From: Rhizobium sp. N324
Lineage (GTDB): Bacteria; Pseudomonadota; Alphaproteobacteria; Rhizobiales; Rhizobiaceae
Length of the DNA stretch: 64,000 bases
Assembly (NCBI RefSeq): GCF_001664485.1
Contig: NZ_CP013633.1
Location: 383,146 to 447,145, forward strand
Direction: 5' to 3'
The notes under the pieces are model-generated. The model searched no databases, had not been told where the DNA came from, and worked only from the letters and a program-made list of their open reading frames with translations. Shown here one piece after another: positions 1 through 64,000 of this stretch. The position numbers and the translations under genes were made by a program. The number at the start of each line of letters is the position of its first letter. Position 1 is the stretch's first letter.

Positions 1-905
<905 letters not shown>

Positions 906-1165
906 CAGATGGTGCTGTTGCCGAAGAAGAACGCCGAGGAGCGCCCCTGCAGCTTCATCGTGAAGCTTGCATTCCGGCGCAACCCGCGTCCGCCAAGGTC
1001 CGTTGCGCGTTTCCATGAATCGTCAAGACATTGCGGATCATCTCGGCCTGACCATTGAGACCCTGGCCCACACCGTTACGAAACTTGCGTCGCGCAACAT
1101 CGTTATTCCCGAGGGCAGGCACGACCTGCGGAACGTCAATCTTGTCCGCTGGTACGGTTATCGGG
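906..1165 (+). pseudogene. fixK/fnrN-like regulator relic
   Basis: Two frames together encode the C-terminal part of a Crp/Fnr-family regulator of the FixK/FnrN type. The first frame has KKNAEERPCSFIVKLAF; the second, from about 1015, has [20 protein letters not shown] followed by [16 protein letters not shown], the DNA-binding helix-turn-helix. A frameshift separates them and the sensory half is absent, removed at the IS21 border. Such regulators activate microaerobic genes through TTGA-N6-TCAA boxes, and one lies just downstream before the pseudoazurin gene. It cannot make a working regulator as it stands. Confidence 0.7.
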
Positions 1166-1434
1166 CGACACTGATGATTTTTCCGAGGATTTCTGTCAGA
1201 GGGTAAACCTCAACACACGCGACAAGCCGCGGGATCGACATTCATGCCCTCCGCGAACTTCTCGACGCGATATGAGCTCAGTCACGGCAATCCCAAGCTG
1301 TTCAGCAGCGCCGATGTTCGCCGAGCGTGCTTGTCCTTCGGTGATTCCTACATCGCTTGCAGGCTGCCATGTCCCTCGCAAGGGCGCTGGGCAAGCAGGC
1401 AAAAATTGGGACCTTCTGCCTTTTTTCCTCGAAT

Positions 1435-1448
1435 TTGACGGGCGTCAA
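1435..1448 (+). promoter_or_regulatory. FNR/FixK box before pseudoazurin
   Basis: TTGACGGGCGTCAA matches the anaerobox consensus TTGA-N6-TCAA exactly. It lies about 73 bases before the pseudoazurin start codon, suiting activation under low oxygen by an FNR- or FixK-type protein. Confidence 0.75.
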
Positions 1449-1520
1449 AGAGCCCAATTCCGGCATCTGCTAAGACACATTCATGAGGCTGATTGGGTCT
1501 CGCAGAACAGGAGCTTGCAA

Positions 1521-1964
1521 ATGCGGTTAAAATTCGGTCTGATCGCTGCAGCGGCAGCCTTGATTGTTTCGGCAGCGCCGTTGATGGCGGCCGATCACCA
1601 GGTTCGGATGCTCAACAAAGGCACGGAAGGCGCGATGGTGTTCGAGCCTGGCTTCCTGAAGATCGCCCCAGGCGACACCGTCACCTTCATCCCCACCGAC
1701 AAGGGCCACAACGTCGAAACCTTCAAAGGCCTCATTCCGGATGGCGTTGCCGACTTCAAGTCAAAGCCGAATGAGCAATATCGCGCGAGATTCGATGTTC
1801 CAGGCGTCTATGTCCTGAAATGCACCCCACATTCCGGCATGGGCATGGTTGCCCTGATCCAGGTGGGTGACAGTCCGCCCAATCTCGAAGCGATCAAGAC
1901 CGCAAAGGTGCCGAACATGGTGCGCAAGCGGCTCGATGCCGACCTCACAAACATCACCCAGTGA
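1521..1964 (+). CDS. azu: pseudoazurin, periplasmic copper electron carrier
   Basis: A 147-residue type I blue copper protein that carries electrons to copper nitrite reductase or related terminal oxidases in the periplasm. A signal peptide ([20 protein letters not shown], cleaved near LMAAD) is followed by the plastocyanin-like fold. Copper ligands are visible: His in KGHNVE and Cys, His and Met in CTPHSGMGM. The ATG at 1521 was chosen because AGGAG lies about 8 bases upstream and the signal peptide starts there; the longer frame from 1272 has no support. An FNR/FixK box upstream indicates microaerobic induction. No nitrite reductase gene is visible nearby. Confidence 0.93.
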
Positions 1965-2927
1965 GACACAGCAGGTGCGGATGACCGCGCAGCCCATGAC
2001 GATGGCTTTCGTGGCAGCTGTTTGCCTCGCCAGGAGCAGCTGATGCTCAGTGAGCATCGAGCACAGCCAGGCGCTGTCAGGCAAGACGTCCAAGGCAGTG
2101 GTCGGACACGGTTGTCGGCAAAGCCGATGCCGAAACCTGGTGGGACCGTCGAGAAAGTGAATGTGGCCTGTGAAAAGAGCTATGATCTGCACGGCAGACC
2201 TGTGAAGGAACGCGTGGGCAAGATCACTAGCCCGGCGGCAATCTCGCTGACGACGAATATAACGAGGTCGTTTTTTTGCGCGGCAGTCGTGAAGGAGATG
2301 CCAGCCAAAACCCGGGGTCTCGTTCTGGTTACCCAAGAATTGCACGGAAGGCGCAGTCGAACGTTTGATCGAAATCCCCGCGGCAGGCAAGTCCTACAAC
2401 TACGAGACCCCTGCCTCGTCCTTCGACGTGCTCGAACAACCGCGTTCGTGAGAGGGCGAGAGCCGTCGATCAGTGGCGCTCGGTAGCTCACCTCGCGACA
2501 AGGCTCCTTCAGGCGCCTGCGCGGCCGCCATAATCGCGATGGGCACAACTCTGCGGACCGGCGCTTGCCCACGCCACCTTAAAGGTTCGACGTCAGTCGC
2601 CAACGATACCCTGGGCCGGGGCCTGCCGAGATCGAGCTGTATTTGAATGAGCCGAAAAGCTCGACGATAACGACCTCGACGTCCAGGCGGTGATACGGGC
2701 GCCCATCTACTTGTGACAGGGCGGCCCGATGACCGTATTTGTGAGTGCGCCCGCCCTGCTTCACACGAACTTGCGACGTCGATCCTCCTCGACGTGCCGT
2801 TGTCGACGGGACTCCTGGGAAGATAACTGCAGGGTCCTCGATCGAGAAACGGGAACTCGATGTCTTCTCGCGCGGCTTTGATGCGTTTCGTGTCGCCGGA
2901 ACCGATGCACACTTCCGGCGACAAGTA
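1965..2927. other. 963-base gap with decayed coding sequence
   Basis: No intact gene is convincing. A short plus-strand frame around 2308-2450 (with GAVERLIEIPAAGKSYNYET, stop at about 2450) looks like the C-terminus of a lost protein that I could not identify. Several overlapping frames from 2400 to 3037 are mutually exclusive and lack family signatures. The gap probably holds eroded genes between azu and hemN. Confidence 0.4.
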
Positions 2928-4280
2928 CTAGGCTGCCTTGCTGTGCGTGTGCCCGTGCGAGCTAAAATAGGCGTCGAATGCCGCCGCGACTGCACGGACC
3001 ATGAAGCGCGCCTCCTCGCATACGACAATCCGCTCACCGCTGATCGTCACGACGCCGTCGGCCATAAGCTCGTCGAGACGGTCGTTGCGCTCGACAAGGA
3101 AGCCGGTGTCGAAACCCGATCCGCTGCTCAACTGGCCGAGATCGGCTTCGAAATCGCACATCAGCCTCTCGATGACCCTCGCCCGAAGCTTGTCCTCCTC
3201 GCTGAGAAGATATCCCTTGGCGGTCGGCAGCACCCCGAAGGCAATTCGCTCGGCATAGAGGCCGAGAGGCACGTGGTTCTGCATATAGCCGGCCGGCAGC
3301 CGCCCGATCGCAGATGCGCCGAGGCCGATCAGGCTATCGCAATCATCCGTGGTATAGCCCTGGAAGTTTCTCCTCAGCGCTCTGTTGCGCGCGGCGAGCG
3401 CCAACTGATCGTTCGGCAGTGCAAAATGATCGAGCCCAATGCGCAGATATCCGGCCTTCTGGAGCTCCTCGGCGATCACTTCCGCCTGCTCGTTCCGCTG
3501 TTTTGCGTCCGGCAGCGATGCTTCGTCGATCAGGCGCTGATGTTTCTTAAAAGCGGGTATGTGAGCGTAACCGAAAACGGCGAAACGTTCGGGACGCAGT
3601 TCTGCAGCCAGCCGGACCGTCTCGATGCAAGATTGGACAGTCTGTTTTGGAAGGCCATAAATTAGGTCGAAGTTGATGCTGCTGACGCCTGCTGAGCGCA
3701 ACCCGGCGACCGCCCTTTCCGTCTGCTCAAAGGATTGCAGCCGCTTGATACCGGCCTGCACGATCGGATCGAAGCTCTGGACGCCGAGGCTTGCGCGGTC
3801 GACGCCGTTTTCGGCGAGCGCATCGATCATGGGGGCGACCAATGTGCGAGGGTCGATCTCGACTGCGACGCCGGCTTTCGCTTCAAACGTGAAGGCACTC
3901 CTGAGCTTTGCCATTAGAGCCGAAAATTCCTGCGGCTTCATGACCGACGGCGTGCCGCCGCCGAAATGCACGTACTTGACGGGCACGTCGTTTCCGGCCG
4001 CAAAAGAGACGAGCTCGATCTCTTCCTTCATCACGTCGAGATAGTCGGCGACCGGAGCGTCTTGCCGGGTGATGGTCGTGTGGCAGCCGCAGTACCAGCA
4101 TATCGAACGGCAGAACGGGACGTGGAGATAAACCGAAACTGGGCCAGCCGCGGCGATATGGGCGAGATTGCCGGCATATTCATCCGGCCCCACGGCTGCA
4201 GAAAAAGCCGCCGCCGTCGGGTAACTCGTATAACGCGGAACCCGCGCATCGCCGTATTTGGCGATCAGATCATCAGACAT
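2928..4280 (-). CDS. hemN: oxygen-independent coproporphyrinogen III oxidase
   Basis: Radical SAM enzyme that decarboxylates coproporphyrinogen III to protoporphyrinogen IX without oxygen, so haem can be made in low-oxygen bacteroids. Of about 450 residues, it starts MSDDLIAKYGDARVPRYTSY, the usual HemN opening. The [4Fe-4S] motif CRSICWYCGC (CX3CX2CXC) is followed by the GGGTPS motif. The ATG at 4280 was preferred over an upstream in-frame TTG at 4298 because AAAGGG sits about 8 bases before it. An imperfect FNR/FixK box lies upstream. Like azu, it fits a microaerobic respiration set. Confidence 0.95.
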   Translation of the reverse strand: MSDDLIAKYGDARVPRYTSYPTAAAFSAAVGPDEYAGNLAHIAAAGPVSVYLHVPFCRSICWYCGCHTTITRQDAPVADYLDVMKEEIELVSFAAGNDVPVKYVHFGGGTPSVMKPQEFSALMAKLRSAFTFEAKAGVAVEIDPRTLVAPMIDALAENGVDRASLGVQSFDPIVQAGIKRLQSFEQTERAVAGLRSAGVSSINFDLIYGLPKQTVQSCIETVRLAAELRPERFAVFGYAHIPAFKKHQRLIDEASLPDAKQRNEQAEVIAEELQKAGYLRIGLDHFALPNDQLALAARNRALRRNFQGYTTDDCDSLIGLGASAIGRLPAGYMQNHVPLGLYAERIAFGVLPTAKGYLLSEEDKLRARVIERLMCDFEADLGQLSSGSGFDTGFLVERNDRLDELMADGVVTISGERIVVCEEARFMVRAVAAAFDAYFSSHGHTHSKAA

Positions 4281-4336
4281 TTTCGCATCCCTTTTCAAAA
4301 CAGGATGCTTTATGACCTCCGGCCGCGCCGGCTTCC

Positions 4337-4350
4337 TTGTCCCAAATCAA
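4337..4350 (-). promoter_or_regulatory. imperfect FNR/FixK box before hemN
   Basis: On the minus strand the site reads TTGATTTGGGACAA, one base from TTGA-N6-TCAA. It is 57-70 bases upstream of the hemN start. The position is right and the mismatch is modest, so it is plausible but unproven. Confidence 0.45.
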
Positions 4351-4515
4351 TGATGACGTCTCAGGCCAGAATCAGCCGGATCTTTGTCCGCTGTGAAAGT
4401 CGGCACTTTCGAACCCGCCTAACATCTCGTTCTGACATGGGTCGAGCCGCGGTCCCGGCTGTTCGAAGAGACGTGCCACAAGGAAATGAGCAAGAATGAC
4501 TGATACGCAAAACGG

Positions 4516-4989
4516 GTGAAACAAATTGGTGTCCGCGTGCTGTCGCCGGTCGAGCCATCCCACGGTTTCGGCTCGCTCCATGCGCTGGCCCCCGGCGATA
4601 GTTTGTTGATCGCCAGTGGAACTGGTGCCGGCCTAACGGCGGGAATCTCGAGCGAAGCCTACCGAAACGCGGAAGTCGTGGTCGTTTTCCAATTCCACAG
4701 GCCCTCGCCGCGGCCGCCGACGTGATCGTCAAGGTGCGCCTCGATCAATGAGGTCGCCCTGCTGTCGCCTGAAAAGACGCTAGTCGCTTTCTTCTATCCC
4801 GCAGCCAACAATGAGTTGCTCAAGCGGGCTCTGCATTCGGGCGCGAATATAAGCGCCATAGACATGGTCCCGCGCATCAGCCGTGCACAGAAGATGAATG
4901 GGAAAGATCGGGGTTACCGGGCGGTCATCGAAGCGAGTGCGAACTTCAGGTGTTTCTTCACCGGGCAGATCACCGCGCGGTATTTCTAG
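4516..4989 (+). pseudogene. pntA relic (NAD(P) transhydrogenase alpha subunit, N-terminal part)
   Basis: Two frames joined near 4735 resemble the N-terminal domain of PntA. The first holds SGTGAGLTAGISSEAYRNAE and, after the shift, ADVIVKVR. The second runs open from 4747 to 4989 with EVALLSPEKTLVAFFYPA, MVPRISRAQKM, GYRAVIEASANF and FFTGQIT, all characteristic PntA blocks. Internal deletions are visible, for example after RAQKM. The NAD-binding half, pntB and other partners are absent. It is a dead remnant. Confidence 0.75.
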
Positions 4990-5002
4990 GGTCTCCTCAG
5001 TT

Positions 5003-5458
5003 TTACGTCGCCTTGAGGTCCGTCAGGACCTTGTCAAAAGCATCCTTGACCGGCTTTGAGATTTCCTCCACCGCCCTGCTTGAGAGCACCCGGACTTCCT
5101 TGGCGTGCTGCAAACTTGTCTCAACGCGCTTGCGGAAAAAGGTCGACTGCTGTTCGAGGATCTGCGACGGCGAATTCGCGCCCAGCAAAGCTTGCAAATG
5201 TGAGAAGCTGGCCTCGGCGTCGGCCTGCAGTGCAGCGATCGTCTTCCACCACAATTCGTTGCCGAATAGACTTGTCGTTTCGAGGATCGGAGGCAGCATT
5301 TTCTGTGTCGCTTCAGCGCCGGACGCAAATTTCAAAAAAGCCTCTGTCACCTTCTTGTTCCCCTTTTCAACAGATGCGCCGAACTGATCTGGCACCTTGA
5401 GCGACGATGACCCCGGGTTTTCGATCGTTTCAAAGGATCTTTCGGAAATCTTGGTCAT
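5003..5458 (-). CDS. phasin-family protein, copy 1
   Basis: A 151-residue protein of the phasin family, small amphipathic proteins that coat polyhydroxybutyrate granules. Recognisable blocks are NELWWKTIAALQADAEASFS and a helical, heptad-rich C-terminal half. A nearly identical gene lies at 52302-52757 with the same upstream region, including a -24/-12 sigma54 promoter. PHB is a major bacteroid store. The size (about 16 kDa) and promoter resemble the abundant R. etli bacteroid protein BacS, but I could not confirm identity. The start has GAAGGAAAATGCA upstream. Substitutions relative to copy 2 cluster near the C-terminus. Confidence 0.85.
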   Translation of the reverse strand: MTKISERSFETIENPGSSSLKVPDQFGASVEKGNKKVTEAFLKFASGAEATQKMLPPILETTSLFGNELWWKTIAALQADAEASFSHLQALLGANSPSQILEQQSTFFRKRVETSLQHAKEVRVLSSRAVEEISKPVKDAFDKVLTDLKAT

Positions 5459-5644
5459 TGCATTTTCCTTCTCTTTGAGTTGGTTGCAAGCTGTGACATC
5501 GGGATTGACCCTTCCGCCGGCGGACTATGCATGGCCGCTTGGTAGAACGCGGATCCGATGACGAACGGTCAGGTGGCCTCCGTTCCGTTCGTTTCATGAA
5601 CCGGCATAATGCAGACTGCTTTCTGCCGCTTGTAACCAGGGATC

Positions 5645-5660
5645 AGCAAACACCATGCCA
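5645..5660 (-). promoter_or_regulatory. sigma54 -24/-12 promoter for phasin copy 1
   Basis: The minus strand reads TGGCATGGTGTTTGCT, matching TGGCAY-N5-TTGCW with GG and GC separated by 10 bases. It lies about 190 bases before the start codon. No perfect TGT-N10-ACA NifA site was found upstream; the closest is TGTCGTGATTGGAACG, off by one base. Confidence 0.75.
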
Positions 5661-5806
5661 ACTGCTCCGACGCGCCAAGAAGATGATTTTCTTTTATCAA
5701 TGGGCGGGTTGAGGGCAGGTTGATGTGTATTTGACGGAGACCGGCGAACAAAACGTTCCAATCACGACAAACCTGACAAAAGTGGCGGTGACCTTGCCCC
5801 CAAGTT

Positions 5807-6877
5807 TTATCCAGTTTTGAGTTCGCTCCGACGGTTTTGGGTTGCTGTATTTGCGGCGGTAGCGGCGGGTTGCGGTGCGGAGCCATTCCGGCTGCGCAGC
5901 ACCGCATCACGTCGCGGGTTGATGGTCTGGGCGAACTCGGCCGGTGTCAGCCAGCCGAGGCCGGAATGCGGTCGATGATCGTTGTAATCGCTGCACCAGT
6001 TTGAAAGCGCTGACCGAGCATACGCCAGTGACGAGAAGAGCGTTTCATTCAGGAACTCGTCTCGCAGCCGCCCATTGAAGCTTTCGATGAAGGCGTTCTG
6101 GATCGGCTTGCCGGGCGCGATGTAGTGCCATTCCACCTTGGTCCGATCCGTCCATTGCAGGATCGCGTTGCTGGTGAACTCACTGCCATTGTCGCTGACG
6201 ATCATCTTCGGTTTGCCTCGCCCCTCGATGATCCGGTCCAACTCACGAGCAACCCGCAGGCCGGAAAGGGACGTATCGGCGACGAGCGCCAGGCACTCCC
6301 TGGTGCAATCATCGACCACGGTCAGCACTCGGAACCTGCGCCCATCGGTGAACTGATCCGACACGAAGTCCAACGACCAGCGATCATTGGCTGCCATCGG
6401 GATCAGCATCGGCGCTCGTGTGCCTATCGCTCGCTTGCGGCCGCCGCGCTTGCGCACGGCCAGCTTTTCCTCTCGATAGAGCCGGAAGAGCCGCTTGTGG
6501 TTCACAAGATGTCCCTCACGTCTGAGCAGCACATGAAGACGTCGATAGCCAAAGCGGCGGCGTTCATGGGCCAGCGCCTTCATCCGATCGCGAAGGTCAT
6601 GGTCGTCACCGCGCCTGGTTTCGTAACGGATCGTCATCCGACAATAGCCGATGGCTTTACACGCCCGCCGTTCGCTCATCTGATGTTGATCAACCAGATG
6701 CGCGACAGCTCGCCGCTTTGCTGCGGGCGTCACCACTTCTTTCCCAAAAGGTCTTTCAAAGCGGCATTGTCGAGCATGGCATCTGCCAGAAGCCGCTTCA
6801 GCTTTGTGTTTTCGTCCTCCAGCGTCTTCAGCCGTTTGGCTTCCGACACTTCCATGCCGCCGAACTTCGCTTTCCAT
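5807..6877 (-). CDS. IS407-like OrfB (DDE integrase-type transposase)
   Basis: The catalytic frame of the IS3-family transposase. The rve core carries the DDE triad: Asp in [12 protein letters not shown], Asp in [10 protein letters not shown] and Glu in [14 protein letters not shown]. True OrfB sequence begins around [15 protein letters not shown]; residues before that overlap orfA in another frame and are probably not translated independently. A -1 frameshift in the overlap would produce OrfAB. The frame is intact, so this copy may be active. Confidence 0.85.
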
Positions 6878-6996
6878 TTATAGATGCTGGCATCGCTGAC
6901 ACCGTGTTTGCGGCAAAGCTCCAAGACCGGCGTGCCAGCCTCGTGCTCCTTCAGAATCCCGATGATCTGTTCGTCTGTGAAACGGTTGCGCTTCAT
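6730..6996 (-). CDS. IS407-like OrfA
   Basis: An 88-residue OrfA of an IS3-family element. It begins [20 protein letters not shown] with the helix-turn-helix [20 protein letters not shown] and ends in a leucine-zipper-like segment ([20 protein letters not shown]). OrfA binds the element ends and supplies the N-terminus of the frameshifted OrfAB transposase. It overlaps the orfB frame by about 150 bases. Confidence 0.88.
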
Positions 6997-7190
6997 TCTC
7001 TGGTCCTCTCAATGGGCCAGAGCTTACTTCAAAATGGATTATCTCGACGGGGCAAGGTCACCACCATCGCAGCGCTAACTTTGTGGATGGAATGCCACAC
7101 GAAGTAACTACGTTCGTTCGTTTGCGCAGACGACGAGCAGCAGGAGACAACAAACGATCTGAAGGTAACAGCGTTGACTTGTTCGCGAGA

Positions 7191-7508
7191 TCACGCAGTA
7201 ACCTTGTCTGCCGCGACATGGATCTGACAGTTCTTCGGGCAGACGCGCGCGCAGGCGCCGCAACCAATGCAGCGGCCGGCCTCATCGACAACCATGATCA
7301 TACGATTGAGCTCGCCATCGAAGTCTTCCTCCTCGTCGTCGCAGATGCCGAGGATTTCACCCGCTTCACCGACGCCATAGAGGTGCATGACTTCGCGAGA
7401 GCAGGCTTTGAAGCATCGGCCACAGCCGATGCAGGTTGTAGCATCGATGCAGGTCAGGTACTCCGGCACCCAGCTGGAGCCGTCGCGCGTGACGAAAGGG
7501 CCAGTCAT
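7191..7508 (-). CDS. fdxB: nif-specific ferredoxin III
   Basis: A 105-residue 2[4Fe-4S] ferredoxin of the FdxB type found at the end of rhizobial nif operons. Two clusters of cysteines are visible, CIGCGRCFKAC and CIGCGACARVC, the first followed by an acidic insert (DDEEEDFDGE) typical of this class. It probably donates electrons in nitrogenase cofactor assembly or to nitrogenase. Its ATG overlaps the stop of the DUF683 gene (ATGA), indicating translational coupling. Confidence 0.93.
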   Translation of the reverse strand: MTGPFVTRDGSSWVPEYLTCIDATTCIGCGRCFKACSREVMHLYGVGEAGEILGICDDEEEDFDGELNRMIMVVDEAGRCIGCGACARVCPKNCQIHVAADKVTA

Positions 7509-7708
7509 CGTGAATTCTCCAATGCAGCGAGCTCTTCCTTCGCAGCGTTCAACTCGGCGAAGGCGTCGAACGTCTCTCCTGCAATGGTCTTGATTCTAGC
7601 CCAATTAATCGGAAGGTCCTCGGCAAGATCGTGCAACTCCATCTTCGCAGCGGCGGCGCGGGACTGCAGCTTGCGGACCTTCTTCAGCTGCTCCACAATG
7701 TCTGACAT
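7505..7708 (-). CDS. DUF683 / CCE_0567-family nif protein
   Basis: A 67-residue helical protein (MSDIVEQLKKVRKLQSRAAA ...) of the small family regularly found between the NifX-associated gene and fdxB. Its role in nitrogen fixation is not settled. It is predicted to be a two-helix hairpin rich in charged residues. A good ribosome site (GAGGAAAGAG) precedes the ATG. It is 24 bases after the DUF269 gene and overlaps fdxB by 4 bases, so it belongs to the same transcript. Confidence 0.9.
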   Translation of the reverse strand: MSDIVEQLKKVRKLQSRAAAAKMELHDLAEDLPINWARIKTIAGETFDAFAELNAAKEELAALENSR

Positions 7709-7732
7709 GATCTCTTTCCTCGAAAATTGATT

Positions 7733-8218
7733 TCATGATGCCCGCGCCACGTCGGGATAGGTTTCGATAACTTCAATAGCGTCATCGACCATTTTCGTGC
7801 CGGTCTCGGCGAGCTTGCCTAGCGTCTCAAAGCCGAACCGGTGGACATCGCGCAGGGTCTTCGACAGAACGACCAACCGTCCAGTCGTCAAAAGCAAGCG
7901 GCCGAAGCCCTCATGGCCGATCGTCATGATCGGCGATGCCAACAGGCCTGTGCACTCTTCGATCACAAGCCCCACGCAACTGTAAAAATTCTGTAGCCTC
8001 CACAGCACATCAGGATCCGGGTCGCCTATGATCGGGATCTTACGGCGCTGCTCCTTGGTGAGGATGAAGTCGGCCAGCAGGTCAGCGTCCGATTTGCCTT
8101 CCCACGCCCCATGGGCATCCTGAGCGCGGATGAGCCTTATCAGGCATCTGAGAAAAGGGGTGGCGAGATCCCCTTCGTTGACAGCAGGGCCATTCGTACT
8201 TCCTGTCAATGTACCCAT
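7733..8218 (-). CDS. NifX-associated protein (DUF269)
   Basis: A 161-residue member of the DUF269 family encoded beside nifX in most diazotrophs; involvement in FeMo-cofactor assembly is suspected but its activity is not known. Family blocks are LATPFLRCLIRLIRAQD, GFGRLLLTTGRLVVLSKTLR and VHRFGFETLGKLAE. The ATG follows the stop of the nifE' frame by three bases, with GAGGAGGAC inside that frame as ribosome site. A divergent paralogue lies at 43829-44314. Confidence 0.92.
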   Translation of the reverse strand: MGTLTGSTNGPAVNEGDLATPFLRCLIRLIRAQDAHGAWEGKSDADLLADFILTKEQRRKIPIIGDPDPDVLWRLQNFYSCVGLVIEECTGLLASPIMTIGHEGFGRLLLTTGRLVVLSKTLRDVHRFGFETLGKLAETGTKMVDDAIEVIETYPDVARAS

Positions 8219-8221
8219 GTC

Positions 8222-8554
8222 CTAGTCCTCCTCATCGAAAGGCTTCTTTTCAATGGCGCCTGCGTCGGTCAGCGCCGTGAAGCTCGTGCGCCAGAGCGTT
8301 GGACCTGAGGAAGCCGATCCGCGGTTGTCCCAGGAATTGCCCTCACAGCCGAGAGGCCCATGGATCAGGTGCGCGACGTCGGTGATCGGCTGCAGCACGA
8401 TCTTGGCGCCATCGAAAGCGCATCCGCCGGCTGCCGCCCCGGGGATCAGCGGCTTCGAACAGCCGTTTTTGCGCGCCTTGGAATCCTTGCTGCGGTTCTT
8501 CTCGCAGGCAGGCTCGTCAAAGACATCCTGGACTTTAGCATTGAGCAAGGGCAT
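8222..8554 (-). pseudogene. nifE N-terminal fragment joined to a short foreign tail
   Basis: The first ~90 residues match NifE, the FeMo-cofactor scaffold subunit: KVQDVFDEPACEKN, the P-cluster-like GAAAGGCAFDGAKI, GPLGCEGNSWDNRGS and SGPTLWRTSFT. The frame then leaves NifE and ends after about 18 residues (ALTDAGAIEKKPFDEED). In rhizobia the order is nifE-nifN-nifX-DUF269-DUF683-fdxB, and here the next gene is DUF269. The simplest reading is a deletion from within nifE to near the 3' end of nifX, leaving an in-frame fusion. The ATG at 8554 has GGAG 8 bases upstream. It cannot act as a NifE scaffold. Confidence 0.8.
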
Positions 8555-8583
8555 TGCGGTCTCCAAGTTCAGATGAAGGCGGC

Positions 8584-8599
8584 CGGCCTAGCAAGGCCG
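8584..8599 (-). other. small hairpin between nifK and nifE'
   Basis: CGGCCT-AGCA-AGGCCG forms a 6-base-pair stem with a 4-base loop in the 58-base spacer after nifK. No U-run follows on the minus strand, so it looks like a processing or stability element rather than a full terminator. Confidence 0.4.
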
Positions 8600-8612
8600 A
8601 CCGCCGCCGCTC

Positions 8613-10154
8613 CTAGCGGGTCAGGTCGTAAGAATAGTCCGTCACACCCGGCTCGCTCGTCTCGCGATCGAGCTTGTCGAAGATCTTGTCGAGGATCGTC
8701 GTCAGGACGCGCAGGCCGCCCTGGTAGCCCATGAGCGGGAAACGGTGGTGATGGTGCCGGTCGAATATCGGAAAGGTCAGCCGGATCAATGGGGTGCCGG
8801 TGTCGCGCTCGAGATACTTGCCATAGGAATTGCCGATCATAAGATCAACCGGCTCGGTAAAGAGCAGCGAGCGCAACGCCCACAGGTCCTTGCCCGCCCA
8901 GACCTGGGCATCCTTGCCGAAGGGCGAGGATGCGAGCAACGCCTTCATCTCGGCTTCCCAGGCCGACGTGCCGTTGGTAGCAAGGCAGTGGGTCGGCTCA
9001 CCGCCGGTTTCCAAGACGAACCGGGCAACGGCGTAGACGAAGTCAGGATCGCCGTAGATCGCGTATTTCTTCCCGTGCAGCCAGGCTTGGCTATCTGCCA
9101 TAGCGTCGACGAGACGGCCGCGTTCCAGGCCGATTGCCGGAGGAATTTCCTTGCCGGTAATCTCCGAGACCTTCATCAGGAATTCGTCGGTCGCCTGAAC
9201 ACCCAGCGGATAATGGAACGAAGCCGTAACCTGACCGACCTCCTTGCAATATTCCAGCGTTTTGCGCGTGTTATAGTGCTGCAGCGACAGGGTCGCTTCG
9301 GCATTCAACGCCGTTTTCAAGTCCTCGATCTTCGTGCCGCCGTCATACATGCGGTACGTACCGTCAGACGGCGTGTCGAACTGGTCGGAGGCATCCTGGA
9401 TGAAGATGTAGGATACGCCCATCATGTCGAGCAGGCGCTTCAGTTCGCGGTTGTTGCCGACGCAGAAGCCGTCGAAGCCGGGAATGATGTTGATGGCTTG
9501 AGCAACCTCCTTCCGCTCGTTGCCTTTCCAGAAGTTCTCCAGAATGCCCTTGATCATGCCGTCATAGCCATCGACGTGGCTGCCGACGAAGGCAGGCGTG
9601 TGGGCGAAAGGAACATCGAAGTCGTGCGGGACCGACCCTTCGTTCTTTGCGTTTTCGATGAAGCCGTGGAGGTCGTCTCCAATGACTTCGGCCATGCAGG
9701 TGGTCGAGACGGCGATCATCTTTGGATCGTAGAGCTTGTATGTATTGGCGAGCCCGTCGACCATGTTCTTCAACCCGCCGAACACTGCCGCGTCCTCCGT
9801 CATCGAGGACGAGACCGCCGATGAAGGCTCCTTGAAGTGACGCGACAGATGCGAACGGTAATAAGCGACGCAGCCCTGGCTGCCATGGACGAAGGACATC
9901 GTTTGCTCAAAGCCTGCGGCTGCGAAGACGGCACCGAGCGGCTGGCAGGCTTTGGCCGGGTTCACGACCAGGGCTTCGCGGCCCAGGTTCTTTTCGCGAT
10001 ACTCCCAGGTCTTCGTGAAGTCGTTTTGATCGGCAACGACCTGATCCGGGTGGGGGCATTCGAAATTGGCTTTCTTCTCGGCGAGCATCTGCCTGTATTC
10101 CGGCTCGCGGAACAGGGGAGCATGGTCAAGAACTTTTTCCGCCGACTGCGGCAT
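8613..10154 (-). CDS. nifK: nitrogenase MoFe protein beta subunit
   Basis: A 513-residue subunit of dinitrogenase, which shares the P-cluster with NifD. P-cluster cysteines are visible in [23 protein letters not shown] and [13 protein letters not shown]. The ATG at 10154 ([14 protein letters not shown]) was chosen because it gives the usual length and is preceded by an AGGTGC ribosome site; the upstream frame from 10208 has no support. It follows nifD after 123 bases that contain a long inverted repeat. The C-terminus DYSYDLTR is typical. Confidence 0.97.
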
Positions 10155-10239
10155 AGTAAGCACCTTTCTTTTCATCGCGCCGCACCGGTGGCGGCAATGG
10201 GATGTCATCTGTCACGAGTGCGGATCAAGTCCGATGGGA

Positions 10240-10278
10240 AGAGCCTGGCCTGCCCCTTCCCAAGACAGGCCAGGCTCT
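10240..10278 (-). other. long inverted repeat at the nifD/nifK junction
   Basis: AGAGCCTGGCCTG and its exact complement CAGGCCAGGCTCT are separated by 13 bases, and the repeat overlaps the nifD stop codon. A 13-base-pair stem here probably protects the upstream mRNA from 3' decay or tunes nifK translation. No U-tract follows, so full termination is unlikely. Confidence 0.6.
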
Positions 10279-11780
10279 CATTCGGCCGCAACCGCCTCAG
10301 CTGGCGCGGCCTCTTTTTTCCAGGGGACGTCGTAGAGATCCCACACCGGATTATTGATGGCCAGATCCATGTCGCGGGCGAATATGGCGAAGCCGTCATA
10401 GCCGTGATACGGGCCGGAATAATCCCAGGAGTGCATCTGGCGGAAGGGGATGCCCATCTTCTGCACCGGATACTTCTCTTTAATGCCGGACCCAACAAGG
10501 TCGGGGCGGATGCCTTCGATGAACTTTTCCAGCTCGTAACCGGTCACGTCGTCATAGATCAGCGTACCCTTGTTCACATAATGGCCGGTGCGCTGATAGT
10601 CGTCGTTGTGGGCGAACTCGTAGCCGGTGCCGACGATCCGCATGCCGAGGTCCTCATAGGCCGTGATGACGTGGCGAGGACGCAGGCCGCCGACATAGAG
10701 CATCACCGTCTTGCCTTCGAGGCGCGGCCGGTACTTGTCGACGACAGCATCGACCAGGGGCCGGTACTTGGTGATGACAGCCTCGGTCTTGTCGACGATT
10801 TCCGGACCGAAGTGCTTGGCTATTTCGCGCAGGGAGGTTTCGATCTGGGACGGACCAAAGAAATTGTATTCCATCCACGGGATGCCGTATTTTTCCTCCA
10901 TGTGCCGACAGATGTAGTTCATCGAGCGGTAGCAGTGGATGAGGTTCAGCTTGGCCTTTGGCGCGCGCTCGACCTCAGCGAGCGTGGCATCACCCGACCA
11001 GTTGCCGACCACGCGCAGCCCCACCTCCTCCAATAGAATGCGCGTAGCCCACGCGTCGCCACCGATATTGTAGTCGCCGACGACGTTGACATCGTAAGGG
11101 CCGGTCTCAAACTCGACTTCGTTCTTGTCGAAAACCCAGTCACGGATGGCGTCGTTGGCGATGTGGTGGCCGAGCGATTGCGAGACGCCGCGGAAGCCCT
11201 CGCAGCGCACCGGCACGATCGTCTTTTCGTGCTCCTTGGCCTTCTTGCGCGACACCGCCTCAATGTCGTCGCCAATCAGCCCGATCGGGCATTCCGACTG
11301 CACGCTGATGCCGTTGTTGAGGGGGAAAAGCTCCTCGATCTCGTCGATGACCTGTTCAAGCTTCTTGTCGCCGCCGAACACGATGTCCTTTTCCTGGAAG
11401 TCTGAGGTGAACTGCAGCGTCACGAACGTGTCGATGCCCGTCAGGCCGACGTAGTAGTTGCGGCGTTGCGACCAGGAATAATGACCGCAACCGACCGGCC
11501 CGTGCGAGATGTGGACCATGTCCTTGACCGGCCCCCATACCACGCCTTTGGAACCGGCATAGGCGCAGCCGCGGATCGTCATCACGCCCGGAATGGACTT
11601 GATGTTCGATTTGACGTCGCATTCGGAAAGGGCCTTCGGCTCATCGCCAGGCTCGTCGCCGCTCGTTGCGACGCTGAGGTGCTTCTTGCGGCGCTTCGCC
11701 GCCTTGTCTGGATATTGCGCTAACACTTCCGCAATGAGCTGTTCATGCAAAACGCTGTCATTCTCGTAATCAAGGCTCAT
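10278..11780 (-). CDS. nifD: nitrogenase MoFe protein alpha subunit
   Basis: A 500-residue subunit that binds FeMo-cofactor and half of the P-cluster. P-cluster cysteines lie in [26 protein letters not shown] and [12 protein letters not shown]. The FeMo-cofactor cysteine is in [16 protein letters not shown] and the cofactor histidine in [14 protein letters not shown]. The length and both ends are normal. It lies between nifH (106-base spacer with a strong hairpin) and nifK, transcribed from the nifH promoter. Confidence 0.97.
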
Positions 11781-11840
11781 GGGCCCCTGCCCCTTTCAAG
11801 GTTCGGGTTAGGTCGTCGTCGCCGAAGCGGCTTTCTTGGA

Positions 11841-11872
11841 AGGACGCGCTGGCGCAAGGGCCAGCGCGTCCT
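11841..11872 (-). other. strong hairpin between nifH and nifD
   Basis: AGGACGCGCTGGC and its perfect complement GCCAGCGCGTCCT flank a 6-base loop just after the nifH stop. A 13-base-pair GC-rich stem at this spot fits a partial terminator or 3' stabiliser giving more nifH than nifDK message, as the Fe protein is needed in excess. Confidence 0.65.
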
Positions 11873-11886
11873 GTCGACAGCGGCAG

Positions 11887-13002
<1,116 letters not shown>

Positions 13003-13015
13003 TCACTTGCACCGC

Positions 13016-14059
13016 TAGAGCAAATCCTGCTCAATCTGGGTCATATCCAGCGGCCTTAAGGTAGTTTGCGCATTCTGCCGCAGTGAAGCGAGGTATCAAG
13101 GCCCCGACCGCATCCCATAGAGCATCGATCTTTCGCTCGGCTCGGCCTCGCAACATGGCTTTCAGCTTCGAGAATGCGTTCTCGATGGGATTGAAGTCCG
13201 GACTATAGGGCGGCAGGAACATGAGCTTGGCGCCGGCACGTTCGATGGCATCGCGGACACCGGCTATCTTGTGTGCAGGCAGGTTATCCATAATGACGAC
13301 GTCGCCGATCTCCAGGGTCGGCACCAGCACCTGTTCGACATAAGCAAGGAAGACGTTGCCGTTCATCGCGCCATCGTAGACGAATGGTGCGGTCATTCCG
13401 CTGAGGCGCAACGCACCGGTGAAAGTCGTTGTTTTCCAATGGCCGTGCGGCACGCCGGCACGGCAACGCTCACCTCGCAATGCACGTCCGCGCAGACGTG
13501 ACATCTTGGTCGAGAGGCCGGTTTCGTCGATGAAGATCAGTTTCTCCGGATCGAGGTCCAATTGACCATCGAACCAGGCGCGCCGGCGCTTCAGGACGTC
13601 CGGTCGGTCCTGCTCCAGTGCGTGTGCGGTCTTTTTTTAAAGGTCCACCCACGGCCTCGAAGCCAGGCGCCAAGTGCGCTGCGGCTGATCTTCACCTGCC
13701 GCTCGACGGACAAGCGCTCAACCATCTCATCGAGCGTCACATCCCTACGCTCGTCGATCAACGCGACAACGAATTCCTCGTGTGCATCCACTGCCGAAGG
13801 TCGTCTCCAGCTCTGTGGCAGAGCAGTTAACTCACCCTCTTTCGCTCTTGCAATCCAGCGGATCGCCGTCGAAATCCCAACTCCGAAACGTCCGCAGCCT
13901 GTCGAGCCGACATGCCCGCCGCAGACGCTTTCAAAACCCGTATTAGGAGATCATCGCTCAGGGCCTGTCCCATCATCCACCTCTCCGCTGTGGATGTTGA
14001 ATCAGCTTCGACCGGCCCCGTCACCTCACAATCGATTCATCAATCGCAGGACATGTCTA
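13016..14059 (-). mobile_element. IS630-like element, decayed
   Basis: The ends share an imperfect inverted repeat starting CTAGA (left CTAGAGCAAATCCTGC, right CTAGACATGTCCTGC), and both contain the TA dinucleotide used by this family. Between them lie fragments of a single IS630-type transposase in three frames. The end points are inferred from these repeats. Confidence 0.6.
13031..13990 (-). pseudogene. IS630-family transposase, frameshifted
   Basis: Three overlapping minus frames make up one transposase. 13827-13990 has the N-terminal HTH (ALSDDLLIRVLKASAAGMS); 13591-13791 has the second HTH (VTLDEMVERLSVERQVKISR ... [13 protein letters not shown]). 13031-13561 has the DDE domain: [20 protein letters not shown] and [18 protein letters not shown]. 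At least two frameshifts separate the parts, so no full transposase is made unless by programmed shifting. Confidence 0.75.
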
Positions 14060-14249
14060 GGTCGACCGCGCGCCAGCGCGACCGCGACTATCAGCAGGAC
14101 AAAGAGCTTTGAAAACAGGAGACAATCGCACATCCCTGTAGCCAAGAGAGAAATGGCGTATCGCACGGGAGACGCTGCGAGCGCCCAGGTGATAGAGCTT
14201 CGCCTTGTGGCTGAACAAGCCAACTTCGATCGCGCAGGCCCGCCGCGCC

Positions 14250-14663
14250 CGACAGCTGGCCAAAAACAGCGCCAGGAGCTACGACTGGGGCCACGCACGT
14301 GAGTATGTCGAGGGCATGTCGCGCATGCTGCAGCAGGACAAACCGGATGGCCACGTCTTGGCGACCGGCGAGACGACGAGTGTCGGCCAATTTCTCGAGC
14401 GGGCTTTTGCCGACGTGAACATTACTTTGGAATGGAAGGCGTCCGACGTCGACTGGCTACGACTCCGCGTCCGGTGCCTGCCTTGTTGAAGTCGATCCTC
14501 GATACCTCCGCCCGACGGAAGTTGATCTTCTGCCGGTGATCCGACCAAGGCCCGCCAGAAGCTGGGCTGGCAACACAAGGCCCCGGTTCAGGAGCTCGTC
14601 GCCGAGATGGTGCGCGAGGATGTCAAGCACTGGAAGGCCCTGAACAGCCGGGAAGAGCTCTGA
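14250..14663 (+). pseudogene. GDP-mannose 4,6-dehydratase relic (noeL-type), C-terminal part
   Basis: Fragments in two or more frames match the C-terminal third of GDP-mannose 4,6-dehydratase: [37 protein letters not shown], then [17 protein letters not shown] and RQKLGWQHKAPVQELVAEMV. This enzyme starts GDP-fucose synthesis and is encoded by noeL in rhizobia that fucosylate Nod factor. Frameshifts near 14480 and 14540 break it. A nolK fragment follows directly, reproducing the noeL-nolK order. Working copies must lie elsewhere if this strain fucosylates its Nod factor. Confidence 0.72.
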
Positions 14664-14757
14664 GTGTACGACTTGTCCAACAAGAAGATCTGGGTTGTCG
14701 GCCATCGCAGTATGGTCGGCAGTGCGCTTGTGCGCAGGCTCCGATGCCGTGCTCTGC
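14664..14757 (+). pseudogene. nolK relic (GDP-fucose synthase), first ~30 codons
   Basis: A GTG start followed by YDLSNKKIWVVGHRSMVGSA and LVRRLRC is the N-terminal nucleotide-binding segment of GDP-4-keto-6-deoxymannose epimerase/reductase (NolK/Fcl; GHRGMVGSAL motif, here with Ser for Gly). The match ends abruptly near 14757. It starts just after the stop of the dehydratase relic, as in the intact operon. Confidence 0.65.
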
Positions 14758-14799
14758 GGCAGTGGCGTCAGTTAGCGGGTCGAACGAGGAGCGCGGATC

Positions 14800-15006
14800 G
14801 TGAACCCGCGAGCGCGCAAAAATACGGCATTAGCCGATGATGTTCATACTTCCACCAGGTGCCCGGATTGCGGTACCGAGGCTTCGGGGCATATGTTCCT
14901 GATGGTCCTGCTTGTCTCGAATATCTCACGCTTGACGTCTAAGCGTTCGCAGATCGAAAGGTGCGGGATGTGTCATCGTGTGGGTCGGTCCGTCATCGAG
15001 GGTTAA
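14800..15006 (+). CDS. small zinc-ribbon-like protein, unknown
   Basis: A 68-residue frame with a GTG start and GAGGAGCG upstream. It carries two CxxC pairs, CPDCGTEASGHMF and CGMCHRVGRS, about 37 residues apart, which could bind one zinc ion. I do not recognise the family. It may be a real small protein or a leftover of a larger gene, since the surroundings (nolK relic, nodA) are rearranged. Confidence 0.35.
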   Translation: MNPRARKNTALADDVHTSTRCPDCGTEASGHMFLMVLLVSNISRLTSKRSQIERCGMCHRVGRSVIEG

Positions 15007-15073
15007 ATAGACGCACCGATCACTGGGCCGCCACCGTCTCTTCGGATAACTTCAGCTATGGGACCATGCTCTT

Positions 15074-15661
15074 TCATAGCTCAGGGCCATTCCGCTCGAT
15101 CAAGGTCCCCGATGGCCAATCACTCATTGAGCATCCTATTGGGAATACTACCAAAATTACGTTTTCACAGCGCGTCGGCGGGAGGTTGAGATAAACATCG
15201 GCAAGGGTGGATCGCACGCGTACCCCTTCCAAAACCGTCGCAAGACCATTTCGGCAGAGCCTGAGAACAAGGTTGCGCAACGCCTGCCGAACACCGCCGA
15301 ACGCAAACCGAACGCCAAGTTGCTGCAGCACTGGGTAAACAATGCGCATCGAATTAATGCCGTACCCCTCAAGATCTGGACGCACGCCCCACAATCCAAG
15401 CTCGCATACGAGTAGATCGACCTCGCCAACCCGAACGAAACGACGCAACAACCCCATGTGAGCGGCCACACCGTGCGCATCATAGCCTATTACGCGAAGC
15501 TCGGGCCTAGCTCCTGACCAACTACGAGCACCTTCGAATGGAAGGGCGTTGTAAGCTCCAGTTGGCCCATAGGTCTTCCGAAAGAAATCTGCGAGCTCCG
15601 TGTGGTCAGAGAGCTCCAACTCGTTTTCCCAGCACACTTTCCACCGCACCTGAGGGCTCAT
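15074..15661 (-). CDS. nodA: Nod factor N-acyltransferase
   Basis: A 195-residue acyltransferase that attaches the fatty acid to the de-N-acetylated end of the chitin oligomer backbone of Nod factor. Typical blocks are [54 protein letters not shown] and the C-terminus [12 protein letters not shown]. The ATG at 15661 matches the conserved MSPQVRWK start and has a GGTTTAGGT upstream context; the frame extends to 15706 without support. A nod box precedes it. nodB and nodC are absent here, the arrangement known from bean rhizobia. Confidence 0.96.
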
Positions 15662-15752
15662 ACCTAAACCTCCACTTAATACTCTGTCCAGGCGTCGACA
15701 GAGCAACTACTTGATACGCACTCGTTGGGGCGCTTCTAATGGCACTGGTATA

Positions 15753-15801
15753 AGCTGGTGAAATCATTTGTTTGGATGGAACTCATCCGTCCAATGGATG
15801 C
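15753..15801 (-). promoter_or_regulatory. nod box of nodA
   Basis: The minus strand shows the two conserved halves of a nod box: GCATCCATTGGACGGATG, then CATCCAAACAAATGATTTCA. It is 92 bases upstream of nodA. NodD with flavonoid inducer binds such sites. Confidence 0.9.
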
Positions 15802-15819
15802 GTTCCAATCAATCGGCCT

Positions 15820-15905
15820 GCCATCGGCTGCCGACGCCAGATGAAGCGGCCGGGCTCCAACTTCTTCGTGAACATGCCGCCTTGTCCATCATGCTGGATC
15901 ATCTT
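15820..15905 (-). pseudogene. probable IS66 TnpB fragment
   Basis: The minus strand encodes LIKMIQHDGQGGMFTKKLEP followed by GRFIWRRQP, resembling the C-terminal part of the IS66-family accessory protein TnpB (DGxG...KRLExGRFxWP). It directly abuts the nod box. Only about 30 residues remain, so the assignment is tentative. Confidence 0.4.
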
Positions 15906-16545
15906 GATCAGGCATCCAGGACATTGAACTGAAAAGTTGACCATGACTGAGAGGCTCGCTACTCAGGCAGAAGCAAGCCAAAGACGTTTTCGGCGATAAT
16001 CAGGCAAATTGTCGAGATCACATTAGAACCCTCGGCGGAACCGGGCTGGTCTATCCCGGCGTCGAAAGTCGTCGAACGACCCGACCTGGCGGAGGGGTTT
16101 TTTCGGAATGTTCGGTTTGCGCCCGTCTGATTCCACACAAAATGGGACGCGGCGATAGGCAGCAGCATTCTCCTGTTGAATCTGAAAGGGGTTCCCCTCG
16201 CAAAACGCCCTGGTTCGCTTTGGCTATCGCAGCCCATGGACCGGCACGCTGGGTATCGGCGAAGATTGCCAGAGGACATACTTGCCTGGCGATCCCGACC
16301 TCGGGAGAAGATGATGGGTACAGGAATGGATTCGCAGATCAGTGCGTTTCCGGTGCAAGCTTTTAGGACCCCGGACACAGCAAACGTCTCCCAGGACTGG
16401 CGAGGCGGCCGCGAGATCGCAATTTTCTCCTAGATAACGGTATGAGGTGATCGTCATACCCTGGTCACCGGATGCCGATCGTCACGCACATGGTCTGGTA
16501 CAGAGCCGGCGGCGCCGATGAGCCCCCGAGGAAATACTTAGTGAC
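15906..16545. other. 640-base gap without a recognised gene
   Basis: Frames of up to 139 codons exist on the minus strand (15959-16378) but have low-complexity, arginine/serine-rich translations without family signatures. I see nothing I can support before the sigma54 promoter at 16546. Confidence 0.4.
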
Positions 16546-16560
16546 TGGCACGGTTGTTGC
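16546..16560 (+). promoter_or_regulatory. consensus sigma54 promoter of the metallopeptidase-like gene
   Basis: TGGCACGGTTGTTGC is a perfect match to TGGCAC-N5-TTGC, the best in the window. It lies 39 bases before the ATG. No TGT-N10-ACA site was found in the 400 bases upstream, so the activator is unknown. Confidence 0.85.
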
Positions 16561-16598
16561 GTCGTCTCACGAAAGACAGCCGTTAACGAGAGGTCACG

Positions 16599-17513
16599 AT
16601 GATGGATGTATGCTCGATGGGGATGGTGTTGTGCGGTGGGTACCTTCTTGCTGCATCCGCAGGCAGACTCGGCGGCGCTGAGAATGTCTTATCTGACTCG
16701 CCTTTGTCCGCGGCTGATGTATCGAGTTTCGAGACTTTCATAGTTCGCAGCCCACCGACATCACTCAATCTGGATCCATTTTATGCCAAATATGCTGACG
16801 CAGCGGGCATACCTATTATTTCGTCAAACAAGGTTCCAGACACGGCACTATTGATCTCACGTGACATTGTCCTCTACATGTTGTCAGAACGCCGTGATGT
16901 CCGCGATGCTTTAATCCAGGCTGGAGCGCGGGTGGGCGTCATGGCAATTGACGAGACGACGACTGATATTCCCGAGCAGCGGGATTGGAAGAAGCCTCTT
17001 CCCGATGATCCACGTCTCACCCCTGACGAGCGGCGGGATTACGCCAACACGATCGGCAAGATGACTGCCCGAGACTACTGGGCACAAAGGGCGCGCGGCA
17101 TGGGCGGGCTCTACACGACGGGAGCTGTGGAGAATTTGATGGGCGTGCCGGGCACGCGGTATTACGGCGGGAACATTCTTGTTCACGAATTCTCACATAA
17201 TATTTTCAACGCGCTGCGCACGGTAGATCCTGATCTCGTTGCACGAGTTGAACGTGCCTATTCGCACGCCTACGAGAAAGGCTTCTGGGCGTGTTCCTAT
17301 ATGGAGAACAACGTCGATGAGTATTGGGCCGAGGGCACGCGATTTTGGTTCAATACGAACTTGGCTTACAGCCGAGGCAATCTCACCATTGCCACATCAG
17401 AAGATTTCGAGGCTCACGATCCAAGCCTCTATAATATCATGGCCGAAGTCTACCGCCATGACCACCACATTCTGGCGGATGTCTATTACCGGCATTCGGC
17501 GAAGTCGCAGTAA
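16599..17513 (+). CDS. exported HExxH protein, putative zinc metallopeptidase
   Basis: A 304-residue protein. The N-terminus (MMDVCSMGMVLCGGYLLAAS) looks like a signal peptide. The centre carries NILVHEFSHNIF, a HExxH zinc motif, and about 55 residues further on is ENNVDEYWAEGTRFWF, whose acidic residues could supply the third ligand as in gluzincin-type peptidases. I do not recognise a named family. The ATG has GAGAGG 6 bases upstream. A perfect -24/-12 promoter places it under sigma54, hence probably expressed in symbiosis; nodA with its nod box is divergent on the other side. It could process plant or bacterial proteins outside the cell. Confidence 0.75.
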   Translation: MMDVCSMGMVLCGGYLLAASAGRLGGAENVLSDSPLSAADVSSFETFIVRSPPTSLNLDPFYAKYADAAGIPIISSNKVPDTALLISRDIVLYMLSERRDVRDALIQAGARVGVMAIDETTTDIPEQRDWKKPLPDDPRLTPDERRDYANTIGKMTARDYWAQRARGMGGLYTTGAVENLMGVPGTRYYGGNILVHEFSHNIFNALRTVDPDLVARVERAYSHAYEKGFWACSYMENNVDEYWAEGTRFWFNTNLAYSRGNLTIATSEDFEAHDPSLYNIMAEVYRHDHHILADVYYRHSAKSQ

Positions 17514-17761
17514 TGTCCTTTGGTATTGACTGCCGGCCTCATGCTGCAATCCCGCTGGAGACCCGAACTATCGCTGATCGTCCGTAATTTGTCAGAGCCA
17601 GCCATAAATTTGAGTTTCCGTTCAATTGAAGCGCCCATGTTGTTCCCACGGGTGCATACCAAGTACTTCGTGGCCGCTGGAATTGGCTCCTTGTGCAACA
17701 TCGAGACCAAATGACCTGCCACTGAATTTTCATCCGGCGGCGATTAGAGCCTCGGCGGTCT
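17514..17761. other. spacer with one copy of a 28-base repeat
   Basis: No gene is seen. The repeat starting TGACCTGCCACTGAATTTTC lies at 17712-17739, shortly before the first IS3/recombinase composite. The same sequence flanks the other two composites. Confidence 0.5.
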
Positions 17762-17903
17762 TGAACCGCTCCCAAACGTTGGACCACCGGATGCTAGAGT
17801 TTTCCGGCTTCATTCAGGGAGGCGGGCTGGTTGCGCCTCCCGAATTCACCAACGAGATCGGCACCTTGTTGCCGATCGCACCATGAGGTCTTTCCTCATT
17901 GTA

Positions 17904-18436
17904 CAACAGGGCGACGGAACACCCACGGGACCGAGGTTCGCGAGCTTTTATATCCGTGGCATCCCTGGTCTGGGCGGCTTATCCATATCCATGGATTGGT
18001 GGACAAGGGGTCTGCTGTGTTCCGCTGCAGCCTTTCGGGTTCGACGTCATGTCGGTTGCTTGAGGTCCCGGTGTGGATGTTTGACCGAACACTGAGTGCG
18101 CGGTGGTTGGCCTTACCAATTGCGTATGCCGATTTAGCTTGCCTGCTTGCTTTGGCAAAGTTGCTGGAAGAGGCAGGCACTCCCTCACAGGGCGCGGATA
18201 TGAGCGCAGCATTGATCTCTCACGAAACGAGTCGGGGAGATGTCCATGCCACGCCAGTTTACGACATATCAGTTCGATCTGTTCTCGAGTGCCCACAGCG
18301 GGAAGACGCCAGCGATGCCGCAATGGCAGACGTTGCCGGAAGGAACACAACAGGCGTTGACGGCGCTCATCGTGCGGCTGCTCGTCGACCACTCAAACGG
18401 CGAGAGCGCCTCCCAGTCGAAGGAGGCCAATCATGA
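17904..18436 (+). CDS. DUF5372-like protein, copy A (start unclear)
   Basis: The open frame contains [20 protein letters not shown], then residues ending [10 protein letters not shown] and an ALAKLLEEA helix. This resembles the small DUF5372-type proteins that accompany recombinases in such elements (HPxxG motif near the N-terminus). No ATG, GTG or TTG precedes the motif inside the element; the open frame continues left into IS3 sequence to a TTG at 17831. It overlaps the next small gene in another frame. It may be translated from a noncanonical start or be dead. Confidence 0.45.
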
Positions 18437-18443
18437 TGCATGA
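18246..18443 (+). CDS. small recombinase-associated protein, copy A
   Basis: A 65-residue protein, [20 protein letters not shown] and a helical remainder ([20 protein letters not shown]). GGGGAG lies 8 bases before the ATG; an earlier in-frame ATG is at 18240. It overlaps the recombinase start by 11 bases, indicating coupled translation. Function unknown; it could be an accessory DNA-binding or directionality protein. Confidence 0.6.
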
Positions 18444-20496
18444 GAAGATCAGCGCCCACCATCTTGAACGCAAGGCCATTCTGTACGTCCGACAATCGTC
18501 GGCTCATCAGGTTCTGCACAATCGCGAAAGTAGCGCGCTTCAATACGCCATGCGCGACCGCTTGAAAGCACTTGGCTGGGCGCAGATCGAAACAGTCGAT
18601 GAAGATCTAGGCCGTTCGGCCGCCGGAGGCGTAACCCGCGCCGGTTTCGACCGGATGGTTGCCGAGGTCTGCCTTGGAAAGGTTGGAGCGGTTGCAGCAC
18701 GAGAGGTATCGCGCTTTGCCCGCAACAGCCGGGATTGGCAACAGCTCATTGAGATGTGCCGCGTCGTCGACACCGTTCTGATCGACCAGGAAGCGGTCTA
18801 TGCACCGCGCCAGGGTAATGACCGCCTGCTTTTGGGGCTGAAGGGTAGCCTCAACGAGTATGAGCTGGATCTCTTGCGCCAACGCTCCCTTTCCGCCCGC
18901 TATGAGAAGGCGCGCCGCGGTGAGCTTGTCGTTACTGTCCCGATTGGATTCTTGAAGGCCGGCGACAGGATCGAGAAGGATCCCGACCGGCGCATCCAGG
19001 AGGCCATTGCGCTCGTCTTCAACAAGGTTGCCGAACTCGGCAGTGCCAGGCAGGCGCTACTATGGTTCCTCGAGCAAGGCCTGGACCTGCCGGTCAGGCG
19101 CGCCAACGGCGAGGTCACCTGGCGCAGGCCCAATTACGCAACCATCCATCGGATGATTGATAATCCGATCTACGGAGGCGCGTATGCTTATGGTAAGAGT
19201 CGCTCCATGCCGGGATACGATGGCCGATCCGGAATTCGCCGCAAGGCGCGCGCTGAATGGCTGGCCTTGATCCCGGATGCCCACGAAGGCTACGTCAGTT
19301 GGGAACGGGCGGAGGAGATCCGCAAAATGGTCAGCAATAATGTGCCTGCCAGCCGACATCACGGGGCGCCGAAGCATGGCGACGCTCTGCTTGCCGGCCT
19401 TTTCCGTTGTAAGAGGTGCGGGCGGAAGCTGACGGTCCGCTACACTGGAAACAATCATAACATTCCGCGCTATTCCTGCTGGCGTGGCCTGCTCGACAAC
19501 GGTGAGCCTCGCTGCATCGCCTTCGGTGGCCTGCGGGTCGACGATGCGATCGAGGAGATGCTTCTTGGCGTCGTTGAACCAGGAGCCATTGCTGCTAGCG
19601 CTGAAGCAGAACGCAACATAGCCAACCGTCGTGATCAAGTTCACGACGCCCTTCAGCGAGATCTCGAGGCGGCGAGCTTTGCGGCCGACCGGGCATTCCG
19701 GCAATATGACACTGCTGATCCCGAGAACCGGCTGGTGGCATCGGAGCTCGAGGCGCGCTGGAACAAGGCTCTCATTCGCGTTGGCGAGATCGAGAATAAG
19801 ATTGCCAGCCACAAAGCCGCGATACCGCAAGTGTCGTCGTATTCCATGTTGGATATAGCTGCTCTTGCCGGGGACCTTCGTGCCGTCTGGTCGGCGCCAA
19901 CAACCGATACCAGGCTTAAAAAACGGATCGTGCGCACGGTCATTCATGAAGTGATCGCCGATCTCGACGATGTGGCTTCAGAGATCGTCCTCGTCATCCA
20001 TTGGGCTGGTGGAGTTCACACCGAACTGCGACTGCCGAAACGACGTCGTGGACAAAGAAACGCGACCCCCGACGACCTCATTGAGGCAGTACGGCAGCTC
20101 GTGCTCATTGCCAATGACGACCTTATTGCCGGGATACTCAATCGCAATGGATTGGCCACCGGCAATGGCAATCGCTGGACAAGGGAACGTGTCACAGCAC
20201 TCCGGTCGTACCGCAAGATCCCGGTCTACCGGCCGCAGTCAGACGGGATAGAGCCTTGGCTCAACCTGGGAAAGGCGGCGAAGCTACTTGGCGTTACGCC
20301 AAAAACATTGAGAATCGCCGCCGAAACAGGTGAGATCGAGGGCGTGCATCCCTTGCCGGCAGGCCCATGGATCTTTAGTCGCTCAAAGCTTGAACTCCCG
20401 CAAGCAAAACAGCTCGTCGATCGAGTACGACAGAACCCCAGACACCCCGCGGGATCGCCTCAAAATCAAGGAAACCTATTTACTTCAACAACATAG
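18433..20496 (+). CDS. large serine recombinase, copy A
   Basis: A 687-residue site-specific recombinase. The N-terminal resolvase domain (about 14-150) has the nucleophile serine in [11 protein letters not shown] and the conserved [14 protein letters not shown] recombinase domain follows (about 165-290), then a zinc ribbon ([14 protein letters not shown] ... YSCWRGLL), a coiled-coil stretch (420-490) and a C-terminal HTH ([20 protein letters not shown]). It is preceded by GAAGGAGG. No difference was noticed by eye between the three copies. It probably integrates and excises its element using TACAAT-centred sites. Confidence 0.9.
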
Positions 20497-20525
20497 AAAG
20501 ATGGGCGTTATGAAACAGGATTGTA

Positions 20526-21254
20526 GTATCTACGCCAATCCTCCATCTTTTCGCGGGCATCCGCAAGGGTCAGGAACCAATCCTGGTTCAGGCATTCTGC
20601 ACGGAAGCGGCCATTGAACGCTTCGATGAAAGCATTATCAGTCGGCTTGCCGGGGCGTGAGAAGTCCAACGTCACACCCTTGGAATAGGCCCACAGGTCC
20701 AAGTCGCGCGACACGAACTCGGTCCCTTGGTCGACACGGATCGTTTTCGGATAGCCGGCTTTTTGGCACACCGTTCAAGGGTTTGCACAACGTCTTCGCC
20801 TCTATAGCTATGACGCGGATCAAGCACCGGCACGTAGCGCGAGAAGGTGTCGACCACCGTCAGCACGCGCAGTTTCTTACCCGTTGCGAGTTGGTCGTGA
20901 ACGAAGTCCATCGCCCAGACGTCGTTGGGTCCGACGGCCATGTGCCGATCCTCGCGAAGCTTGGCCTTTACCCTCCGCTTCGGTGTCTTGTTCCGCAACG
21001 GTAGCCCCAAGTCCCTGTAAATGCGGTAGGTTCGCTTGATGTTGGTGCCCCAACCCTCGCGTTCCAACAGCACATGCACGCGGCGATAGCCGTACCGCAC
21101 ACGGATCTCGCAGATCTCGCGAATACGACGTTCCAGACCGGCCTGATCAGCGCGGCGAGAGGTATAGTGGTGAGTTGATCGATCGAAGTTCAACGCTCCA
21201 CAAGCACGTCGGATCGAGATCGCCCAATCGCAGCACATGCCTTTCACCATCTCC
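20526..21254 (-). pseudogene. IS3-family orfB, frameshifted and interrupted (copy A)
   Basis: The frame 20672-21250 carries RRVHVLLEREGWGTNIKRTY and NDVWAMDFVHDQLATGKKLR; after a 1-base loss near 20772 the reading resumes as VCQKAGYPKTIRVDQGTEFV and AFIEAFNGRFRAECLN. The catalytic D, D and E are therefore split over two frames, and the C-terminus lies beyond the inserted element. The same base is missing in B and C but present in the related copy at 27908. Confidence 0.82.
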
Positions 21255-21270
21255 CGCTTCCGAGCAGGCC

Positions 21271-21537
21271 TTAGAGCTTTCGGCGGATGACATCCTGCAA
21301 CATCTCGCGGTCCAGCGTCAGATCCGCGACGATCTTCTTCAGGCGCGAATTCTCGTCCTCGAGCTGCTTCAACCGTTTCATCTCCGGCGGCAGCATGCCC
21401 GCGTATTTTTTCTTCCAGTTGAAATAGGTCGCCTGGCTGATCCCTGCCTTCCTGCAGATTTCAGCAACCGACACGCCTTCATCACCTTGCTTCAGAATGA
21501 ACGCCTTCTGGGCGTCCGAAAACTGCGATGCTTTCAT
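21271..21537 (-). CDS. IS3-family OrfA, copy A
   Basis: An 88-residue OrfA: MKASQFSDAQKAFILKQGDE, helix-turn-helix CRKAGISQATYFNWKKKYAG and a leucine zipper (LKQLEDENSRLKKIVADLTL). Intact, but its orfB partner is broken. The 5' part differs at several silent sites from copy B although the remainder of the composite is the same, suggesting a recombination joint near 21355. Confidence 0.85.
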   Translation of the reverse strand: MKASQFSDAQKAFILKQGDEGVSVAEICRKAGISQATYFNWKKKYAGMLPPEMKRLKQLEDENSRLKKIVADLTLDREMLQDVIRRKL

Positions 21538-21613
21538 CGTCTTCTGGTCCTTTCCCAGCCAGGAAAATGCACCGGAAAACTCTAACCAAAATTGGTCCAG
21601 TTTGAAGGGTTCA

Positions 21614-22229
21614 GATCAGCATCAGCCGCAACTTTCTACCAGCGCCGTCGCTTATCCGATCCGACGACCATGTCTATTTTGTGGGGGAGAACGGTGTTGC
21701 CGGTGGTCATGTTGGCGATCGGTGCTTGTACGTTCGCAGGCCTGTCCACGTTTCAAAGCATATATGCCGAAACGCGCGGACTCTCACCGAATGTCTTCTT
21801 TCTGACATTCACCGTCACGACTGTCACATTGCGATTCTCCGTCGCGGGTATGATCGGTAAGTTGCCGCTTGGGCGCCTAGCACTCACCCTCTTCGTGACG
21901 ACACTGATTGGGATCGGACTTTTGGTTTTGAACCCGGGAAGCGAGCTGCTGTACGTCGTCGCCACCGTTCTCTTTGCGACAGGCTACGGTCTCACTTATT
22001 CGACCTTGAATGCGATGGTGGTGAACCTCGCTGGCGAACGTAGTCTGTCAATCTCAACGGCCTCCCAAGTCTTTACACTCGCTTATTTTCGTGGGTTCGT
22101 TCGAATTCCCGTATCTCGGTGGCACATTAATTGCTGTTTATGGCATCGACGTTGCCATGCTCGTGATGGCGGGTCTGGTCGCTCTCAACATCGCAATCGC
22201 CAGTCAGACATTGTGGAGGGCGGTGTAGG
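21614..22229 (+). pseudogene. MFS transporter relic
   Basis: The frame starting near 21670 encodes hydrophobic helices of the second half of a major facilitator protein (TVLPVVMLAIGACTFAGLST; LALTLFVTTLIGIGLLVLNP; ELLYVVATVLFATGYGLTYS). The 5' half is missing at the IS3 border. A frameshift near 22093 moves the last two helices to another frame (FEFPYLGGTLIAVYGIDVAM ... stop at 22229). It stands 5' of an amino-acid N-hydroxylase, so it may have been a siderophore exporter. Confidence 0.7.
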
Positions 22230-22300
22230 AGACAGACGTCCTTCGATAATGATTTCCGTATCGCTGCCCACGTGCCCGCCCAACCAAAGGAAGTGTGTTT

Positions 22301-23168
22301 ATGCAAGTGCTGGATCTCATCGGTATAGGCATCGGACCCTTTAATCTTAGTCTTGCAGCACTCGCGTGTCCGACGCCGCTGCGCACTGCCTTTTTCGAAA
22401 AGGAAAGCGGCTTCGATTGGCATCCTGGGCTGCTGCTGCCCAACAGTCGCCTGCAGGTATCTCCGCTGAAGGACTGTGTGACACTTGCAGATCCGACCAG
22501 TCCGTTTTCGTTTCTCAACTACCTCGCGGTGCATGGACGGCTGTACAGCTTCGTAAACCGGTGCGACGCGACCACGTCGCGAAGAGAGTTCACACAGTAT
22601 TTCCAATGGGTTGCGCATCAGTTGCCACAACTCCGGTTTGGGGAGGAGGTTACCGACGTAACCAGATTAGACGAGGGTTACCGCGTGACGACGACTCGAG
22701 ATCACTACCATGCACGCTCAGTTGCGATTGGCGTCGGTGTCGTTGCAACAATTCCCGAATGCGCCAAACCTTGGCTGGGCGAGAAGGTCTACCATGTGGC
22801 GAGCTATCTGGATCGGCCACAAATCGACATCGGTGAACGCGTATTAGTCGTTGGTGGGGGGCAGAGCGGTGCGGAGGTTGTTGAACACCTATTGGGCAGT
22901 CCGGGTATCGGTAAAATTACATGGGTGACGTCACGCGGGAACCTGTTCACGAGGGATGACAGCTCTTTTATCAACGTGTCATACACGCCGTCTTACAGCC
23001 AGCGCTTTCATTCGCTGCCACTTAAAAAACGTCGCACTATTGTCGACGACGAAAAACTCACCAGTGACGGCATTTCAGCAGAATTGAGCAACCGCATTTA
23101 CGAAACTATCTATCACCGCAGCGCGACTGGCAATATTGACGATGTCATTCAACTGCTACCCGCAGTCG
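22301..23168 (+). pseudogene. lysine/ornithine N-hydroxylase, 3'-truncated
   Basis: Flavin monooxygenase of the IucD/PvdA family, which hydroxylates the side-chain amine of lysine or ornithine in siderophore synthesis. FAD motif GIGIGPFNLSLAAL at residues ~7-20, substrate region FEKESGFDWHPGLLLPNSRL and NADPH motif VVGGGQSGAEVVEHLL are intact. After DDVIQLLPAVV the match stops; the final ~100 residues are replaced by antisense IS3 sequence, the frame running on to 23287. AAGGAAG precedes the ATG at 22301. Probably inactive. Confidence 0.78.
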
Positions 23169-23258
23169 TCATGTATCCAGGATCTGCTCGGCGAGCAGTC
23201 TCTTCAGTGTGGCGTTCTCTTCCTCAAGCGCCTTCAGGCGCGTTGATCTTTTCATCAC
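23165..23258 (-). pseudogene. IS3-family orfA fragment
   Basis: The minus strand encodes MKRSTRLKALEEENATLKRL followed by LAEQILDT, the leucine-zipper end of an IS3-family OrfA. It replaces the 3' end of the N-hydroxylase gene. Only this piece remains. Confidence 0.55.
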
Positions 23259-23576
23259 AAATTACTGGCACGCCACCAATATCTTGAACATGCTTCCAAA
23301 CAGAAGGAGCCCGCCAGTCGATAGCCAGCGTACGGCAAAGCCTCTCCGGTATCGCGATATGATGAACCTACTTCCGCCCATCCGTTCACTAGCATTTCAT
23401 GTCGCTCGGTGACGCCGCTCCACATCGCCTATTGCTAAGGTGCCATTCGATATTTAAAGTGGATTATCTGCAACTATAACGTCTATCGTAACTATGCGGC
23501 CTACTTAATTGGTCACCAAACTAACCTAAGCCTTTTTGACGAACCTTCATTGGATCTATGCTGGAAGGTTCTGTAC

Positions 23577-23621
23577 TGGAAAAATCGATTGTTTGGATAT
23601 AAAATATCCGTTGTTTGGATG
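23577..23621 (-). promoter_or_regulatory. nod box divergent from nodD (no gene downstream)
   Basis: The minus strand reads CATCCAAACAACGGATATTT, then ATCCAAACAATCGATTTTTC, close to the nod box consensus. It ends 10 bases before the nodD start and points away from it. To its left only relics occur, so it looks orphaned or serves nodD autoregulation. Confidence 0.8.
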
Positions 23622-23630
23622 TGACTAAAG

Positions 23631-24587
23631 ATGCGTTTCAAGGGCCTTGATCTAAACCTGCTCGTTGCATTGGATGCGCTCACGACCGAGCGCAACCTAA
23701 CGGCTGCCGCACGTAGTATCAATCTAAGTCAACCAGCAATGAGTGCCGCCATTGGTAGGCTTCGGGACTATTTCCGCGACGAATTGTTTACAATGAATGG
23801 TCGAGAACTTCGGCTGACGCCCCGTGCCGAAGGACTTGCCTCGGCAGTGCGTGAAACTCTCTTGCAGGTACAATGCTCAATCATCTCTTGGGAGCCGTTT
23901 AACCCGTCGAAGTCTGACAGATGCTTTAGAATAGTTCTGTCCGATTTCATGATGCTGATATACTTCAATAAAATCATTGAGCGAGTTGCTCGAGAAGCGC
24001 CCGCAGTCAGCTTTGAGTTGCTGCCTTTGGATAGTGATCCGTACGAGATGCTTAGCCGCGGTGACGTCGACTTCCTCATCGTGCCTGAATTTTTTCTCTC
24101 GGGCGCACACCCGAGCGCAAAACTGTTCACAGAGAAGTTTGTATGTGTAGCCTGTTCGACAAATGTGGACCTACCTTCAGCGCTGACGATCGAGCAATAT
24201 GTCTCCACGGGACACGTCGCTGCCGCGTTTGGGCGCTTTTTGAAGCCATCGGTCGAGGGCTGGTTCTTGCTCGAGAATGGTATTCAGAGGCGGGTGGAGG
24301 TCGTCGTGCAAGGGTTTAGCTTAATACCACCAGTCCTGCGTGGCACGAACCGCATAGCTAACCTACCGCTTCGCTTAGTCGAGCATTACGAAAGTACTTT
24401 CCCTTTGCGGATCATCAACCTTCCGTTACCGCTCCCCGTCTTCACAGAAGCTGTTCAATGGCCAGCGCTCCATAATGCCGATCCAGGGAGCATCTGGTTC
24501 AGGGAGATATTGGTTGAGGAAGCTTCCCGTATGATGTCCTCCAACGCACCTAAAATACATGGGTTGCTACAACAATCCGGTTCCTGA
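23631..24587 (+). CDS. nodD: NodD transcriptional regulator (first copy)
   Basis: A 318-residue LysR-family activator. It starts [20 protein letters not shown] with the wHTH ([20 protein letters not shown]) at residues 23-45 and an inducer-binding domain after about 90. NodD binds nod boxes and senses legume flavonoids. The start is the conserved NodD start. A nod box overlaps the upstream region on the opposite strand. The protein is 16 residues longer than the other NodD here and clearly divergent, so they probably differ in inducer range; which of nodD1-3 it is cannot be told from this sequence alone. Confidence 0.95.
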
Positions 24588-24682
24588 CCAAGGTTCCTGC
24601 TTGAGTAAGATCCGCCCGAGCCCGAATAAGTTCAACAGCCACCAAAGAGGCTTTTCAAAGGTATCCATCCGGGGAAGGCCGC

Positions 24683-24777
24683 TGACCTTGCTCCCAAGTT
24701 TTATCCAGTTTTGAGTTCGCTCCGACGGTTTTGGGTTGCTGTATTTGCGGCGGTAGCGGCGGGTTGCGGTGCGGAGC
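24683..24777 (-). repeat. solo end of the IS407-like element
   Basis: About 95 bases nearly identical to 5789-5883, including the terminal TGACCTTG and the 3' end of orfB. One base differs early (CTCCC versus CCCCC). The remainder of the element is gone, so this marks an old insertion followed by a deletion between the two nodD genes. Confidence 0.75.
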
Positions 24778-24995
24778 AATTGTGGTCCCCCAGCACCCTT
24801 CGATTTGCCGCCGAAGGTGCTAGACAGCACGTCGCGCAATCGTCCGAAGGGCGGCCGATCGGCGACGGACGTAGCGCTCAGCTTCGTCGATAAAATGGCC
24901 TGCGGGTCACTCACAGGTGGTGCCGTCTTCAGCTAATCGGCCGCGTCGCGGGTCGTCGCTCCCAATGCAGCCCAGCTTCCTAGGTTTCAGGATGG

Positions 24996-25904
24996 TCACG
25001 GCAATCGCGCTGCCTCCTGAACCATTATATCCCGCATCCAGATATTTGCCGGATCTTTGTCGTGAAGTACCGGCCATTGGACTGCCTCGGTGAATGTCGG
25101 CAGCGCTATCGGGGGCGCAGTCATCCGCAATGGTATCGTGTCCTCAAAAAGCCCAACTAGTCGTAACGGAACGGTTGCGATGCGATCGGTGCCCATTAGG
25201 GCGGCGGGGATCATGCTAAAGCTTGAAACAACGACTTCGACCCGCCTCTTGAGGCCATGCTCCTGCAAGAAGCAATCTTCTATGGTAGGCTGCTGCGTCC
25301 GACCGAACCTAACTACCGCGTGCCCCATTGAAGAATACTCCTCGGCAGTAAGGGCTTCCTCAAGTTGTTTGTTATTACTGCAGCCGACGCAAGTCAGTCG
25401 TTCCTGAAATAGATCTATCTTAGGGTGCGCGCTCGACATGAATAGCGGTGGGCTAATAAGGAAGTCTACGTCGCCGCGTCGCAATAGCTCGTCTGGATTG
25501 TCAGTAAGAGGCAGCAAGTCAAAACTAATGCCGGGTGCTTCCCGCGCAAGACGCTCCAGTATCTTCTGAAAAAGAACAACTGTAACGAAATCGCATAAGC
25601 TTACTCGGAAATGACGATCTGATTGATCAGGAGTAAATTTATCCCAGGGTATGATATTGAGCCGAATATGCTGTAAAGCCTCACGAATCGCAGGCGCGAG
25701 GTCTTCCGCACGCGGAGTTGGAACGAACTCACGACCACGCATCGTAAATAGTTCATCGCGGAAATAGGAGCGGAGCCGGCGGACGGCTGCACTCATTGCG
25801 GGCTGGCTCAGATTAATGCTACGTGCCGCCGCAGTAAGGTTGCGCTCAATCATTAGTGCATCGAGCGCGACAAGGAGATTTAGATCGAGGCCCTTAAATC
25901 GCAT
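24996..25904 (-). CDS. nodD: NodD transcriptional regulator (second copy)
   Basis: A 302-residue LysR-family NodD, convergent with the first. It shares [17 protein letters not shown] and the [23 protein letters not shown]. The ligand domain differs strongly ([20 protein letters not shown] against [20 protein letters not shown]). It ends [15 protein letters not shown]. No clear nod box was seen upstream of 25904. Its neighbour upstream on the same strand is the luciferase-like gene, 150 bases away, so read-through from that nod-box operon is possible. Confidence 0.94.
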
Positions 25905-26055
25905 ATCTTTTAACTATCCAATAGTGCAGCCCATTCCACAATGGCTGTTCCTACGGCGATGGCTGAATTCGCCTTGGCGCTCCTCAATCGATTTGAGGGC
26001 GCGGCCACAGAGACTTAATCTCTGTGATCGGAAAGCAACCTGAGGCCAGTCCAGA

Positions 26056-27081
26056 TTAAGCCATAACTCCAGAGTGAACGCTCGTTGCAGTGTAATAGGA
26101 AGCCTCCAATGGCAAATCACCAAACGCCAGCTGGCAAAGAAGATAATTAGCACCTGCTTCCTCGACATGATCGAGAAGATCTTGCCTAACTGAAGCAGCA
26201 GTACCAACTACGCACAACTGACAGTCTACTGCTGCATCAAAATCCGGCGGGAGGTTCTGAGGAGTCTGTATCCCGTTAATCTCGTACAGAAACCTAAAGC
26301 TCCGAAGCCACCGTTGATAAGCCGGGGCCGCGAGCGAAATGGCATGCTTCGTCGTGCTGCCGGCCACCACCATTCGGACCAACCCAAGGAACGGCGCCCG
26401 TTTCCTGCCCCCGGCGGTACGTCTCTCGTGTGCTCGGTAGGCATCAGTGATCTGGCGAACAGCAGAAGCAGGGCCCCCGCAGGCAAGATTTGTATCGTTC
26501 TCAGCCGCCCAGCGCGCAACCTCAGGACGACTGGTTGTAATCCATGTCGGAGGCTGAGGACGTTGGTGTGGCCGCAACATCAACGGGACTTTGTCTAGTT
26601 CAAAGTGTTCGCCTTTGTAGGAAAGAGCCTGAGCTCCTTCCTTCATCGCTTGGATGACGATCTCGCTGGCTTCGAGATAGCGCGATGTCGCCACCTCCTC
26701 ATCAATACCGAAAAAGCTCCATTCGATTGGTAAGGAGCCGCGCCCCATGCCCAACTCGAGCCTGCCACCGCTCAGATGATCCAGCATGCAAATTTCTTCA
26801 AACGCACGTAACGGATGATAAAGGTTCAACAGCATAACCAAAGGACCGAGACGAAGATGCTGCGTGCGCTGAGCTACGCTTGCTAGAAATAGATTCGGCG
26901 AAGGTCCTCTGCCGTGGGGAGTACAGTGGTGCTCTGCGACGTGATATCCATAAAAGCCAAGGCGATCGCAGACCTCTGCCAACTTCATCCGATCTTCATA
27001 CTGGTGCGCAATCTCCCTTCCGTCTTCGTCCAAATGGTCGAAGATACCAACCATCAGCTTTGCGGGAAGAGAGTTTTTCAT
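26056..27081 (-). CDS. luciferase-like flavin-dependent monooxygenase in a nod-box operon
   Basis: A 341-residue protein of the bacterial luciferase-like (LLM) superfamily: FYGYHVAEHHCTPHGRGPSP, NLFLASVAQRTQHLRLGPLV and LDHLSGGRLELGMGRGSL are hallmark blocks of the flavin-binding TIM barrel. These enzymes use reduced FMN and oxygen to oxidise aldehydes, sulfonates or other small substrates; the substrate here is unknown. GGAGA precedes the ATG by 9 bases. A small gene lies 97 bases upstream on the same strand, and a nod box precedes both, so the pair is probably induced by NodD and flavonoids. Confidence 0.88.
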   Translation of the reverse strand: MKNSLPAKLMVGIFDHLDEDGREIAHQYEDRMKLAEVCDRLGFYGYHVAEHHCTPHGRGPSPNLFLASVAQRTQHLRLGPLVMLLNLYHPLRAFEEICMLDHLSGGRLELGMGRGSLPIEWSFFGIDEEVATSRYLEASEIVIQAMKEGAQALSYKGEHFELDKVPLMLRPHQRPQPPTWITTSRPEVARWAAENDTNLACGGPASAVRQITDAYRAHERRTAGGRKRAPFLGLVRMVVAGSTTKHAISLAAPAYQRWLRSFRFLYEINGIQTPQNLPPDFDAAVDCQLCVVGTAASVRQDLLDHVEEAGANYLLCQLAFGDLPLEASYYTATSVHSGVMA

Positions 27082-27177
27082 TTAAATGTCTCCAAGTTTG
27101 GCGGCGAATTTTCGGTGACCAAGACCGGAGGGTGGCCCCGATGTCTTTCGCCAGGAATCATCGAAAAGCTGCTGGTT

Positions 27178-27495
27178 CTAAAAAACGATGCTGACGCCGA
27201 TGAGCTGATCATAATGCTCACGTTGAAATGACATTGAATCATTCGTATTCATGTATGACTTCGCGGTGGGTAACACCCCATCTCGCATACCCACAGCTCC
27301 GTTCACTTTTGAGAAGCCAAGGATTGGCAAGATCGGATAGTGGTTGTTCAGCTTTTGTGGCGACCCAAATGTGTTAAAGCTGGTATTCGGTTTAATGCGA
27401 CGAGGCTCCTGCAGTAGGCGAAGAAAGGACCCAGAGCTATGTCTCGGCGCTTGATTGGCAGACGAGAGCGCCTTCTGCAGTTCCACGTTGGCCAT
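27178..27495 (-). CDS. 105-residue unknown protein, first gene after the nod box
   Basis: I do not recognise this protein (MANVELQKALSSANQAPRHS ... ending YDQLIGVSIVF). It has no signal peptide or membrane segment; it is rich in Asn, Ser and Pro in the middle. GGAGA lies 5 bases before the ATG at 27495, better placed than the upstream in-frame ATG at 27507. It stands 112 bases after a nod box and 97 bases before the luciferase-like gene. It could be a partner or substrate of that enzyme, or a small symbiosis protein. Confidence 0.55.
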   Translation of the reverse strand: MANVELQKALSSANQAPRHSSGSFLRLLQEPRRIKPNTSFNTFGSPQKLNNHYPILPILGFSKVNGAVGMRDGVLPTAKSYMNTNDSMSFQREHYDQLIGVSIVF

Positions 27496-27606
27496 GTTCG
27501 TCTCCATTTACCGGCCAGGTCTGTGACCTTGCCCTCGGCTGCTCTCGGTGGAGCAACATCATGGGGTCCCCAATTCATAATCGAGGTGTTTAATAACATC
27601 CCATGG

Positions 27607-27652
27607 CTTCGTAAAATTGATTGTTTGTATGGCATTGATCCACCAGGTGAAT
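27607..27652 (-). promoter_or_regulatory. nod box of the monooxygenase operon
   Basis: The minus strand reads ATTCACCTGGTGGATC, then CATACAAACAATCAATTTTA, matching the 3' half of the nod box almost perfectly (AAACAATC-ATTTTAC) and the 5' half well. Its distance to the first start (112 bases) is like that of nodA (92). Confidence 0.82.
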
Positions 27653-27907
27653 AACCAGGAATCTTCACCGTCAAAGGGTTGCTGATCGAACTAGCATACG
27701 GTCGACCCAGGCGAGATCACGGCCCCTTCCGAAGGTGGAAGAATCAGGAGCCAGTGCGGTTTTGGCCGCAGCGCAACAGCGCCGATACCAGAAATAGATG
27801 TGACGCAGTTGGCTTCCGCGTCTTTCGTGCACGCTGTTATATGTCCTTAACATTCCCCATCTTAACTTCATAGGATCACAGGTTTTACGATAGGGAAATT
27901 GCTCTCA
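27653..27907. other. 255-base spacer
   Basis: No gene, repeat or regulatory site recognised between the nod box and the IS3-family copy D. Confidence 0.4.
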
Positions 27908-27981
27908 ACCCTTCAAACTGGACCAATTTTGGTTAGAGTTTTCCGGTGCATTTTCCTGGCTGGGAAAAGGAACGGAACACG

Positions 27982-28248
27982 ATGAAGGCATCGCAGTTTT
28001 CGGACGCTCAGAAGGCGTTCATTTTGAAGCAGGGTGATGAAGGCGTGTCGGTTGCTGAAATCTGCAGGAAGGCGGGGATCAGTCAGACGACTTACTTCAA
28101 CTGGAAGAAAAAGTACGCCGGCATGTTGCCGCCAGAGATGAAGAGGCGCAAGCAGCTTGAGGACGGGAATTCGCGATTGAAGAAGATCGTCGCGGATCTG
28201 ACGTTGGACCGTGAGATGCTGCAGGACGCCATCCGCCGAAAGCTCTAA
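27982..28248 (+). CDS. IS3-family OrfA, copy D
   Basis: An 88-residue OrfA like those of A and B with a few substitutions (SQTTYFNW, MKRRKQLEDGN, LQDAIRRKL). HTH and zipper are intact. The element has no complete orfB, so it is unlikely to move on its own. Confidence 0.85.
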   Translation: MKASQFSDAQKAFILKQGDEGVSVAEICRKAGISQTTYFNWKKKYAGMLPPEMKRRKQLEDGNSRLKKIVADLTLDREMLQDAIRRKL

Positions 28249-28735
28249 GGCCTGAGGGGTAGCGGGAGGTGGTGTCATGTGCCGCGATTGGGCGATCTCG
28301 ATCCGGCGTGCCTGTGGCGCGTTGAACTTCGATCGGTCGACCGATCACTACATCTCTCGCCGCGCCGAGGCCGGTCTAGACCTGTGAGCGCGGGTGCGCT
28401 ACGGCTATCGTCGCGTGCCTGTGCTTTTGGAACGCGAGGGTTGGGGCACCAACATCAAGCGAACCTATCGCATTTACAGGGACTTGGGACTGCAGCTGCG
28501 GAATAAGACTCGGAAGCGCCGTGTTAAGGCGAAACTTCGCGAGGATCGGCAAATGGCTGTCGGACCAAATGACGTGTGGGCGATGGACTTCGTGCACGAC
28601 CAGCTCGCAACCGGAAAGAAACTGCGGGTCCTGACGGTGGTCGCCACCTTCTCACGCTATGTTCCCGCGCTTGATCCGCCTCACAGCTATCGAGGTGAAG
28701 ATGTCGTGCAGACGTTGGGACGGGTGTGACGATTT
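28249..28735 (+). pseudogene. IS3-family orfB relic, copy D
   Basis: Fragments match orfB: MCRDWAISIRRACGALNFDR, then after a deletion of about 35 bases near 28385 RYGYRRVPVLLEREGWGTNI and NDVWAMDFVHDQLATGKKLR. The last two catalytic residues are absent because the element stops near 28725. Confidence 0.75.
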
Positions 28736-28881
28736 TCGTTATAGTGCGCACTATGAGTCCGATTACGCAACATACGTATTGAACCCTCATTCTCTAATCG
28801 AGGCGCCGTTACGTGGAACCGCATTTCCTTTCCCGAAGAAATAACCTACCTCACGGCATCTCTATGAAAGGTGACGAGGCG

Positions 28882-29403
28882 TTAGGTTTGACTGGCCCGT
28901 CCACGCGTCTGTAACGGCTGCCCGATCTTCCAAAGCATGCTTGTGTCGATCTCAAGCTCGACTCCAACCTTGCCCGCACCTGTGACTACGGTAGGATAAG
29001 AAAAAAGGGCGGTGTCGATCAGTACAGCGATCTTCTGGAGACCGAATGGTGATACGCTTCCTGACGGGTAGCCGAAGAGATCGAGTACCTGTTCTTTCTG
29101 AGCAAGCTCGGCTCGTTTCCATCCATACGTGCCAGCAACCGCTTTCATGTCAATCTTTGAAGGTGATGGCAGCAAAACGGCACAAAGGTGGCGCGCAGGA
29201 TGAGACCGGCGCATCACATCGTTCGCTTTCTGCTCGGCAATAATCATCGTCTTTGCAACGCGCCCCACGGGAACGCCGATAGCGGAGGCTAAATCGGAAG
29301 GAGATGTAATAGGGGTGGCGAACTCACTATAGCGCCACAATCGTACCGTCGAAGCTCCGATCTGGTGCAGTTCAGCAAGTACGTTCGGATGAACGTCCAA
29401 CAT
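28882..29403 (-). CDS. YbaK/EbsC-family protein, probable aminoacyl-tRNA deacylase
   Basis: A 173-residue YbaK/ProRS-editing-domain protein. Family features are the lysine in VGRVAKTMII, CAVLLPSPSKIDMKAVA, the FGYPSGSVSPFGL loop and the C-terminal VVTGAGKVGVELEID. YbaK-type proteins hydrolyse mischarged tRNA, typically Cys-tRNA(Pro). The ATG at 29403 has GGAAGGAAAC upstream; an in-frame GTG at 29424 is less likely. It follows the DUF6875-like gene by 85 bases on the same strand. A plasmid copy in a small regulated operon suggests a special role, perhaps tied to a non-standard amino acid. Confidence 0.85.
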   Translation of the reverse strand: MLDVHPNVLAELHQIGASTVRLWRYSEFATPITSPSDLASAIGVPVGRVAKTMIIAEQKANDVMRRSHPARHLCAVLLPSPSKIDMKAVAGTYGWKRAELAQKEQVLDLFGYPSGSVSPFGLQKIAVLIDTALFSYPTVVTGAGKVGVELEIDTSMLWKIGQPLQTRGRASQT

Positions 29404-29488
29404 AGTCGTTTCCTTCCGGTTCACCTGGTAGGACGATCGAGGATAGCTGTTTCAGCGACTGCGAGTACAGCCCTCTTGCGAGTAAGTT

Positions 29489-30184
29489 TCAGGCGGTTCG
29501 CTCCAAAAGCTGCCTAATGCGGCGGCGACCCTCGTTCCCAAAAATACTGAAGTAAGCCTCCAGGCACTTATCGCTATCGAGCATGAAAGGAGCATCATAT
29601 TTGGTGATATGCCGAATAGCCAAGGCTGGAACCGTTGTGTCGAGCGGTCGAAACATCCTGTTGTGCAAACCGGGCTCCGGGCAACCTGGATAAAATTCAC
29701 CGATCATGTAACCTTCCTGAATGAAGTCGGGCTTCAGCCGTTTTTGCAGTTGACCAATCCTGATGATCTCTCCTTCATCCTGTATTCCAGGAAGGGCAAT
29801 GATAATGGCCTTATAGATCCAGTCGCCCGTTCGATCGTTGAAGGACTTTACGGGTTTCATCTGGCTGAAGACGGCGAGCATACGCGCCAAATCGTTTTCG
29901 ATTTCGTCAACTGCAACAGCTTGCGACGCGGCAACCCGTAAAAGCCCCTTCGTCAGAGCCTCGGGAACGAAAGGGCAAACGCTCCCGTCCCGACCTAAAT
30001 GAGGATGTGGATTGGAGAGGAATTCTGAGGCATACCGAGCAAATTTCTGAAGAGCTGCGTTTGCATACTCATCATAGGCGTTGTATCCCGCATCAATATT
30101 CTTTTCCAGAATTTCGCCCACTGTCATCAATGGACCAATCGTCCCGAAAGGTTGGCTGTAATCTTTCCAAATCTCTTTATTCAT
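29489..30184 (-). CDS. DUF6875-like protein
   Basis: A 231-residue protein that I place tentatively in the DUF6875 family. Conserved-looking blocks are NPHPHLGRDGSVCPFVPEAL, LQKRLKPDFIQEGYMIGEFY followed by PGCPEPGLHN, and VPALAIRHITKYDAPFM. Its activity is unknown. No signal peptide is seen at the start MNKEIWKDYSQPFGTIGPLM. The ATG at 30184 has AGGGA upstream; the frame to 30280 runs through a large hairpin and is unlikely to be coding. It leads a two-gene operon with the YbaK-like gene, divergent from an HTH regulator. Confidence 0.65.
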   Translation of the reverse strand: MNKEIWKDYSQPFGTIGPLMTVGEILEKNIDAGYNAYDEYANAALQKFARYASEFLSNPHPHLGRDGSVCPFVPEALTKGLLRVAASQAVAVDEIENDLARMLAVFSQMKPVKSFNDRTGDWIYKAIIIALPGIQDEGEIIRIGQLQKRLKPDFIQEGYMIGEFYPGCPEPGLHNRMFRPLDTTVPALAIRHITKYDAPFMLDSDKCLEAYFSIFGNEGRRRIRQLLERTA

Positions 30185-30219
30185 TTCGGATCCCTGGTTC
30201 GAAAAGCCACGTGCAAAAC

Positions 30220-30294
30220 GGAAGGTCGGGCTCTTGCATGCCAGCTCGGGCGGCGGGCGAGCTGGTCGGGGGCCAATCAAGAGGCCGACCTTCC
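30220..30294 (-). promoter_or_regulatory. long nested hairpin in the leader of the DUF6875-like gene
   Basis: GGAAGGTCGGGCTCTTG pairs with CAAGAGGCCGACCTTCC (one mismatch in 17), and an inner stem CCAGCTCG/CGAGCTGG lies within. On the minus strand the outer stem is followed by GTTTTGC, 36 bases before the start codon. It may act as a leader attenuator or RNA-stability element. Confidence 0.6.
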
Positions 30295-30331
30295 ATCGGA
30301 AGCGAAGCTCCCGAATTTTGGTAGCACTCGT

Positions 30332-30349
30332 AGTTACACTTGTGTAACT
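30332..30349. promoter_or_regulatory. palindromic operator candidate
   Basis: AGTTACACTTGTGTAACT is a palindrome with 8-base arms around TT. It lies in the space between the divergent DUF6875-like gene and the HTH regulator, a natural site for that regulator. Confidence 0.55.
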
Positions 30350-30537
30350 GTTTTTTTAAATGGATGTGAAAACAAGAGCGGGGGCTCGTGCACGATGAAG
30401 GTTAGTCTCACGACCGCCCGCAAATTCTTATATTCGTCGTAGTTATGAAGACATACATATGATAAATGTCGCCGCGATGGGATCCGGTAACAGGCTTTGG
30501 GTGAAAACAGAACGACCCATTGCGCAGAGGCGTGGCC

Positions 30538-31080
30538 GTGGCGAAGACAACACGAAGAGAAATATATACGCCAGAACAGATCGACGTCGGCGTAAAGCAT
30601 AAGCTTGAGAAAATTGACTCGTTTTTGTCAGATCTCTTTAGCGAAAATTCCGAAGAAGAACTATTCCTGAGGAATATTCTTGGATTGATGCTTAAAGTAT
30701 ATCATATGGACGCCAATAACAAACCCATGACGAAGATGCAGGCGTGTCGCTATCTGCCTTTCAAAAACCAGACTGTTTGCCAAAAGTATGTCGAGGCAGC
30801 GCATTTGCGTGGGTTCATCGACATCACTCGGGATAAAACGGACAAACGGCGTCTGATTGTTGTTCCAAAGGAGCCGTTGGTTGTCTATGTCAATGAATAT
30901 ATAGCTGACTTCCTTGATGACTGCCGTAGAGCGATTGACAGTGCCGCTCAAGTAGCTACGCTTCCTGAGGAAGGGATGGCAACGGCAAGTTCTTCATCTA
31001 TTGATAAATCGCCAGCGTCTTCTGGGGCACCTGTGGGTTCCTCTCAAAAGAGAGTCGATCGAAAAGCCAGGAAATTTTAG
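30538..31080 (+). CDS. winged-helix (MarR-like) regulator
   Basis: A 180-residue protein beginning VAKTTRREIYTPEQIDVGVK. The central part (about 50-115) has the features of a winged helix: MTKMQACRYLPFKNQTVCQK as HTH and TRDKTDKRRLIVVPKEPL as the wing with the DxRxR-like pattern of MarR proteins. The tail after about 150 is Ser/Ala-rich and probably disordered. The GTG at 30538 was chosen because AGAGG lies 7 bases upstream; TTG at 30520 and GTG at 30532 are alternatives. It is divergent from the DUF6875/YbaK operon and probably regulates it through the palindrome between them. Confidence 0.65.
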   Translation: MAKTTRREIYTPEQIDVGVKHKLEKIDSFLSDLFSENSEEELFLRNILGLMLKVYHMDANNKPMTKMQACRYLPFKNQTVCQKYVEAAHLRGFIDITRDKTDKRRLIVVPKEPLVVYVNEYIADFLDDCRRAIDSAAQVATLPEEGMATASSSSIDKSPASSGAPVGSSQKRVDRKARKF

Positions 31081-31425
31081 CGAGTTTTATTGTGGGAAAG
31101 CAAAAGTAAGAAGCCGGTCTCGCGCGCGTTTATCCTTTCATCAATCAAATGTTTCATCCGTAAACAAGCTTCATCGAGGTAACCCGCTTCGCTTAACCGG
31201 CCTGACGGCCGGTGCAGGCGCTGCTAGGGGGAGCGGCTGTATCGTCGTTTCGGCCAAGAAACTGCGCGGGAAGTTCGGCGGCATCCTCAGCCTTATCACC
31301 TTGGCATTTACGCTATCTTTTTAGGCGAGGCGGAAACCGCTGACGCGGTCCTCCATCTCTTGGTCGAGACAGTGTGACCTGCCACTGAATTTTCATCCGG
31401 CGTCTGACCTGCCACTGAGAATTTC
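31081..31425. other. spacer with two tandem copies of the 28-base repeat
   Basis: No gene recognised. The repeat TGACCTGCCACTGA... occurs at 31375 and, shortened, at 31404, immediately left of composite B. Confidence 0.5.
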
Positions 31426-31567
31426 TGAACCGCTCCCAAACGTTGGACCACCGGATGCTAGAGTTTTCCGGCTTCATTCAGGGAGGCGGGCTGGTTGCGC
31501 CTCCCGAATTCACCAACGAGATCGGCACCTTGTTGCCGATCGCACCATGAGGTCTTTCCTCATTGTA

Positions 31568-32100
31568 CAACAGGGCGACGGAACACCCACGGGACCGAGG
31601 TTCGCGAGCTTTTATATCCGTGGCATCCCTGGTCTGGGCGGCTTATCCATATCCATGGATTGGTGGACAAGGGGTCTGCTGTGTTCCGCTGCAGCCTTTC
31701 GGGTTCGACGTCATGTCGGTTGCTTGAGGTCCCGGTGTGGATGTTTGACCGAACACTGAGTGCGCGGTGGTTGGCCTTACCAATTGCGTATGCCGATTTA
31801 GCTTGCCTGCTTGCTTTGGCAAAGTTGCTGGAAGAGGCAGGCACTCCCTCACAGGGCGCGGATATGAGCGCAGCATTGATCTCTCACGAAACGAGTCGGG
31901 GAGATGTCCATGCCACGCCAGTTTACGACATATCAGTTCGATCTGTTCTCGAGTGCCCACAGCGGGAAGACGCCAGCGATGCCGCAATGGCAGACGTTGC
32001 CGGAAGGAACACAACAGGCGTTGACGGCGCTCATCGTGCGGCTGCTCGTCGACCACTCAAACGGCGAGAGCGCCTCCCAGTCGAAGGAGGCCAATCATGA
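31568..32100 (+). CDS. DUF5372-like protein, copy B (start unclear)
   Basis: Same as the copy at 17904-18436, with the same lack of a standard start inside the element. It overlaps the following small gene. Confidence 0.45.
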
Positions 32101-32107
32101 TGCATGA
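31910..32107 (+). CDS. small recombinase-associated protein, copy B
   Basis: Translation identical to the protein at 18246-18443; start [13 protein letters not shown] with GGGGAG upstream. It overlaps the recombinase by 11 bases. Confidence 0.6.
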
Positions 32108-34160
32108 GAAGATCAGCGCCCACCATCTTGAACGCAAGGCCATTCTGTACGTCCGACAATCGTCGGCTCATCAGGTTCTGCACAATCGCGAAAGTAGCGC
32201 GCTTCAATACGCCATGCGCGACCGCTTGAAAGCACTTGGCTGGGCGCAGATCGAAACAGTCGATGAAGATCTAGGCCGTTCGGCCGCCGGAGGCGTAACC
32301 CGCGCCGGTTTCGACCGGATGGTTGCCGAGGTCTGCCTTGGAAAGGTTGGAGCGGTTGCAGCACGAGAGGTATCGCGCTTTGCCCGCAACAGCCGGGATT
32401 GGCAACAGCTCATTGAGATGTGCCGCGTCGTCGACACCGTTCTGATCGACCAGGAAGCGGTCTATGCACCGCGCCAGGGTAATGACCGCCTGCTTTTGGG
32501 GCTGAAGGGTAGCCTCAACGAGTATGAGCTGGATCTCTTGCGCCAACGCTCCCTTTCCGCCCGCTATGAGAAGGCGCGCCGCGGTGAGCTTGTCGTTACT
32601 GTCCCGATTGGATTCTTGAAGGCCGGCGACAGGATCGAGAAGGATCCCGACCGGCGCATCCAGGAGGCCATTGCGCTCGTCTTCAACAAGGTTGCCGAAC
32701 TCGGCAGTGCCAGGCAGGCGCTACTATGGTTCCTCGAGCAAGGCCTGGACCTGCCGGTCAGGCGCGCCAACGGCGAGGTCACCTGGCGCAGGCCCAATTA
32801 CGCAACCATCCATCGGATGATTGATAATCCGATCTACGGAGGCGCGTATGCTTATGGTAAGAGTCGCTCCATGCCGGGATACGATGGCCGATCCGGAATT
32901 CGCCGCAAGGCGCGCGCTGAATGGCTGGCCTTGATCCCGGATGCCCACGAAGGCTACGTCAGTTGGGAACGGGCGGAGGAGATCCGCAAAATGGTCAGCA
33001 ATAATGTGCCTGCCAGCCGACATCACGGGGCGCCGAAGCATGGCGACGCTCTGCTTGCCGGCCTTTTCCGTTGTAAGAGGTGCGGGCGGAAGCTGACGGT
33101 CCGCTACACTGGAAACAATCATAACATTCCGCGCTATTCCTGCTGGCGTGGCCTGCTCGACAACGGTGAGCCTCGCTGCATCGCCTTCGGTGGCCTGCGG
33201 GTCGACGATGCGATCGAGGAGATGCTTCTTGGCGTCGTTGAACCAGGAGCCATTGCTGCTAGCGCTGAAGCAGAACGCAACATAGCCAACCGTCGTGATC
33301 AAGTTCACGACGCCCTTCAGCGAGATCTCGAGGCGGCGAGCTTTGCGGCCGACCGGGCATTCCGGCAATATGACACTGCTGATCCCGAGAACCGGCTGGT
33401 GGCATCGGAGCTCGAGGCGCGCTGGAACAAGGCTCTCATTCGCGTTGGCGAGATCGAGAATAAGATTGCCAGCCACAAAGCCGCGATACCGCAAGTGTCG
33501 TCGTATTCCATGTTGGATATAGCTGCTCTTGCCGGGGACCTTCGTGCCGTCTGGTCGGCGCCAACAACCGATACCAGGCTTAAAAAACGGATCGTGCGCA
33601 CGGTCATTCATGAAGTGATCGCCGATCTCGACGATGTGGCTTCAGAGATCGTCCTCGTCATCCATTGGGCTGGTGGAGTTCACACCGAACTGCGACTGCC
33701 GAAACGACGTCGTGGACAAAGAAACGCGACCCCCGACGACCTCATTGAGGCAGTACGGCAGCTCGTGCTCATTGCCAATGACGACCTTATTGCCGGGATA
33801 CTCAATCGCAATGGATTGGCCACCGGCAATGGCAATCGCTGGACAAGGGAACGTGTCACAGCACTCCGGTCGTACCGCAAGATCCCGGTCTACCGGCCGC
33901 AGTCAGACGGGATAGAGCCTTGGCTCAACCTGGGAAAGGCGGCGAAGCTACTTGGCGTTACGCCAAAAACATTGAGAATCGCCGCCGAAACAGGTGAGAT
34001 CGAGGGCGTGCATCCCTTGCCGGCAGGCCCATGGATCTTTAGTCGCTCAAAGCTTGAACTCCCGCAAGCAAAACAGCTCGTCGATCGAGTACGACAGAAC
34101 CCCAGACACCCCGCGGGATCGCCTCAAAATCAAGGAAACCTATTTACTTCAACAACATAG
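32097..34160 (+). CDS. large serine recombinase, copy B
   Basis: 687 residues, translation identical to copy A: catalytic YVRQSS, zinc ribbon and C-terminal HTH all present. With an inverted copy C at 40778-42841, the 5.1 kb between them carries the peptide-export operon. Confidence 0.9.
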
Positions 34161-34189
34161 AAAGATGGGCGTTATGAAACAGGATTGTA

Positions 34190-34918
34190 GTATCTACGCC
34201 AATCCTCCATCTTTTCGCGGGCATCCGCAAGGGTCAGGAACCAATCCTGGTTCAGGCATTCTGCACGGAAGCGGCCATTGAACGCTTCGATGAAAGCATT
34301 ATCAGTCGGCTTGCCGGGGCGTGAGAAGTCCAACGTCACACCCTTGGAATAGGCCCACAGGTCCAAGTCGCGCGACACGAACTCGGTCCCTTGGTCGACA
34401 CGGATCGTTTTCGGATAGCCGGCTTTTTGGCACACCGTTCAAGGGTTTGCACAACGTCTTCGCCTCTATAGCTATGACGCGGATCAAGCACCGGCACGTA
34501 GCGCGAGAAGGTGTCGACCACCGTCAGCACGCGCAGTTTCTTACCCGTTGCGAGTTGGTCGTGAACGAAGTCCATCGCCCAGACGTCGTTGGGTCCGACG
34601 GCCATGTGCCGATCCTCGCGAAGCTTGGCCTTTACCCTCCGCTTCGGTGTCTTGTTCCGCAACGGTAGCCCCAAGTCCCTGTAAATGCGGTAGGTTCGCT
34701 TGATGTTGGTGCCCCAACCCTCGCGTTCCAACAGCACATGCACGCGGCGATAGCCGTACCGCACACGGATCTCGCAGATCTCGCGAATACGACGTTCCAG
34801 ACCGGCCTGATCAGCGCGGCGAGAGGTATAGTGGTGAGTTGATCGATCGAAGTTCAACGCTCCACAAGCACGTCGGATCGAGATCGCCCAATCGCAGCAC
34901 ATGCCTTTCACCATCTCC
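34190..34918 (-). pseudogene. IS3-family orfB, frameshifted (copy B)
   Basis: Same two-frame arrangement as in copy A (34336-34914 and 34190-34435), with the same single-base loss. It cannot give an intact transposase. Confidence 0.82.
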
Positions 34919-34934
34919 CGCTTCCGAGCAGGCC

Positions 34935-35201
34935 TTAGAGCTTTCGGCGGATGACATCCTGCAACATCTCGCGGTCCAGCGTCAGATCCGCGACGATCTT
35001 CTTCAGGCGCGAATTCTCGTCCTCGAGCTGTTTCAGCCTCTTCATCTCCGGTGGCAGCATGCCCGCGTATTTTTTCTTCCAGTTGAAATAAGTCGCCTGG
35101 CTGATCCCCGCCTTCCTGCAGATTTCAGCAACCGACACGCCTTCATCACCTTGCTTCAGAATGAACGCCTTCTGGGCGTCCGAAAACTGCGATGCTTTCA
35201 T
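34935..35201 (-). CDS. IS3-family OrfA, copy B
   Basis: 88 residues, protein identical to copy A although several codons differ (for example in KRLKQLE). This points to a different source for this end of the composite than in A. Confidence 0.85.
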   Translation of the reverse strand: MKASQFSDAQKAFILKQGDEGVSVAEICRKAGISQATYFNWKKKYAGMLPPEMKRLKQLEDENSRLKKIVADLTLDREMLQDVIRRKL

Positions 35202-35278
35202 CGTCTTCTGGTCCCTTTCCCAGCCAGGAAAATGCACCGGAAAACTCTAACCAAAACTGGTCCAGTTTGAAGGGTTCA

Positions 35279-36544
35279 GATCAAAGTGCACAAGATGGTG
35301 GCGAATGGGAACGTAGGGTCGTCGCCTCGATCGCCAAGAAATTGAAAAGGGGCCAGCGAGGAGCGCCTTTTGGCTCGCATCGCCGGGTCCGCGATCAAGG
35401 CCCTCGACGGAGCGGTGCCGAAATTGCCGAACAGGCGATACTTTCGGCTCTGGTCCGCAAATACAAGACTGGCGGTTCCTAAGCAGCGAGCCCAGGCGGT
35501 GCCACGTTCCTCCTACGGCATTTCATTATCCACGCATGTTGCCGAGGCTGCTGAGCCTGCTCGAATTCCGGAACAATGCAGCACATCGGGTCCGCCATCG
35601 CGGCGCTGGAATGGCTCAAGCGTCTGATCGACGAGGACGACAGACGGATCGACCCGTATCGATCCGAGACCTGGCTGTAGGCCTGAAGGCCTAGCATCCT
35701 GCCGTATTTCACGTTTACCAGGGCGTCGCCTTGCGCTGTGGCGGCAAATAATAGGCCGTCGCTCGAAGCCGGAGTGCCCATGGATCGGTAACCCCGCCTG
35801 CGCCTCGACCACCCTGGCTAGCGCCCGGTCGTAGGCTTCGCTCTCGACATGCCACTGTCGAACACGGATTAACACCCACAAGGTGTGGGTGTCTGTGGCA
35901 TCGGCCATCATGCGCAGGCCAAAGCTAGTCTCTTCTGCGAGGATGACGTTCATCGCAGGGCGCTCCTGTACGCAGATGACTGAATGCTTCGCAGAAGCCA
36001 GTCGCAGCATCCACGTCTGGACGTCGCCTTCGCAATCGAGCCGCCCGGAATCGTAACAGCCCGAGCTGGCGCGGCCAAGCTCGCGTAACCGGATGTCGAG
36101 GTGAGCTTGAGATTTGCCAGCTATCCTCCTGTCGCAACGGCCCCGCGAGACGATCGCTGTCGGCCACAGCCTGGGCCGGAACAAGTGCAGGTCTGAGATC
36201 GCCATAGCGTCGGGACCCGCCCAAGCATTGCCCAATAGGTGTCTCGTGTTTCTTTTCGCATCCGGTGGATCTTTTACTTGACACATCCGGCCATAGCATC
36301 TGCCAATAGGGACAAGGCCCGCGGCACCAAGCGGCGCATCCGCGCCCACTAACGTGCGGAGGGCCACTAACAATTCACCAGGTTTCAGAGTGCATCAGCA
36401 GCAACAAAAATCGACGGCAAACTCGATGGGGGCTACGCGGATGGGGGCGCGCTTACTGAGCGCCGAGTCTCAACTGTACCGTCGCCACCGAACTTTGGAG
36501 CTGTCGATCCTGTTCAGGACGTTCATTCAGAACCCTACTCGGTT
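35279..36544. other. 1.27-kb gap without a recognised intact gene
   Basis: The longest frame (35513-36373, minus, 286 codons) has no recognisable domain, an unusual Arg/Cys-rich composition, and overlaps competing frames; I do not consider it supported. A short plus frame with RLLARIAGSAIKALDGAVPK (about 35365-35630) may be a protein relic. This is where an immunity gene for the downstream peptide could be sought, but nothing stands out. Confidence 0.35.
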
Positions 36545-36560
36545 TGTCGTGCTTGCGACA
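36545..36560 (+). promoter_or_regulatory. NifA-type activator site of the peptide operon
   Basis: TGTCGTGCTTGCGACA matches TGT-N10-ACA exactly. It lies 94 bases upstream of the -24 element, nearly the same spacing as at nifH. Confidence 0.85.
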
Positions 36561-36653
36561 GCGTGATGTGCGGTTTGGCACGTCTCGGCGCTCTAGGGCA
36601 GCCATTGAATAACATACAGAACAGTTTTCTGATGCTTTTCGCTCCTTCTGCAT

Positions 36654-36668
36654 TGGCACGAATCTTGA
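36654..36668 (+). promoter_or_regulatory. sigma54 promoter of the peptide operon
   Basis: TGGCACGAATCTTGA has a perfect -24 element and the same TTGA -12 variant as nifH. The start codon of the peptide gene follows 80 bases later. Confidence 0.8.
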
Positions 36669-36747
36669 ACCTTTTTGTTGCGCGCCGCTAGGAGCTCCCA
36701 ACGGGGGCCTTGGCATCTTCTCAATCCAGCTCTGAACGGAGACACCA

Positions 36748-36873
36748 ATGATGAACAACATGGCAGCCTATCGTGTAACCGAATTAACCCCTCAAGAAGC
36801 AGCTGAAACCTCCGGAGGTTGGTATTTTTGGGTTTACTTGTTTTTGCGACGTTACGGACACTTGTTTGGTTGA
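36748..36873 (+). CDS. double-glycine leader peptide precursor (bacteriocin-like)
   Basis: A 41-codon gene. The leader of 24 residues ends VTELTPQEAAETSGG, a classical double-glycine leader (ELxxxE...GG) cut by C39 peptidases. The predicted 17-residue product is WYFWVYLFLRRYGHLFG: eight aromatic residues, two arginines and one histidine, no cysteine, so it should be cationic, amphipathic and membrane-active. GGAGA precedes the ATG; a second ATG follows directly. The next two genes encode an adaptor and a C39 exporter, 18 and about 1,230 bases downstream. The whole set lies behind a NifA-type promoter, so expression in bacteroids is expected. I know of no named family for the mature peptide. 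Confidence 0.85.
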   Translation: MMNNMAAYRVTELTPQEAAETSGGWYFWVYLFLRRYGHLFG

Positions 36874-36891
36874 TAAGCGAGCTGGCTCTCG

Positions 36892-38073
36892 ATGGCTCCT
36901 AGTGACTACAGACTAGCAGTTCCCCTTTCTGCTGAAACGGCCAGCTGCACCGCAGAAAGCATACTGGCGCGACGATCAGGACGATCCTTGAGCATTTATA
37001 GGGCGATCTTGCTCTTCGTCGCCGCGGCATTTGGCTCACTGCCACTCGTTACCATACCGGTCTCCATGCAGAGTGTCGGTACTATTCGCCCGATCGTGGA
37101 GAAGACGCCCCTGATAGCGCCCGTCTCCGGACGCATCTCCCGTGTCCTTGCCTTTGAGAACGATGTCGTTGCTAAGGGGAAGGAAATAATCGCCTTTGAC
37201 GATCATGTAATCGAGGAAAAGCTCAGCGGGGTTTTAGCCGACATTCATGCCAAGAGCGATCTTGCCCATGACTTCCAAACGCTCATTTCTTCCGGCGCAA
37301 GGCTCAGCGTCTCGCCCCCCCTCCAAACCGAATCCGCGACGGCTGAAAGGGTGCATTTTCTCAACTTGCTGCGCGAGAACCAAAATGCGCGCAGTAACGC
37401 CGCGGCGGAACTCGACCGCGCAAAGCGACTTGTCTCGGCTGCTGCGGCGCCGGCGAAGACCGTTGACGAGAAGGCTTTCGCTCTCCAAAATATCGAGGTC
37501 CAAGGCGAGATCCTCGTGCGACGCAAAACCGCTGATTGGAACCAGAAGCTCCTTGATGCTAACCTGCGCTTAAAGGAACTCACGGCCACCTTGCATCAGC
37601 TCGAGCACGAACGGGACCTGCACCGCATCCGCGCCCCAGTATCGGGTGCTCTCGAGCAGTTCTCCGGCCTCGCGCACGGAAGCTACGTGCAGAGCGGGCA
37701 AACCGTTGGTTGGATCTCGCCGAACGACGATCTGGTGGCGGAAATCTACGTCTCCCCCAACGACATTGGCTTTGTGCAGCCTGGTCAGCCGGTGCGGCTC
37801 CAAGTGGATGCCTTTAACTACAACCAATGGGGTGTCATCAAAGCAAGGGTGGTCGAGGTGGCGCAGGACTTCACTCTGCATGACGGGAACCCGGTCTTCA
37901 AGGTCCAGTGCGCGCTCTCTCGCAGCGAACTCGCGCTGAAAAGCGGGGCCATCGGCCACCTGAAGAAAGGCATGACCGTGCGGGCTCGCTTTCTGTTGGC
38001 CAATCGCACTCTCCTGCAACTGCTCTACGACGAGGCAGACGATTGGCTCAACCCGATGCTGGCGGGGCGCTAA
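36892..38073 (+). CDS. HlyD-family membrane fusion protein for peptide export
   Basis: A 393-residue periplasmic adaptor linking the ABC exporter to an outer-membrane channel. A membrane segment lies at about residues 40-60 (YRAILLFVAAAFGSLPLVTI). The lipoyl/barrel-sandwich halves are PLIAPVSGRISRVLAFENDV near residue 75 and HRIRAPVSGALEQFSGLAHG near residue 245, with coiled coil between (about 120-230). The beta-barrel part YVSPNDIGFVQPGQPVRLQV follows. The start has only a weak ribosome site, 18 bases after the peptide stop, so coupling is likely. No TolC gene is present; a chromosomal one would serve. Confidence 0.9.
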   Translation: MAPSDYRLAVPLSAETASCTAESILARRSGRSLSIYRAILLFVAAAFGSLPLVTIPVSMQSVGTIRPIVEKTPLIAPVSGRISRVLAFENDVVAKGKEIIAFDDHVIEEKLSGVLADIHAKSDLAHDFQTLISSGARLSVSPPLQTESATAERVHFLNLLRENQNARSNAAAELDRAKRLVSAAAAPAKTVDEKAFALQNIEVQGEILVRRKTADWNQKLLDANLRLKELTATLHQLEHERDLHRIRAPVSGALEQFSGLAHGSYVQSGQTVGWISPNDDLVAEIYVSPNDIGFVQPGQPVRLQVDAFNYNQWGVIKARVVEVAQDFTLHDGNPVFKVQCALSRSELALKSGAIGHLKKGMTVRARFLLANRTLLQLLYDEADDWLNPMLAGR

Positions 38074-38100
38074 TATTGTCCCAACAGCCAGCGAGCCTCC

Positions 38101-40248
38101 ATGTCGAGTAAGGCCATTAAGTTCAAACAGCGTGACATCACGGATTGCGGCGCCGCCAGCCTCGCATCTGTCGCAGCCTTCTATGGCTACAAGTTGCCAT
38201 TGGCGCGCATCCGCCAGTATGCGTCGACCGACCGCTCCGGTACGAGTGTGCTGGGGCTCACGGAAGCGGCGCAGAAGCTGGGCTTCATCGCGAAAGGCGT
38301 CAAAGGTGGCTTCGACAGCCTGTACAAGATCCCCAAGCCCGCTATCGCGCACGTCGTCAAGGAGGACCTGCACCATTTCGTAGTGGTCCATGCGATCGAC
38401 GCCAAGTGGGTCATCGTCATGGACCCGGCCTTGGGCGAAATCTGCAAAGTGCCGCATCAGGAATTCATGGAGCAATGGACCGGCGTTCTGGTTTTGCTGG
38501 TTCCGGCAGACACATTCAATCGTCGAGACGAGACCACGTCGCCCCTCGCCCGATTCGCCCGCCTACTCGCGCCACACCGCACGGTGATGGCGCAGGCTCT
38601 CGTCGGCGCTCTTGTGACGACCGTCCTCAGTCTCTCGACGGCGATCTACGTTCAGAAGATCGTTGATCACGTGATCCCAGCGGGAAACCGCAACCTGCTC
38701 AACTTGATGAGCATCGCAATGCTGCTGATCCTAGCGATACAGATCCTGATCAACCTCCTAAGAGGCCGACTCGTCCTGCAGACGGGGCAGAAGATCGACG
38801 TATGCTTGATCCTCGGTTATTACAATCACATCCTGGCCCTGCCCCAGAAGTTCTTCGATAGCATGCGCATGGGAGAAATCGTGTCGCGCATGAACGACGC
38901 TGTGAAAATCAGGAGCTTCCTGAACGACGTTTCGATAAACATGTTTGTTGACATTTTAATGATACTGTTCTCGTTCGGAATGATGTTCATCTATTCCTGG
39001 AATATTGCTTTGATCGTGGCGCTCGCCATTCCAATGTACATCCTGGTATATTGGGCCATCAATCGGATGAATCGAAATCTCCAACGAGTCATCATGGAAA
39101 ATGACGCCAAACTCGAGGCGCAACTGGTAGAATCACTCGGAGCTGTCTCCACCATTAAGACTTCCGGCGTCGAGAGCTTCGCAAACTTCAAAATGGAGAC
39201 CCGCTTCGTAAAGATGCTGCATTCCGTCTACAGCTCCGGGCTGATCTCAATCTGCGGCGACAACGCCTCGGCGTTGCTGTCGGTCCTGTTCACCATCGTG
39301 CTGATGTGGTTTGGAACCACGCTTGCGCTCGAACAGGCCGTCACGCCCGGCGAATTGCTGTCCTGCTATACGTTGCTTGGCTATATCACCCGGCCGGTCG
39401 CCCGCCTGATCCAGACCAACCGGATCGTTCAAGACGCGTTTATCGCGGCGGATAGACTTTTCGAGATCTTTGAACTGGAGTCGGCAAGCAGCAGCGGCAT
39501 CGATGCTACGAAGACCGATCTCGGAGATATTCGCCTGGAGAACGTCACATTCCGCTATGGCGCGCAGGCGGAGGTTTTCAGCGATCTAAGCGTCTCCTTT
39601 CGCCAAGGAGAGTTGACGGCCGTCGTGGGTGAGAGCGGCTCGGGCAAAAGCACCCTTGCGGCTCTGCTGCAGAATGTCTACCAGCTTGAGGATGGATGCA
39701 TTCGGATCGGCCAATATGCCCTCCAGGATTTCTCGAGCGCATCACTGCACAAGGTCATGGCTGCAGTACCGCAATCGATAGACGTCTTCTCCGGTTCCGT
39801 GATCGAGAACATCGCCCTGGGCGAGTTCGAACCGGAGTTCGATAAGATCGTACGCATCTGTGATCGAATAGGACTGCGGGAGTGCATCGAGCGCTGGCCC
39901 GGGCGGTTCCAGGCCCATCTGGGCGAGAACGGGGTTCGCCTCTCCGGAGGTGAGAAGCAGCGCCTCGCATTGGCTCGGGCCCTGTACCGGGATCCCGACG
40001 TTCTAATCCTTGACGAAGCGACCTCCTCTCTGGACTCAGCAGCCGAAGAATTTGTGCTGCGGGTTGTTGAGGATCTGTCTCGCGCTGGGAAGACCATCAT
40101 AGTCATCACTCATCGGTTGAGCACCGTTCGTGGGGCGGACAATATTGTGGTCCTGGACAAGGGGCGGGTCATTGAGGAGGGAAAGCACGCTGACCTAGTG
40201 AGAACTGATGGCCCTTACGCTCGATTATGGCGGGCGCCAAGGTCGTGA
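38101..40248 (+). CDS. C39-peptidase ABC exporter (leader cleavage and secretion)
   Basis: A 715-residue peptidase-containing ABC transporter that removes double-glycine leaders and exports the peptide. The N-terminal C39 domain has QRDITDCGAASLASV (Gln10 and catalytic Cys16), HHFVVVHAI (catalytic His) and VMDPALGE (Asp). Six membrane segments span about 160-450. The ATPase domain has Walker A GESGSGKST (~508), signature LSGGEKQR (~613) and Walker B VLILDEATSSLD (~635). All catalytic residues are present, so it should be active. It starts 27 bases after the hlyD-like gene. Composite C begins about 110 bases after its stop, so genes once lying beyond could have been lost. Confidence 0.94.
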   Translation: MSSKAIKFKQRDITDCGAASLASVAAFYGYKLPLARIRQYASTDRSGTSVLGLTEAAQKLGFIAKGVKGGFDSLYKIPKPAIAHVVKEDLHHFVVVHAIDAKWVIVMDPALGEICKVPHQEFMEQWTGVLVLLVPADTFNRRDETTSPLARFARLLAPHRTVMAQALVGALVTTVLSLSTAIYVQKIVDHVIPAGNRNLLNLMSIAMLLILAIQILINLLRGRLVLQTGQKIDVCLILGYYNHILALPQKFFDSMRMGEIVSRMNDAVKIRSFLNDVSINMFVDILMILFSFGMMFIYSWNIALIVALAIPMYILVYWAINRMNRNLQRVIMENDAKLEAQLVESLGAVSTIKTSGVESFANFKMETRFVKMLHSVYSSGLISICGDNASALLSVLFTIVLMWFGTTLALEQAVTPGELLSCYTLLGYITRPVARLIQTNRIVQDAFIAADRLFEIFELESASSSGIDATKTDLGDIRLENVTFRYGAQAEVFSDLSVSFRQGELTAVVGESGSGKSTLAALLQNVYQLEDGCIRIGQYALQDFSSASLHKVMAAVPQSIDVFSGSVIENIALGEFEPEFDKIVRICDRIGLRECIERWPGRFQAHLGENGVRLSGGEKQRLALARALYRDPDVLILDEATSSLDSAAEEFVLRVVEDLSRAGKTIIVITHRLSTVRGADNIVVLDKGRVIEEGKHADLVRTDGPYARLWRAPRS

Positions 40249-40356
40249 TCCGTGTAGGCCCTGTCGGCTCGAGGATTGAAAACGGTTGTGAACGTCACGG
40301 TTAAGCAGCATGGCAACATTGTCGGCTGTGAACTTGAAGCGGCGGTGATCGGAACG
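40249..40356. other. short spacer before composite C
   Basis: About 108 bases with a possible relic frame (NVTVKQHGNIVGCELEAAVI) that I could not identify. The IS3 orfB match starts at about 40357. Confidence 0.3.
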
Positions 40357-40748
40357 TGGGCGATGGACTTCGTTCACGACCAACTCGCAACGGGTAAGAA
40401 ACTGCGCGTGCTGACGGTGGTCGACACCTTCTCGCGCTACGTGCCGGTGCTTGATCCGCGTCATAGCTATAGAGGCGAAGACGTTGTGCAAACCCTTGAA
40501 CGGTGTGCCAAAAAGCCGGCTATCCGAAAACGATCCGTGTCGACCAAGGGACCGAGTTCGTGTCGCGCGACTTGGACCTGTGGGCCTATTCCAAGGGTGT
40601 GACGTTGGACTTCTCACGCCCCGGCAAGCCGACTGATAATGCTTTCATCGAAGCGTTCAATGGCCGCTTCCGTGCAGAATGCCTGAACCAGGATTGGTTC
40701 CTGACCCTTGCGGATGCCCGCGAAAAGATGGAGGATTGGCGTAGATAC
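40357..40748 (+). pseudogene. IS3-family orfB fragment (copy C)
   Basis: Carries WAMDFVHDQLATGKKLRVLT and, after the shared 1-base loss, VCQKAGYPKTIRVDQGTEFV and AFIEAFNGRFRAECLN. The N-terminal part is missing and the C-terminus is cut by the recombinase element. Confidence 0.8.
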
Positions 40749-40777
40749 TACAATCCTGTTTCATAACGCCCATCTTT

Positions 40778-42841
40778 CTATGTTGTTGAAGTAAATAGGT
40801 TTCCTTGATTTTGAGGCGATCCCGCGGGGTGTCTGGGGTTCTGTCGTACTCGATCGACGAGCTGTTTTGCTTGCGGGAGTTCAAGCTTTGAGCGACTAAA
40901 GATCCATGGGCCTGCCGGCAAGGGATGCACGCCCTCGATCTCACCTGTTTCGGCGGCGATTCTCAATGTTTTTGGCGTAACGCCAAGTAGCTTCGCCGCC
41001 TTTCCCAGGTTGAGCCAAGGCTCTATCCCGTCTGACTGCGGCCGGTAGACCGGGATCTTGCGGTACGACCGGAGTGCTGTGACACGTTCCCTTGTCCAGC
41101 GATTGCCATTGCCGGTGGCCAATCCATTGCGATTGAGTATCCCGGCAATAAGGTCGTCATTGGCAATGAGCACGAGCTGCCGTACTGCCTCAATGAGGTC
41201 GTCGGGGGTCGCGTTTCTTTGTCCACGACGTCGTTTCGGCAGTCGCAGTTCGGTGTGAACTCCACCAGCCCAATGGATGACGAGGACGATCTCTGAAGCC
41301 ACATCGTCGAGATCGGCGATCACTTCATGAATGACCGTGCGCACGATCCGTTTTTTAAGCCTGGTATCGGTTGTTGGCGCCGACCAGACGGCACGAAGGT
41401 CCCCGGCAAGAGCAGCTATATCCAACATGGAATACGACGACACTTGCGGTATCGCGGCTTTGTGGCTGGCAATCTTATTCTCGATCTCGCCAACGCGAAT
41501 GAGAGCCTTGTTCCAGCGCGCCTCGAGCTCCGATGCCACCAGCCGGTTCTCGGGATCAGCAGTGTCATATTGCCGGAATGCCCGGTCGGCCGCAAAGCTC
41601 GCCGCCTCGAGATCTCGCTGAAGGGCGTCGTGAACTTGATCACGACGGTTGGCTATGTTGCGTTCTGCTTCAGCGCTAGCAGCAATGGCTCCTGGTTCAA
41701 CGACGCCAAGAAGCATCTCCTCGATCGCATCGTCGACCCGCAGGCCACCGAAGGCGATGCAGCGAGGCTCACCGTTGTCGAGCAGGCCACGCCAGCAGGA
41801 ATAGCGCGGAATGTTATGATTGTTTCCAGTGTAGCGGACCGTCAGCTTCCGCCCGCACCTCTTACAACGGAAAAGGCCGGCAAGCAGAGCGTCGCCATGC
41901 TTCGGCGCCCCGTGATGTCGGCTGGCAGGCACATTATTGCTGACCATTTTGCGGATCTCCTCCGCCCGTTCCCAACTGACGTAGCCTTCGTGGGCATCCG
42001 GGATCAAGGCCAGCCATTCAGCGCGCGCCTTGCGGCGAATTCCGGATCGGCCATCGTATCCCGGCATGGAGCGACTCTTACCATAAGCATACGCGCCTCC
42101 GTAGATCGGATTATCAATCATCCGATGGATGGTTGCGTAATTGGGCCTGCGCCAGGTGACCTCGCCGTTGGCGCGCCTGACCGGCAGGTCCAGGCCTTGC
42201 TCGAGGAACCATAGTAGCGCCTGCCTGGCACTGCCGAGTTCGGCAACCTTGTTGAAGACGAGCGCAATGGCCTCCTGGATGCGCCGGTCGGGATCCTTCT
42301 CGATCCTGTCGCCGGCCTTCAAGAATCCAATCGGGACAGTAACGACAAGCTCACCGCGGCGCGCCTTCTCATAGCGGGCGGAAAGGGAGCGTTGGCGCAA
42401 GAGATCCAGCTCATACTCGTTGAGGCTACCCTTCAGCCCCAAAAGCAGGCGGTCATTACCCTGGCGCGGTGCATAGACCGCTTCCTGGTCGATCAGAACG
42501 GTGTCGACGACGCGGCACATCTCAATGAGCTGTTGCCAATCCCGGCTGTTGCGGGCAAAGCGCGATACCTCTCGTGCTGCAACCGCTCCAACCTTTCCAA
42601 GGCAGACCTCGGCAACCATCCGGTCGAAACCGGCGCGGGTTACGCCTCCGGCGGCCGAACGGCCTAGATCTTCATCGACTGTTTCGATCTGCGCCCAGCC
42701 AAGTGCTTTCAAGCGGTCGCGCATGGCGTATTGAAGCGCGCTACTTTCGCGATTGTGCAGAACCTGATGAGCCGACGATTGTCGGACGTACAGAATGGCC
42801 TTGCGTTCAAGATGGTGGGCGCTGATCTTCTCATGCATCAT
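40778..42841 (-). CDS. large serine recombinase, copy C
   Basis: 687 residues, translation identical to copies A and B with all catalytic and zinc-binding residues. No mutation separates the three copies, which implies recent spread or ongoing gene conversion. Confidence 0.9.
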
Positions 42842-43028
42842 GATTGGCCTCCTTCGACTGGGAGGCGCTCTCGCCGTTTGAGTGGTCGACGAGCAGCCGC
42901 ACGATGAGCGCCGTCAACGCCTGTTGTGTTCCTTCCGGCAACGTCTGCCATTGCGGCATCGCTGGCGTCTTCCCGCTGTGGGCACTCGAGAACAGATCGA
43001 ACTGATATGTCGTAAACTGGCGTGGCAT
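42831..43028 (-). CDS. small recombinase-associated protein, copy C
   Basis: Translation identical to the copies at 18246 and 31910; overlaps the recombinase start by 11 bases. Confidence 0.6.
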
Positions 43029-43370
43029 GGACATCTCCCCGACTCGTTTCGTGAGAGATCAATGCTGCGCTCATATCCGCGCCCTGTGAGGGAGTGCCTG
43101 CCTCTTCCAGCAACTTTGCCAAAGCAAGCAGGCAAGCTAAATCGGCATACGCAATTGGTAAGGCCAACCACCGCGCACTCAGTGTTCGGTCAAACATCCA
43201 CACCGGGACCTCAAGCAACCGACATGACGTCGAACCCGAAAGGCTGCAGCGGAACACAGCAGACCCCTTGTCCACCAATCCATGGATATGGATAAGCCGC
43301 CCAGACCAGGGATGCCACGGATATAAAAGCTCGCGAACCTCGGTCCCGTGGGTGTTCCGTCGCCCTGTTG
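42838..43370 (-). CDS. DUF5372-like protein, copy C (start unclear)
   Basis: Same as copies A and B, including the missing standard start codon inside the element. It overlaps the small gene in another frame. Confidence 0.45.
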
Positions 43371-43512
43371 TACAATGAGGAAAGACCTCATGGTGCGATC
43401 GGCAACAAGGTGCCGATCTCGTTGGTGAATTCGGGAGGCGCAACCAGCCCGCCTCCCTGAATGAAGCCGGAAAACTCTAGCATCCGGTGGTCCAACGTTT
43501 GGGAGCGGTTCA

Positions 43513-43563
43513 GAAATTCTCAGTGGCAGGTCAGACGCCGGATGAAAATTCAGTGGCAGGTCA
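43513..43563 (-). repeat. tandem 28-base repeats beside composite C
   Basis: Two copies of TGACCTGCCACTGA... on the minus strand, as beside composite B. Beside A only the outer copy remains and 22 unrelated bases follow it. The origin is unknown; it may be the end of another mobile element. Confidence 0.65.
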
Positions 43564-43828
43564 TTTGAAGGCCAACCACCTACCATCCTGCCGAACACTG
43601 GCAGACCAGAAAACAAGGGGCGCAGCCAATACACGTCGCTTGATCAGTGCTTGTGAGATACGCCGGAGCCAAAGAGGAGCCGTAGTGAGTAGTGAACGCA
43701 CTGTCATGCAGGTTCCTCCATGTCGCCCCCCCCCCCGCGCCAAGAACGCTAGGGCACACCCCCGGATTGCTTGATTGCTGGGCAGATTAGCGAAGAATTC
43801 CGCCCTATATGAGCCGTTTCAACCGCAC

Positions 43829-44314
43829 TTAAACGCGCGCTACATCTGAATAGGTCTTAATTGTTGTTAAGCCATTATCGACCAGGCCAGTTCCCGCCTC
43901 GGCGAGCTTTTGGAGGTTGTCGAAGCCAAATCGATGTACGTCGCGGAGCGTCTTCGAGAGTACTACGAGCCGCCCCGCCGTGAGTAATATCCGACCGAAT
44001 CCCTCATGGTTCACAGTCAACACCGGTGACGCCATCAGTCCGGACTGCTCCTCTATAGCAAGTGCTACGGCGGCATAGAAGATCTCAAGCCGCCACTGCA
44101 CCTCTAGGTCAGGTCCCCCGATGAGAGGAATCGCCCTACGCTGCTGCCTCGTCACGATGAAATCACAGAGCAAATCGGTGTCCGATTTCTCTTGCCACAA
44201 TTCAAAGGTGTCTTGAGCACGCATCAGACGCAAGAGGCACTTAATGAAAGGCGTGGCGAGAGCATCTTTCTCATCTAATCGAGCATTGTTGGGGACAGGG
44301 GTGACGTTTGACAT
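43829..44314 (-). CDS. NifX-associated protein (DUF269), second copy
   Basis: A 161-residue paralogue of the protein at 7733-8218, clearly diverged but with all family blocks (LATPFIKCLLRLMRAQD, GFGRILLTAGRLVVLSKTLR, VHRFGFDNLQKLAEAG). The frame is intact and has AGGAGG before the ATG. It stands downstream of a dead nifH copy whose sigma54 promoter and NifA site survive, so it may still be transcribed in bacteroids. Unlike the first copy, no DUF683 or fdxB follows; composite C lies beyond. Confidence 0.9.
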   Translation of the reverse strand: MSNVTPVPNNARLDEKDALATPFIKCLLRLMRAQDTFELWQEKSDTDLLCDFIVTRQQRRAIPLIGGPDLEVQWRLEIFYAAVALAIEEQSGLMASPVLTVNHEGFGRILLTAGRLVVLSKTLRDVHRFGFDNLQKLAEAGTGLVDNGLTTIKTYSDVARV

Positions 44315-44589
44315 CAGTTAAAATCCTCCTGAGTGTTGGATGCGGTTTGACTAAGGGCCACACCCGCTTCCGGTAACACCATCCCTTAAAATGGTGCGGC
44401 AGATGGGACCTGTGGCGACGCAACTTGGCCCGGACGAATGACATGGCCCCTCGAAACGGGGCGGCCGCAACAACAACGGCAAGCGGCGGGCAACGCTGGC
44501 GGGCTTGACGAAAAGCGCTTCACAAGCGAGATTCCCGTCGCGATAGTCCAGTGGCGGTAGGTTTCGCCGCGAACTCCACCCTCAAGCAA
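44315..44589. other. spacer between nifH relic and DUF269 copy 2
   Basis: No match to nifD, nifK, nifE, nifN or nifX could be seen. The sequence may be the scrambled join left when the rest of a second nif operon was deleted. Confidence 0.4.
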
Positions 44590-44754
44590 CCTATTCGCCG
44601 CCAGGTGTAAAACCGTGTCTCGGGCTTTCGAATTGAGGATCAGGCGGGGGGTGGAATCAGCTTTTCGAGGTCGACAAGGGCAGTGAGAGTATCTTGAGAG
44701 GCCGTGTACTTGCCGATACCCCCTTTTCCGTGCGAACTGATGCAGACCTGCCAT
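44590..44754 (-). pseudogene. nifH relic of a second nif locus
   Basis: The minus strand shows frameshifted pieces of NifH: GKGGIGKYTASQDTLTALVD in one frame and KADSTPRLILNSKARDTVLH in the next, equivalent to [20 protein letters not shown] and [19 protein letters not shown] of the intact protein. Only about the first 55 codons remain, with two shifts. Sequence drift from nifH at 11887 shows that it is not a recent copy. Confidence 0.82.
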
Positions 44755-44839
44755 GTATTTTCCCTTCAAGGTTCAAATCGACTTCGACCGGACGCCACAC
44801 GTTCCACCAGGCGATTGCCCGCCGCGTAGTTCTGGGAGT

Positions 44840-44854
44840 TCAAGACTCATGCCA
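44840..44854 (-). promoter_or_regulatory. sigma54 promoter surviving in front of the nifH relic
   Basis: The minus strand reads TGGCATGAGTCTTGA, with the same TTGA -12 variant as nifH and 86 bases upstream of the relic start. Confidence 0.72.
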
Positions 44855-44940
44855 GTCTCCTCCGCTGAGGTCCGGAACACGGCATCTGTATTGTTTCCAG
44901 CTTCTTAGCTAGCCCATGAAGAATTGATCGAGGACAACGT

Positions 44941-44956
44941 TGTCGTGAACCGGACA
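44941..44956 (-). promoter_or_regulatory. NifA site in front of the nifH relic
   Basis: TGTCGTGAACCGGACA matches TGT-N10-ACA exactly, 87 bases upstream of the -24 element. The complete control region has outlived the gene. Confidence 0.8.
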
Positions 44957-45406
44957 AGACGCGGTGGGGATCGAAGAAATGCCATCCCGGTGCAGCGGCG
45001 GAAGCCTATCTCCGGCCACGTCAGCAACAAATAACACCCGCCGAAGCCGCTCCGCTCTCAATTCGCAGATTGGGCGCAATGTCCGGCCGCTTGCCGAGGT
45101 GCAGCCGGTCGATCTTCTTTGCTTGGCGATCACAGCGCCTCCCAGTGATGGACTCCGAGACCCGCATGCATCACTGGCTGGAGCTCCCTTCCTCGACAGT
45201 TAGCGCCGTCGTTTGGGGGGAATGCCGCGGGCAAATGGAATGCGGCATCGGCCCCCGCGACGCCGGCGACAGCTCAACAACGCTCTGAATTTCCACAGTG
45301 AACGGCTGTTAGACGTAAGCCGGCAAAGGGGAAGCTCACGAAGATCAGATGGCCCTTCAGGGCCGGGTCCTGGTTCCGATGCCCACCGGATCGACCGGCT
45401 GCAAGG
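44957..45406. other. 450-base gap before IS21
   Basis: No gene recognised; short competing frames only. Confidence 0.4.
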
Positions 45407-45538
45407 TGCGCGGCGGCAATCAAGGTGAGACTCAGCGTCAATCAGGATGAGACTCGGCGGCGGGGGTGTGACGAAGGGAGGGCGTAGCCCGACCGGAGTT
45501 ACACCCCCGCCGCGGCGCAATTTTTAGGCGTCTCATGA

Positions 45539-47101
<1,563 letters not shown>

Positions 47102-47105
<4 letters not shown>

Positions 47106-47998
47106 AGAACGTCCACAACACCATCGACGAAGCCCGCCTCGGCATCATGCTGAATGAGCTCCGGTTGCCGACGATCAAAACGCTGTGGCCGCAATTTGCC
47201 GAACAGGCCGATCGTGAAGGGTGGCCTGCGGCTCGCTTCCTCTCGACTATCGCCGAGCATGAACTGGCTGAACGGGCGCATCGCAGGATCGAACGTCATC
47301 TCGCCGAGGCGCATCTGCCGCCTGGAAAGACGCTCGACAGCTTCGCTTTCGACGCCGTGCCCATGGTCTCCAAGGCCCAGGTCATGGCCATTGCCGCCGG
47401 CGATAGCTGGCTCGCCAAAGGTGCCAATATCCTCATGTTCGGTCCGCCCGGCGGCGGAAAGAGCCATCTCGCTGCCGCCATCGGCCTCGCGCTGATCGAG
47501 AACGGTTGGCGGGTGCTGTTCACGCGCACGACCGACCTCGTCCAGAAGCTTCAGGTCGCACGGCGTGAACTCCAGCTCGAGTCCGCCATCACAAAGCTCG
47601 ACAAGTTCGATCTGCTTGTCCTCGACGATCTGGCCTACGTCACCAAGGACCAGGCCGAGACCAGCGTGCTCTTCGAACTCATCTCCGCAAGATATGAGCG
47701 GCGTTCCATCATGATCACCGCCAATCAGCCCTTTGGAGAATGGAACCGCGTCTTTCCGGACCCGGCTATGACGCTTGCCGCGGTGGACCGACTTGTTCAT
47801 CACGCAACGATCTTCGAAATGAACGTCGAAAGCTACCGGCGACGTTCCGCCATGGAAGCCAAACGCCAGCGCGGCAGACCTGCCGCCTTCGCGACAATCA
47901 AAAGCTCTTCCCCGTTTGTCGCGGAGCGGCAATCAGAATCCGATCCGACCCTTGCCAGCGACAATCAGCATGATACCTTCATGCCGACCGCGACATAA
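47102..47998 (+). CDS. istB: IstB ATPase, transposition helper
   Basis: A 298-residue AAA+ ATPase that assembles on DNA and directs IstA to its target. N-terminal helical domain, Walker A GPPGGGKSHLAAAIG near residue 118, Walker B FDLLVLDDLAYV, and sensor region SIMITANQPFGEW. The C-terminal tail after about 260 (AFATIKSSSPFVAERQSESD) is longer than in most IstB. Its start overlaps the IstA C-terminal frame by 4 bases. Confidence 0.93.
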
Positions 47999-48047
47999 GA
48001 GTCTCATCCAGATTGTCGCCGCCGTCTCATCCTGATCGTCGCGCTAT

Positions 48048-48643
48048 AACAAGGTTTTAGGACCGTTTCAACAACCAGCCCCTGGGCGCCTCGGCGGCGT
48101 GTATCTTAAGTTGCCGGCGTGCGTCGGCCGCGTTCACTCTCTATCCGCACCAGAACACGGCCCCCGGGGGATCATGCTGCTGGCACGACCTAGCTGGCCG
48201 GTACCGTCGGCGCCGGCAAGAGGATGACTGTGGCAGCGGCCGTCATGGAGCAGTGCTGCCTCGGTGTGACCGCTGAGGCGATGCTCGCTGTTTCCGGTCA
48301 TATTGCTTGGCACAGGCCGGAAAAGCGTTTCTAGTACCTTAGCGAACGCTTGCGACTTTAGCAGGGACAACGGGACCTGGCGGCAGCGGACCCCGAACAA
48401 GTGCGAAGCAAACCGAATCTTTGGCAACCTCAAAGAGGGTGGAGTCGATACCCTGGCGGTCAAGCGCCCGCGTCGTCGCGGAGCATCGGGCGCGGAGGGG
48501 TTTGCGGATTCTCGATACGTGATTGGCACATCAGTCGGACCTCAGCCAATCTTCGTGCAAAAGGATCCTTTAAAAATGGGCCCCTTAACGCGTGCCTTGG
48601 CATGTTGCTTGCTGACGAAGTTTAGGTTGAGAATTGAACACCG
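48048..48643. other. 600-base gap without a recognised gene
   Basis: Only short competing frames. A -24/-12-like sequence, TGGCATGTTGCTTGC at 48598-48612 on the plus strand, points into the 3' end of the convergent acyltransferase gene; see rejected items. Confidence 0.4.
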
Positions 48644-49822
48644 CTAGTTATTCGCAGGATTGCTCGGCAAACGAACGAGGCGGGGTGGCGTTCCAAGCAT
48701 GATCTGGGACAGATAGGGAATGTCGCGCACGCTCCAGCGAACTGCTAGTGCTACGGCAATGATCATCGTCCCGAGAATTCCCGCCGCGCCAGACCTCATT
48801 GTGGGAGCCCATTGTTCTCCGTATTGTATCAAATCCATGAGACGGAATACCGTAGCCTGCACCAGGTACAACACGAGCGTGCTCTGCCCCACTTCCACGG
48901 CGATAAAGCGAACCACCCGGTTCGAGCGTCCAATTTTCCAGGATTGAAGCAGAATCTCGATCATCACTGCAGAGGCCACTGTCGAGCCAAAAAACATCAG
49001 AAGGATATCTTTTGCCGACTGCAGATCCTGGATTAAGGCGAGATTGTTGTAGACATAGGTGTCCTCGCGCCACGCCATAAAGCACAAGCTAGCCGCGATA
49101 GAGGCGGACATCATCAGGCGTGGCTTATGATACCGCATTATGCTCGTCCACCAATCTCTCGACTGCGCAAATGAAAATCCCATGCAGAAAAAGGGATAGG
49201 TGTACTTTATGAGAGGGAATATAGAAAACGTCACGGGGGCAACTGCGACCAGTATGGATGAGACAAGCAAAGAGCGTGCCGACCCGGAGTTGAAGATCGA
49301 AATAAGTTTGACCAAAAGCAAAGAAGCAAACGCAGCCCAGATGAACCAGTATGTGCCGACGAAATCGTGCATGAATTGCAAAAGGTTGCCAGGTGCGTCC
49401 GGCGGCCGGGGAAACATAAGCAATTTGACTGCCTCCAAAAGGGTGCACCAGAACAGCGTCGGCACCAGGAGCTGCAGCGCGCGATCACCGATGGCTTGCC
49501 TGAACGATTTACCTAGTAGCCCTGATCTAGAGAGATATCCGCTTATCGCCATAAAGAGAGGCATGTGAAACATGTAGATCGATTTGAAGCATGCCGAATC
49601 CCAGAAGCCATCACCCTCGTAAAAGATATATTGTATCAGGTGACCGAAAATCACCAAGACGATGAGTATTCCTTTGGCGAAGTCTAAAGCTAGATCGCGA
49701 TCGTCGGCCTCTGGCGCCTCAGGCACTGTCTTTCCACCTACAATTCTTGCTCGCATTCTCACCATCTCACGATGCCTACGGGAGCCTTTGAAAGCGGCAT
49801 TTCCCAACCTCTCGTTCATCAT
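48644..49822 (-). CDS. nolL: membrane acyltransferase, NolL-like (Nod factor O-acetylation)
   Basis: A 392-residue Acyltransferase_3 family protein with about ten membrane helices. The start of the domain, DLALDFAKGILIVLVIFGHL then FKSIYMFHMPLFMAISGYLS, carries the family's catalytic His and the FHMPLF motif. NolL of rhizobia acetylates the fucose on Nod factor, and R. etli makes acetylfucosylated Nod factor; the similarity and context suggest NolL, but other O-acetyltransferases share this fold. The start is uncertain: ATG codons at 49822, 49819 and 49765 all lack a strong ribosome site. No clear nod box was found upstream. Confidence 0.65.
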   Translation of the reverse strand: MMNERLGNAAFKGSRRHREMVRMRARIVGGKTVPEAPEADDRDLALDFAKGILIVLVIFGHLIQYIFYEGDGFWDSACFKSIYMFHMPLFMAISGYLSRSGLLGKSFRQAIGDRALQLLVPTLFWCTLLEAVKLLMFPRPPDAPGNLLQFMHDFVGTYWFIWAAFASLLLVKLISIFNSGSARSLLVSSILVAVAPVTFSIFPLIKYTYPFFCMGFSFAQSRDWWTSIMRYHKPRLMMSASIAASLCFMAWREDTYVYNNLALIQDLQSAKDILLMFFGSTVASAVMIEILLQSWKIGRSNRVVRFIAVEVGQSTLVLYLVQATVFRLMDLIQYGEQWAPTMRSGAAGILGTMIIAVALAVRWSVRDIPYLSQIMLGTPPRLVRLPSNPANN

Positions 49823-50629
49823 GCAGGCTAATCCAGCTTCCGATCAGCGCTCCGACTTCGGCATGCTGAACGACGGCCAACGGTCATACAATTTGCCTGG
49901 GTTCCAAGTTCACAGGGCGACCGTGGCGACTTAGGCCCAGTAGCCGTTTTCGGCGTGTCCATTGGCTGTTTTTCGCCGCAACCTACGCCCCGCCTAAACT
50001 CGCTGCCGCGCAACTGCTTGGGCTGCCACGTCGTCGAAATCTTCTCACGGACATTTGCGCGTATGCAAGTAGCGCTGCTTGACTCTGCACTCGGCTATTG
50101 TTGCGATTGCATATGATTCTCCATACCAAACTTACGCGACACCGTATCAAAAGAACATATTGCCGATTCAATGGCTCCTAGCCGCTGTGGATATCGTCTA
50201 TCACCTACCGGCGCTTGGGTGTGGATCGGCACCCCAGCGCAACCCCCCAGACGCTGGAGATTTGCTCCATTAGATCCGCCGCCCAACGTGTCCTATATGG
50301 CAGCCTCACCATTGTAAAATTCATGCTCCTAATGACACGCATCTGCGGTATGGATGAGTATCGCGGACCCTTGACAACCTTGAGCGGAAGGTCGGTGAGT
50401 ATCGCGATACACGAGGCTTTGGCCGCGATCGCCGCCGTTTTGGATCGCCGCGAATGATCGCTGGACGTTGGGCTGCGATTGTCGATCCGTATGCGACGTT
50501 TGTCGATACGTCAGAGACGACCGTGGTCCCAATCCGTTGGAAGATCGCAGTAAGCGTCAAAATATGCGGGATGCAACGGCCAATGTCTGAGGATGCGCTC
50601 CCCTGCTAAGGTCGAGACCCCCTCCTCGA
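49823..50629. other. 800-base gap without a recognised gene
   Basis: Small competing frames only. A weak nod-box-like stretch (about 50095-50135) was considered and rejected. Confidence 0.4.
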
Positions 50630-51403
50630 TCAGTGGCTTTCCCTTTTTGGGATACCTCTCCTTCGGTGGCGAAAGAATGAAACCGGGCTGGATATGTCGC
50701 TGGTCATATCGCGCGATTCAAATTGGCGCAGACTTTGCGGCTCGCTTGACGCGAGGATCCCCCTGAGCTGAAGAAGGCCGGCCGCAATAGCGCCGAGCAT
50801 TGGCGCGCATATATAAAGCCAGAGTTGAGAGAGTGCCGCCCCTCCTGCGAAAAGTGCTGGGCCGATCGATCGTGCTGGATTCACAGAAGAACCCGAAACG
50901 GTGATACCGCCAAGGTGGATCGCAACTAAGGCAAGTCCAATCGCCAATCGTGCAACAGCGCCGCGTCCAGCCGTGCATTTGAGGAATACAGTTACGAACA
51001 GGAACGTGGCGATAAACTCGAATAGGAACGCAGCTCTCCATCCGTAGACTACCCAGCCGGTTTGGGCGAAACCTTCTAGGGTGATATCGTAACCGCCGAC
51101 CTTGTTCATAGCGATAAGGTAGAGCGTGCCTGCCGCCGCGATAGCTCCTGCACATTGGGCGGAGACATACGCGAGAAAGTCCCACACTCTCAATCGGCGC
51201 GACACGAGGAAACCCAGGCTGACCGCCGGATTGAGATGCGCGCCCGAGACTGGGCCAATCGTGTAGGCCATTGCAACCACGGTCGTCCCGAAGGCTAAAG
51301 CGACACCCAACAGGCCCACCTCTTGACGCATATAAAGCAATGTGCCGCAGCCGAGGAAGACAAGTGTGAAGGTCCCGAAGAATTCGCAAACATACTTTTT
51401 CAT
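50630..51403 (-). CDS. aquaporin (MIP family, AqpZ-like)
   Basis: A 257-residue water or small-solute channel. Both NPA motifs are present (GAHLNPAVSLGF and SSVNPARSIGPAL), with six helices and the typical start MKKYVCEFFGTFTLVFLGCG. The tail after about residue 225 is hydrophilic and not part of the fold. GGAGTG precedes the ATG. It is monocistronic here. Its substrate (water, glycerol or another small solute) cannot be decided from the sequence by eye. Confidence 0.92.
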   Translation of the reverse strand: MKKYVCEFFGTFTLVFLGCGTLLYMRQEVGLLGVALAFGTTVVAMAYTIGPVSGAHLNPAVSLGFLVSRRLRVWDFLAYVSAQCAGAIAAAGTLYLIAMNKVGGYDITLEGFAQTGWVVYGWRAAFLFEFIATFLFVTVFLKCTAGRGAVARLAIGLALVAIHLGGITVSGSSVNPARSIGPALFAGGAALSQLWLYICAPMLGAIAAGLLQLRGILASSEPQSLRQFESRDMTSDISSPVSFFRHRRRGIPKRESH

Positions 51404-51970
51404 TTTTCACTCCATTGATTAGACCCCACGTACTTTTCGGTGTCATCCTCGTGCCGCCAAGCGTTCCGCATGCACCGAACCAATCATCGTGTCAGGTCCC
51501 GAAAACCTCCGTAGTTGACTTCAATTGCGTCCTTGTCCGACGAGATCGGCATCAGAGCCTATGGTCAACCAGCGTCACCGATCACCAGCAAACGTCGTAC
51601 CAAATGAAATATGTTGCGCATCACAGCGATCGCTCTGGTGACGTTCGGTCTTTATGTTCGAAAGTGCCGTGAACAGGATAGGCAGGCGAACCGTACCGAG
51701 ACGTATGGACCCGAGCTGGGCTACGAACAAATCGCCAAGCAGCCCATCCTCAAATTATCGAAACAAAGACCCTCTTCATGGCTCCAAGCGGAAGGTGGTG
51801 CAAAGCAGGAACCAGGACAAGGGTTGATAAGACCGCCAGGGACGTTCACGAGAATCCGGGTAACGCCCCTTAGCCACGAACAGGCACATGATCCTTGGCG
51901 CGATTTGAAGTCCACGTGAATTCCCTTGTCCCCAGCGCAACCGTCGACATTTCTCGCAAATGTCGGGCAT
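51404..51970. other. 570-base gap; palindrome at its right end
   Basis: No gene recognised. CGACATTT-CTCGC-AAATGTCG at 51945-51965 is a perfect inverted repeat just outside the duplicated phasin segment. Confidence 0.45.
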
Positions 51971-52099
51971 CCGCCACTTTTGTCAGGTTTGTCGTGATTG
52001 GAACGTTTTGTTCGCCGGTCTCTCCGTCAAATACACATCAACCTGCCCTCAACCCGCCCATCGATAAACGAAATGATCTTCTTGGCGCGTCGGAGCAGT

Positions 52100-52115
52100 T
52101 GGCATGGTGTTTGCT
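52100..52115 (+). promoter_or_regulatory. sigma54 promoter for phasin copy 2
   Basis: TGGCATGGTGTTTGCT, identical to the one of copy 1, with correct GG-N10-GC spacing; 186 bases before the start codon. Confidence 0.76.
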
Positions 52116-52301
52116 GATCCCTGGTTACAGCGGCAGAAAGCAGTCTGCATTATGCCGGTTCATGAAACGAACGGAACGGAGGTCACCTGACCGTTCGTCA
52201 TCGGATCCGCGTTCTACCAAGCGGCCATGCATAGTCCGCCGGCGGAAGGGGTCAATCCCGATGTCACAGCTTGCAACCAACTCAAAGAGAAGGAAAATGC
52301 A

Positions 52302-52757
52302 ATGACCAAGATTTCCGAAAGATCCTTTGAAACGATCGAAAACCCGGCGTCATCGCCGCTCAAGGTGCCAGATCAGTTCGGCGCATCTGTTGAAAAGGGG
52401 AACAAGAAGGTGACAGAGGCTTTTTTGAAATTTGCGTCCGGCGCTGAAGCGACACAGAAAATGCTGCCTCCGATCCTCGAAACGACAAGTCTATTCGGCA
52501 ACGAATTGTGGTGGAAGACGATCGCTGCACTGCAGGCCGACGCCGAGGCCAGCTTCTCACATTTGCAAGCTTTGCTGGGCGCGAATTCGCCGTCGCAGAT
52601 CCTCGAACTGCAGTCGACCTTCCTTAGCAAGCGGGTTGAGACAAGTTTGCAGTACGCCAAGGAAGTCCGGGTGCTCTCAAGCAGGGCGGTGGAGGAAATC
52701 TCAAAGCCGGTCAAGGATGCTTTTGACAAGGTCCTGACGAACCCCAAAGCGACGTAA
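52302..52757 (+). CDS. phasin-family protein, copy 2
   Basis: A 151-residue phasin, nearly identical to copy 1 at 5003-5458; it differs at about nine positions (for example LQSTFLSKR against QQSTFFRKR). Predicted all-helical, PHB-granule binding. Conserved regulation suggests that both copies are made in the nodule. The next plus-strand gene, the adenine phosphoribosyltransferase-like gene, starts 290 bases on, so read-through from this sigma54 promoter into that cluster is possible. Confidence 0.85.
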   Translation: MTKISERSFETIENPASSPLKVPDQFGASVEKGNKKVTEAFLKFASGAEATQKMLPPILETTSLFGNELWWKTIAALQADAEASFSHLQALLGANSPSQILELQSTFLSKRVETSLQYAKEVRVLSSRAVEEISKPVKDAFDKVLTNPKAT

Positions 52758-52837
52758 AGTTGACTCGGCACTAAGATCAGGGCTGGACGAATCATGATCG
52801 GAGCTTCTTTCGAGGAGACAACATTATGCGGCCGACT

Positions 52838-52955
52838 GATGTTTCATCTGTTCGCGGCGCTGGCGAATTTCGGCGTGATCTGGTCAGAGAGCGGACCCGT
52901 GCCGGCCCGGAGGAACGTGGTAGGCGCGGCGGCCGCCGCCGCTGATAAGCTTGCC
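52838..52955 (+). pseudogene. resolvase/invertase C-terminal relic
   Basis: Two frames spell the end of a small serine resolvase: FAALANF, then RRDLVRERTRAGPEERGRRG and GRRRR followed by a stop at about 52949. Resolvases of the Tn3/Hin type have FAALAEFERDLIRERTRAGL here. Only this piece remains, a trace of a lost transposon. Confidence 0.6.
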
Positions 52956-53047
52956 AGGGCCCATGGCATCTGGTGGCTGGCCACAAAGTGCGCGAGGCCA
53001 TCGCACCTTACGAGGCTCTTAGATGGTTACATGTGGGGGATAGTAAA

Positions 53048-53602
53048 ATGATTGTAGCTGTTCCAAATAGCGGGGCGTCACGGATTAACCAATCCGGTGT
53101 AGAAGCATTACGAGAATTTCCCAACTTTCCGATAGGCGGGATCTTGTTCAAGGATATAGCGCCTATGCTGGCTGGTAGAGGTGCATTGGGCGAAGTCGTT
53201 TCTACCGTCGCAAGCCAAGTGTCGGGAACAGAAATCGATGCCATTTTGGCGGTTGATGCGCGTGGTTTCATCTTGGGCGCCTCATTGGCTGATAGGCTTG
53301 GTTGCGGTTTCATCATGGTAAGGAAACCCGGTAAACTGCCGGGGGACGTCCTCTCATTTGAATACAGCTGTGAATACTGCTCCGGAACCCTGGAGGTAAC
53401 TGCCGGCCTCATCGGTGACGGCCTGCGATGCCTGATTGCTGATGACCTTCTAGCGACGGGTGGCACTGCTCGGGCGACTGGGAATTTTGTCAAGTCCCAA
53501 GGCGGAGAGATCGCCGGATACGCATTCATACTCGAAATCGAAGTTTTGAAAGGCAGGCGTCAATTGGACGACGCACCAGTGATCAGTGCGATGACGTGCT
53601 AG
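53048..53602 (+). CDS. adenine phosphoribosyltransferase-like protein
   Basis: A 184-residue type I phosphoribosyltransferase. It has FPNFPIGGILFKDIAPML (APRT-like start), LAVDARGFILGASLADRLGC and the PRPP-binding loop LIADDLLATGGTARATGNF. In true APRT the substrate loop reads EYGxDxLE; here it is EYSCEYCSGTLEV, with two extra cysteines, so the base specificity may differ. GGGGGATA precedes the ATG at 53048. It opens a plus-strand cluster with radical SAM, nucleotidyltransferase and PRPP-synthetase-like genes, 31 bases before the next gene. Confidence 0.82.
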   Translation: MIVAVPNSGASRINQSGVEALREFPNFPIGGILFKDIAPMLAGRGALGEVVSTVASQVSGTEIDAILAVDARGFILGASLADRLGCGFIMVRKPGKLPGDVLSFEYSCEYCSGTLEVTAGLIGDGLRCLIADDLLATGGTARATGNFVKSQGGEIAGYAFILEIEVLKGRRQLDDAPVISAMTC

Positions 53603-53633
53603 CGCAGCAGCATAGACGTGAGGAGGCAAGCGC

Positions 53634-54902
53634 ATGAATACCCCTGATTGGCTTTCGACACCGCAGGACGTGCATGTAACCAGTCAGACGCTACAGGCCC
53701 TCGTCACAAGTGAACTTTCGAAACGAGTCGTCTCGGAAAACGAAATTAAAACGATCTATCTGTTTCTAACACGCAAGTGCAATTTGGGATGCCACCACTG
53801 TTACATCGCAGGCGTCGGGTCCAAGGCCAAGGGCATTGATTTCAACCTGGAGACGATCCAAGGACTGATCGAGCAAGCACTACCCAATGGGCTGCGCAAG
53901 GTTAAGGTTTCCGGGGGTGAACCGATGGTTCACAAGGAATTCATGGCAGTCATGGAATATCTCGCATCCTGTGGGCTGAAGGAGCTGGTTTTCGAGACGA
54001 ATGGAACCCTCTTTGACGAGTTCACGATCGAGCAGCTAAGTAGGCTCCCCAATTTGACGGTCTTCATCAGCCTCGACCATTTCGACCCAGAGGCGCACGA
54101 CGCTTTCAGAGCAAAATCGGGTGCGTTCGCCAAGACTGCGATTGTCCTGCAGCGGCTTGGAAAAACTGACATCTCTACAGTGGTAACGACGACTGCCTAT
54201 CGCAACAACTATGACAAGGTGATTTCGATTATAGATTTGGTGCTCGGCTGGGGCATCAAGAAGCATCGGACGCTGCTCAACATACATCCGATGGGCAACG
54301 CGCGCAGCCATGAGGACAATGCGATAAGCTTGGAGGAATGCGAGCTACTGATAGGCGATCTTTTGAAATCTCCCCATTTTGAGAGTGGCGCTGCATACAT
54401 GACTCTGCCGCCGGCTCTGATGCCTCTCAAGTATCTGAACGGCGTGCATACTTGCGGTTGGGGCGACAACGTACTGGGCATACTGTCGAACGGACAAGTT
54501 TCGATGTGCAGTGCCTCCTACGATGATCCGGAAATGATCGCCGGCAATGCCTTCGAAATGCCCTTGATGGAAATCTGGCGCAACAGCCCGTTCTTCCATG
54601 AGCTACGCGAGGTGGTGAGTGGCGAGGTTAAGGGCGTCTGCGGCAACTGCGTGTTTTATCCAGTCTGTCGCGGCGTCTGCAAGATGAGTAGCTGGTCGCA
54701 CTATGGTGAAAAGGACGCGCCCTATCCGCTGTGCCAGGAACTTTACAATAACGGAGGTTTTCCGGAGTACGCCCTGGTGGACCCGACGAAAGATTCCACC
54801 TACCGCCGCGGAGTTATAGCGAAAGAGCGTCGGCCCGCCGCCGAAGCTCCTGTCTATAACTTCTCTGAGGAAATCGCGGCTGCTGCGCAACACACTCACT
54901 AA
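53634..54902 (+). CDS. radical SAM/SPASM protein
   Basis: A 422-residue radical SAM enzyme. The cluster motif is LTRKCNLGCHHCYIAGV (CX3CX2C, residues ~48-56), followed by KVSGGEPMVHKEF (SAM-binding GGEP). The C-terminal cysteine-rich region (HTCGWGDN, VSMCSAS, GVCGNCVFYPVCRGVCKM, PLCQEL) fits a SPASM domain with auxiliary Fe-S clusters, as in peptide-modifying maturases and PqqE. GAGGAGG precedes the ATG. The substrate is unknown; neighbouring small proteins or a phosphoribosylated compound are candidates. Confidence 0.9.
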   Translation: MNTPDWLSTPQDVHVTSQTLQALVTSELSKRVVSENEIKTIYLFLTRKCNLGCHHCYIAGVGSKAKGIDFNLETIQGLIEQALPNGLRKVKVSGGEPMVHKEFMAVMEYLASCGLKELVFETNGTLFDEFTIEQLSRLPNLTVFISLDHFDPEAHDAFRAKSGAFAKTAIVLQRLGKTDISTVVTTTAYRNNYDKVISIIDLVLGWGIKKHRTLLNIHPMGNARSHEDNAISLEECELLIGDLLKSPHFESGAAYMTLPPALMPLKYLNGVHTCGWGDNVLGILSNGQVSMCSASYDDPEMIAGNAFEMPLMEIWRNSPFFHELREVVSGEVKGVCGNCVFYPVCRGVCKMSSWSHYGEKDAPYPLCQELYNNGGFPEYALVDPTKDSTYRRGVIAKERRPAAEAPVYNFSEEIAAAAQHTH

Positions 54903-54982
54903 CGCAGGAGGCGCGACGTAATAATTGCTGTGTCGACGACGTAATTTAACCAGGTCAACAAAAATAACGTGGAGGATTGGGG

Positions 54983-55477
54983 ATGAGCAGAGCTTTCCGA
55001 GGTGCGGCGGGTGTGGCGCACACACTTGCGAACAACGCGATACTATCCGGCAACAAAGCAGCCGCCCAGCAAGCCCAGGTGATTTCTCGTCTCGCGGAAG
55101 GACTCGCCCGGCTGCAGGCGGGTTTGGATGACCAAGCTCAGCAATTGACGGCTGGCCTTGTAAAATTAGAGCAATCGCTAAAGGTGTCACGCAGATCGCA
55201 ACGGTCGAAATCCGGCTCACTCGCTGCTAACGGCGAACTACAAGACTACTACGTTGATATAACCGCCTCGAAGAAATTTGGCAAAGCCAATTGGCCGCGC
55301 GCCGCCGATTCAGGTCTTGTAGGACGCCGCATTGGGCGAGGACCGGTTAGGATGACTGGTTCCGACACACAATCGGCAAAGGCGGTTACCGCCGCATTCG
55401 CCAAACTTCTCTCGGCTCAGGCACAATTGCTGCAGATACGCAGTGAAGTGGAAGACCTCAAGAAGGTTCAGAGGTAG
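54983..55477 (+). CDS. unknown 164-residue helical protein in the radical SAM cluster
   Basis: I do not recognise this protein. It starts MSRAFRGAAGVAHTLANNAI, then long helices rich in Ala, Gln and Leu (AQVISRLAEGLARLQAGLDD), a basic linker (SRRSQRSKSG), a middle part with YYVDITASKKFGKANWPRAA and a coiled-coil end (AQLLQIRSEVEDLKKVQR). GGAGG lies before the ATG at 54983. It is 80 bases after the radical SAM gene and 5 bases before the next gene. It could be a scaffold or the substrate of the maturase; there is no obvious leader or cysteine. Confidence 0.65.
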   Translation: MSRAFRGAAGVAHTLANNAILSGNKAAAQQAQVISRLAEGLARLQAGLDDQAQQLTAGLVKLEQSLKVSRRSQRSKSGSLAANGELQDYYVDITASKKFGKANWPRAADSGLVGRRIGRGPVRMTGSDTQSAKAVTAAFAKLLSAQAQLLQIRSEVEDLKKVQR

Positions 55478-55482
55478 CGGCA

Positions 55483-55812
55483 ATGGCTAGTTCCCGACTG
55501 TTTGGCTACGCCGTTGACGAAGAGGATGGCAAGCTGGTAATCGTGATTGACGGATTGCTTGCCGAAAGTTGCATCCGGCAAATTCGGGACAGCGCCCAGA
55601 CGGGCCGCGGTGGTGAACTCTTGTCGCGATTGCTGCCGGTAAGTTCGGTTTACAAGCTTATGTCTGGACAAGAGGAACGCGCTGAAGAAACGGTCAGCCT
55701 TGAACAGTTGCTTGGACAAAACGTCGACCAGAGTTTCGCTTCCTTCGAACAACAGTTCGCCGACCTGAGGCAGACACTAGCCGAATTCAGCAGCTCGGAA
55801 AGTTCGAAATAA
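55483..55812 (+). CDS. unknown 109-residue protein in the radical SAM cluster
   Basis: A small acidic protein: MASSRLFGYAVDEEDGKLVI, then VIDGLLAESCIRQIRDSAQT, ending in an acidic coiled coil (FEQQFADLRQTLAEFSSSES). It resembles no family I know. One cysteine. It follows the 164-residue protein by 5 bases and precedes the nucleotidyltransferase by 29, so the three are co-transcribed. Oppositely charged coiled coils in the two unknown proteins suggest that they bind each other. Confidence 0.65.
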   Translation: MASSRLFGYAVDEEDGKLVIVIDGLLAESCIRQIRDSAQTGRGGELLSRLLPVSSVYKLMSGQEERAEETVSLEQLLGQNVDQSFASFEQQFADLRQTLAEFSSSESSK

Positions 55813-55841
55813 ATCACGCAGCCGTATCAGGAGTCTCCGCG

Positions 55842-56957
55842 ATGCTTCGGTTGTCACCAGAAGACTCTATTTTGCTGATCACCTGCCGGGCCTACCTACG
55901 ACCCGAGGATGAAGAGCGTTTGGTCCGTCTCTGCAAGGAGCCTGTCAACTGGCCCTATGTGGTATGGCGCGCCGAGCATAATCGGACGGTGCCGCTGCTT
56001 GAGAAGCACTTGCGCCGCCTCGATTTGTTGACACTATTGCCCACTGAGGCGGCGCATTACGTTCAGTGCTGGACTGTCATGTCAAAGGTCAGGTCCGCAC
56101 TCGAATTTCGCAATCTGCCAGAAATCATGGATGCGCTGGATCGGGCCGGCATCGCCTGGTTCCTGGTGAAGGGACCAGATCTCGCGCTTCTCCATTATCC
56201 CGATCCACTCCTACGGCCGATGACCGATCTCGACATCATGGTCAAGCCCGCTGACGCGCAGCGCGTGCAGCGGCTCATGTTCGATCTCGGCTACCGGCAC
56301 GGTATTTTCGACCCTTCAAATGGCAACTGGCATCCGGAACGAAAGGAACTCGATGACGAAACCTTCCGCGAAAGCTATTCCTTGCCGGTGTTTGTAAGGA
56401 TAGAATCCGTTGAATCTCCGTTCCCTGGTCCCGCGGTGCCACGCCAGCTGCGCTACCGCCACGTAAAGGGATACATCGATTCCGCGAAGAAGCTGCACAT
56501 GCCCATCTTCATTGATATGCATGTAAATCTCTCCGTCGGCATCGATGTCGAAGACATATGGTCAGGCGTGCGTCTTGCAAACGGTCTAGGCCGCATATTG
56601 CAGGTCCAATCCGCGACTGGCGCCGTCTGGTTCCTTTCGGCCAGGCTTTATCACGAGGCCTTCCTTTATAATTCGCTTCGACTATTGATGTTCGGCGATC
56701 TTCATGCGGTTCTACACAAAGAAATGGCGAATATTAGCTGGGCGGAGGTCGCTGCGATAGGTTACAAATACGAGATGAGGCCGGCGTTATATTTCGTCCT
56801 GACGCAGATGAAGCGCATCTGTGGGATAGACATACCGTCCGAGTTCCTAGAGCTCATTCGACCTGATCAAACCGAGGTACCACTTCAACATGATTGGGGC
56901 GACGTGTTGCCCAAACTGCTGTCTATTCCCACTGTTAACGATCTTGAGCTGGCGTAA
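55842..56957 (+). CDS. nucleotidyltransferase-family protein (NTP_transf_5-like)
   Basis: A 371-residue protein of the uncharacterised nucleotidyltransferase family seen in biosynthetic clusters. The signature region is AWFLVKGPDLALLHYPDPLL followed by RPMTDLDIMVKPADAQRV, giving the KG...YP..R..DLDxxV pattern with the metal-binding aspartates. It probably transfers a nucleotide to a small molecule or peptide. It ends 2 bases before the PRPP-synthetase-like gene. Confidence 0.8.
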   Translation: MLRLSPEDSILLITCRAYLRPEDEERLVRLCKEPVNWPYVVWRAEHNRTVPLLEKHLRRLDLLTLLPTEAAHYVQCWTVMSKVRSALEFRNLPEIMDALDRAGIAWFLVKGPDLALLHYPDPLLRPMTDLDIMVKPADAQRVQRLMFDLGYRHGIFDPSNGNWHPERKELDDETFRESYSLPVFVRIESVESPFPGPAVPRQLRYRHVKGYIDSAKKLHMPIFIDMHVNLSVGIDVEDIWSGVRLANGLGRILQVQSATGAVWFLSARLYHEAFLYNSLRLLMFGDLHAVLHKEMANISWAEVAAIGYKYEMRPALYFVLTQMKRICGIDIPSEFLELIRPDQTEVPLQHDWGDVLPKLLSIPTVNDLELA

Positions 56958-56959
56958 AT

Positions 56960-57901
56960 ATGGCGCCCGAGTCACCATATCGTACAGATCCTGCGGCGAA
57001 CGACCTTCGTATCGCAGCAACCGAAACCTCTGCAAAGTTTGCGTCAACAGTCCATCGGGCCCTCACGCGGTCAGGAATAACGATCCTAAACACGCAGGTG
57101 TTCAGCAATGGCCAGATGGCTGTCACTCCGCGCGACGGCGGGCTTGGCGGAGATGTGGTGGTCGTGCAAACATTTCCTGACAGCGTTCATGATCGTCTTT
57201 TCGAGTTGTTCCTAGCGCTTGGTGCCGTGCGGGCGCGGGGTCCCCGCACGATTACCGCTGTTCTTCCCTACCTCCCATATTCGCGTTCGGATCGCCCTGC
57301 CTTCGACGGCGGACCTGTACCGGTGCGAATCCTTGCGGGGATTATCGAAACGCTCGGTATAGATCGGCTGATAACTTTCGAACTCCATGTTCCTCAGCTG
57401 TGCGCCGCATTTGCCTGTCCTGTCGTCAATCTTCAGTTCGCTCCCGCCCTAGTTCGCCATCTCGGTTCTGCGGCCGTCGATGGCGACATGGTCGTTTCAC
57501 CGGACTTCGGCGGAGCGAAGCGAGCTGAGCACTTGGCGGCCCTGCTCGGCTGCCCATTCGCTGTCATGCGCAAGCACCGCAGAGACGATGATGACTTTCG
57601 GGAGAGCGTCGAGATTCTGGGGGACGTTGCTGGCCGGACGATCATCCTGATTGACGACGAAATCAACAGTGGTCAGACGGCTTTTTCAGCCGCCGCACAT
57701 CTCAAAGCGGCAGGCGCTCGCAAGATAACCCTTGCCGCAGCCCATGCCATATTCACGCCGTCGCTGAACGAAAACTGGGGACGGTCTCAGATCGACCGCA
57801 TCGTTGTGACCGACAGCGTCGGACGTACCGACAATTTCCCCGACAGTGTCGAAGTAGTCTCGATCGGCAACGAAATTGCAGGCGCGCTGCAGGCACGCTG
57901 A
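56960..57901 (+). CDS. ribose-phosphate pyrophosphokinase-like protein
   Basis: A 313-residue homologue of PRPP synthetase. Equivalent motifs are present but altered: LPYLPYSRSDRP for the usual PYxxYxRQDR, LITFELHVPQLC for DLHxxQ, and ILIDDEINSGQT for DDxxxTxGT. This suggests a divergent, possibly specialised, PRPP-making enzyme or paralogue. The ATG at 56960 is 2 bases after the previous stop. With the phosphoribosyltransferase at the other end of the cluster it would supply and use PRPP in the same pathway. Confidence 0.82.
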   Translation: MAPESPYRTDPAANDLRIAATETSAKFASTVHRALTRSGITILNTQVFSNGQMAVTPRDGGLGGDVVVVQTFPDSVHDRLFELFLALGAVRARGPRTITAVLPYLPYSRSDRPAFDGGPVPVRILAGIIETLGIDRLITFELHVPQLCAAFACPVVNLQFAPALVRHLGSAAVDGDMVVSPDFGGAKRAEHLAALLGCPFAVMRKHRRDDDDFRESVEILGDVAGRTIILIDDEINSGQTAFSAAAHLKAAGARKITLAAAHAIFTPSLNENWGRSQIDRIVVTDSVGRTDNFPDSVEVVSIGNEIAGALQAR

Positions 57902-57907
57902 GAAGCA

Positions 57908-58942
57908 TTACCTGAAATCTAGCATCACGCGATTAACACGTGGATCGAGCGCCTGCTCGAATGCCTCTTGGGCGTTTGACGAGGGCCAAAGATTGACCTG
58001 CAGCACGTCGAAGCGTGCGGCGTGTTCAACGATGGTTCGGATGGCATTTCTCACGTCGTCCGCGCTTTGGGCTATGGTGCCGATCAGTTCAATTTCCCGG
58101 TAATGCAGAAAGTTAGCGCCTACCGATAACAAATCGGACGTCGGAATCGATTGGTAGAGTACAATCCTGGCACCGCGTGACGCCGCAGCTATGGCCCCCT
58201 GAATGCCTCTGACACCGAAGCGCGTGCAAAAGATGCAGTCGAAGCCCCAGCCATCCGTTAATTTCTCGACGAGTTTCGGATCAGACAGAGAATGAACTGA
58301 CCCCGTTGCATGGGCGCCGGTCGACATCACAGGCCCATGCGTTGCCACGTCGTCATCGAAAAGGTAAACGTCGCATCCTTTGGTTGTCAGAAGTATCGAA
58401 TGGAGAAGGCCCATCGTGCCTCCGCCGATGACGGCCACAGTGTCTCCAGCCTTTGCACGCGCCCTATTTATGCCGCGTGCCACGCAGGCGACAGGTTCAA
58501 CTAACGCGGCACGCTCGGGAGCCAAAAAGGAAGGTACGGAAAAAACCTGATAGGCGGGTACGCCCACAAAATTGGCCAATCCCCCCGGCCCCTGCGGCAC
58601 CCCTCCTCTCGCTTTAGGATTTAAATATGCACAGTGGTTGTCCAGTCCGAGGCGGCAGGCACGACATTGGCCGCATCTGCGCATTAAAAGCACCGCAACG
58701 CGGTCTCCTACGCGCAGGCCATCCGGTACATCGTCCGGCAGAAACACGATCGTGCCTGACAACTCGTGCCCGCCCCAATAGGGGTAAGTCGGCTTGGCGC
58801 CCCGATAAACGCGTTGCTCCGGTGTGCAGAGTCCACACAACTCTATCCGCACACCGACTTCGGACGATACGGCGAGTGGAACCGACAATGTCCATTCTTC
58901 AACCTTGCGGGGGCAAGTAATTACGAGTCCACGAACCTCCAT
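57908..58942 (-). CDS. zinc-dependent medium-chain dehydrogenase
   Basis: A 344-residue alcohol-dehydrogenase-like protein convergent with the radical SAM cluster (7 bases between stops). Catalytic zinc site CGLCTPEQRV and GGHELSGTI, structural zinc site CGQCRACRLGLDNHC, and Rossmann motif VAVIGGGTMGLLHSIL. It resembles threonine/sorbitol dehydrogenases; the substrate is unknown. The ATG at 58942 has GAGAGG upstream; the frame extends to 59017 without support. Because it faces the cluster tail to tail it may still work in the same pathway. Confidence 0.88.
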   Translation of the reverse strand: MEVRGLVITCPRKVEEWTLSVPLAVSSEVGVRIELCGLCTPEQRVYRGAKPTYPYWGGHELSGTIVFLPDDVPDGLRVGDRVAVLLMRRCGQCRACRLGLDNHCAYLNPKARGGVPQGPGGLANFVGVPAYQVFSVPSFLAPERAALVEPVACVARGINRARAKAGDTVAVIGGGTMGLLHSILLTTKGCDVYLFDDDVATHGPVMSTGAHATGSVHSLSDPKLVEKLTDGWGFDCIFCTRFGVRGIQGAIAAASRGARIVLYQSIPTSDLLSVGANFLHYREIELIGTIAQSADDVRNAIRTIVEHAARFDVLQVNLWPSSNAQEAFEQALDPRVNRVMLDFR

Positions 58943-59037
58943 ACGAGACCTCTCGCTCCCCGACACACCGACTGTCCTAATATGTACACTTACTTGCATC
59001 CAGAATCTAGCCAACAACCACAGGCGGCAGTCAGAAA

Positions 59038-59181
59038 GCTGATGAAATCACGTGCCTTGCTGGCGGGCTTGCTTATGTCCTGGGTCTTGACAAGCTTCTC
59101 GGAGATATCGTCGGCGCAAACGGCAAAGGACGTTTCAAGCGGCAGAAGTGTTCCCTTGCGCAAGGAGCGACGAAACTATTG
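59038..59181 (+). pseudogene. short exported protein, probably truncated
   Basis: The frame MKSRALLAGLLMSWVLTSFS is a signal peptide, followed by AQTAKDVSSGRSVPLRKERR and a stop at 59181. The last part may be the start of an SH3-like domain, but the match is too short. No ribosome site stands out. Probably the 5' end of a lost gene. Confidence 0.35.
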
Positions 59182-60306
59182 AAGGTAGAGTGGAGCGCTT
59201 GGGCCGCGTCAATGCCACCAGCCTCAAACACGAGCCGCGGTTTACCAGCCCGTTCTTCGATGCATCCTCATCTCTGCGAAGATGCCATGTCGCCTTCCCT
59301 CATCTGCCCGCGCGAACCCTCCTGAGAGCCTATCGCCACATCGTCCAAAGCTTCATCCTTCGTGGCGCACCGGTTCGAACCGAACAGACCAACAATCCGA
59401 GTCGCACCGAGAAGGATGACGGCAACTAGATCGGTAATTGGGCGGCCGCAACATCAGAAAGGTCTCAGCGTTTGCTGGACGCGTGCCTGCGATGGCGGTG
59501 GTGGCAACGATCTTCTCTGGCTGCCCCAAGCGCGGGAGAGGCCATTCGACGCTAGCAAGAGTTCGCTCGAACCTGATATCCGTTACCGCAACGACTTCGC
59601 TGAGACCACCTCCCAGGCACCATTCTACGATGCCGGCGAACAAGGTCAGCGTTGCCTCGTGAACGGAACCATCTCCCCTCCCCTCCCCTCTTCGAGGTGT
59701 CGACGCAAAAGCGAGAACTCTAGACCATCAGGGGATTGGCGTTCAGGCGGCCCTTCGGGAGCAGAGACGGAAATACGTCTACCAGCATGGTCGGTCCCAT
59801 CGCAGACAAATCGCGTGCACATCCTGCAAGTGGTCCAGCCGCGGTGACATCCAGGATGGCAGTCGGGGCGAGAGCGTCAACCCCATCTGCCTCGCACTCG
59901 TCGACTACTTCTACATCCCAAATGCGAGTGGAAAAGATCCTCGCACGTAGCCTATGATCGTCCTGAAACAGCTACGCTTCGTAGTAAATTTTTGGTGTCG
60001 AGATCGCGAATACCTGCATGAATTTCTCCGCCGCCGTTAGGCGCCGGGAACTCTGCACGAATTGGAATCGGGCGTCCGTTGTCGAATGCTTACGGTTTTG
60101 TGCGAGGCGGCAAGGGGATCACCGACTTTGCCGAGGTCTTCTGCTTTTCGTCTAAATCGCCGGGGCACATTTGTAGGATTCACAATAAAACACACCATGA
60201 CCAATCGGTGCCGCGGTCTTGCTAAGCTGCAGGATATAAACGGAAAAATCCATTTACTCTACGTTCCGGGTTTATCCACGTTAGCCTTTCGTTAACCTAA
60301 AACCCC
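59182..60306. other. 1.1-kb gap upstream of repABC
   Basis: No intact gene recognised. Several frames of 70-160 codons on both strands overlap each other and lack signatures. The part next to repA (60170-60306) is AT-rich, as expected for a promoter region. Confidence 0.4.
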
Positions 60307-60336
60307 TTGCTCAAAATGCAGAATCGGCTCTAATAG
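60307..60336 (+). promoter_or_regulatory. possible repABC promoter
   Basis: TTGCTC and TAATAG spaced by 18 bases resemble -35/-10 elements. They end just before the inverted repeat at 60339, a good place for autorepression by RepA. Confidence 0.4.
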
Positions 60337-60338
60337 CT

Positions 60339-60379
60339 AGTGGCGGAACTTTAGCGGTTTCGCGAAAAGTTCCGCCACT
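60339..60379 (+). promoter_or_regulatory. inverted repeat before repA
   Basis: AGTGGCGGAACTTT and AAAGTTCCGCCACT are exact complements around 13 bases. RepABC operons are repressed by RepA/RepB binding to palindromes near the promoter; this is the best candidate here. Confidence 0.6.
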
Positions 60380-60387
60380 TGCAGGAA

Positions 60388-61614
60388 ATGGATTTTGAGA
60401 TGGCGAAAACCGCAGCAAAAACAGCGCCGGTCGTCGAAGGGTTGACCGCATTGATGGAGCGTCATGCTGACGCTCTCTCCAGCCAACTTCAAGCACATCA
60501 TCTCAAGGTCTTCCCGCCGACGTCCGAAAAGGGCATTCGATCCTTTGCACCGTCAGAAGCCTCAAAATTGCTTGGCATCGGTGAGTCTTATCTTAGACAA
60601 ACTGCTTCGGAAATGCCTGAACTGCACGTTAGTATGAGCCCTGGCGGTCGACGCACGTTCACGATCGAAGATATTCATTCAATCCGTAAGCACCTGGACC
60701 TGATTGGCCGCGGGAACCGGCGCTACCTGCCCCATCGTCGCACGGGGGAGCAGCTTCAAGTCGTCTCGGTGATGAATTTCAAAGGCGGCTCGGGCAAGAC
60801 GACGACAGCCGCGCATCTGGCACAGTACCTGGCAATGCGTGGCTACCGGATTCTCGCGATTGATCTTGATCCCCAAGCAAGCCTTTCCGCACTCTTCGGC
60901 AGTCAGCCAGAAACTGACGTTGGTCCGAACGAAACACTCTATGGCGCCATCCGGTATGATGACGAGCAGGTCCCAATCGAGCAGGTTGTCCGAGGAACGT
61001 ACATCCCGGATCTTCATCTAATTCCTGGCAATCTTGAACTGATGGAGTTCGAGCACGATACCCCGCGCGCGCTTATGAACCGGAAGGAAGGTGACACGCT
61101 TTTTTACGGTCGGATCAGTCAGGTCATCGAAGACATCGCGGACAACTACGATGTCGTCGTTATCGATTGCCCTCCCCAACTTGGCTATCTCACGCTTTCA
61201 GCTCTGACCGCCGCAACCTCGATCCTCGTCACCGTCCATCCCCAGATGTTGGATGTAATGTCGATGAACCAGTTTCTGGCGATGACCTCGAATCTCCTTC
61301 GGGAAATCGAGAACGCAGGCGCCCAGTTCAAGTTCAATTGGATGCGCTACCTCGTCACTCGTTTTGAACCGAGCGATGGCCCGCAGAACCAGATGGTGGG
61401 CTATCTGCGTTCGATCTTCGGCGAAAATGTTCTCAATTTTCCGATGCTCAAGACGACCGCCGTTTCGGACGCTGGCCTGACGAATCAAACCCTCTTTGAG
61501 GTTGAGCGCGGACAGTTCACGCGCTCGACCTATGATCGGGCCTTAGAGGCGATGAACGCCGTCAACGACGAGATCGAAACTCTAATCAAAAAAGCATGGG
61601 GTAGAACCACATGA
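60388..61614 (+). CDS. repA: RepA, plasmid partition ATPase
   Basis: A ParA-type ATPase of about 408 residues that drives plasmid segregation with RepB and represses the operon. N-terminal DNA-binding part (FAPSEASKLLGIGESYLRQT), deviant Walker A VMNFKGGSGKTTTAAHLAQY, and Walker A'/B motifs IDLDPQASLSALFG and VVIDCPPQLGYLTLS. The start is uncertain: ATG at 60388 lies only 1-2 bases after AGGAA, so ATG at 60400 (MAKTAAKTAP) is possible. Its stop overlaps the repB ATG (ATGA). Confidence 0.95.
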   Translation: MDFEMAKTAAKTAPVVEGLTALMERHADALSSQLQAHHLKVFPPTSEKGIRSFAPSEASKLLGIGESYLRQTASEMPELHVSMSPGGRRTFTIEDIHSIRKHLDLIGRGNRRYLPHRRTGEQLQVVSVMNFKGGSGKTTTAAHLAQYLAMRGYRILAIDLDPQASLSALFGSQPETDVGPNETLYGAIRYDDEQVPIEQVVRGTYIPDLHLIPGNLELMEFEHDTPRALMNRKEGDTLFYGRISQVIEDIADNYDVVVIDCPPQLGYLTLSALTAATSILVTVHPQMLDVMSMNQFLAMTSNLLREIENAGAQFKFNWMRYLVTRFEPSDGPQNQMVGYLRSIFGENVLNFPMLKTTAVSDAGLTNQTLFEVERGQFTRSTYDRALEAMNAVNDEIETLIKKAWGRTT

Positions 61615-62636
61615 GTCGGAAGCACCTCCTTGACGTCACCCCGGACGCGCCCGACAGCTCATCAGCTGCTGAACACAGAGCGGCAAAGACTCGCTCCATG
61701 CCGCTTCTCGGCGTGACCAGAAAAGAACGAGATCCAGCGACGAAGCTGACTGCAAACATCGGTAACGCGTTGCGCGAGCAAAATGATCGTCTTGGTCGTG
61801 CAGAGGAGATCGAGCGGCGTCTCGCCGAAGGTCAGGCCGTGGTTGAACTGAACGCGTCGTCAATCGAGCCGTCCTTCGTTCAGGATCGCATGCAAGGTGA
61901 TATCGAAGGACTTCTTGCATCCATCCGCGAGCAAGGACAGCAGGTCCCAATCCTTGTGAGACCTCATCCCGTTAAACCCGCGCACTACCAAGTTGCCTTT
62001 GGACACCGCCGGCTGCGCGCCGTTTCGGAGCTAGGACTGCCGGTCAAGGCGGTTGTTCGAGACTTGACGGACGAGCAGTTGGTTGTCGCACAGGGTCAGG
62101 AAAACAATGAGCGCGAAGACCTCACCTTCATCGAAAAGGCACGTTTCGCACACAAGCTAAACAAGCAGTTTCCACGAGAAATCGTCATCGCGGCTATGTC
62201 AATCGATAAAAGCAACTTGTCGAAGATGCTCCTGCTTGTTGACGCCCTCCCCTCTGAATTGATCGATGCCATCGGCGCCGCTCCAGGCGTTGGACGCCCA
62301 AGTTGGCAGCAATTGGCAGAGCTGGTTGAGAAAGCATCGCCTCCGGCAGGCGCTGCGAAATATGCTGCCTCGGAGGAGGTGCAGGCGCTGCCGTCGTCGG
62401 AACGGTTCAAGGCAGTGATCGACCATCTGAAACCGCGTCGGACTGCGCGCGGGTTGCCAGACGTCCTGTCGACCCCCGATGGCGACAGGCTTGCGCAGGT
62501 CACGCAGAGCAAGAGCAAGCTCGAAATTACCATTGACAGGAAAGCCACGCCGGATTTCGCGGCTTTCGTACTCGAGCATTTGCCGGCGCTTTACCAGGAG
62601 CATCGCGCAAAGCATCAACGGAAACAGGGAGTGTAA
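61611..62636 (+). CDS. repB: RepB, plasmid partition protein
   Basis: A 341-residue ParB-type protein that binds parS and works with RepA. ParB N-terminal domain: LLASIREQGQQVPILVRPHP and VAFGHRRLRAVSELG; the HTH follows near MSIDKSNLSKMLLLVDALP. Normal length for RepB. It overlaps repA by 4 bases. No parS-like GTTNNNNGCNNNNAAC element was found inside the window; it may lie beyond repC. Confidence 0.95.
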   Translation: MSRKHLLDVTPDAPDSSSAAEHRAAKTRSMPLLGVTRKERDPATKLTANIGNALREQNDRLGRAEEIERRLAEGQAVVELNASSIEPSFVQDRMQGDIEGLLASIREQGQQVPILVRPHPVKPAHYQVAFGHRRLRAVSELGLPVKAVVRDLTDEQLVVAQGQENNEREDLTFIEKARFAHKLNKQFPREIVIAAMSIDKSNLSKMLLLVDALPSELIDAIGAAPGVGRPSWQQLAELVEKASPPAGAAKYAASEEVQALPSSERFKAVIDHLKPRRTARGLPDVLSTPDGDRLAQVTQSKSKLEITIDRKATPDFAAFVLEHLPALYQEHRAKHQRKQGV

Positions 62637-62640
62637 CCCG

Positions 62641-62697
62641 CAAAAGAAAAGAGCTCCCTCAACGTCGCCGTCGTGGAAGCCCTTCTGTCTCTGTAGC
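62641..62697 (-). ncRNA. countertranscribed RNA (inc-alpha) in the repB-repC spacer
   Basis: The 155-base spacer fits the antisense RNA that limits RepC in repABC plasmids. On the minus strand: -35 TTGACG (62727-62732), 17 bases, -10 GATTCT (62704-62709), start near 62697. The end has a stem GGCTTCC/GGGAGCT followed by a U-rich CTTTTCTTTT, giving an RNA of about 57 bases, the known size for this class. The gene position, promoter and terminator agree; the exact ends are inferred. Confidence 0.75.
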
Positions 62698-62791
62698 AAG
62701 AACAGAATCGCATTTCCTCGAATCCTCGTCAAGAGTCTTTGGCGCCGTTTTGGTGAGCGGATTTCCTTTGCCTGCTGAAAGGTGAGAGACA

Positions 62792-64000
62792 ATGCAGTCG
62801 GGGAATGTAGCGACGCCGTTCGGGCGGCGGCCAATGACGCTTGCGCTCGTGCGGCGCCAGGCGGCAATGGAAATCAAGCCTGGAAAAGCTGCCGATAAGT
62901 GGAAAGTGTTGAGAGACGCTTCCGCCGCGATGGAACTGCTCGGGATCCAGTCGAACAGTCTGGCTGTTCTTGACGCACTTTTGAGCTTTTATCCTGACAA
63001 TGAGTTGCGTCAGGATGCACAATTGATTGTCTTCCCCTCGAATGCCCAACTGGCGCTTCGGGCGCATGCAATGGCGGGCGCAACGTTGCGGCGGCATATT
63101 GCCATTCTGGTGGAGTCGGGGTTGATCGTCCGTAAGGATAGCGCCAATGGCAAGCGGTTCGCCCGCAAGGGCGACGATGGCCAGATCGAGAATGCTTTTG
63201 GCTTCGACCTGTCGCCCCTCCTGGCGCGATCGGAAGAGTTGGCGATGTTGGCGCAAAGAGTGGCGGCCGAGAGAGCCTCGCTCAGGAAAGCCAAAGAGAG
63301 CCTTACAATTTGCCGGCGGGATGTTCGCAAACTTATTACTGCTGCAATGGTCGAGGGCGCCGACGGCGATTGGAAGACGACCGAGGACATCTACATTGCG
63401 CTCGCGAGCAGAATTCCGCGCGTTCCGACCCTTGAAGGGGTCATTAGCGTTCTCAATGAAATGGAGATGCTCCGTGAGGAAGTGCTTAATCGTTTGGAAA
63501 ACCTCGAGAATGCTGAAAAAATTAGCACCAATGCTGCTCATATCGAGCAGCACATACAGAATTCAAAACCCGAATCCGATAATGAATCTGAACCACGCTC
63601 CGAAAAGGAGCAGGGGGCAAAGGCGAGCTTGAGCCATCAGCCGAAGAATGAATCGCAAAGGGCGTTCCCGTTGAGATTGGTGCTCAAGGCGTGCCCGATG
63701 ATCAGCGACTATGCACCGCGCGGCGTGGGGAGCTGGCGAGATCTGATGTCTGCCGCTGTGGTGGTTCGATCTATGCTGGGGGTAAGCCCTTCCGCCTACC
63801 AGGATGCCTGCGAGGCGCTAGGACCGGAGAATGCTGCGGTGGCAATTGCGTGCATCCTGGAAAGGGCTAACTTCATCAACTCTCCTGGAGGCTATCTGCG
63901 GGATCTAACGCGCCGAAGTGAGCGCGGTGAATTCTCGCTTGGTCCGATGATAATGGCGTTGTTGAAGGCCAACGGGCAAGGTGGTTTGAGGGCTGGGTAA
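62792..64000 (+). CDS. repC: RepC, replication initiator
   Basis: A 402-residue initiator essential for replication; the origin is thought to lie inside repC. It starts MQSGNVATPFGRRPMTLALV, the usual RepC opening, with a winged-helix region (NAQLALRAHAMAGATLRRHI) and the C-terminal block FPLRLVLKACPMISDYAPRG. A variable linker (about 245-295) is rich in Asn, Glu and Ser. AAGGTGAGAG precedes the ATG. The stop codon is the last three bases of the window, so the gene is complete. Confidence 0.96.
   Translation: MQSGNVATPFGRRPMTLALVRRQAAMEIKPGKAADKWKVLRDASAAMELLGIQSNSLAVLDALLSFYPDNELRQDAQLIVFPSNAQLALRAHAMAGATLRRHIAILVESGLIVRKDSANGKRFARKGDDGQIENAFGFDLSPLLARSEELAMLAQRVAAERASLRKAKESLTICRRDVRKLITAAMVEGADGDWKTTEDIYIALASRIPRVPTLEGVISVLNEMEMLREEVLNRLENLENAEKISTNAAHIEQHIQNSKPESDNESEPRSEKEQGAKASLSHQPKNESQRAFPLRLVLKACPMISDYAPRGVGSWRDLMSAAVVVRSMLGVSPSAYQDACEALGPENAAVAIACILERANFINSPGGYLRDLTRRSERGEFSLGPMIMALLKANGQGGLRAG

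What the first reader, a model, noticed from the sequence alone, without database searches (positions are those of the whole stretch)
36545..40248. NifA-type operon for a processed, exported 17-residue aromatic peptide
Seen: an exact TGT-N10-ACA site, then a -24/-12 promoter 94 bases on, then a 41-codon gene with a double-glycine leader (TELTPQEAAETSGG), a HlyD-type adaptor and an ABC exporter whose C39 peptidase keeps Gln, Cys, His and Asp. The predicted product WYFWVYLFLRRYGHLFG is nearly half aromatic and cationic. Known: C39 exporters cut after GG and secrete bacteriocins or signals. Inference: bacteroids secrete this peptide when NifA is active. It could kill competing rhizobia in the nodule, signal between bacteroids, or act on plant membranes. 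I know of no described NifA-controlled peptide exporter of this kind.
Basis: partly seen in the sequence, partly recalled or inferred. Interest (0 to 1): 0.95.

Follow-up and report, generated by a model that had tools for sequence, protein, structure and literature searches.

The report
Nitrogen-fixation-switched rhizobial peptide export system
A bean-nodulating Rhizobium symbiosis plasmid carries a tiny double-glycine peptide gene beside genes for a predicted cut-and-export machine; related units occur in five genera of root-nodule bacteria, most of them behind the same predicted nitrogen-fixation (NifA) switch, so these bacteria likely release small, fast-changing peptides inside nodules.

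Summary
The three-gene unit (41-aa double-glycine precursor, HlyD-type adaptor, C39 ABC exporter) is at least 99% identical in 35 plasmid records; orthologous units occur in Rhizobium, Sinorhizobium, Mesorhizobium, Microvirga and Bradyrhizobium. In Rhizobium, 30 of 148 genomes have it, 27 of them with nifH or nifD over cut-off. The leader is conserved, the cores are not: most are 24-39-residue hydrophobic stretches, a few are Pro/Cys-rich; the window's 17-mer is an in-frame shortened version. A NifA site plus sigma-54 promoter precedes 19 of 26 units compared (shuffles: mean 0.01). A sigma-54 site lies 60-140 nt before 35 of 51 precursors (control ORFs 1.2%), including 12 of 17 not linked to an exporter. 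Most carry the rare -12 A of the R. etli nifH promoter. Best reading: a NifA/RpoN-controlled set of exported peptides working like class II microcins. NifA dependence and export are predicted, not measured; the target is open, and no immunity gene is conserved. The R. etli exporter operon is already in print (Sci Rep 2021) as aiding growth with yeast, read as detoxification; the passages I read mention neither precursor nor NifA.

The parts
36545..36560 (+). NifA upstream activator site TGT-N10-ACA (predicted)
   Evidence: exact match; with a sigma-54 site 60-160 nt downstream in 19 of 26 loci, shuffles mean 0.01
36653..36668 (+). RpoN -24/-12 promoter TTGGCACGAATCTTGA with A at -12 (predicted)
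   Evidence: same -12 A as the nifH promoter in this window
36748..36873 (+). 41-aa precursor: 24-aa double-glycine leader and 17-aa core WYFWVYLFLRRYGHLFG; = RHE_RS34940 / WP_004676277.1 of R. etli CFN42
   Evidence: stop codon in the same frame as the R. altiplani 30-aa core
36892..38073 (+). HlyD-type periplasmic adaptor (RefSeq starts it 96 bases further in)
   Evidence: PF13437 4.7e-17; dN/dS 0.20-0.57 in 11 comparisons
38101..40248 (+). C39-peptidase ABC exporter (PCAT type)
   Evidence: PF03412, PF00664, PF00005; TIGR01193; best PDB match 4ry2, 489 bits; dN/dS 0.08-0.23 in 11 comparisons, one of them partial; catalytic residues 38 of 38

Best explanation
This is a short-peptide secretion unit, predicted to be switched on by NifA and RpoN in nitrogen-fixing cells, in which a C39 exporter likely cuts a 41-residue precursor after Gly-Gly and pumps out a 17-residue peptide. 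Shown by sequence: the three genes, the conserved leader with variable cores, intact catalytic residues, purifying selection on the exporter, and a NifA-site/sigma-54 pair before most orthologous units compared, in five genera, and before some unlinked precursor genes. Inferred: low oxygen in the nodule activates NifA; the symbiotic RpoN2 may read the -12 A promoter, as PMC3538637 suggests as possible for M. loti; the exporter with HlyD and a TolC-type channel encoded elsewhere releases the peptide into the symbiosome space. Inferred with less certainty: the peptides act on membranes of other bacteria, much as class II microcins do, and the fast-changing cores are the result of that antagonism. 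Action on plant membranes or on the host is the main alternative target.
For: Orthologues and distribution: 107 plasmid records match, 74 over at least 80% of the 4-kb query, 35 at >=99%; HlyD in 80 plasmid records; 30 of 148 Rhizobium genomes, 22 with full nifH and, of the other 8 (all drafts), 5 with nifD over cut-off and 3 with a weaker nifD-family match only. Leader family: linked precursor at 89 of 90 adaptor loci; M1, Y8, G23, G24 invariant in the 23 aligned; 43 homologues among the 7987 candidates scored, the 27 that carry an organism name all from Rhizobium, Sinorhizobium/Ensifer, Mesorhizobium, Bradyrhizobium or Microvirga. Regulation: 19 of 26 loci with UAS plus promoter against 0.01 in shuffles; sigma-54 at -60 to -140 in 35 of 51 precursors and within 900 nt in 49 of 51 against 12 and 158 of 1007 control ORFs; for the 17 unlinked precursors 12 and 16, with the NifA site in 7; -12 A in 18 of 25 promoters against 9 of 186 in the literature (PMC3538637). 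Selection: exporter dN/dS 0.08-0.23. Microcin-like: 2 of 10 relatives pass TIGR03949, class IIb bacteriocin. NifA-type conditions: nifH and fixA promoters are induced in the R. etli-yeast co-culture in which the operon had an effect (PMC8479133).
Against: No transcript, NifA-mutant or peptide measurement was available. The published R. etli NifA-RpoN regulon paper (AEM 76:4510) is not held, so I could not check whether RHE_PD00332/333 is listed. 7 of 26 loci lack the exact pair, L069 lacks both sites, and the pair of L076 is weak and distant; of 9 near-copies left out of that test, L009 also lacks the UAS. Two unlinked precursors (L088, L105) have no near promoter, and 10 of 17 have no UAS pair. 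L071 has only a degenerate linked leader. No conserved immunity gene. The window's own precursor matches no curated bacteriocin model. The 17-mer may be a decaying remnant: relatives have longer cores, some with two precursors, and the adaptor is broken in one Rhizobium genome (G781). Adaptor dN/dS reaches 0.57 in one comparison.
Confidence: 0.72

Rival explanations
1. The exporter is mainly a detoxification pump for foreign amphiphiles such as yeast sophorosides, and the small ORF is incidental. This is the published proposal for RHE_PD00332/333.
For: The operon cloned with its own promoter (plasmid AD2) partly restored growth of a pA-/pD- R. etli strain in mixed biofilm with yeast; RHE_PD00332 alone (AD3) did not (PMC8479133, sections read).
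Against: A C39 peptidase with all catalytic residues in 38 of 38 exporters and a linked double-glycine precursor at 89 of 90 adaptor loci point to a peptide cargo. Unlinked precursor genes often share the promoter type. The clone may also have carried the precursor gene.
Confidence: 0.1
2. The peptide acts on the plant host or on bacteroid development, as a secreted effector-like peptide, not on rival bacteria.
For: Predicted NifA control places expression in fixing cells enclosed by host membrane; at least 27 of 30 Rhizobium carriers are nif-positive; no conserved immunity gene.
Against: Some relatives match the class IIb bacteriocin model, and the unit occurs in symbionts of many different legumes.
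Confidence: 0.3
3. It is a quorum-type peptide pheromone system like ComC/ComAB.
For: The exporter is related to ComA (424 bits), and older annotation calls the adaptor a peptide pheromone/bacteriocin exporter (PMC8479133).
Against: No downstream gene is conserved between genera, so no linked receptor or response regulator; up to six precursor matches per record, with very different cores.
Confidence: 0.08
4. In symbiovar phaseoli the unit is a decaying relic: one precursor was lost and the other shortened to a core without function.
For: R. altiplani and a 90%-related genome have 30-residue cores, and the latter two precursors; the adaptor is split in G781.
Against: The cassette is at 99% or more in 35 plasmid records, with exporter dN/dS 0.12-0.23 in four near relatives; the leader has no non-synonymous change in two comparisons and the stop codon is kept.
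Confidence: 0.15

Closest known systems
Class II microcin secretion (colicin V, CvaA/CvaB)
   Same: Double-glycine leader, C39 ABC exporter plus HlyD-type adaptor, small peptide (the CvaAB comparison is recalled; general class II microcin features read in passages of PMC7680869)
   Different: No linked immunity gene conserved, whereas PMC7680869 says all microcin clusters carry one; predicted NifA/RpoN control; unlinked precursor genes, 12 of 17 with a near sigma-54 site
PCAT1 / ComA peptidase-containing exporters
   Same: Whole-length sequence match, 489 and 424 bits; Gln, Cys, His, Asp present
   Different: Gram-negative, with a linked periplasmic adaptor
R. etli CFN42 operon RHE_PD00332/RHE_PD00333 (PMC8479133)
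   Same: Matches by replicon, gene order and description the p42d locus that is 99.8% identical to the window; locus tags not matched one to one by a tool (one search failed)
   Different: Published reading is sophoroside detoxification in yeast co-culture; the main text holds no 'NifA', 'leader' or 'precursor'
Class IIb bacteriocin, lactobin A/cerein 7B family (TIGR03949)
   Same: 2 of 10 relatives tested pass the cut-off, 5 more match below it; 23 of 90 loci have two linked precursors
   Different: The window's precursor has no hit
NifA-RpoN regulon of M. loti R7A (PMC3538637)
   Same: UAS plus -24/-12 promoter; the ccpR promoter with the same A at -12 depends on NifA2 in nodules
   Different: No peptide exporter found in the passages I read

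Membership tests
Peptidase-containing (C39) ABC exporter | C39 peptidase + transmembrane + ATPase domains in one chain | tested here: met
   Pfam; TIGR01193 524.8 vs cut-off 523.85 bits
Peptidase-containing (C39) ABC exporter | Catalytic Cys/His/Asp and oxyanion Gln | tested here: met
   Q10, C16, H92, D108 in 38 of 38 distinct exporters
Class II (double-glycine) bacteriocin/microcin | Double-glycine leader next to its exporter | tested here: met
   89 of 90 adaptor loci
Class II (double-glycine) bacteriocin/microcin | Linked immunity gene | tested here: not met
   20 loci, 2.5 kb downstream of the exporter, ORFs of 40 codons or more at E<=1e-6: only 3 of 148 between-genus locus pairs share anything (a precursor, a transposase-like ORF, one unclear 52-aa match), nothing recurrent; upstream, the example printed for each sharing pair is mostly a precursor, in or out of frame, or a transposase-like ORF. 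Very divergent or unlinked immunity genes are not excluded
Class II (double-glycine) bacteriocin/microcin | Killing activity | not testable with these tools
   needs synthetic peptide or culture assay
Class IIb bacteriocin TIGR03949 | Score above curated cut-off | tested here: inconclusive
   window precursor no hit; 2 of 10 relatives pass, 5 more match below cut-off
NifA-RpoN regulon | TGT-N10-ACA site about 100 nt before a -24/-12 promoter | tested here: met
NifA-RpoN regulon | Consensus GC at -12 | tested here: not met
   GA in the window and A in 18 of 25 loci; the same deviation in R. etli and M. loti nifH (PMC3538637)
NifA-RpoN regulon | Expression lost in nifA or rpoN mutants | not testable with these tools
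   published R. etli regulon paper not held
Peptide pheromone system (ComC/ComAB type) | Linked receptor/response regulator | tested here: not met
   nothing recurrent downstream in 20 loci; no such pair next to the exporter in the annotation tables (a response regulator lies over 3 kb away)
NHLP / Nif11-type RiPP | Precursor matches a leader model; linked modification enzymes | tested here: not met
   no NCBIfam or Pfam hit to the window precursor; nothing recurrent downstream

The most novel reading that the evidence does not exclude
Alphaproteobacterial rhizobia of five genera carry a nitrogen-fixation-controlled peptide regulon: dispersed double-glycine precursor genes, many with their own NifA/RpoN promoter of the rare -12 A type, feed one C39 exporter, so that fixing bacteroids secrete lineage-specific cocktails of small membrane-active peptides, a bacterial counterpart to the plant's nodule peptides.
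Probability: 0.45. Interest if true: 0.9.

Novelty: new variant of a known kind. Interest (0 to 1): 0.74.

Why it matters
Bacteroids are usually described as exporters of ammonia that receive plant peptides. A set of bacterial peptides made only when nitrogenase is made would give them a way to act on nodule rivals, on each other or on the host at that stage. It would bear on who wins mixed nodules, which matters for inoculants. It also gives a simple rule (leader motif plus -12 A NifA promoter) for finding such peptides, which annotations mostly leave as 'hypothetical protein' or miss, and it offers a different reading of the published yeast co-culture phenotype of R. etli.

Tried and rejected
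Frameshift idea: the +1 frame after GG is open (VFLGLLVFATLRTLVW...), so I asked whether the 17-mer is a frameshifted longer core. DNA alignment with R. altiplani and others puts the 17-mer's stop codon in the same frame as the 30-residue core's stop (HYFFD* / GHLFG*), so it is an in-frame shortening; rejected. The extra 3-base indel in relatives lies after the stop and says nothing.

Amphipathic helix: the hydrophobic moment of the 17-mer is reached by 26% of composition shuffles; not claimed.

More precursors in the window's own genome: none found at E<=1.

First immunity-gene test: the list was cut at 25 rows, too short to carry the claim; I ran it again in full for both flanks, and the report rests on that. 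Row choice in the promoter test: one search found 35 distinct upstream stretches; one search used 26 of them. Of the 9 left out as near-copies, 7 have the pair, L009 lacks the UAS and L001 has too little upstream sequence. In one search ten profile hits without the leader pattern were dropped (counted), and the looser pattern anchored at least two L074 copies 90 nt too far upstream, so its 35 of 51 is if anything low. The control uses any ATG frame of 40 codons, many of them not genes.

Literature for prior description: searches (held open-access library only) showed no NifA-controlled double-glycine peptide. Papers seen: PMC8479133 sections 7 and 10 and passages; PMC6421345 section 17 and passages; passages only of PMC3538637, PMC9611204, PMC11387232, PMC4999443, PMC6515984, PMC13098155, PMC8277102, PMC7680869, PMC6927923, PMC2275737, PMC4417242, PMC4085339 and PMC11218460. 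The bean-bacteroid RNA-seq paper (PMC6421345) does not name this operon in the passages seen; its tables could not be opened. PMC2275737 describes another rhizobial bacteriocin-type exporter (bltDE) with large predicted substrates; I take it not to be this system.

Samples across family and order found the adaptor in 4 of 297 and 4 of 397 genomes, the same four, the window's own included; such evenly drawn samples say little beyond rarity. Fisher tests treat related loci as independent and, for nif, count 8 genomes by a second gene that was not sought in exporter-negative genomes, so I give them no weight.
Full report
What is there. The window is G000:C4:383146-447145 and matches bean-symbiont plasmids of Rhizobium phaseoli/etli type at 99% or more. 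At 36545-40248 it carries, in order, a TGT-N10-ACA site, a -24/-12 site, a 41-codon ORF with a good ribosome-binding site, an HlyD-type adaptor and a C39-peptidase ABC exporter. The same three genes are annotated in R. etli CFN42 p42d as RHE_RS34940 (hypothetical), RHE_RS31080 and RHE_RS31085.

Conservation. A 4-kb query matches 107 plasmid records, 74 of them over at least 80% of its length. The adaptor alone is found by tblastn in 80 records: Rhizobium 45, Bradyrhizobium 20, Sinorhizobium 5, Mesorhizobium 4, Microvirga 1 and five more distant ones. Within the genus, 30 of 148 genomes have the adaptor at E<=1e-60. nifH at E<=1e-100 is in 57 of 148, among them 22 of those 30. The other 8, all drafts, have a nifD-family match: 5 over the nifD cut-off, 3 only below it, at a score like the second nif gene of the window's own genome. 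The exporter is under purifying selection (dN/dS 0.08-0.23; adaptor 0.20-0.57). Gln10, Cys16, His92 and Asp108 are invariant in 38 distinct exporters.

The peptide family. A leader profile finds a linked precursor at 89 of 90 fetched adaptor loci, 23 of them with two; the exception, L071, has a degenerate leader. Many of the 90 are near-copies. The leader is constant (M-x-x-D-M-[SA]-A-Y-x-V-T-E-L-T-P-E-E-A-x-x-T-S-G-G; M1, Y8, G23 and G24 invariant in 23 sequences); the cores are not. Of 24 cores examined, 18 are 24-39-residue hydrophobic stretches and 17 have Trp in the first four residues; a few are Pro/Cys-rich. Two of ten relatives tested pass the class IIb bacteriocin model TIGR03949 and five more match below its cut-off; the window's precursor does not match it. 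A profile search of 5.8 billion proteins, with 7987 candidates scored, gave 43 homologues; the 27 with an organism name are all from the five rhizobial genera. The window's genome holds one precursor only. Its 17-mer is an in-frame shortened relative of the R. altiplani 30-mer: leader and stop codon align in frame. Within symbiovar phaseoli the leader has no amino-acid change in two comparisons, while the core differs from the window's by 7 non-synonymous and 1 synonymous change in strain IE4803, and by 1 and 1 in each of two others.

Regulation. In 1.3 kb upstream of the adaptor, 19 of 26 loci have an exact TGT-N10-ACA 60-160 nt before a sigma-54 site scoring at least 10 of 12; 200 dinucleotide shuffles give a mean of 0.01 loci and a maximum of 1. 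The pair is seen in all five genera. The seven without it are L020, L022, L077, L069, L044, L071 and L072; six of them keep the sigma-54 site, L069 has neither; the pair of L076 is weak and distant. In the window, with a threshold of 9, only two other places have a pair at 60-160 nt spacing: the nifH promoter (12870, minus) and a nifH remnant before the nifX-associated gene (44855, minus); a fourth, weaker one has 191 nt. Taking precursors one by one, 35 of 51 have a sigma-54 site at -60 to -140 and 49 of 51 within 900 nt, 31 with the NifA site; 1007 control ORFs in the same loci give 12 and 158. Of the 51, 34 are linked to an exporter and 17 are not; the unlinked ones give 12, 16 and 7. One of these lies about 450 kb from the exporter on the Rhizobium sp. 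T1473 plasmid and has the full pair; another on that plasmid (L088) and one in R. leguminosarum (L105) have no near promoter. The -12 base is A in 18 of 25 loci and C in 7 (L069 left out for its low score), and A in 28 of the 35 near promoters. PMC3538637 (passages) reports A at -12 in only 9 of 186 predicted Rhizobiales RpoN promoters, but in the nifH promoters of R. etli and M. loti; ccpR with the same A depends on NifA2 in nodules; and it suggests that RpoN2 may be the factor that reads such promoters. These counts are over related sequences and are not independent events.

What it most likely does. Shown: genes, leader, catalytic residues, selection, promoter footprint. Inferred: NifA and RpoN drive it at low oxygen in nodules; the C39 domain cuts after Gly-Gly; the peptide leaves through HlyD and a TolC-type channel encoded elsewhere. 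Less certain: the target. Hydrophobic, variable cores and the TIGR03949 resemblance favour membrane-active antagonism of the microcin type. Downstream of the exporter, only 3 of 148 between-genus pairs among 20 loci share any ORF, and none of these recurs; this argues against a classical bacteriocin with linked immunity and leaves room for the plant membrane as target.

Prior work. PMC8479133 (sections 7 and 10 and passages) cloned the R. etli operon RHE_PD00332/333, which I equate with this locus by replicon, description and order. The operon partly restored growth of a pA-/pD- strain in biofilm with yeast, RHE_PD00332 alone did not; nifH and fixA promoters were induced in the co-culture. The authors proposed sophoroside detoxification. 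A peptide made under NifA-active, low-oxygen conditions fits those data as well and is testable.

Novelty. Exporter type and double-glycine peptides are known kinds; a dispersed, NifA/RpoN-controlled peptide family across rhizobial genera was not found in my searches of an open-access library that lacks many journals, including the R. etli regulon paper.

Noticed in passing
31375-34581 and 40357-43563: Perfect 3207-nt inverted repeats, each with a 687-aa serine recombinase ORF, flank the cassette; recombination between them could flip the 5.8 kb segment.
   Followed up: partly
43829-44855 (minus strand): A nifH remnant with its own NifA-site/sigma-54 pair precedes the nifX-associated DUF269 gene, as if a duplicated nifH promoter had been put to new use.
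   Followed up: partly
L074 1734, 3704, 5683: Bradyrhizobium japonicum S11L plasmid has three copies of the promoter-plus-precursor unit; IS3 (ISRj2-type) transposases lie between them and two copies have altered ends.
   Followed up: partly
L044 5357; L028 9376 and 10740; L071 minus 9627; L117 1178: Precursors with the same leader, sigma-54 site upstream, but Pro/Cys-rich cores of quite different nature, perhaps a second class of cargo.
   Followed up: partly
L068 (G781) and L072: The adaptor is split in one Rhizobium genome and the exporter reading frame has a stop in B. elkanii USDA 94, so the system is lost in places.
   Followed up: no
36892-36987: RefSeq starts the adaptor 96 bases downstream of the conserved ATG; Sinorhizobium similarity covers the longer form.
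   Followed up: no
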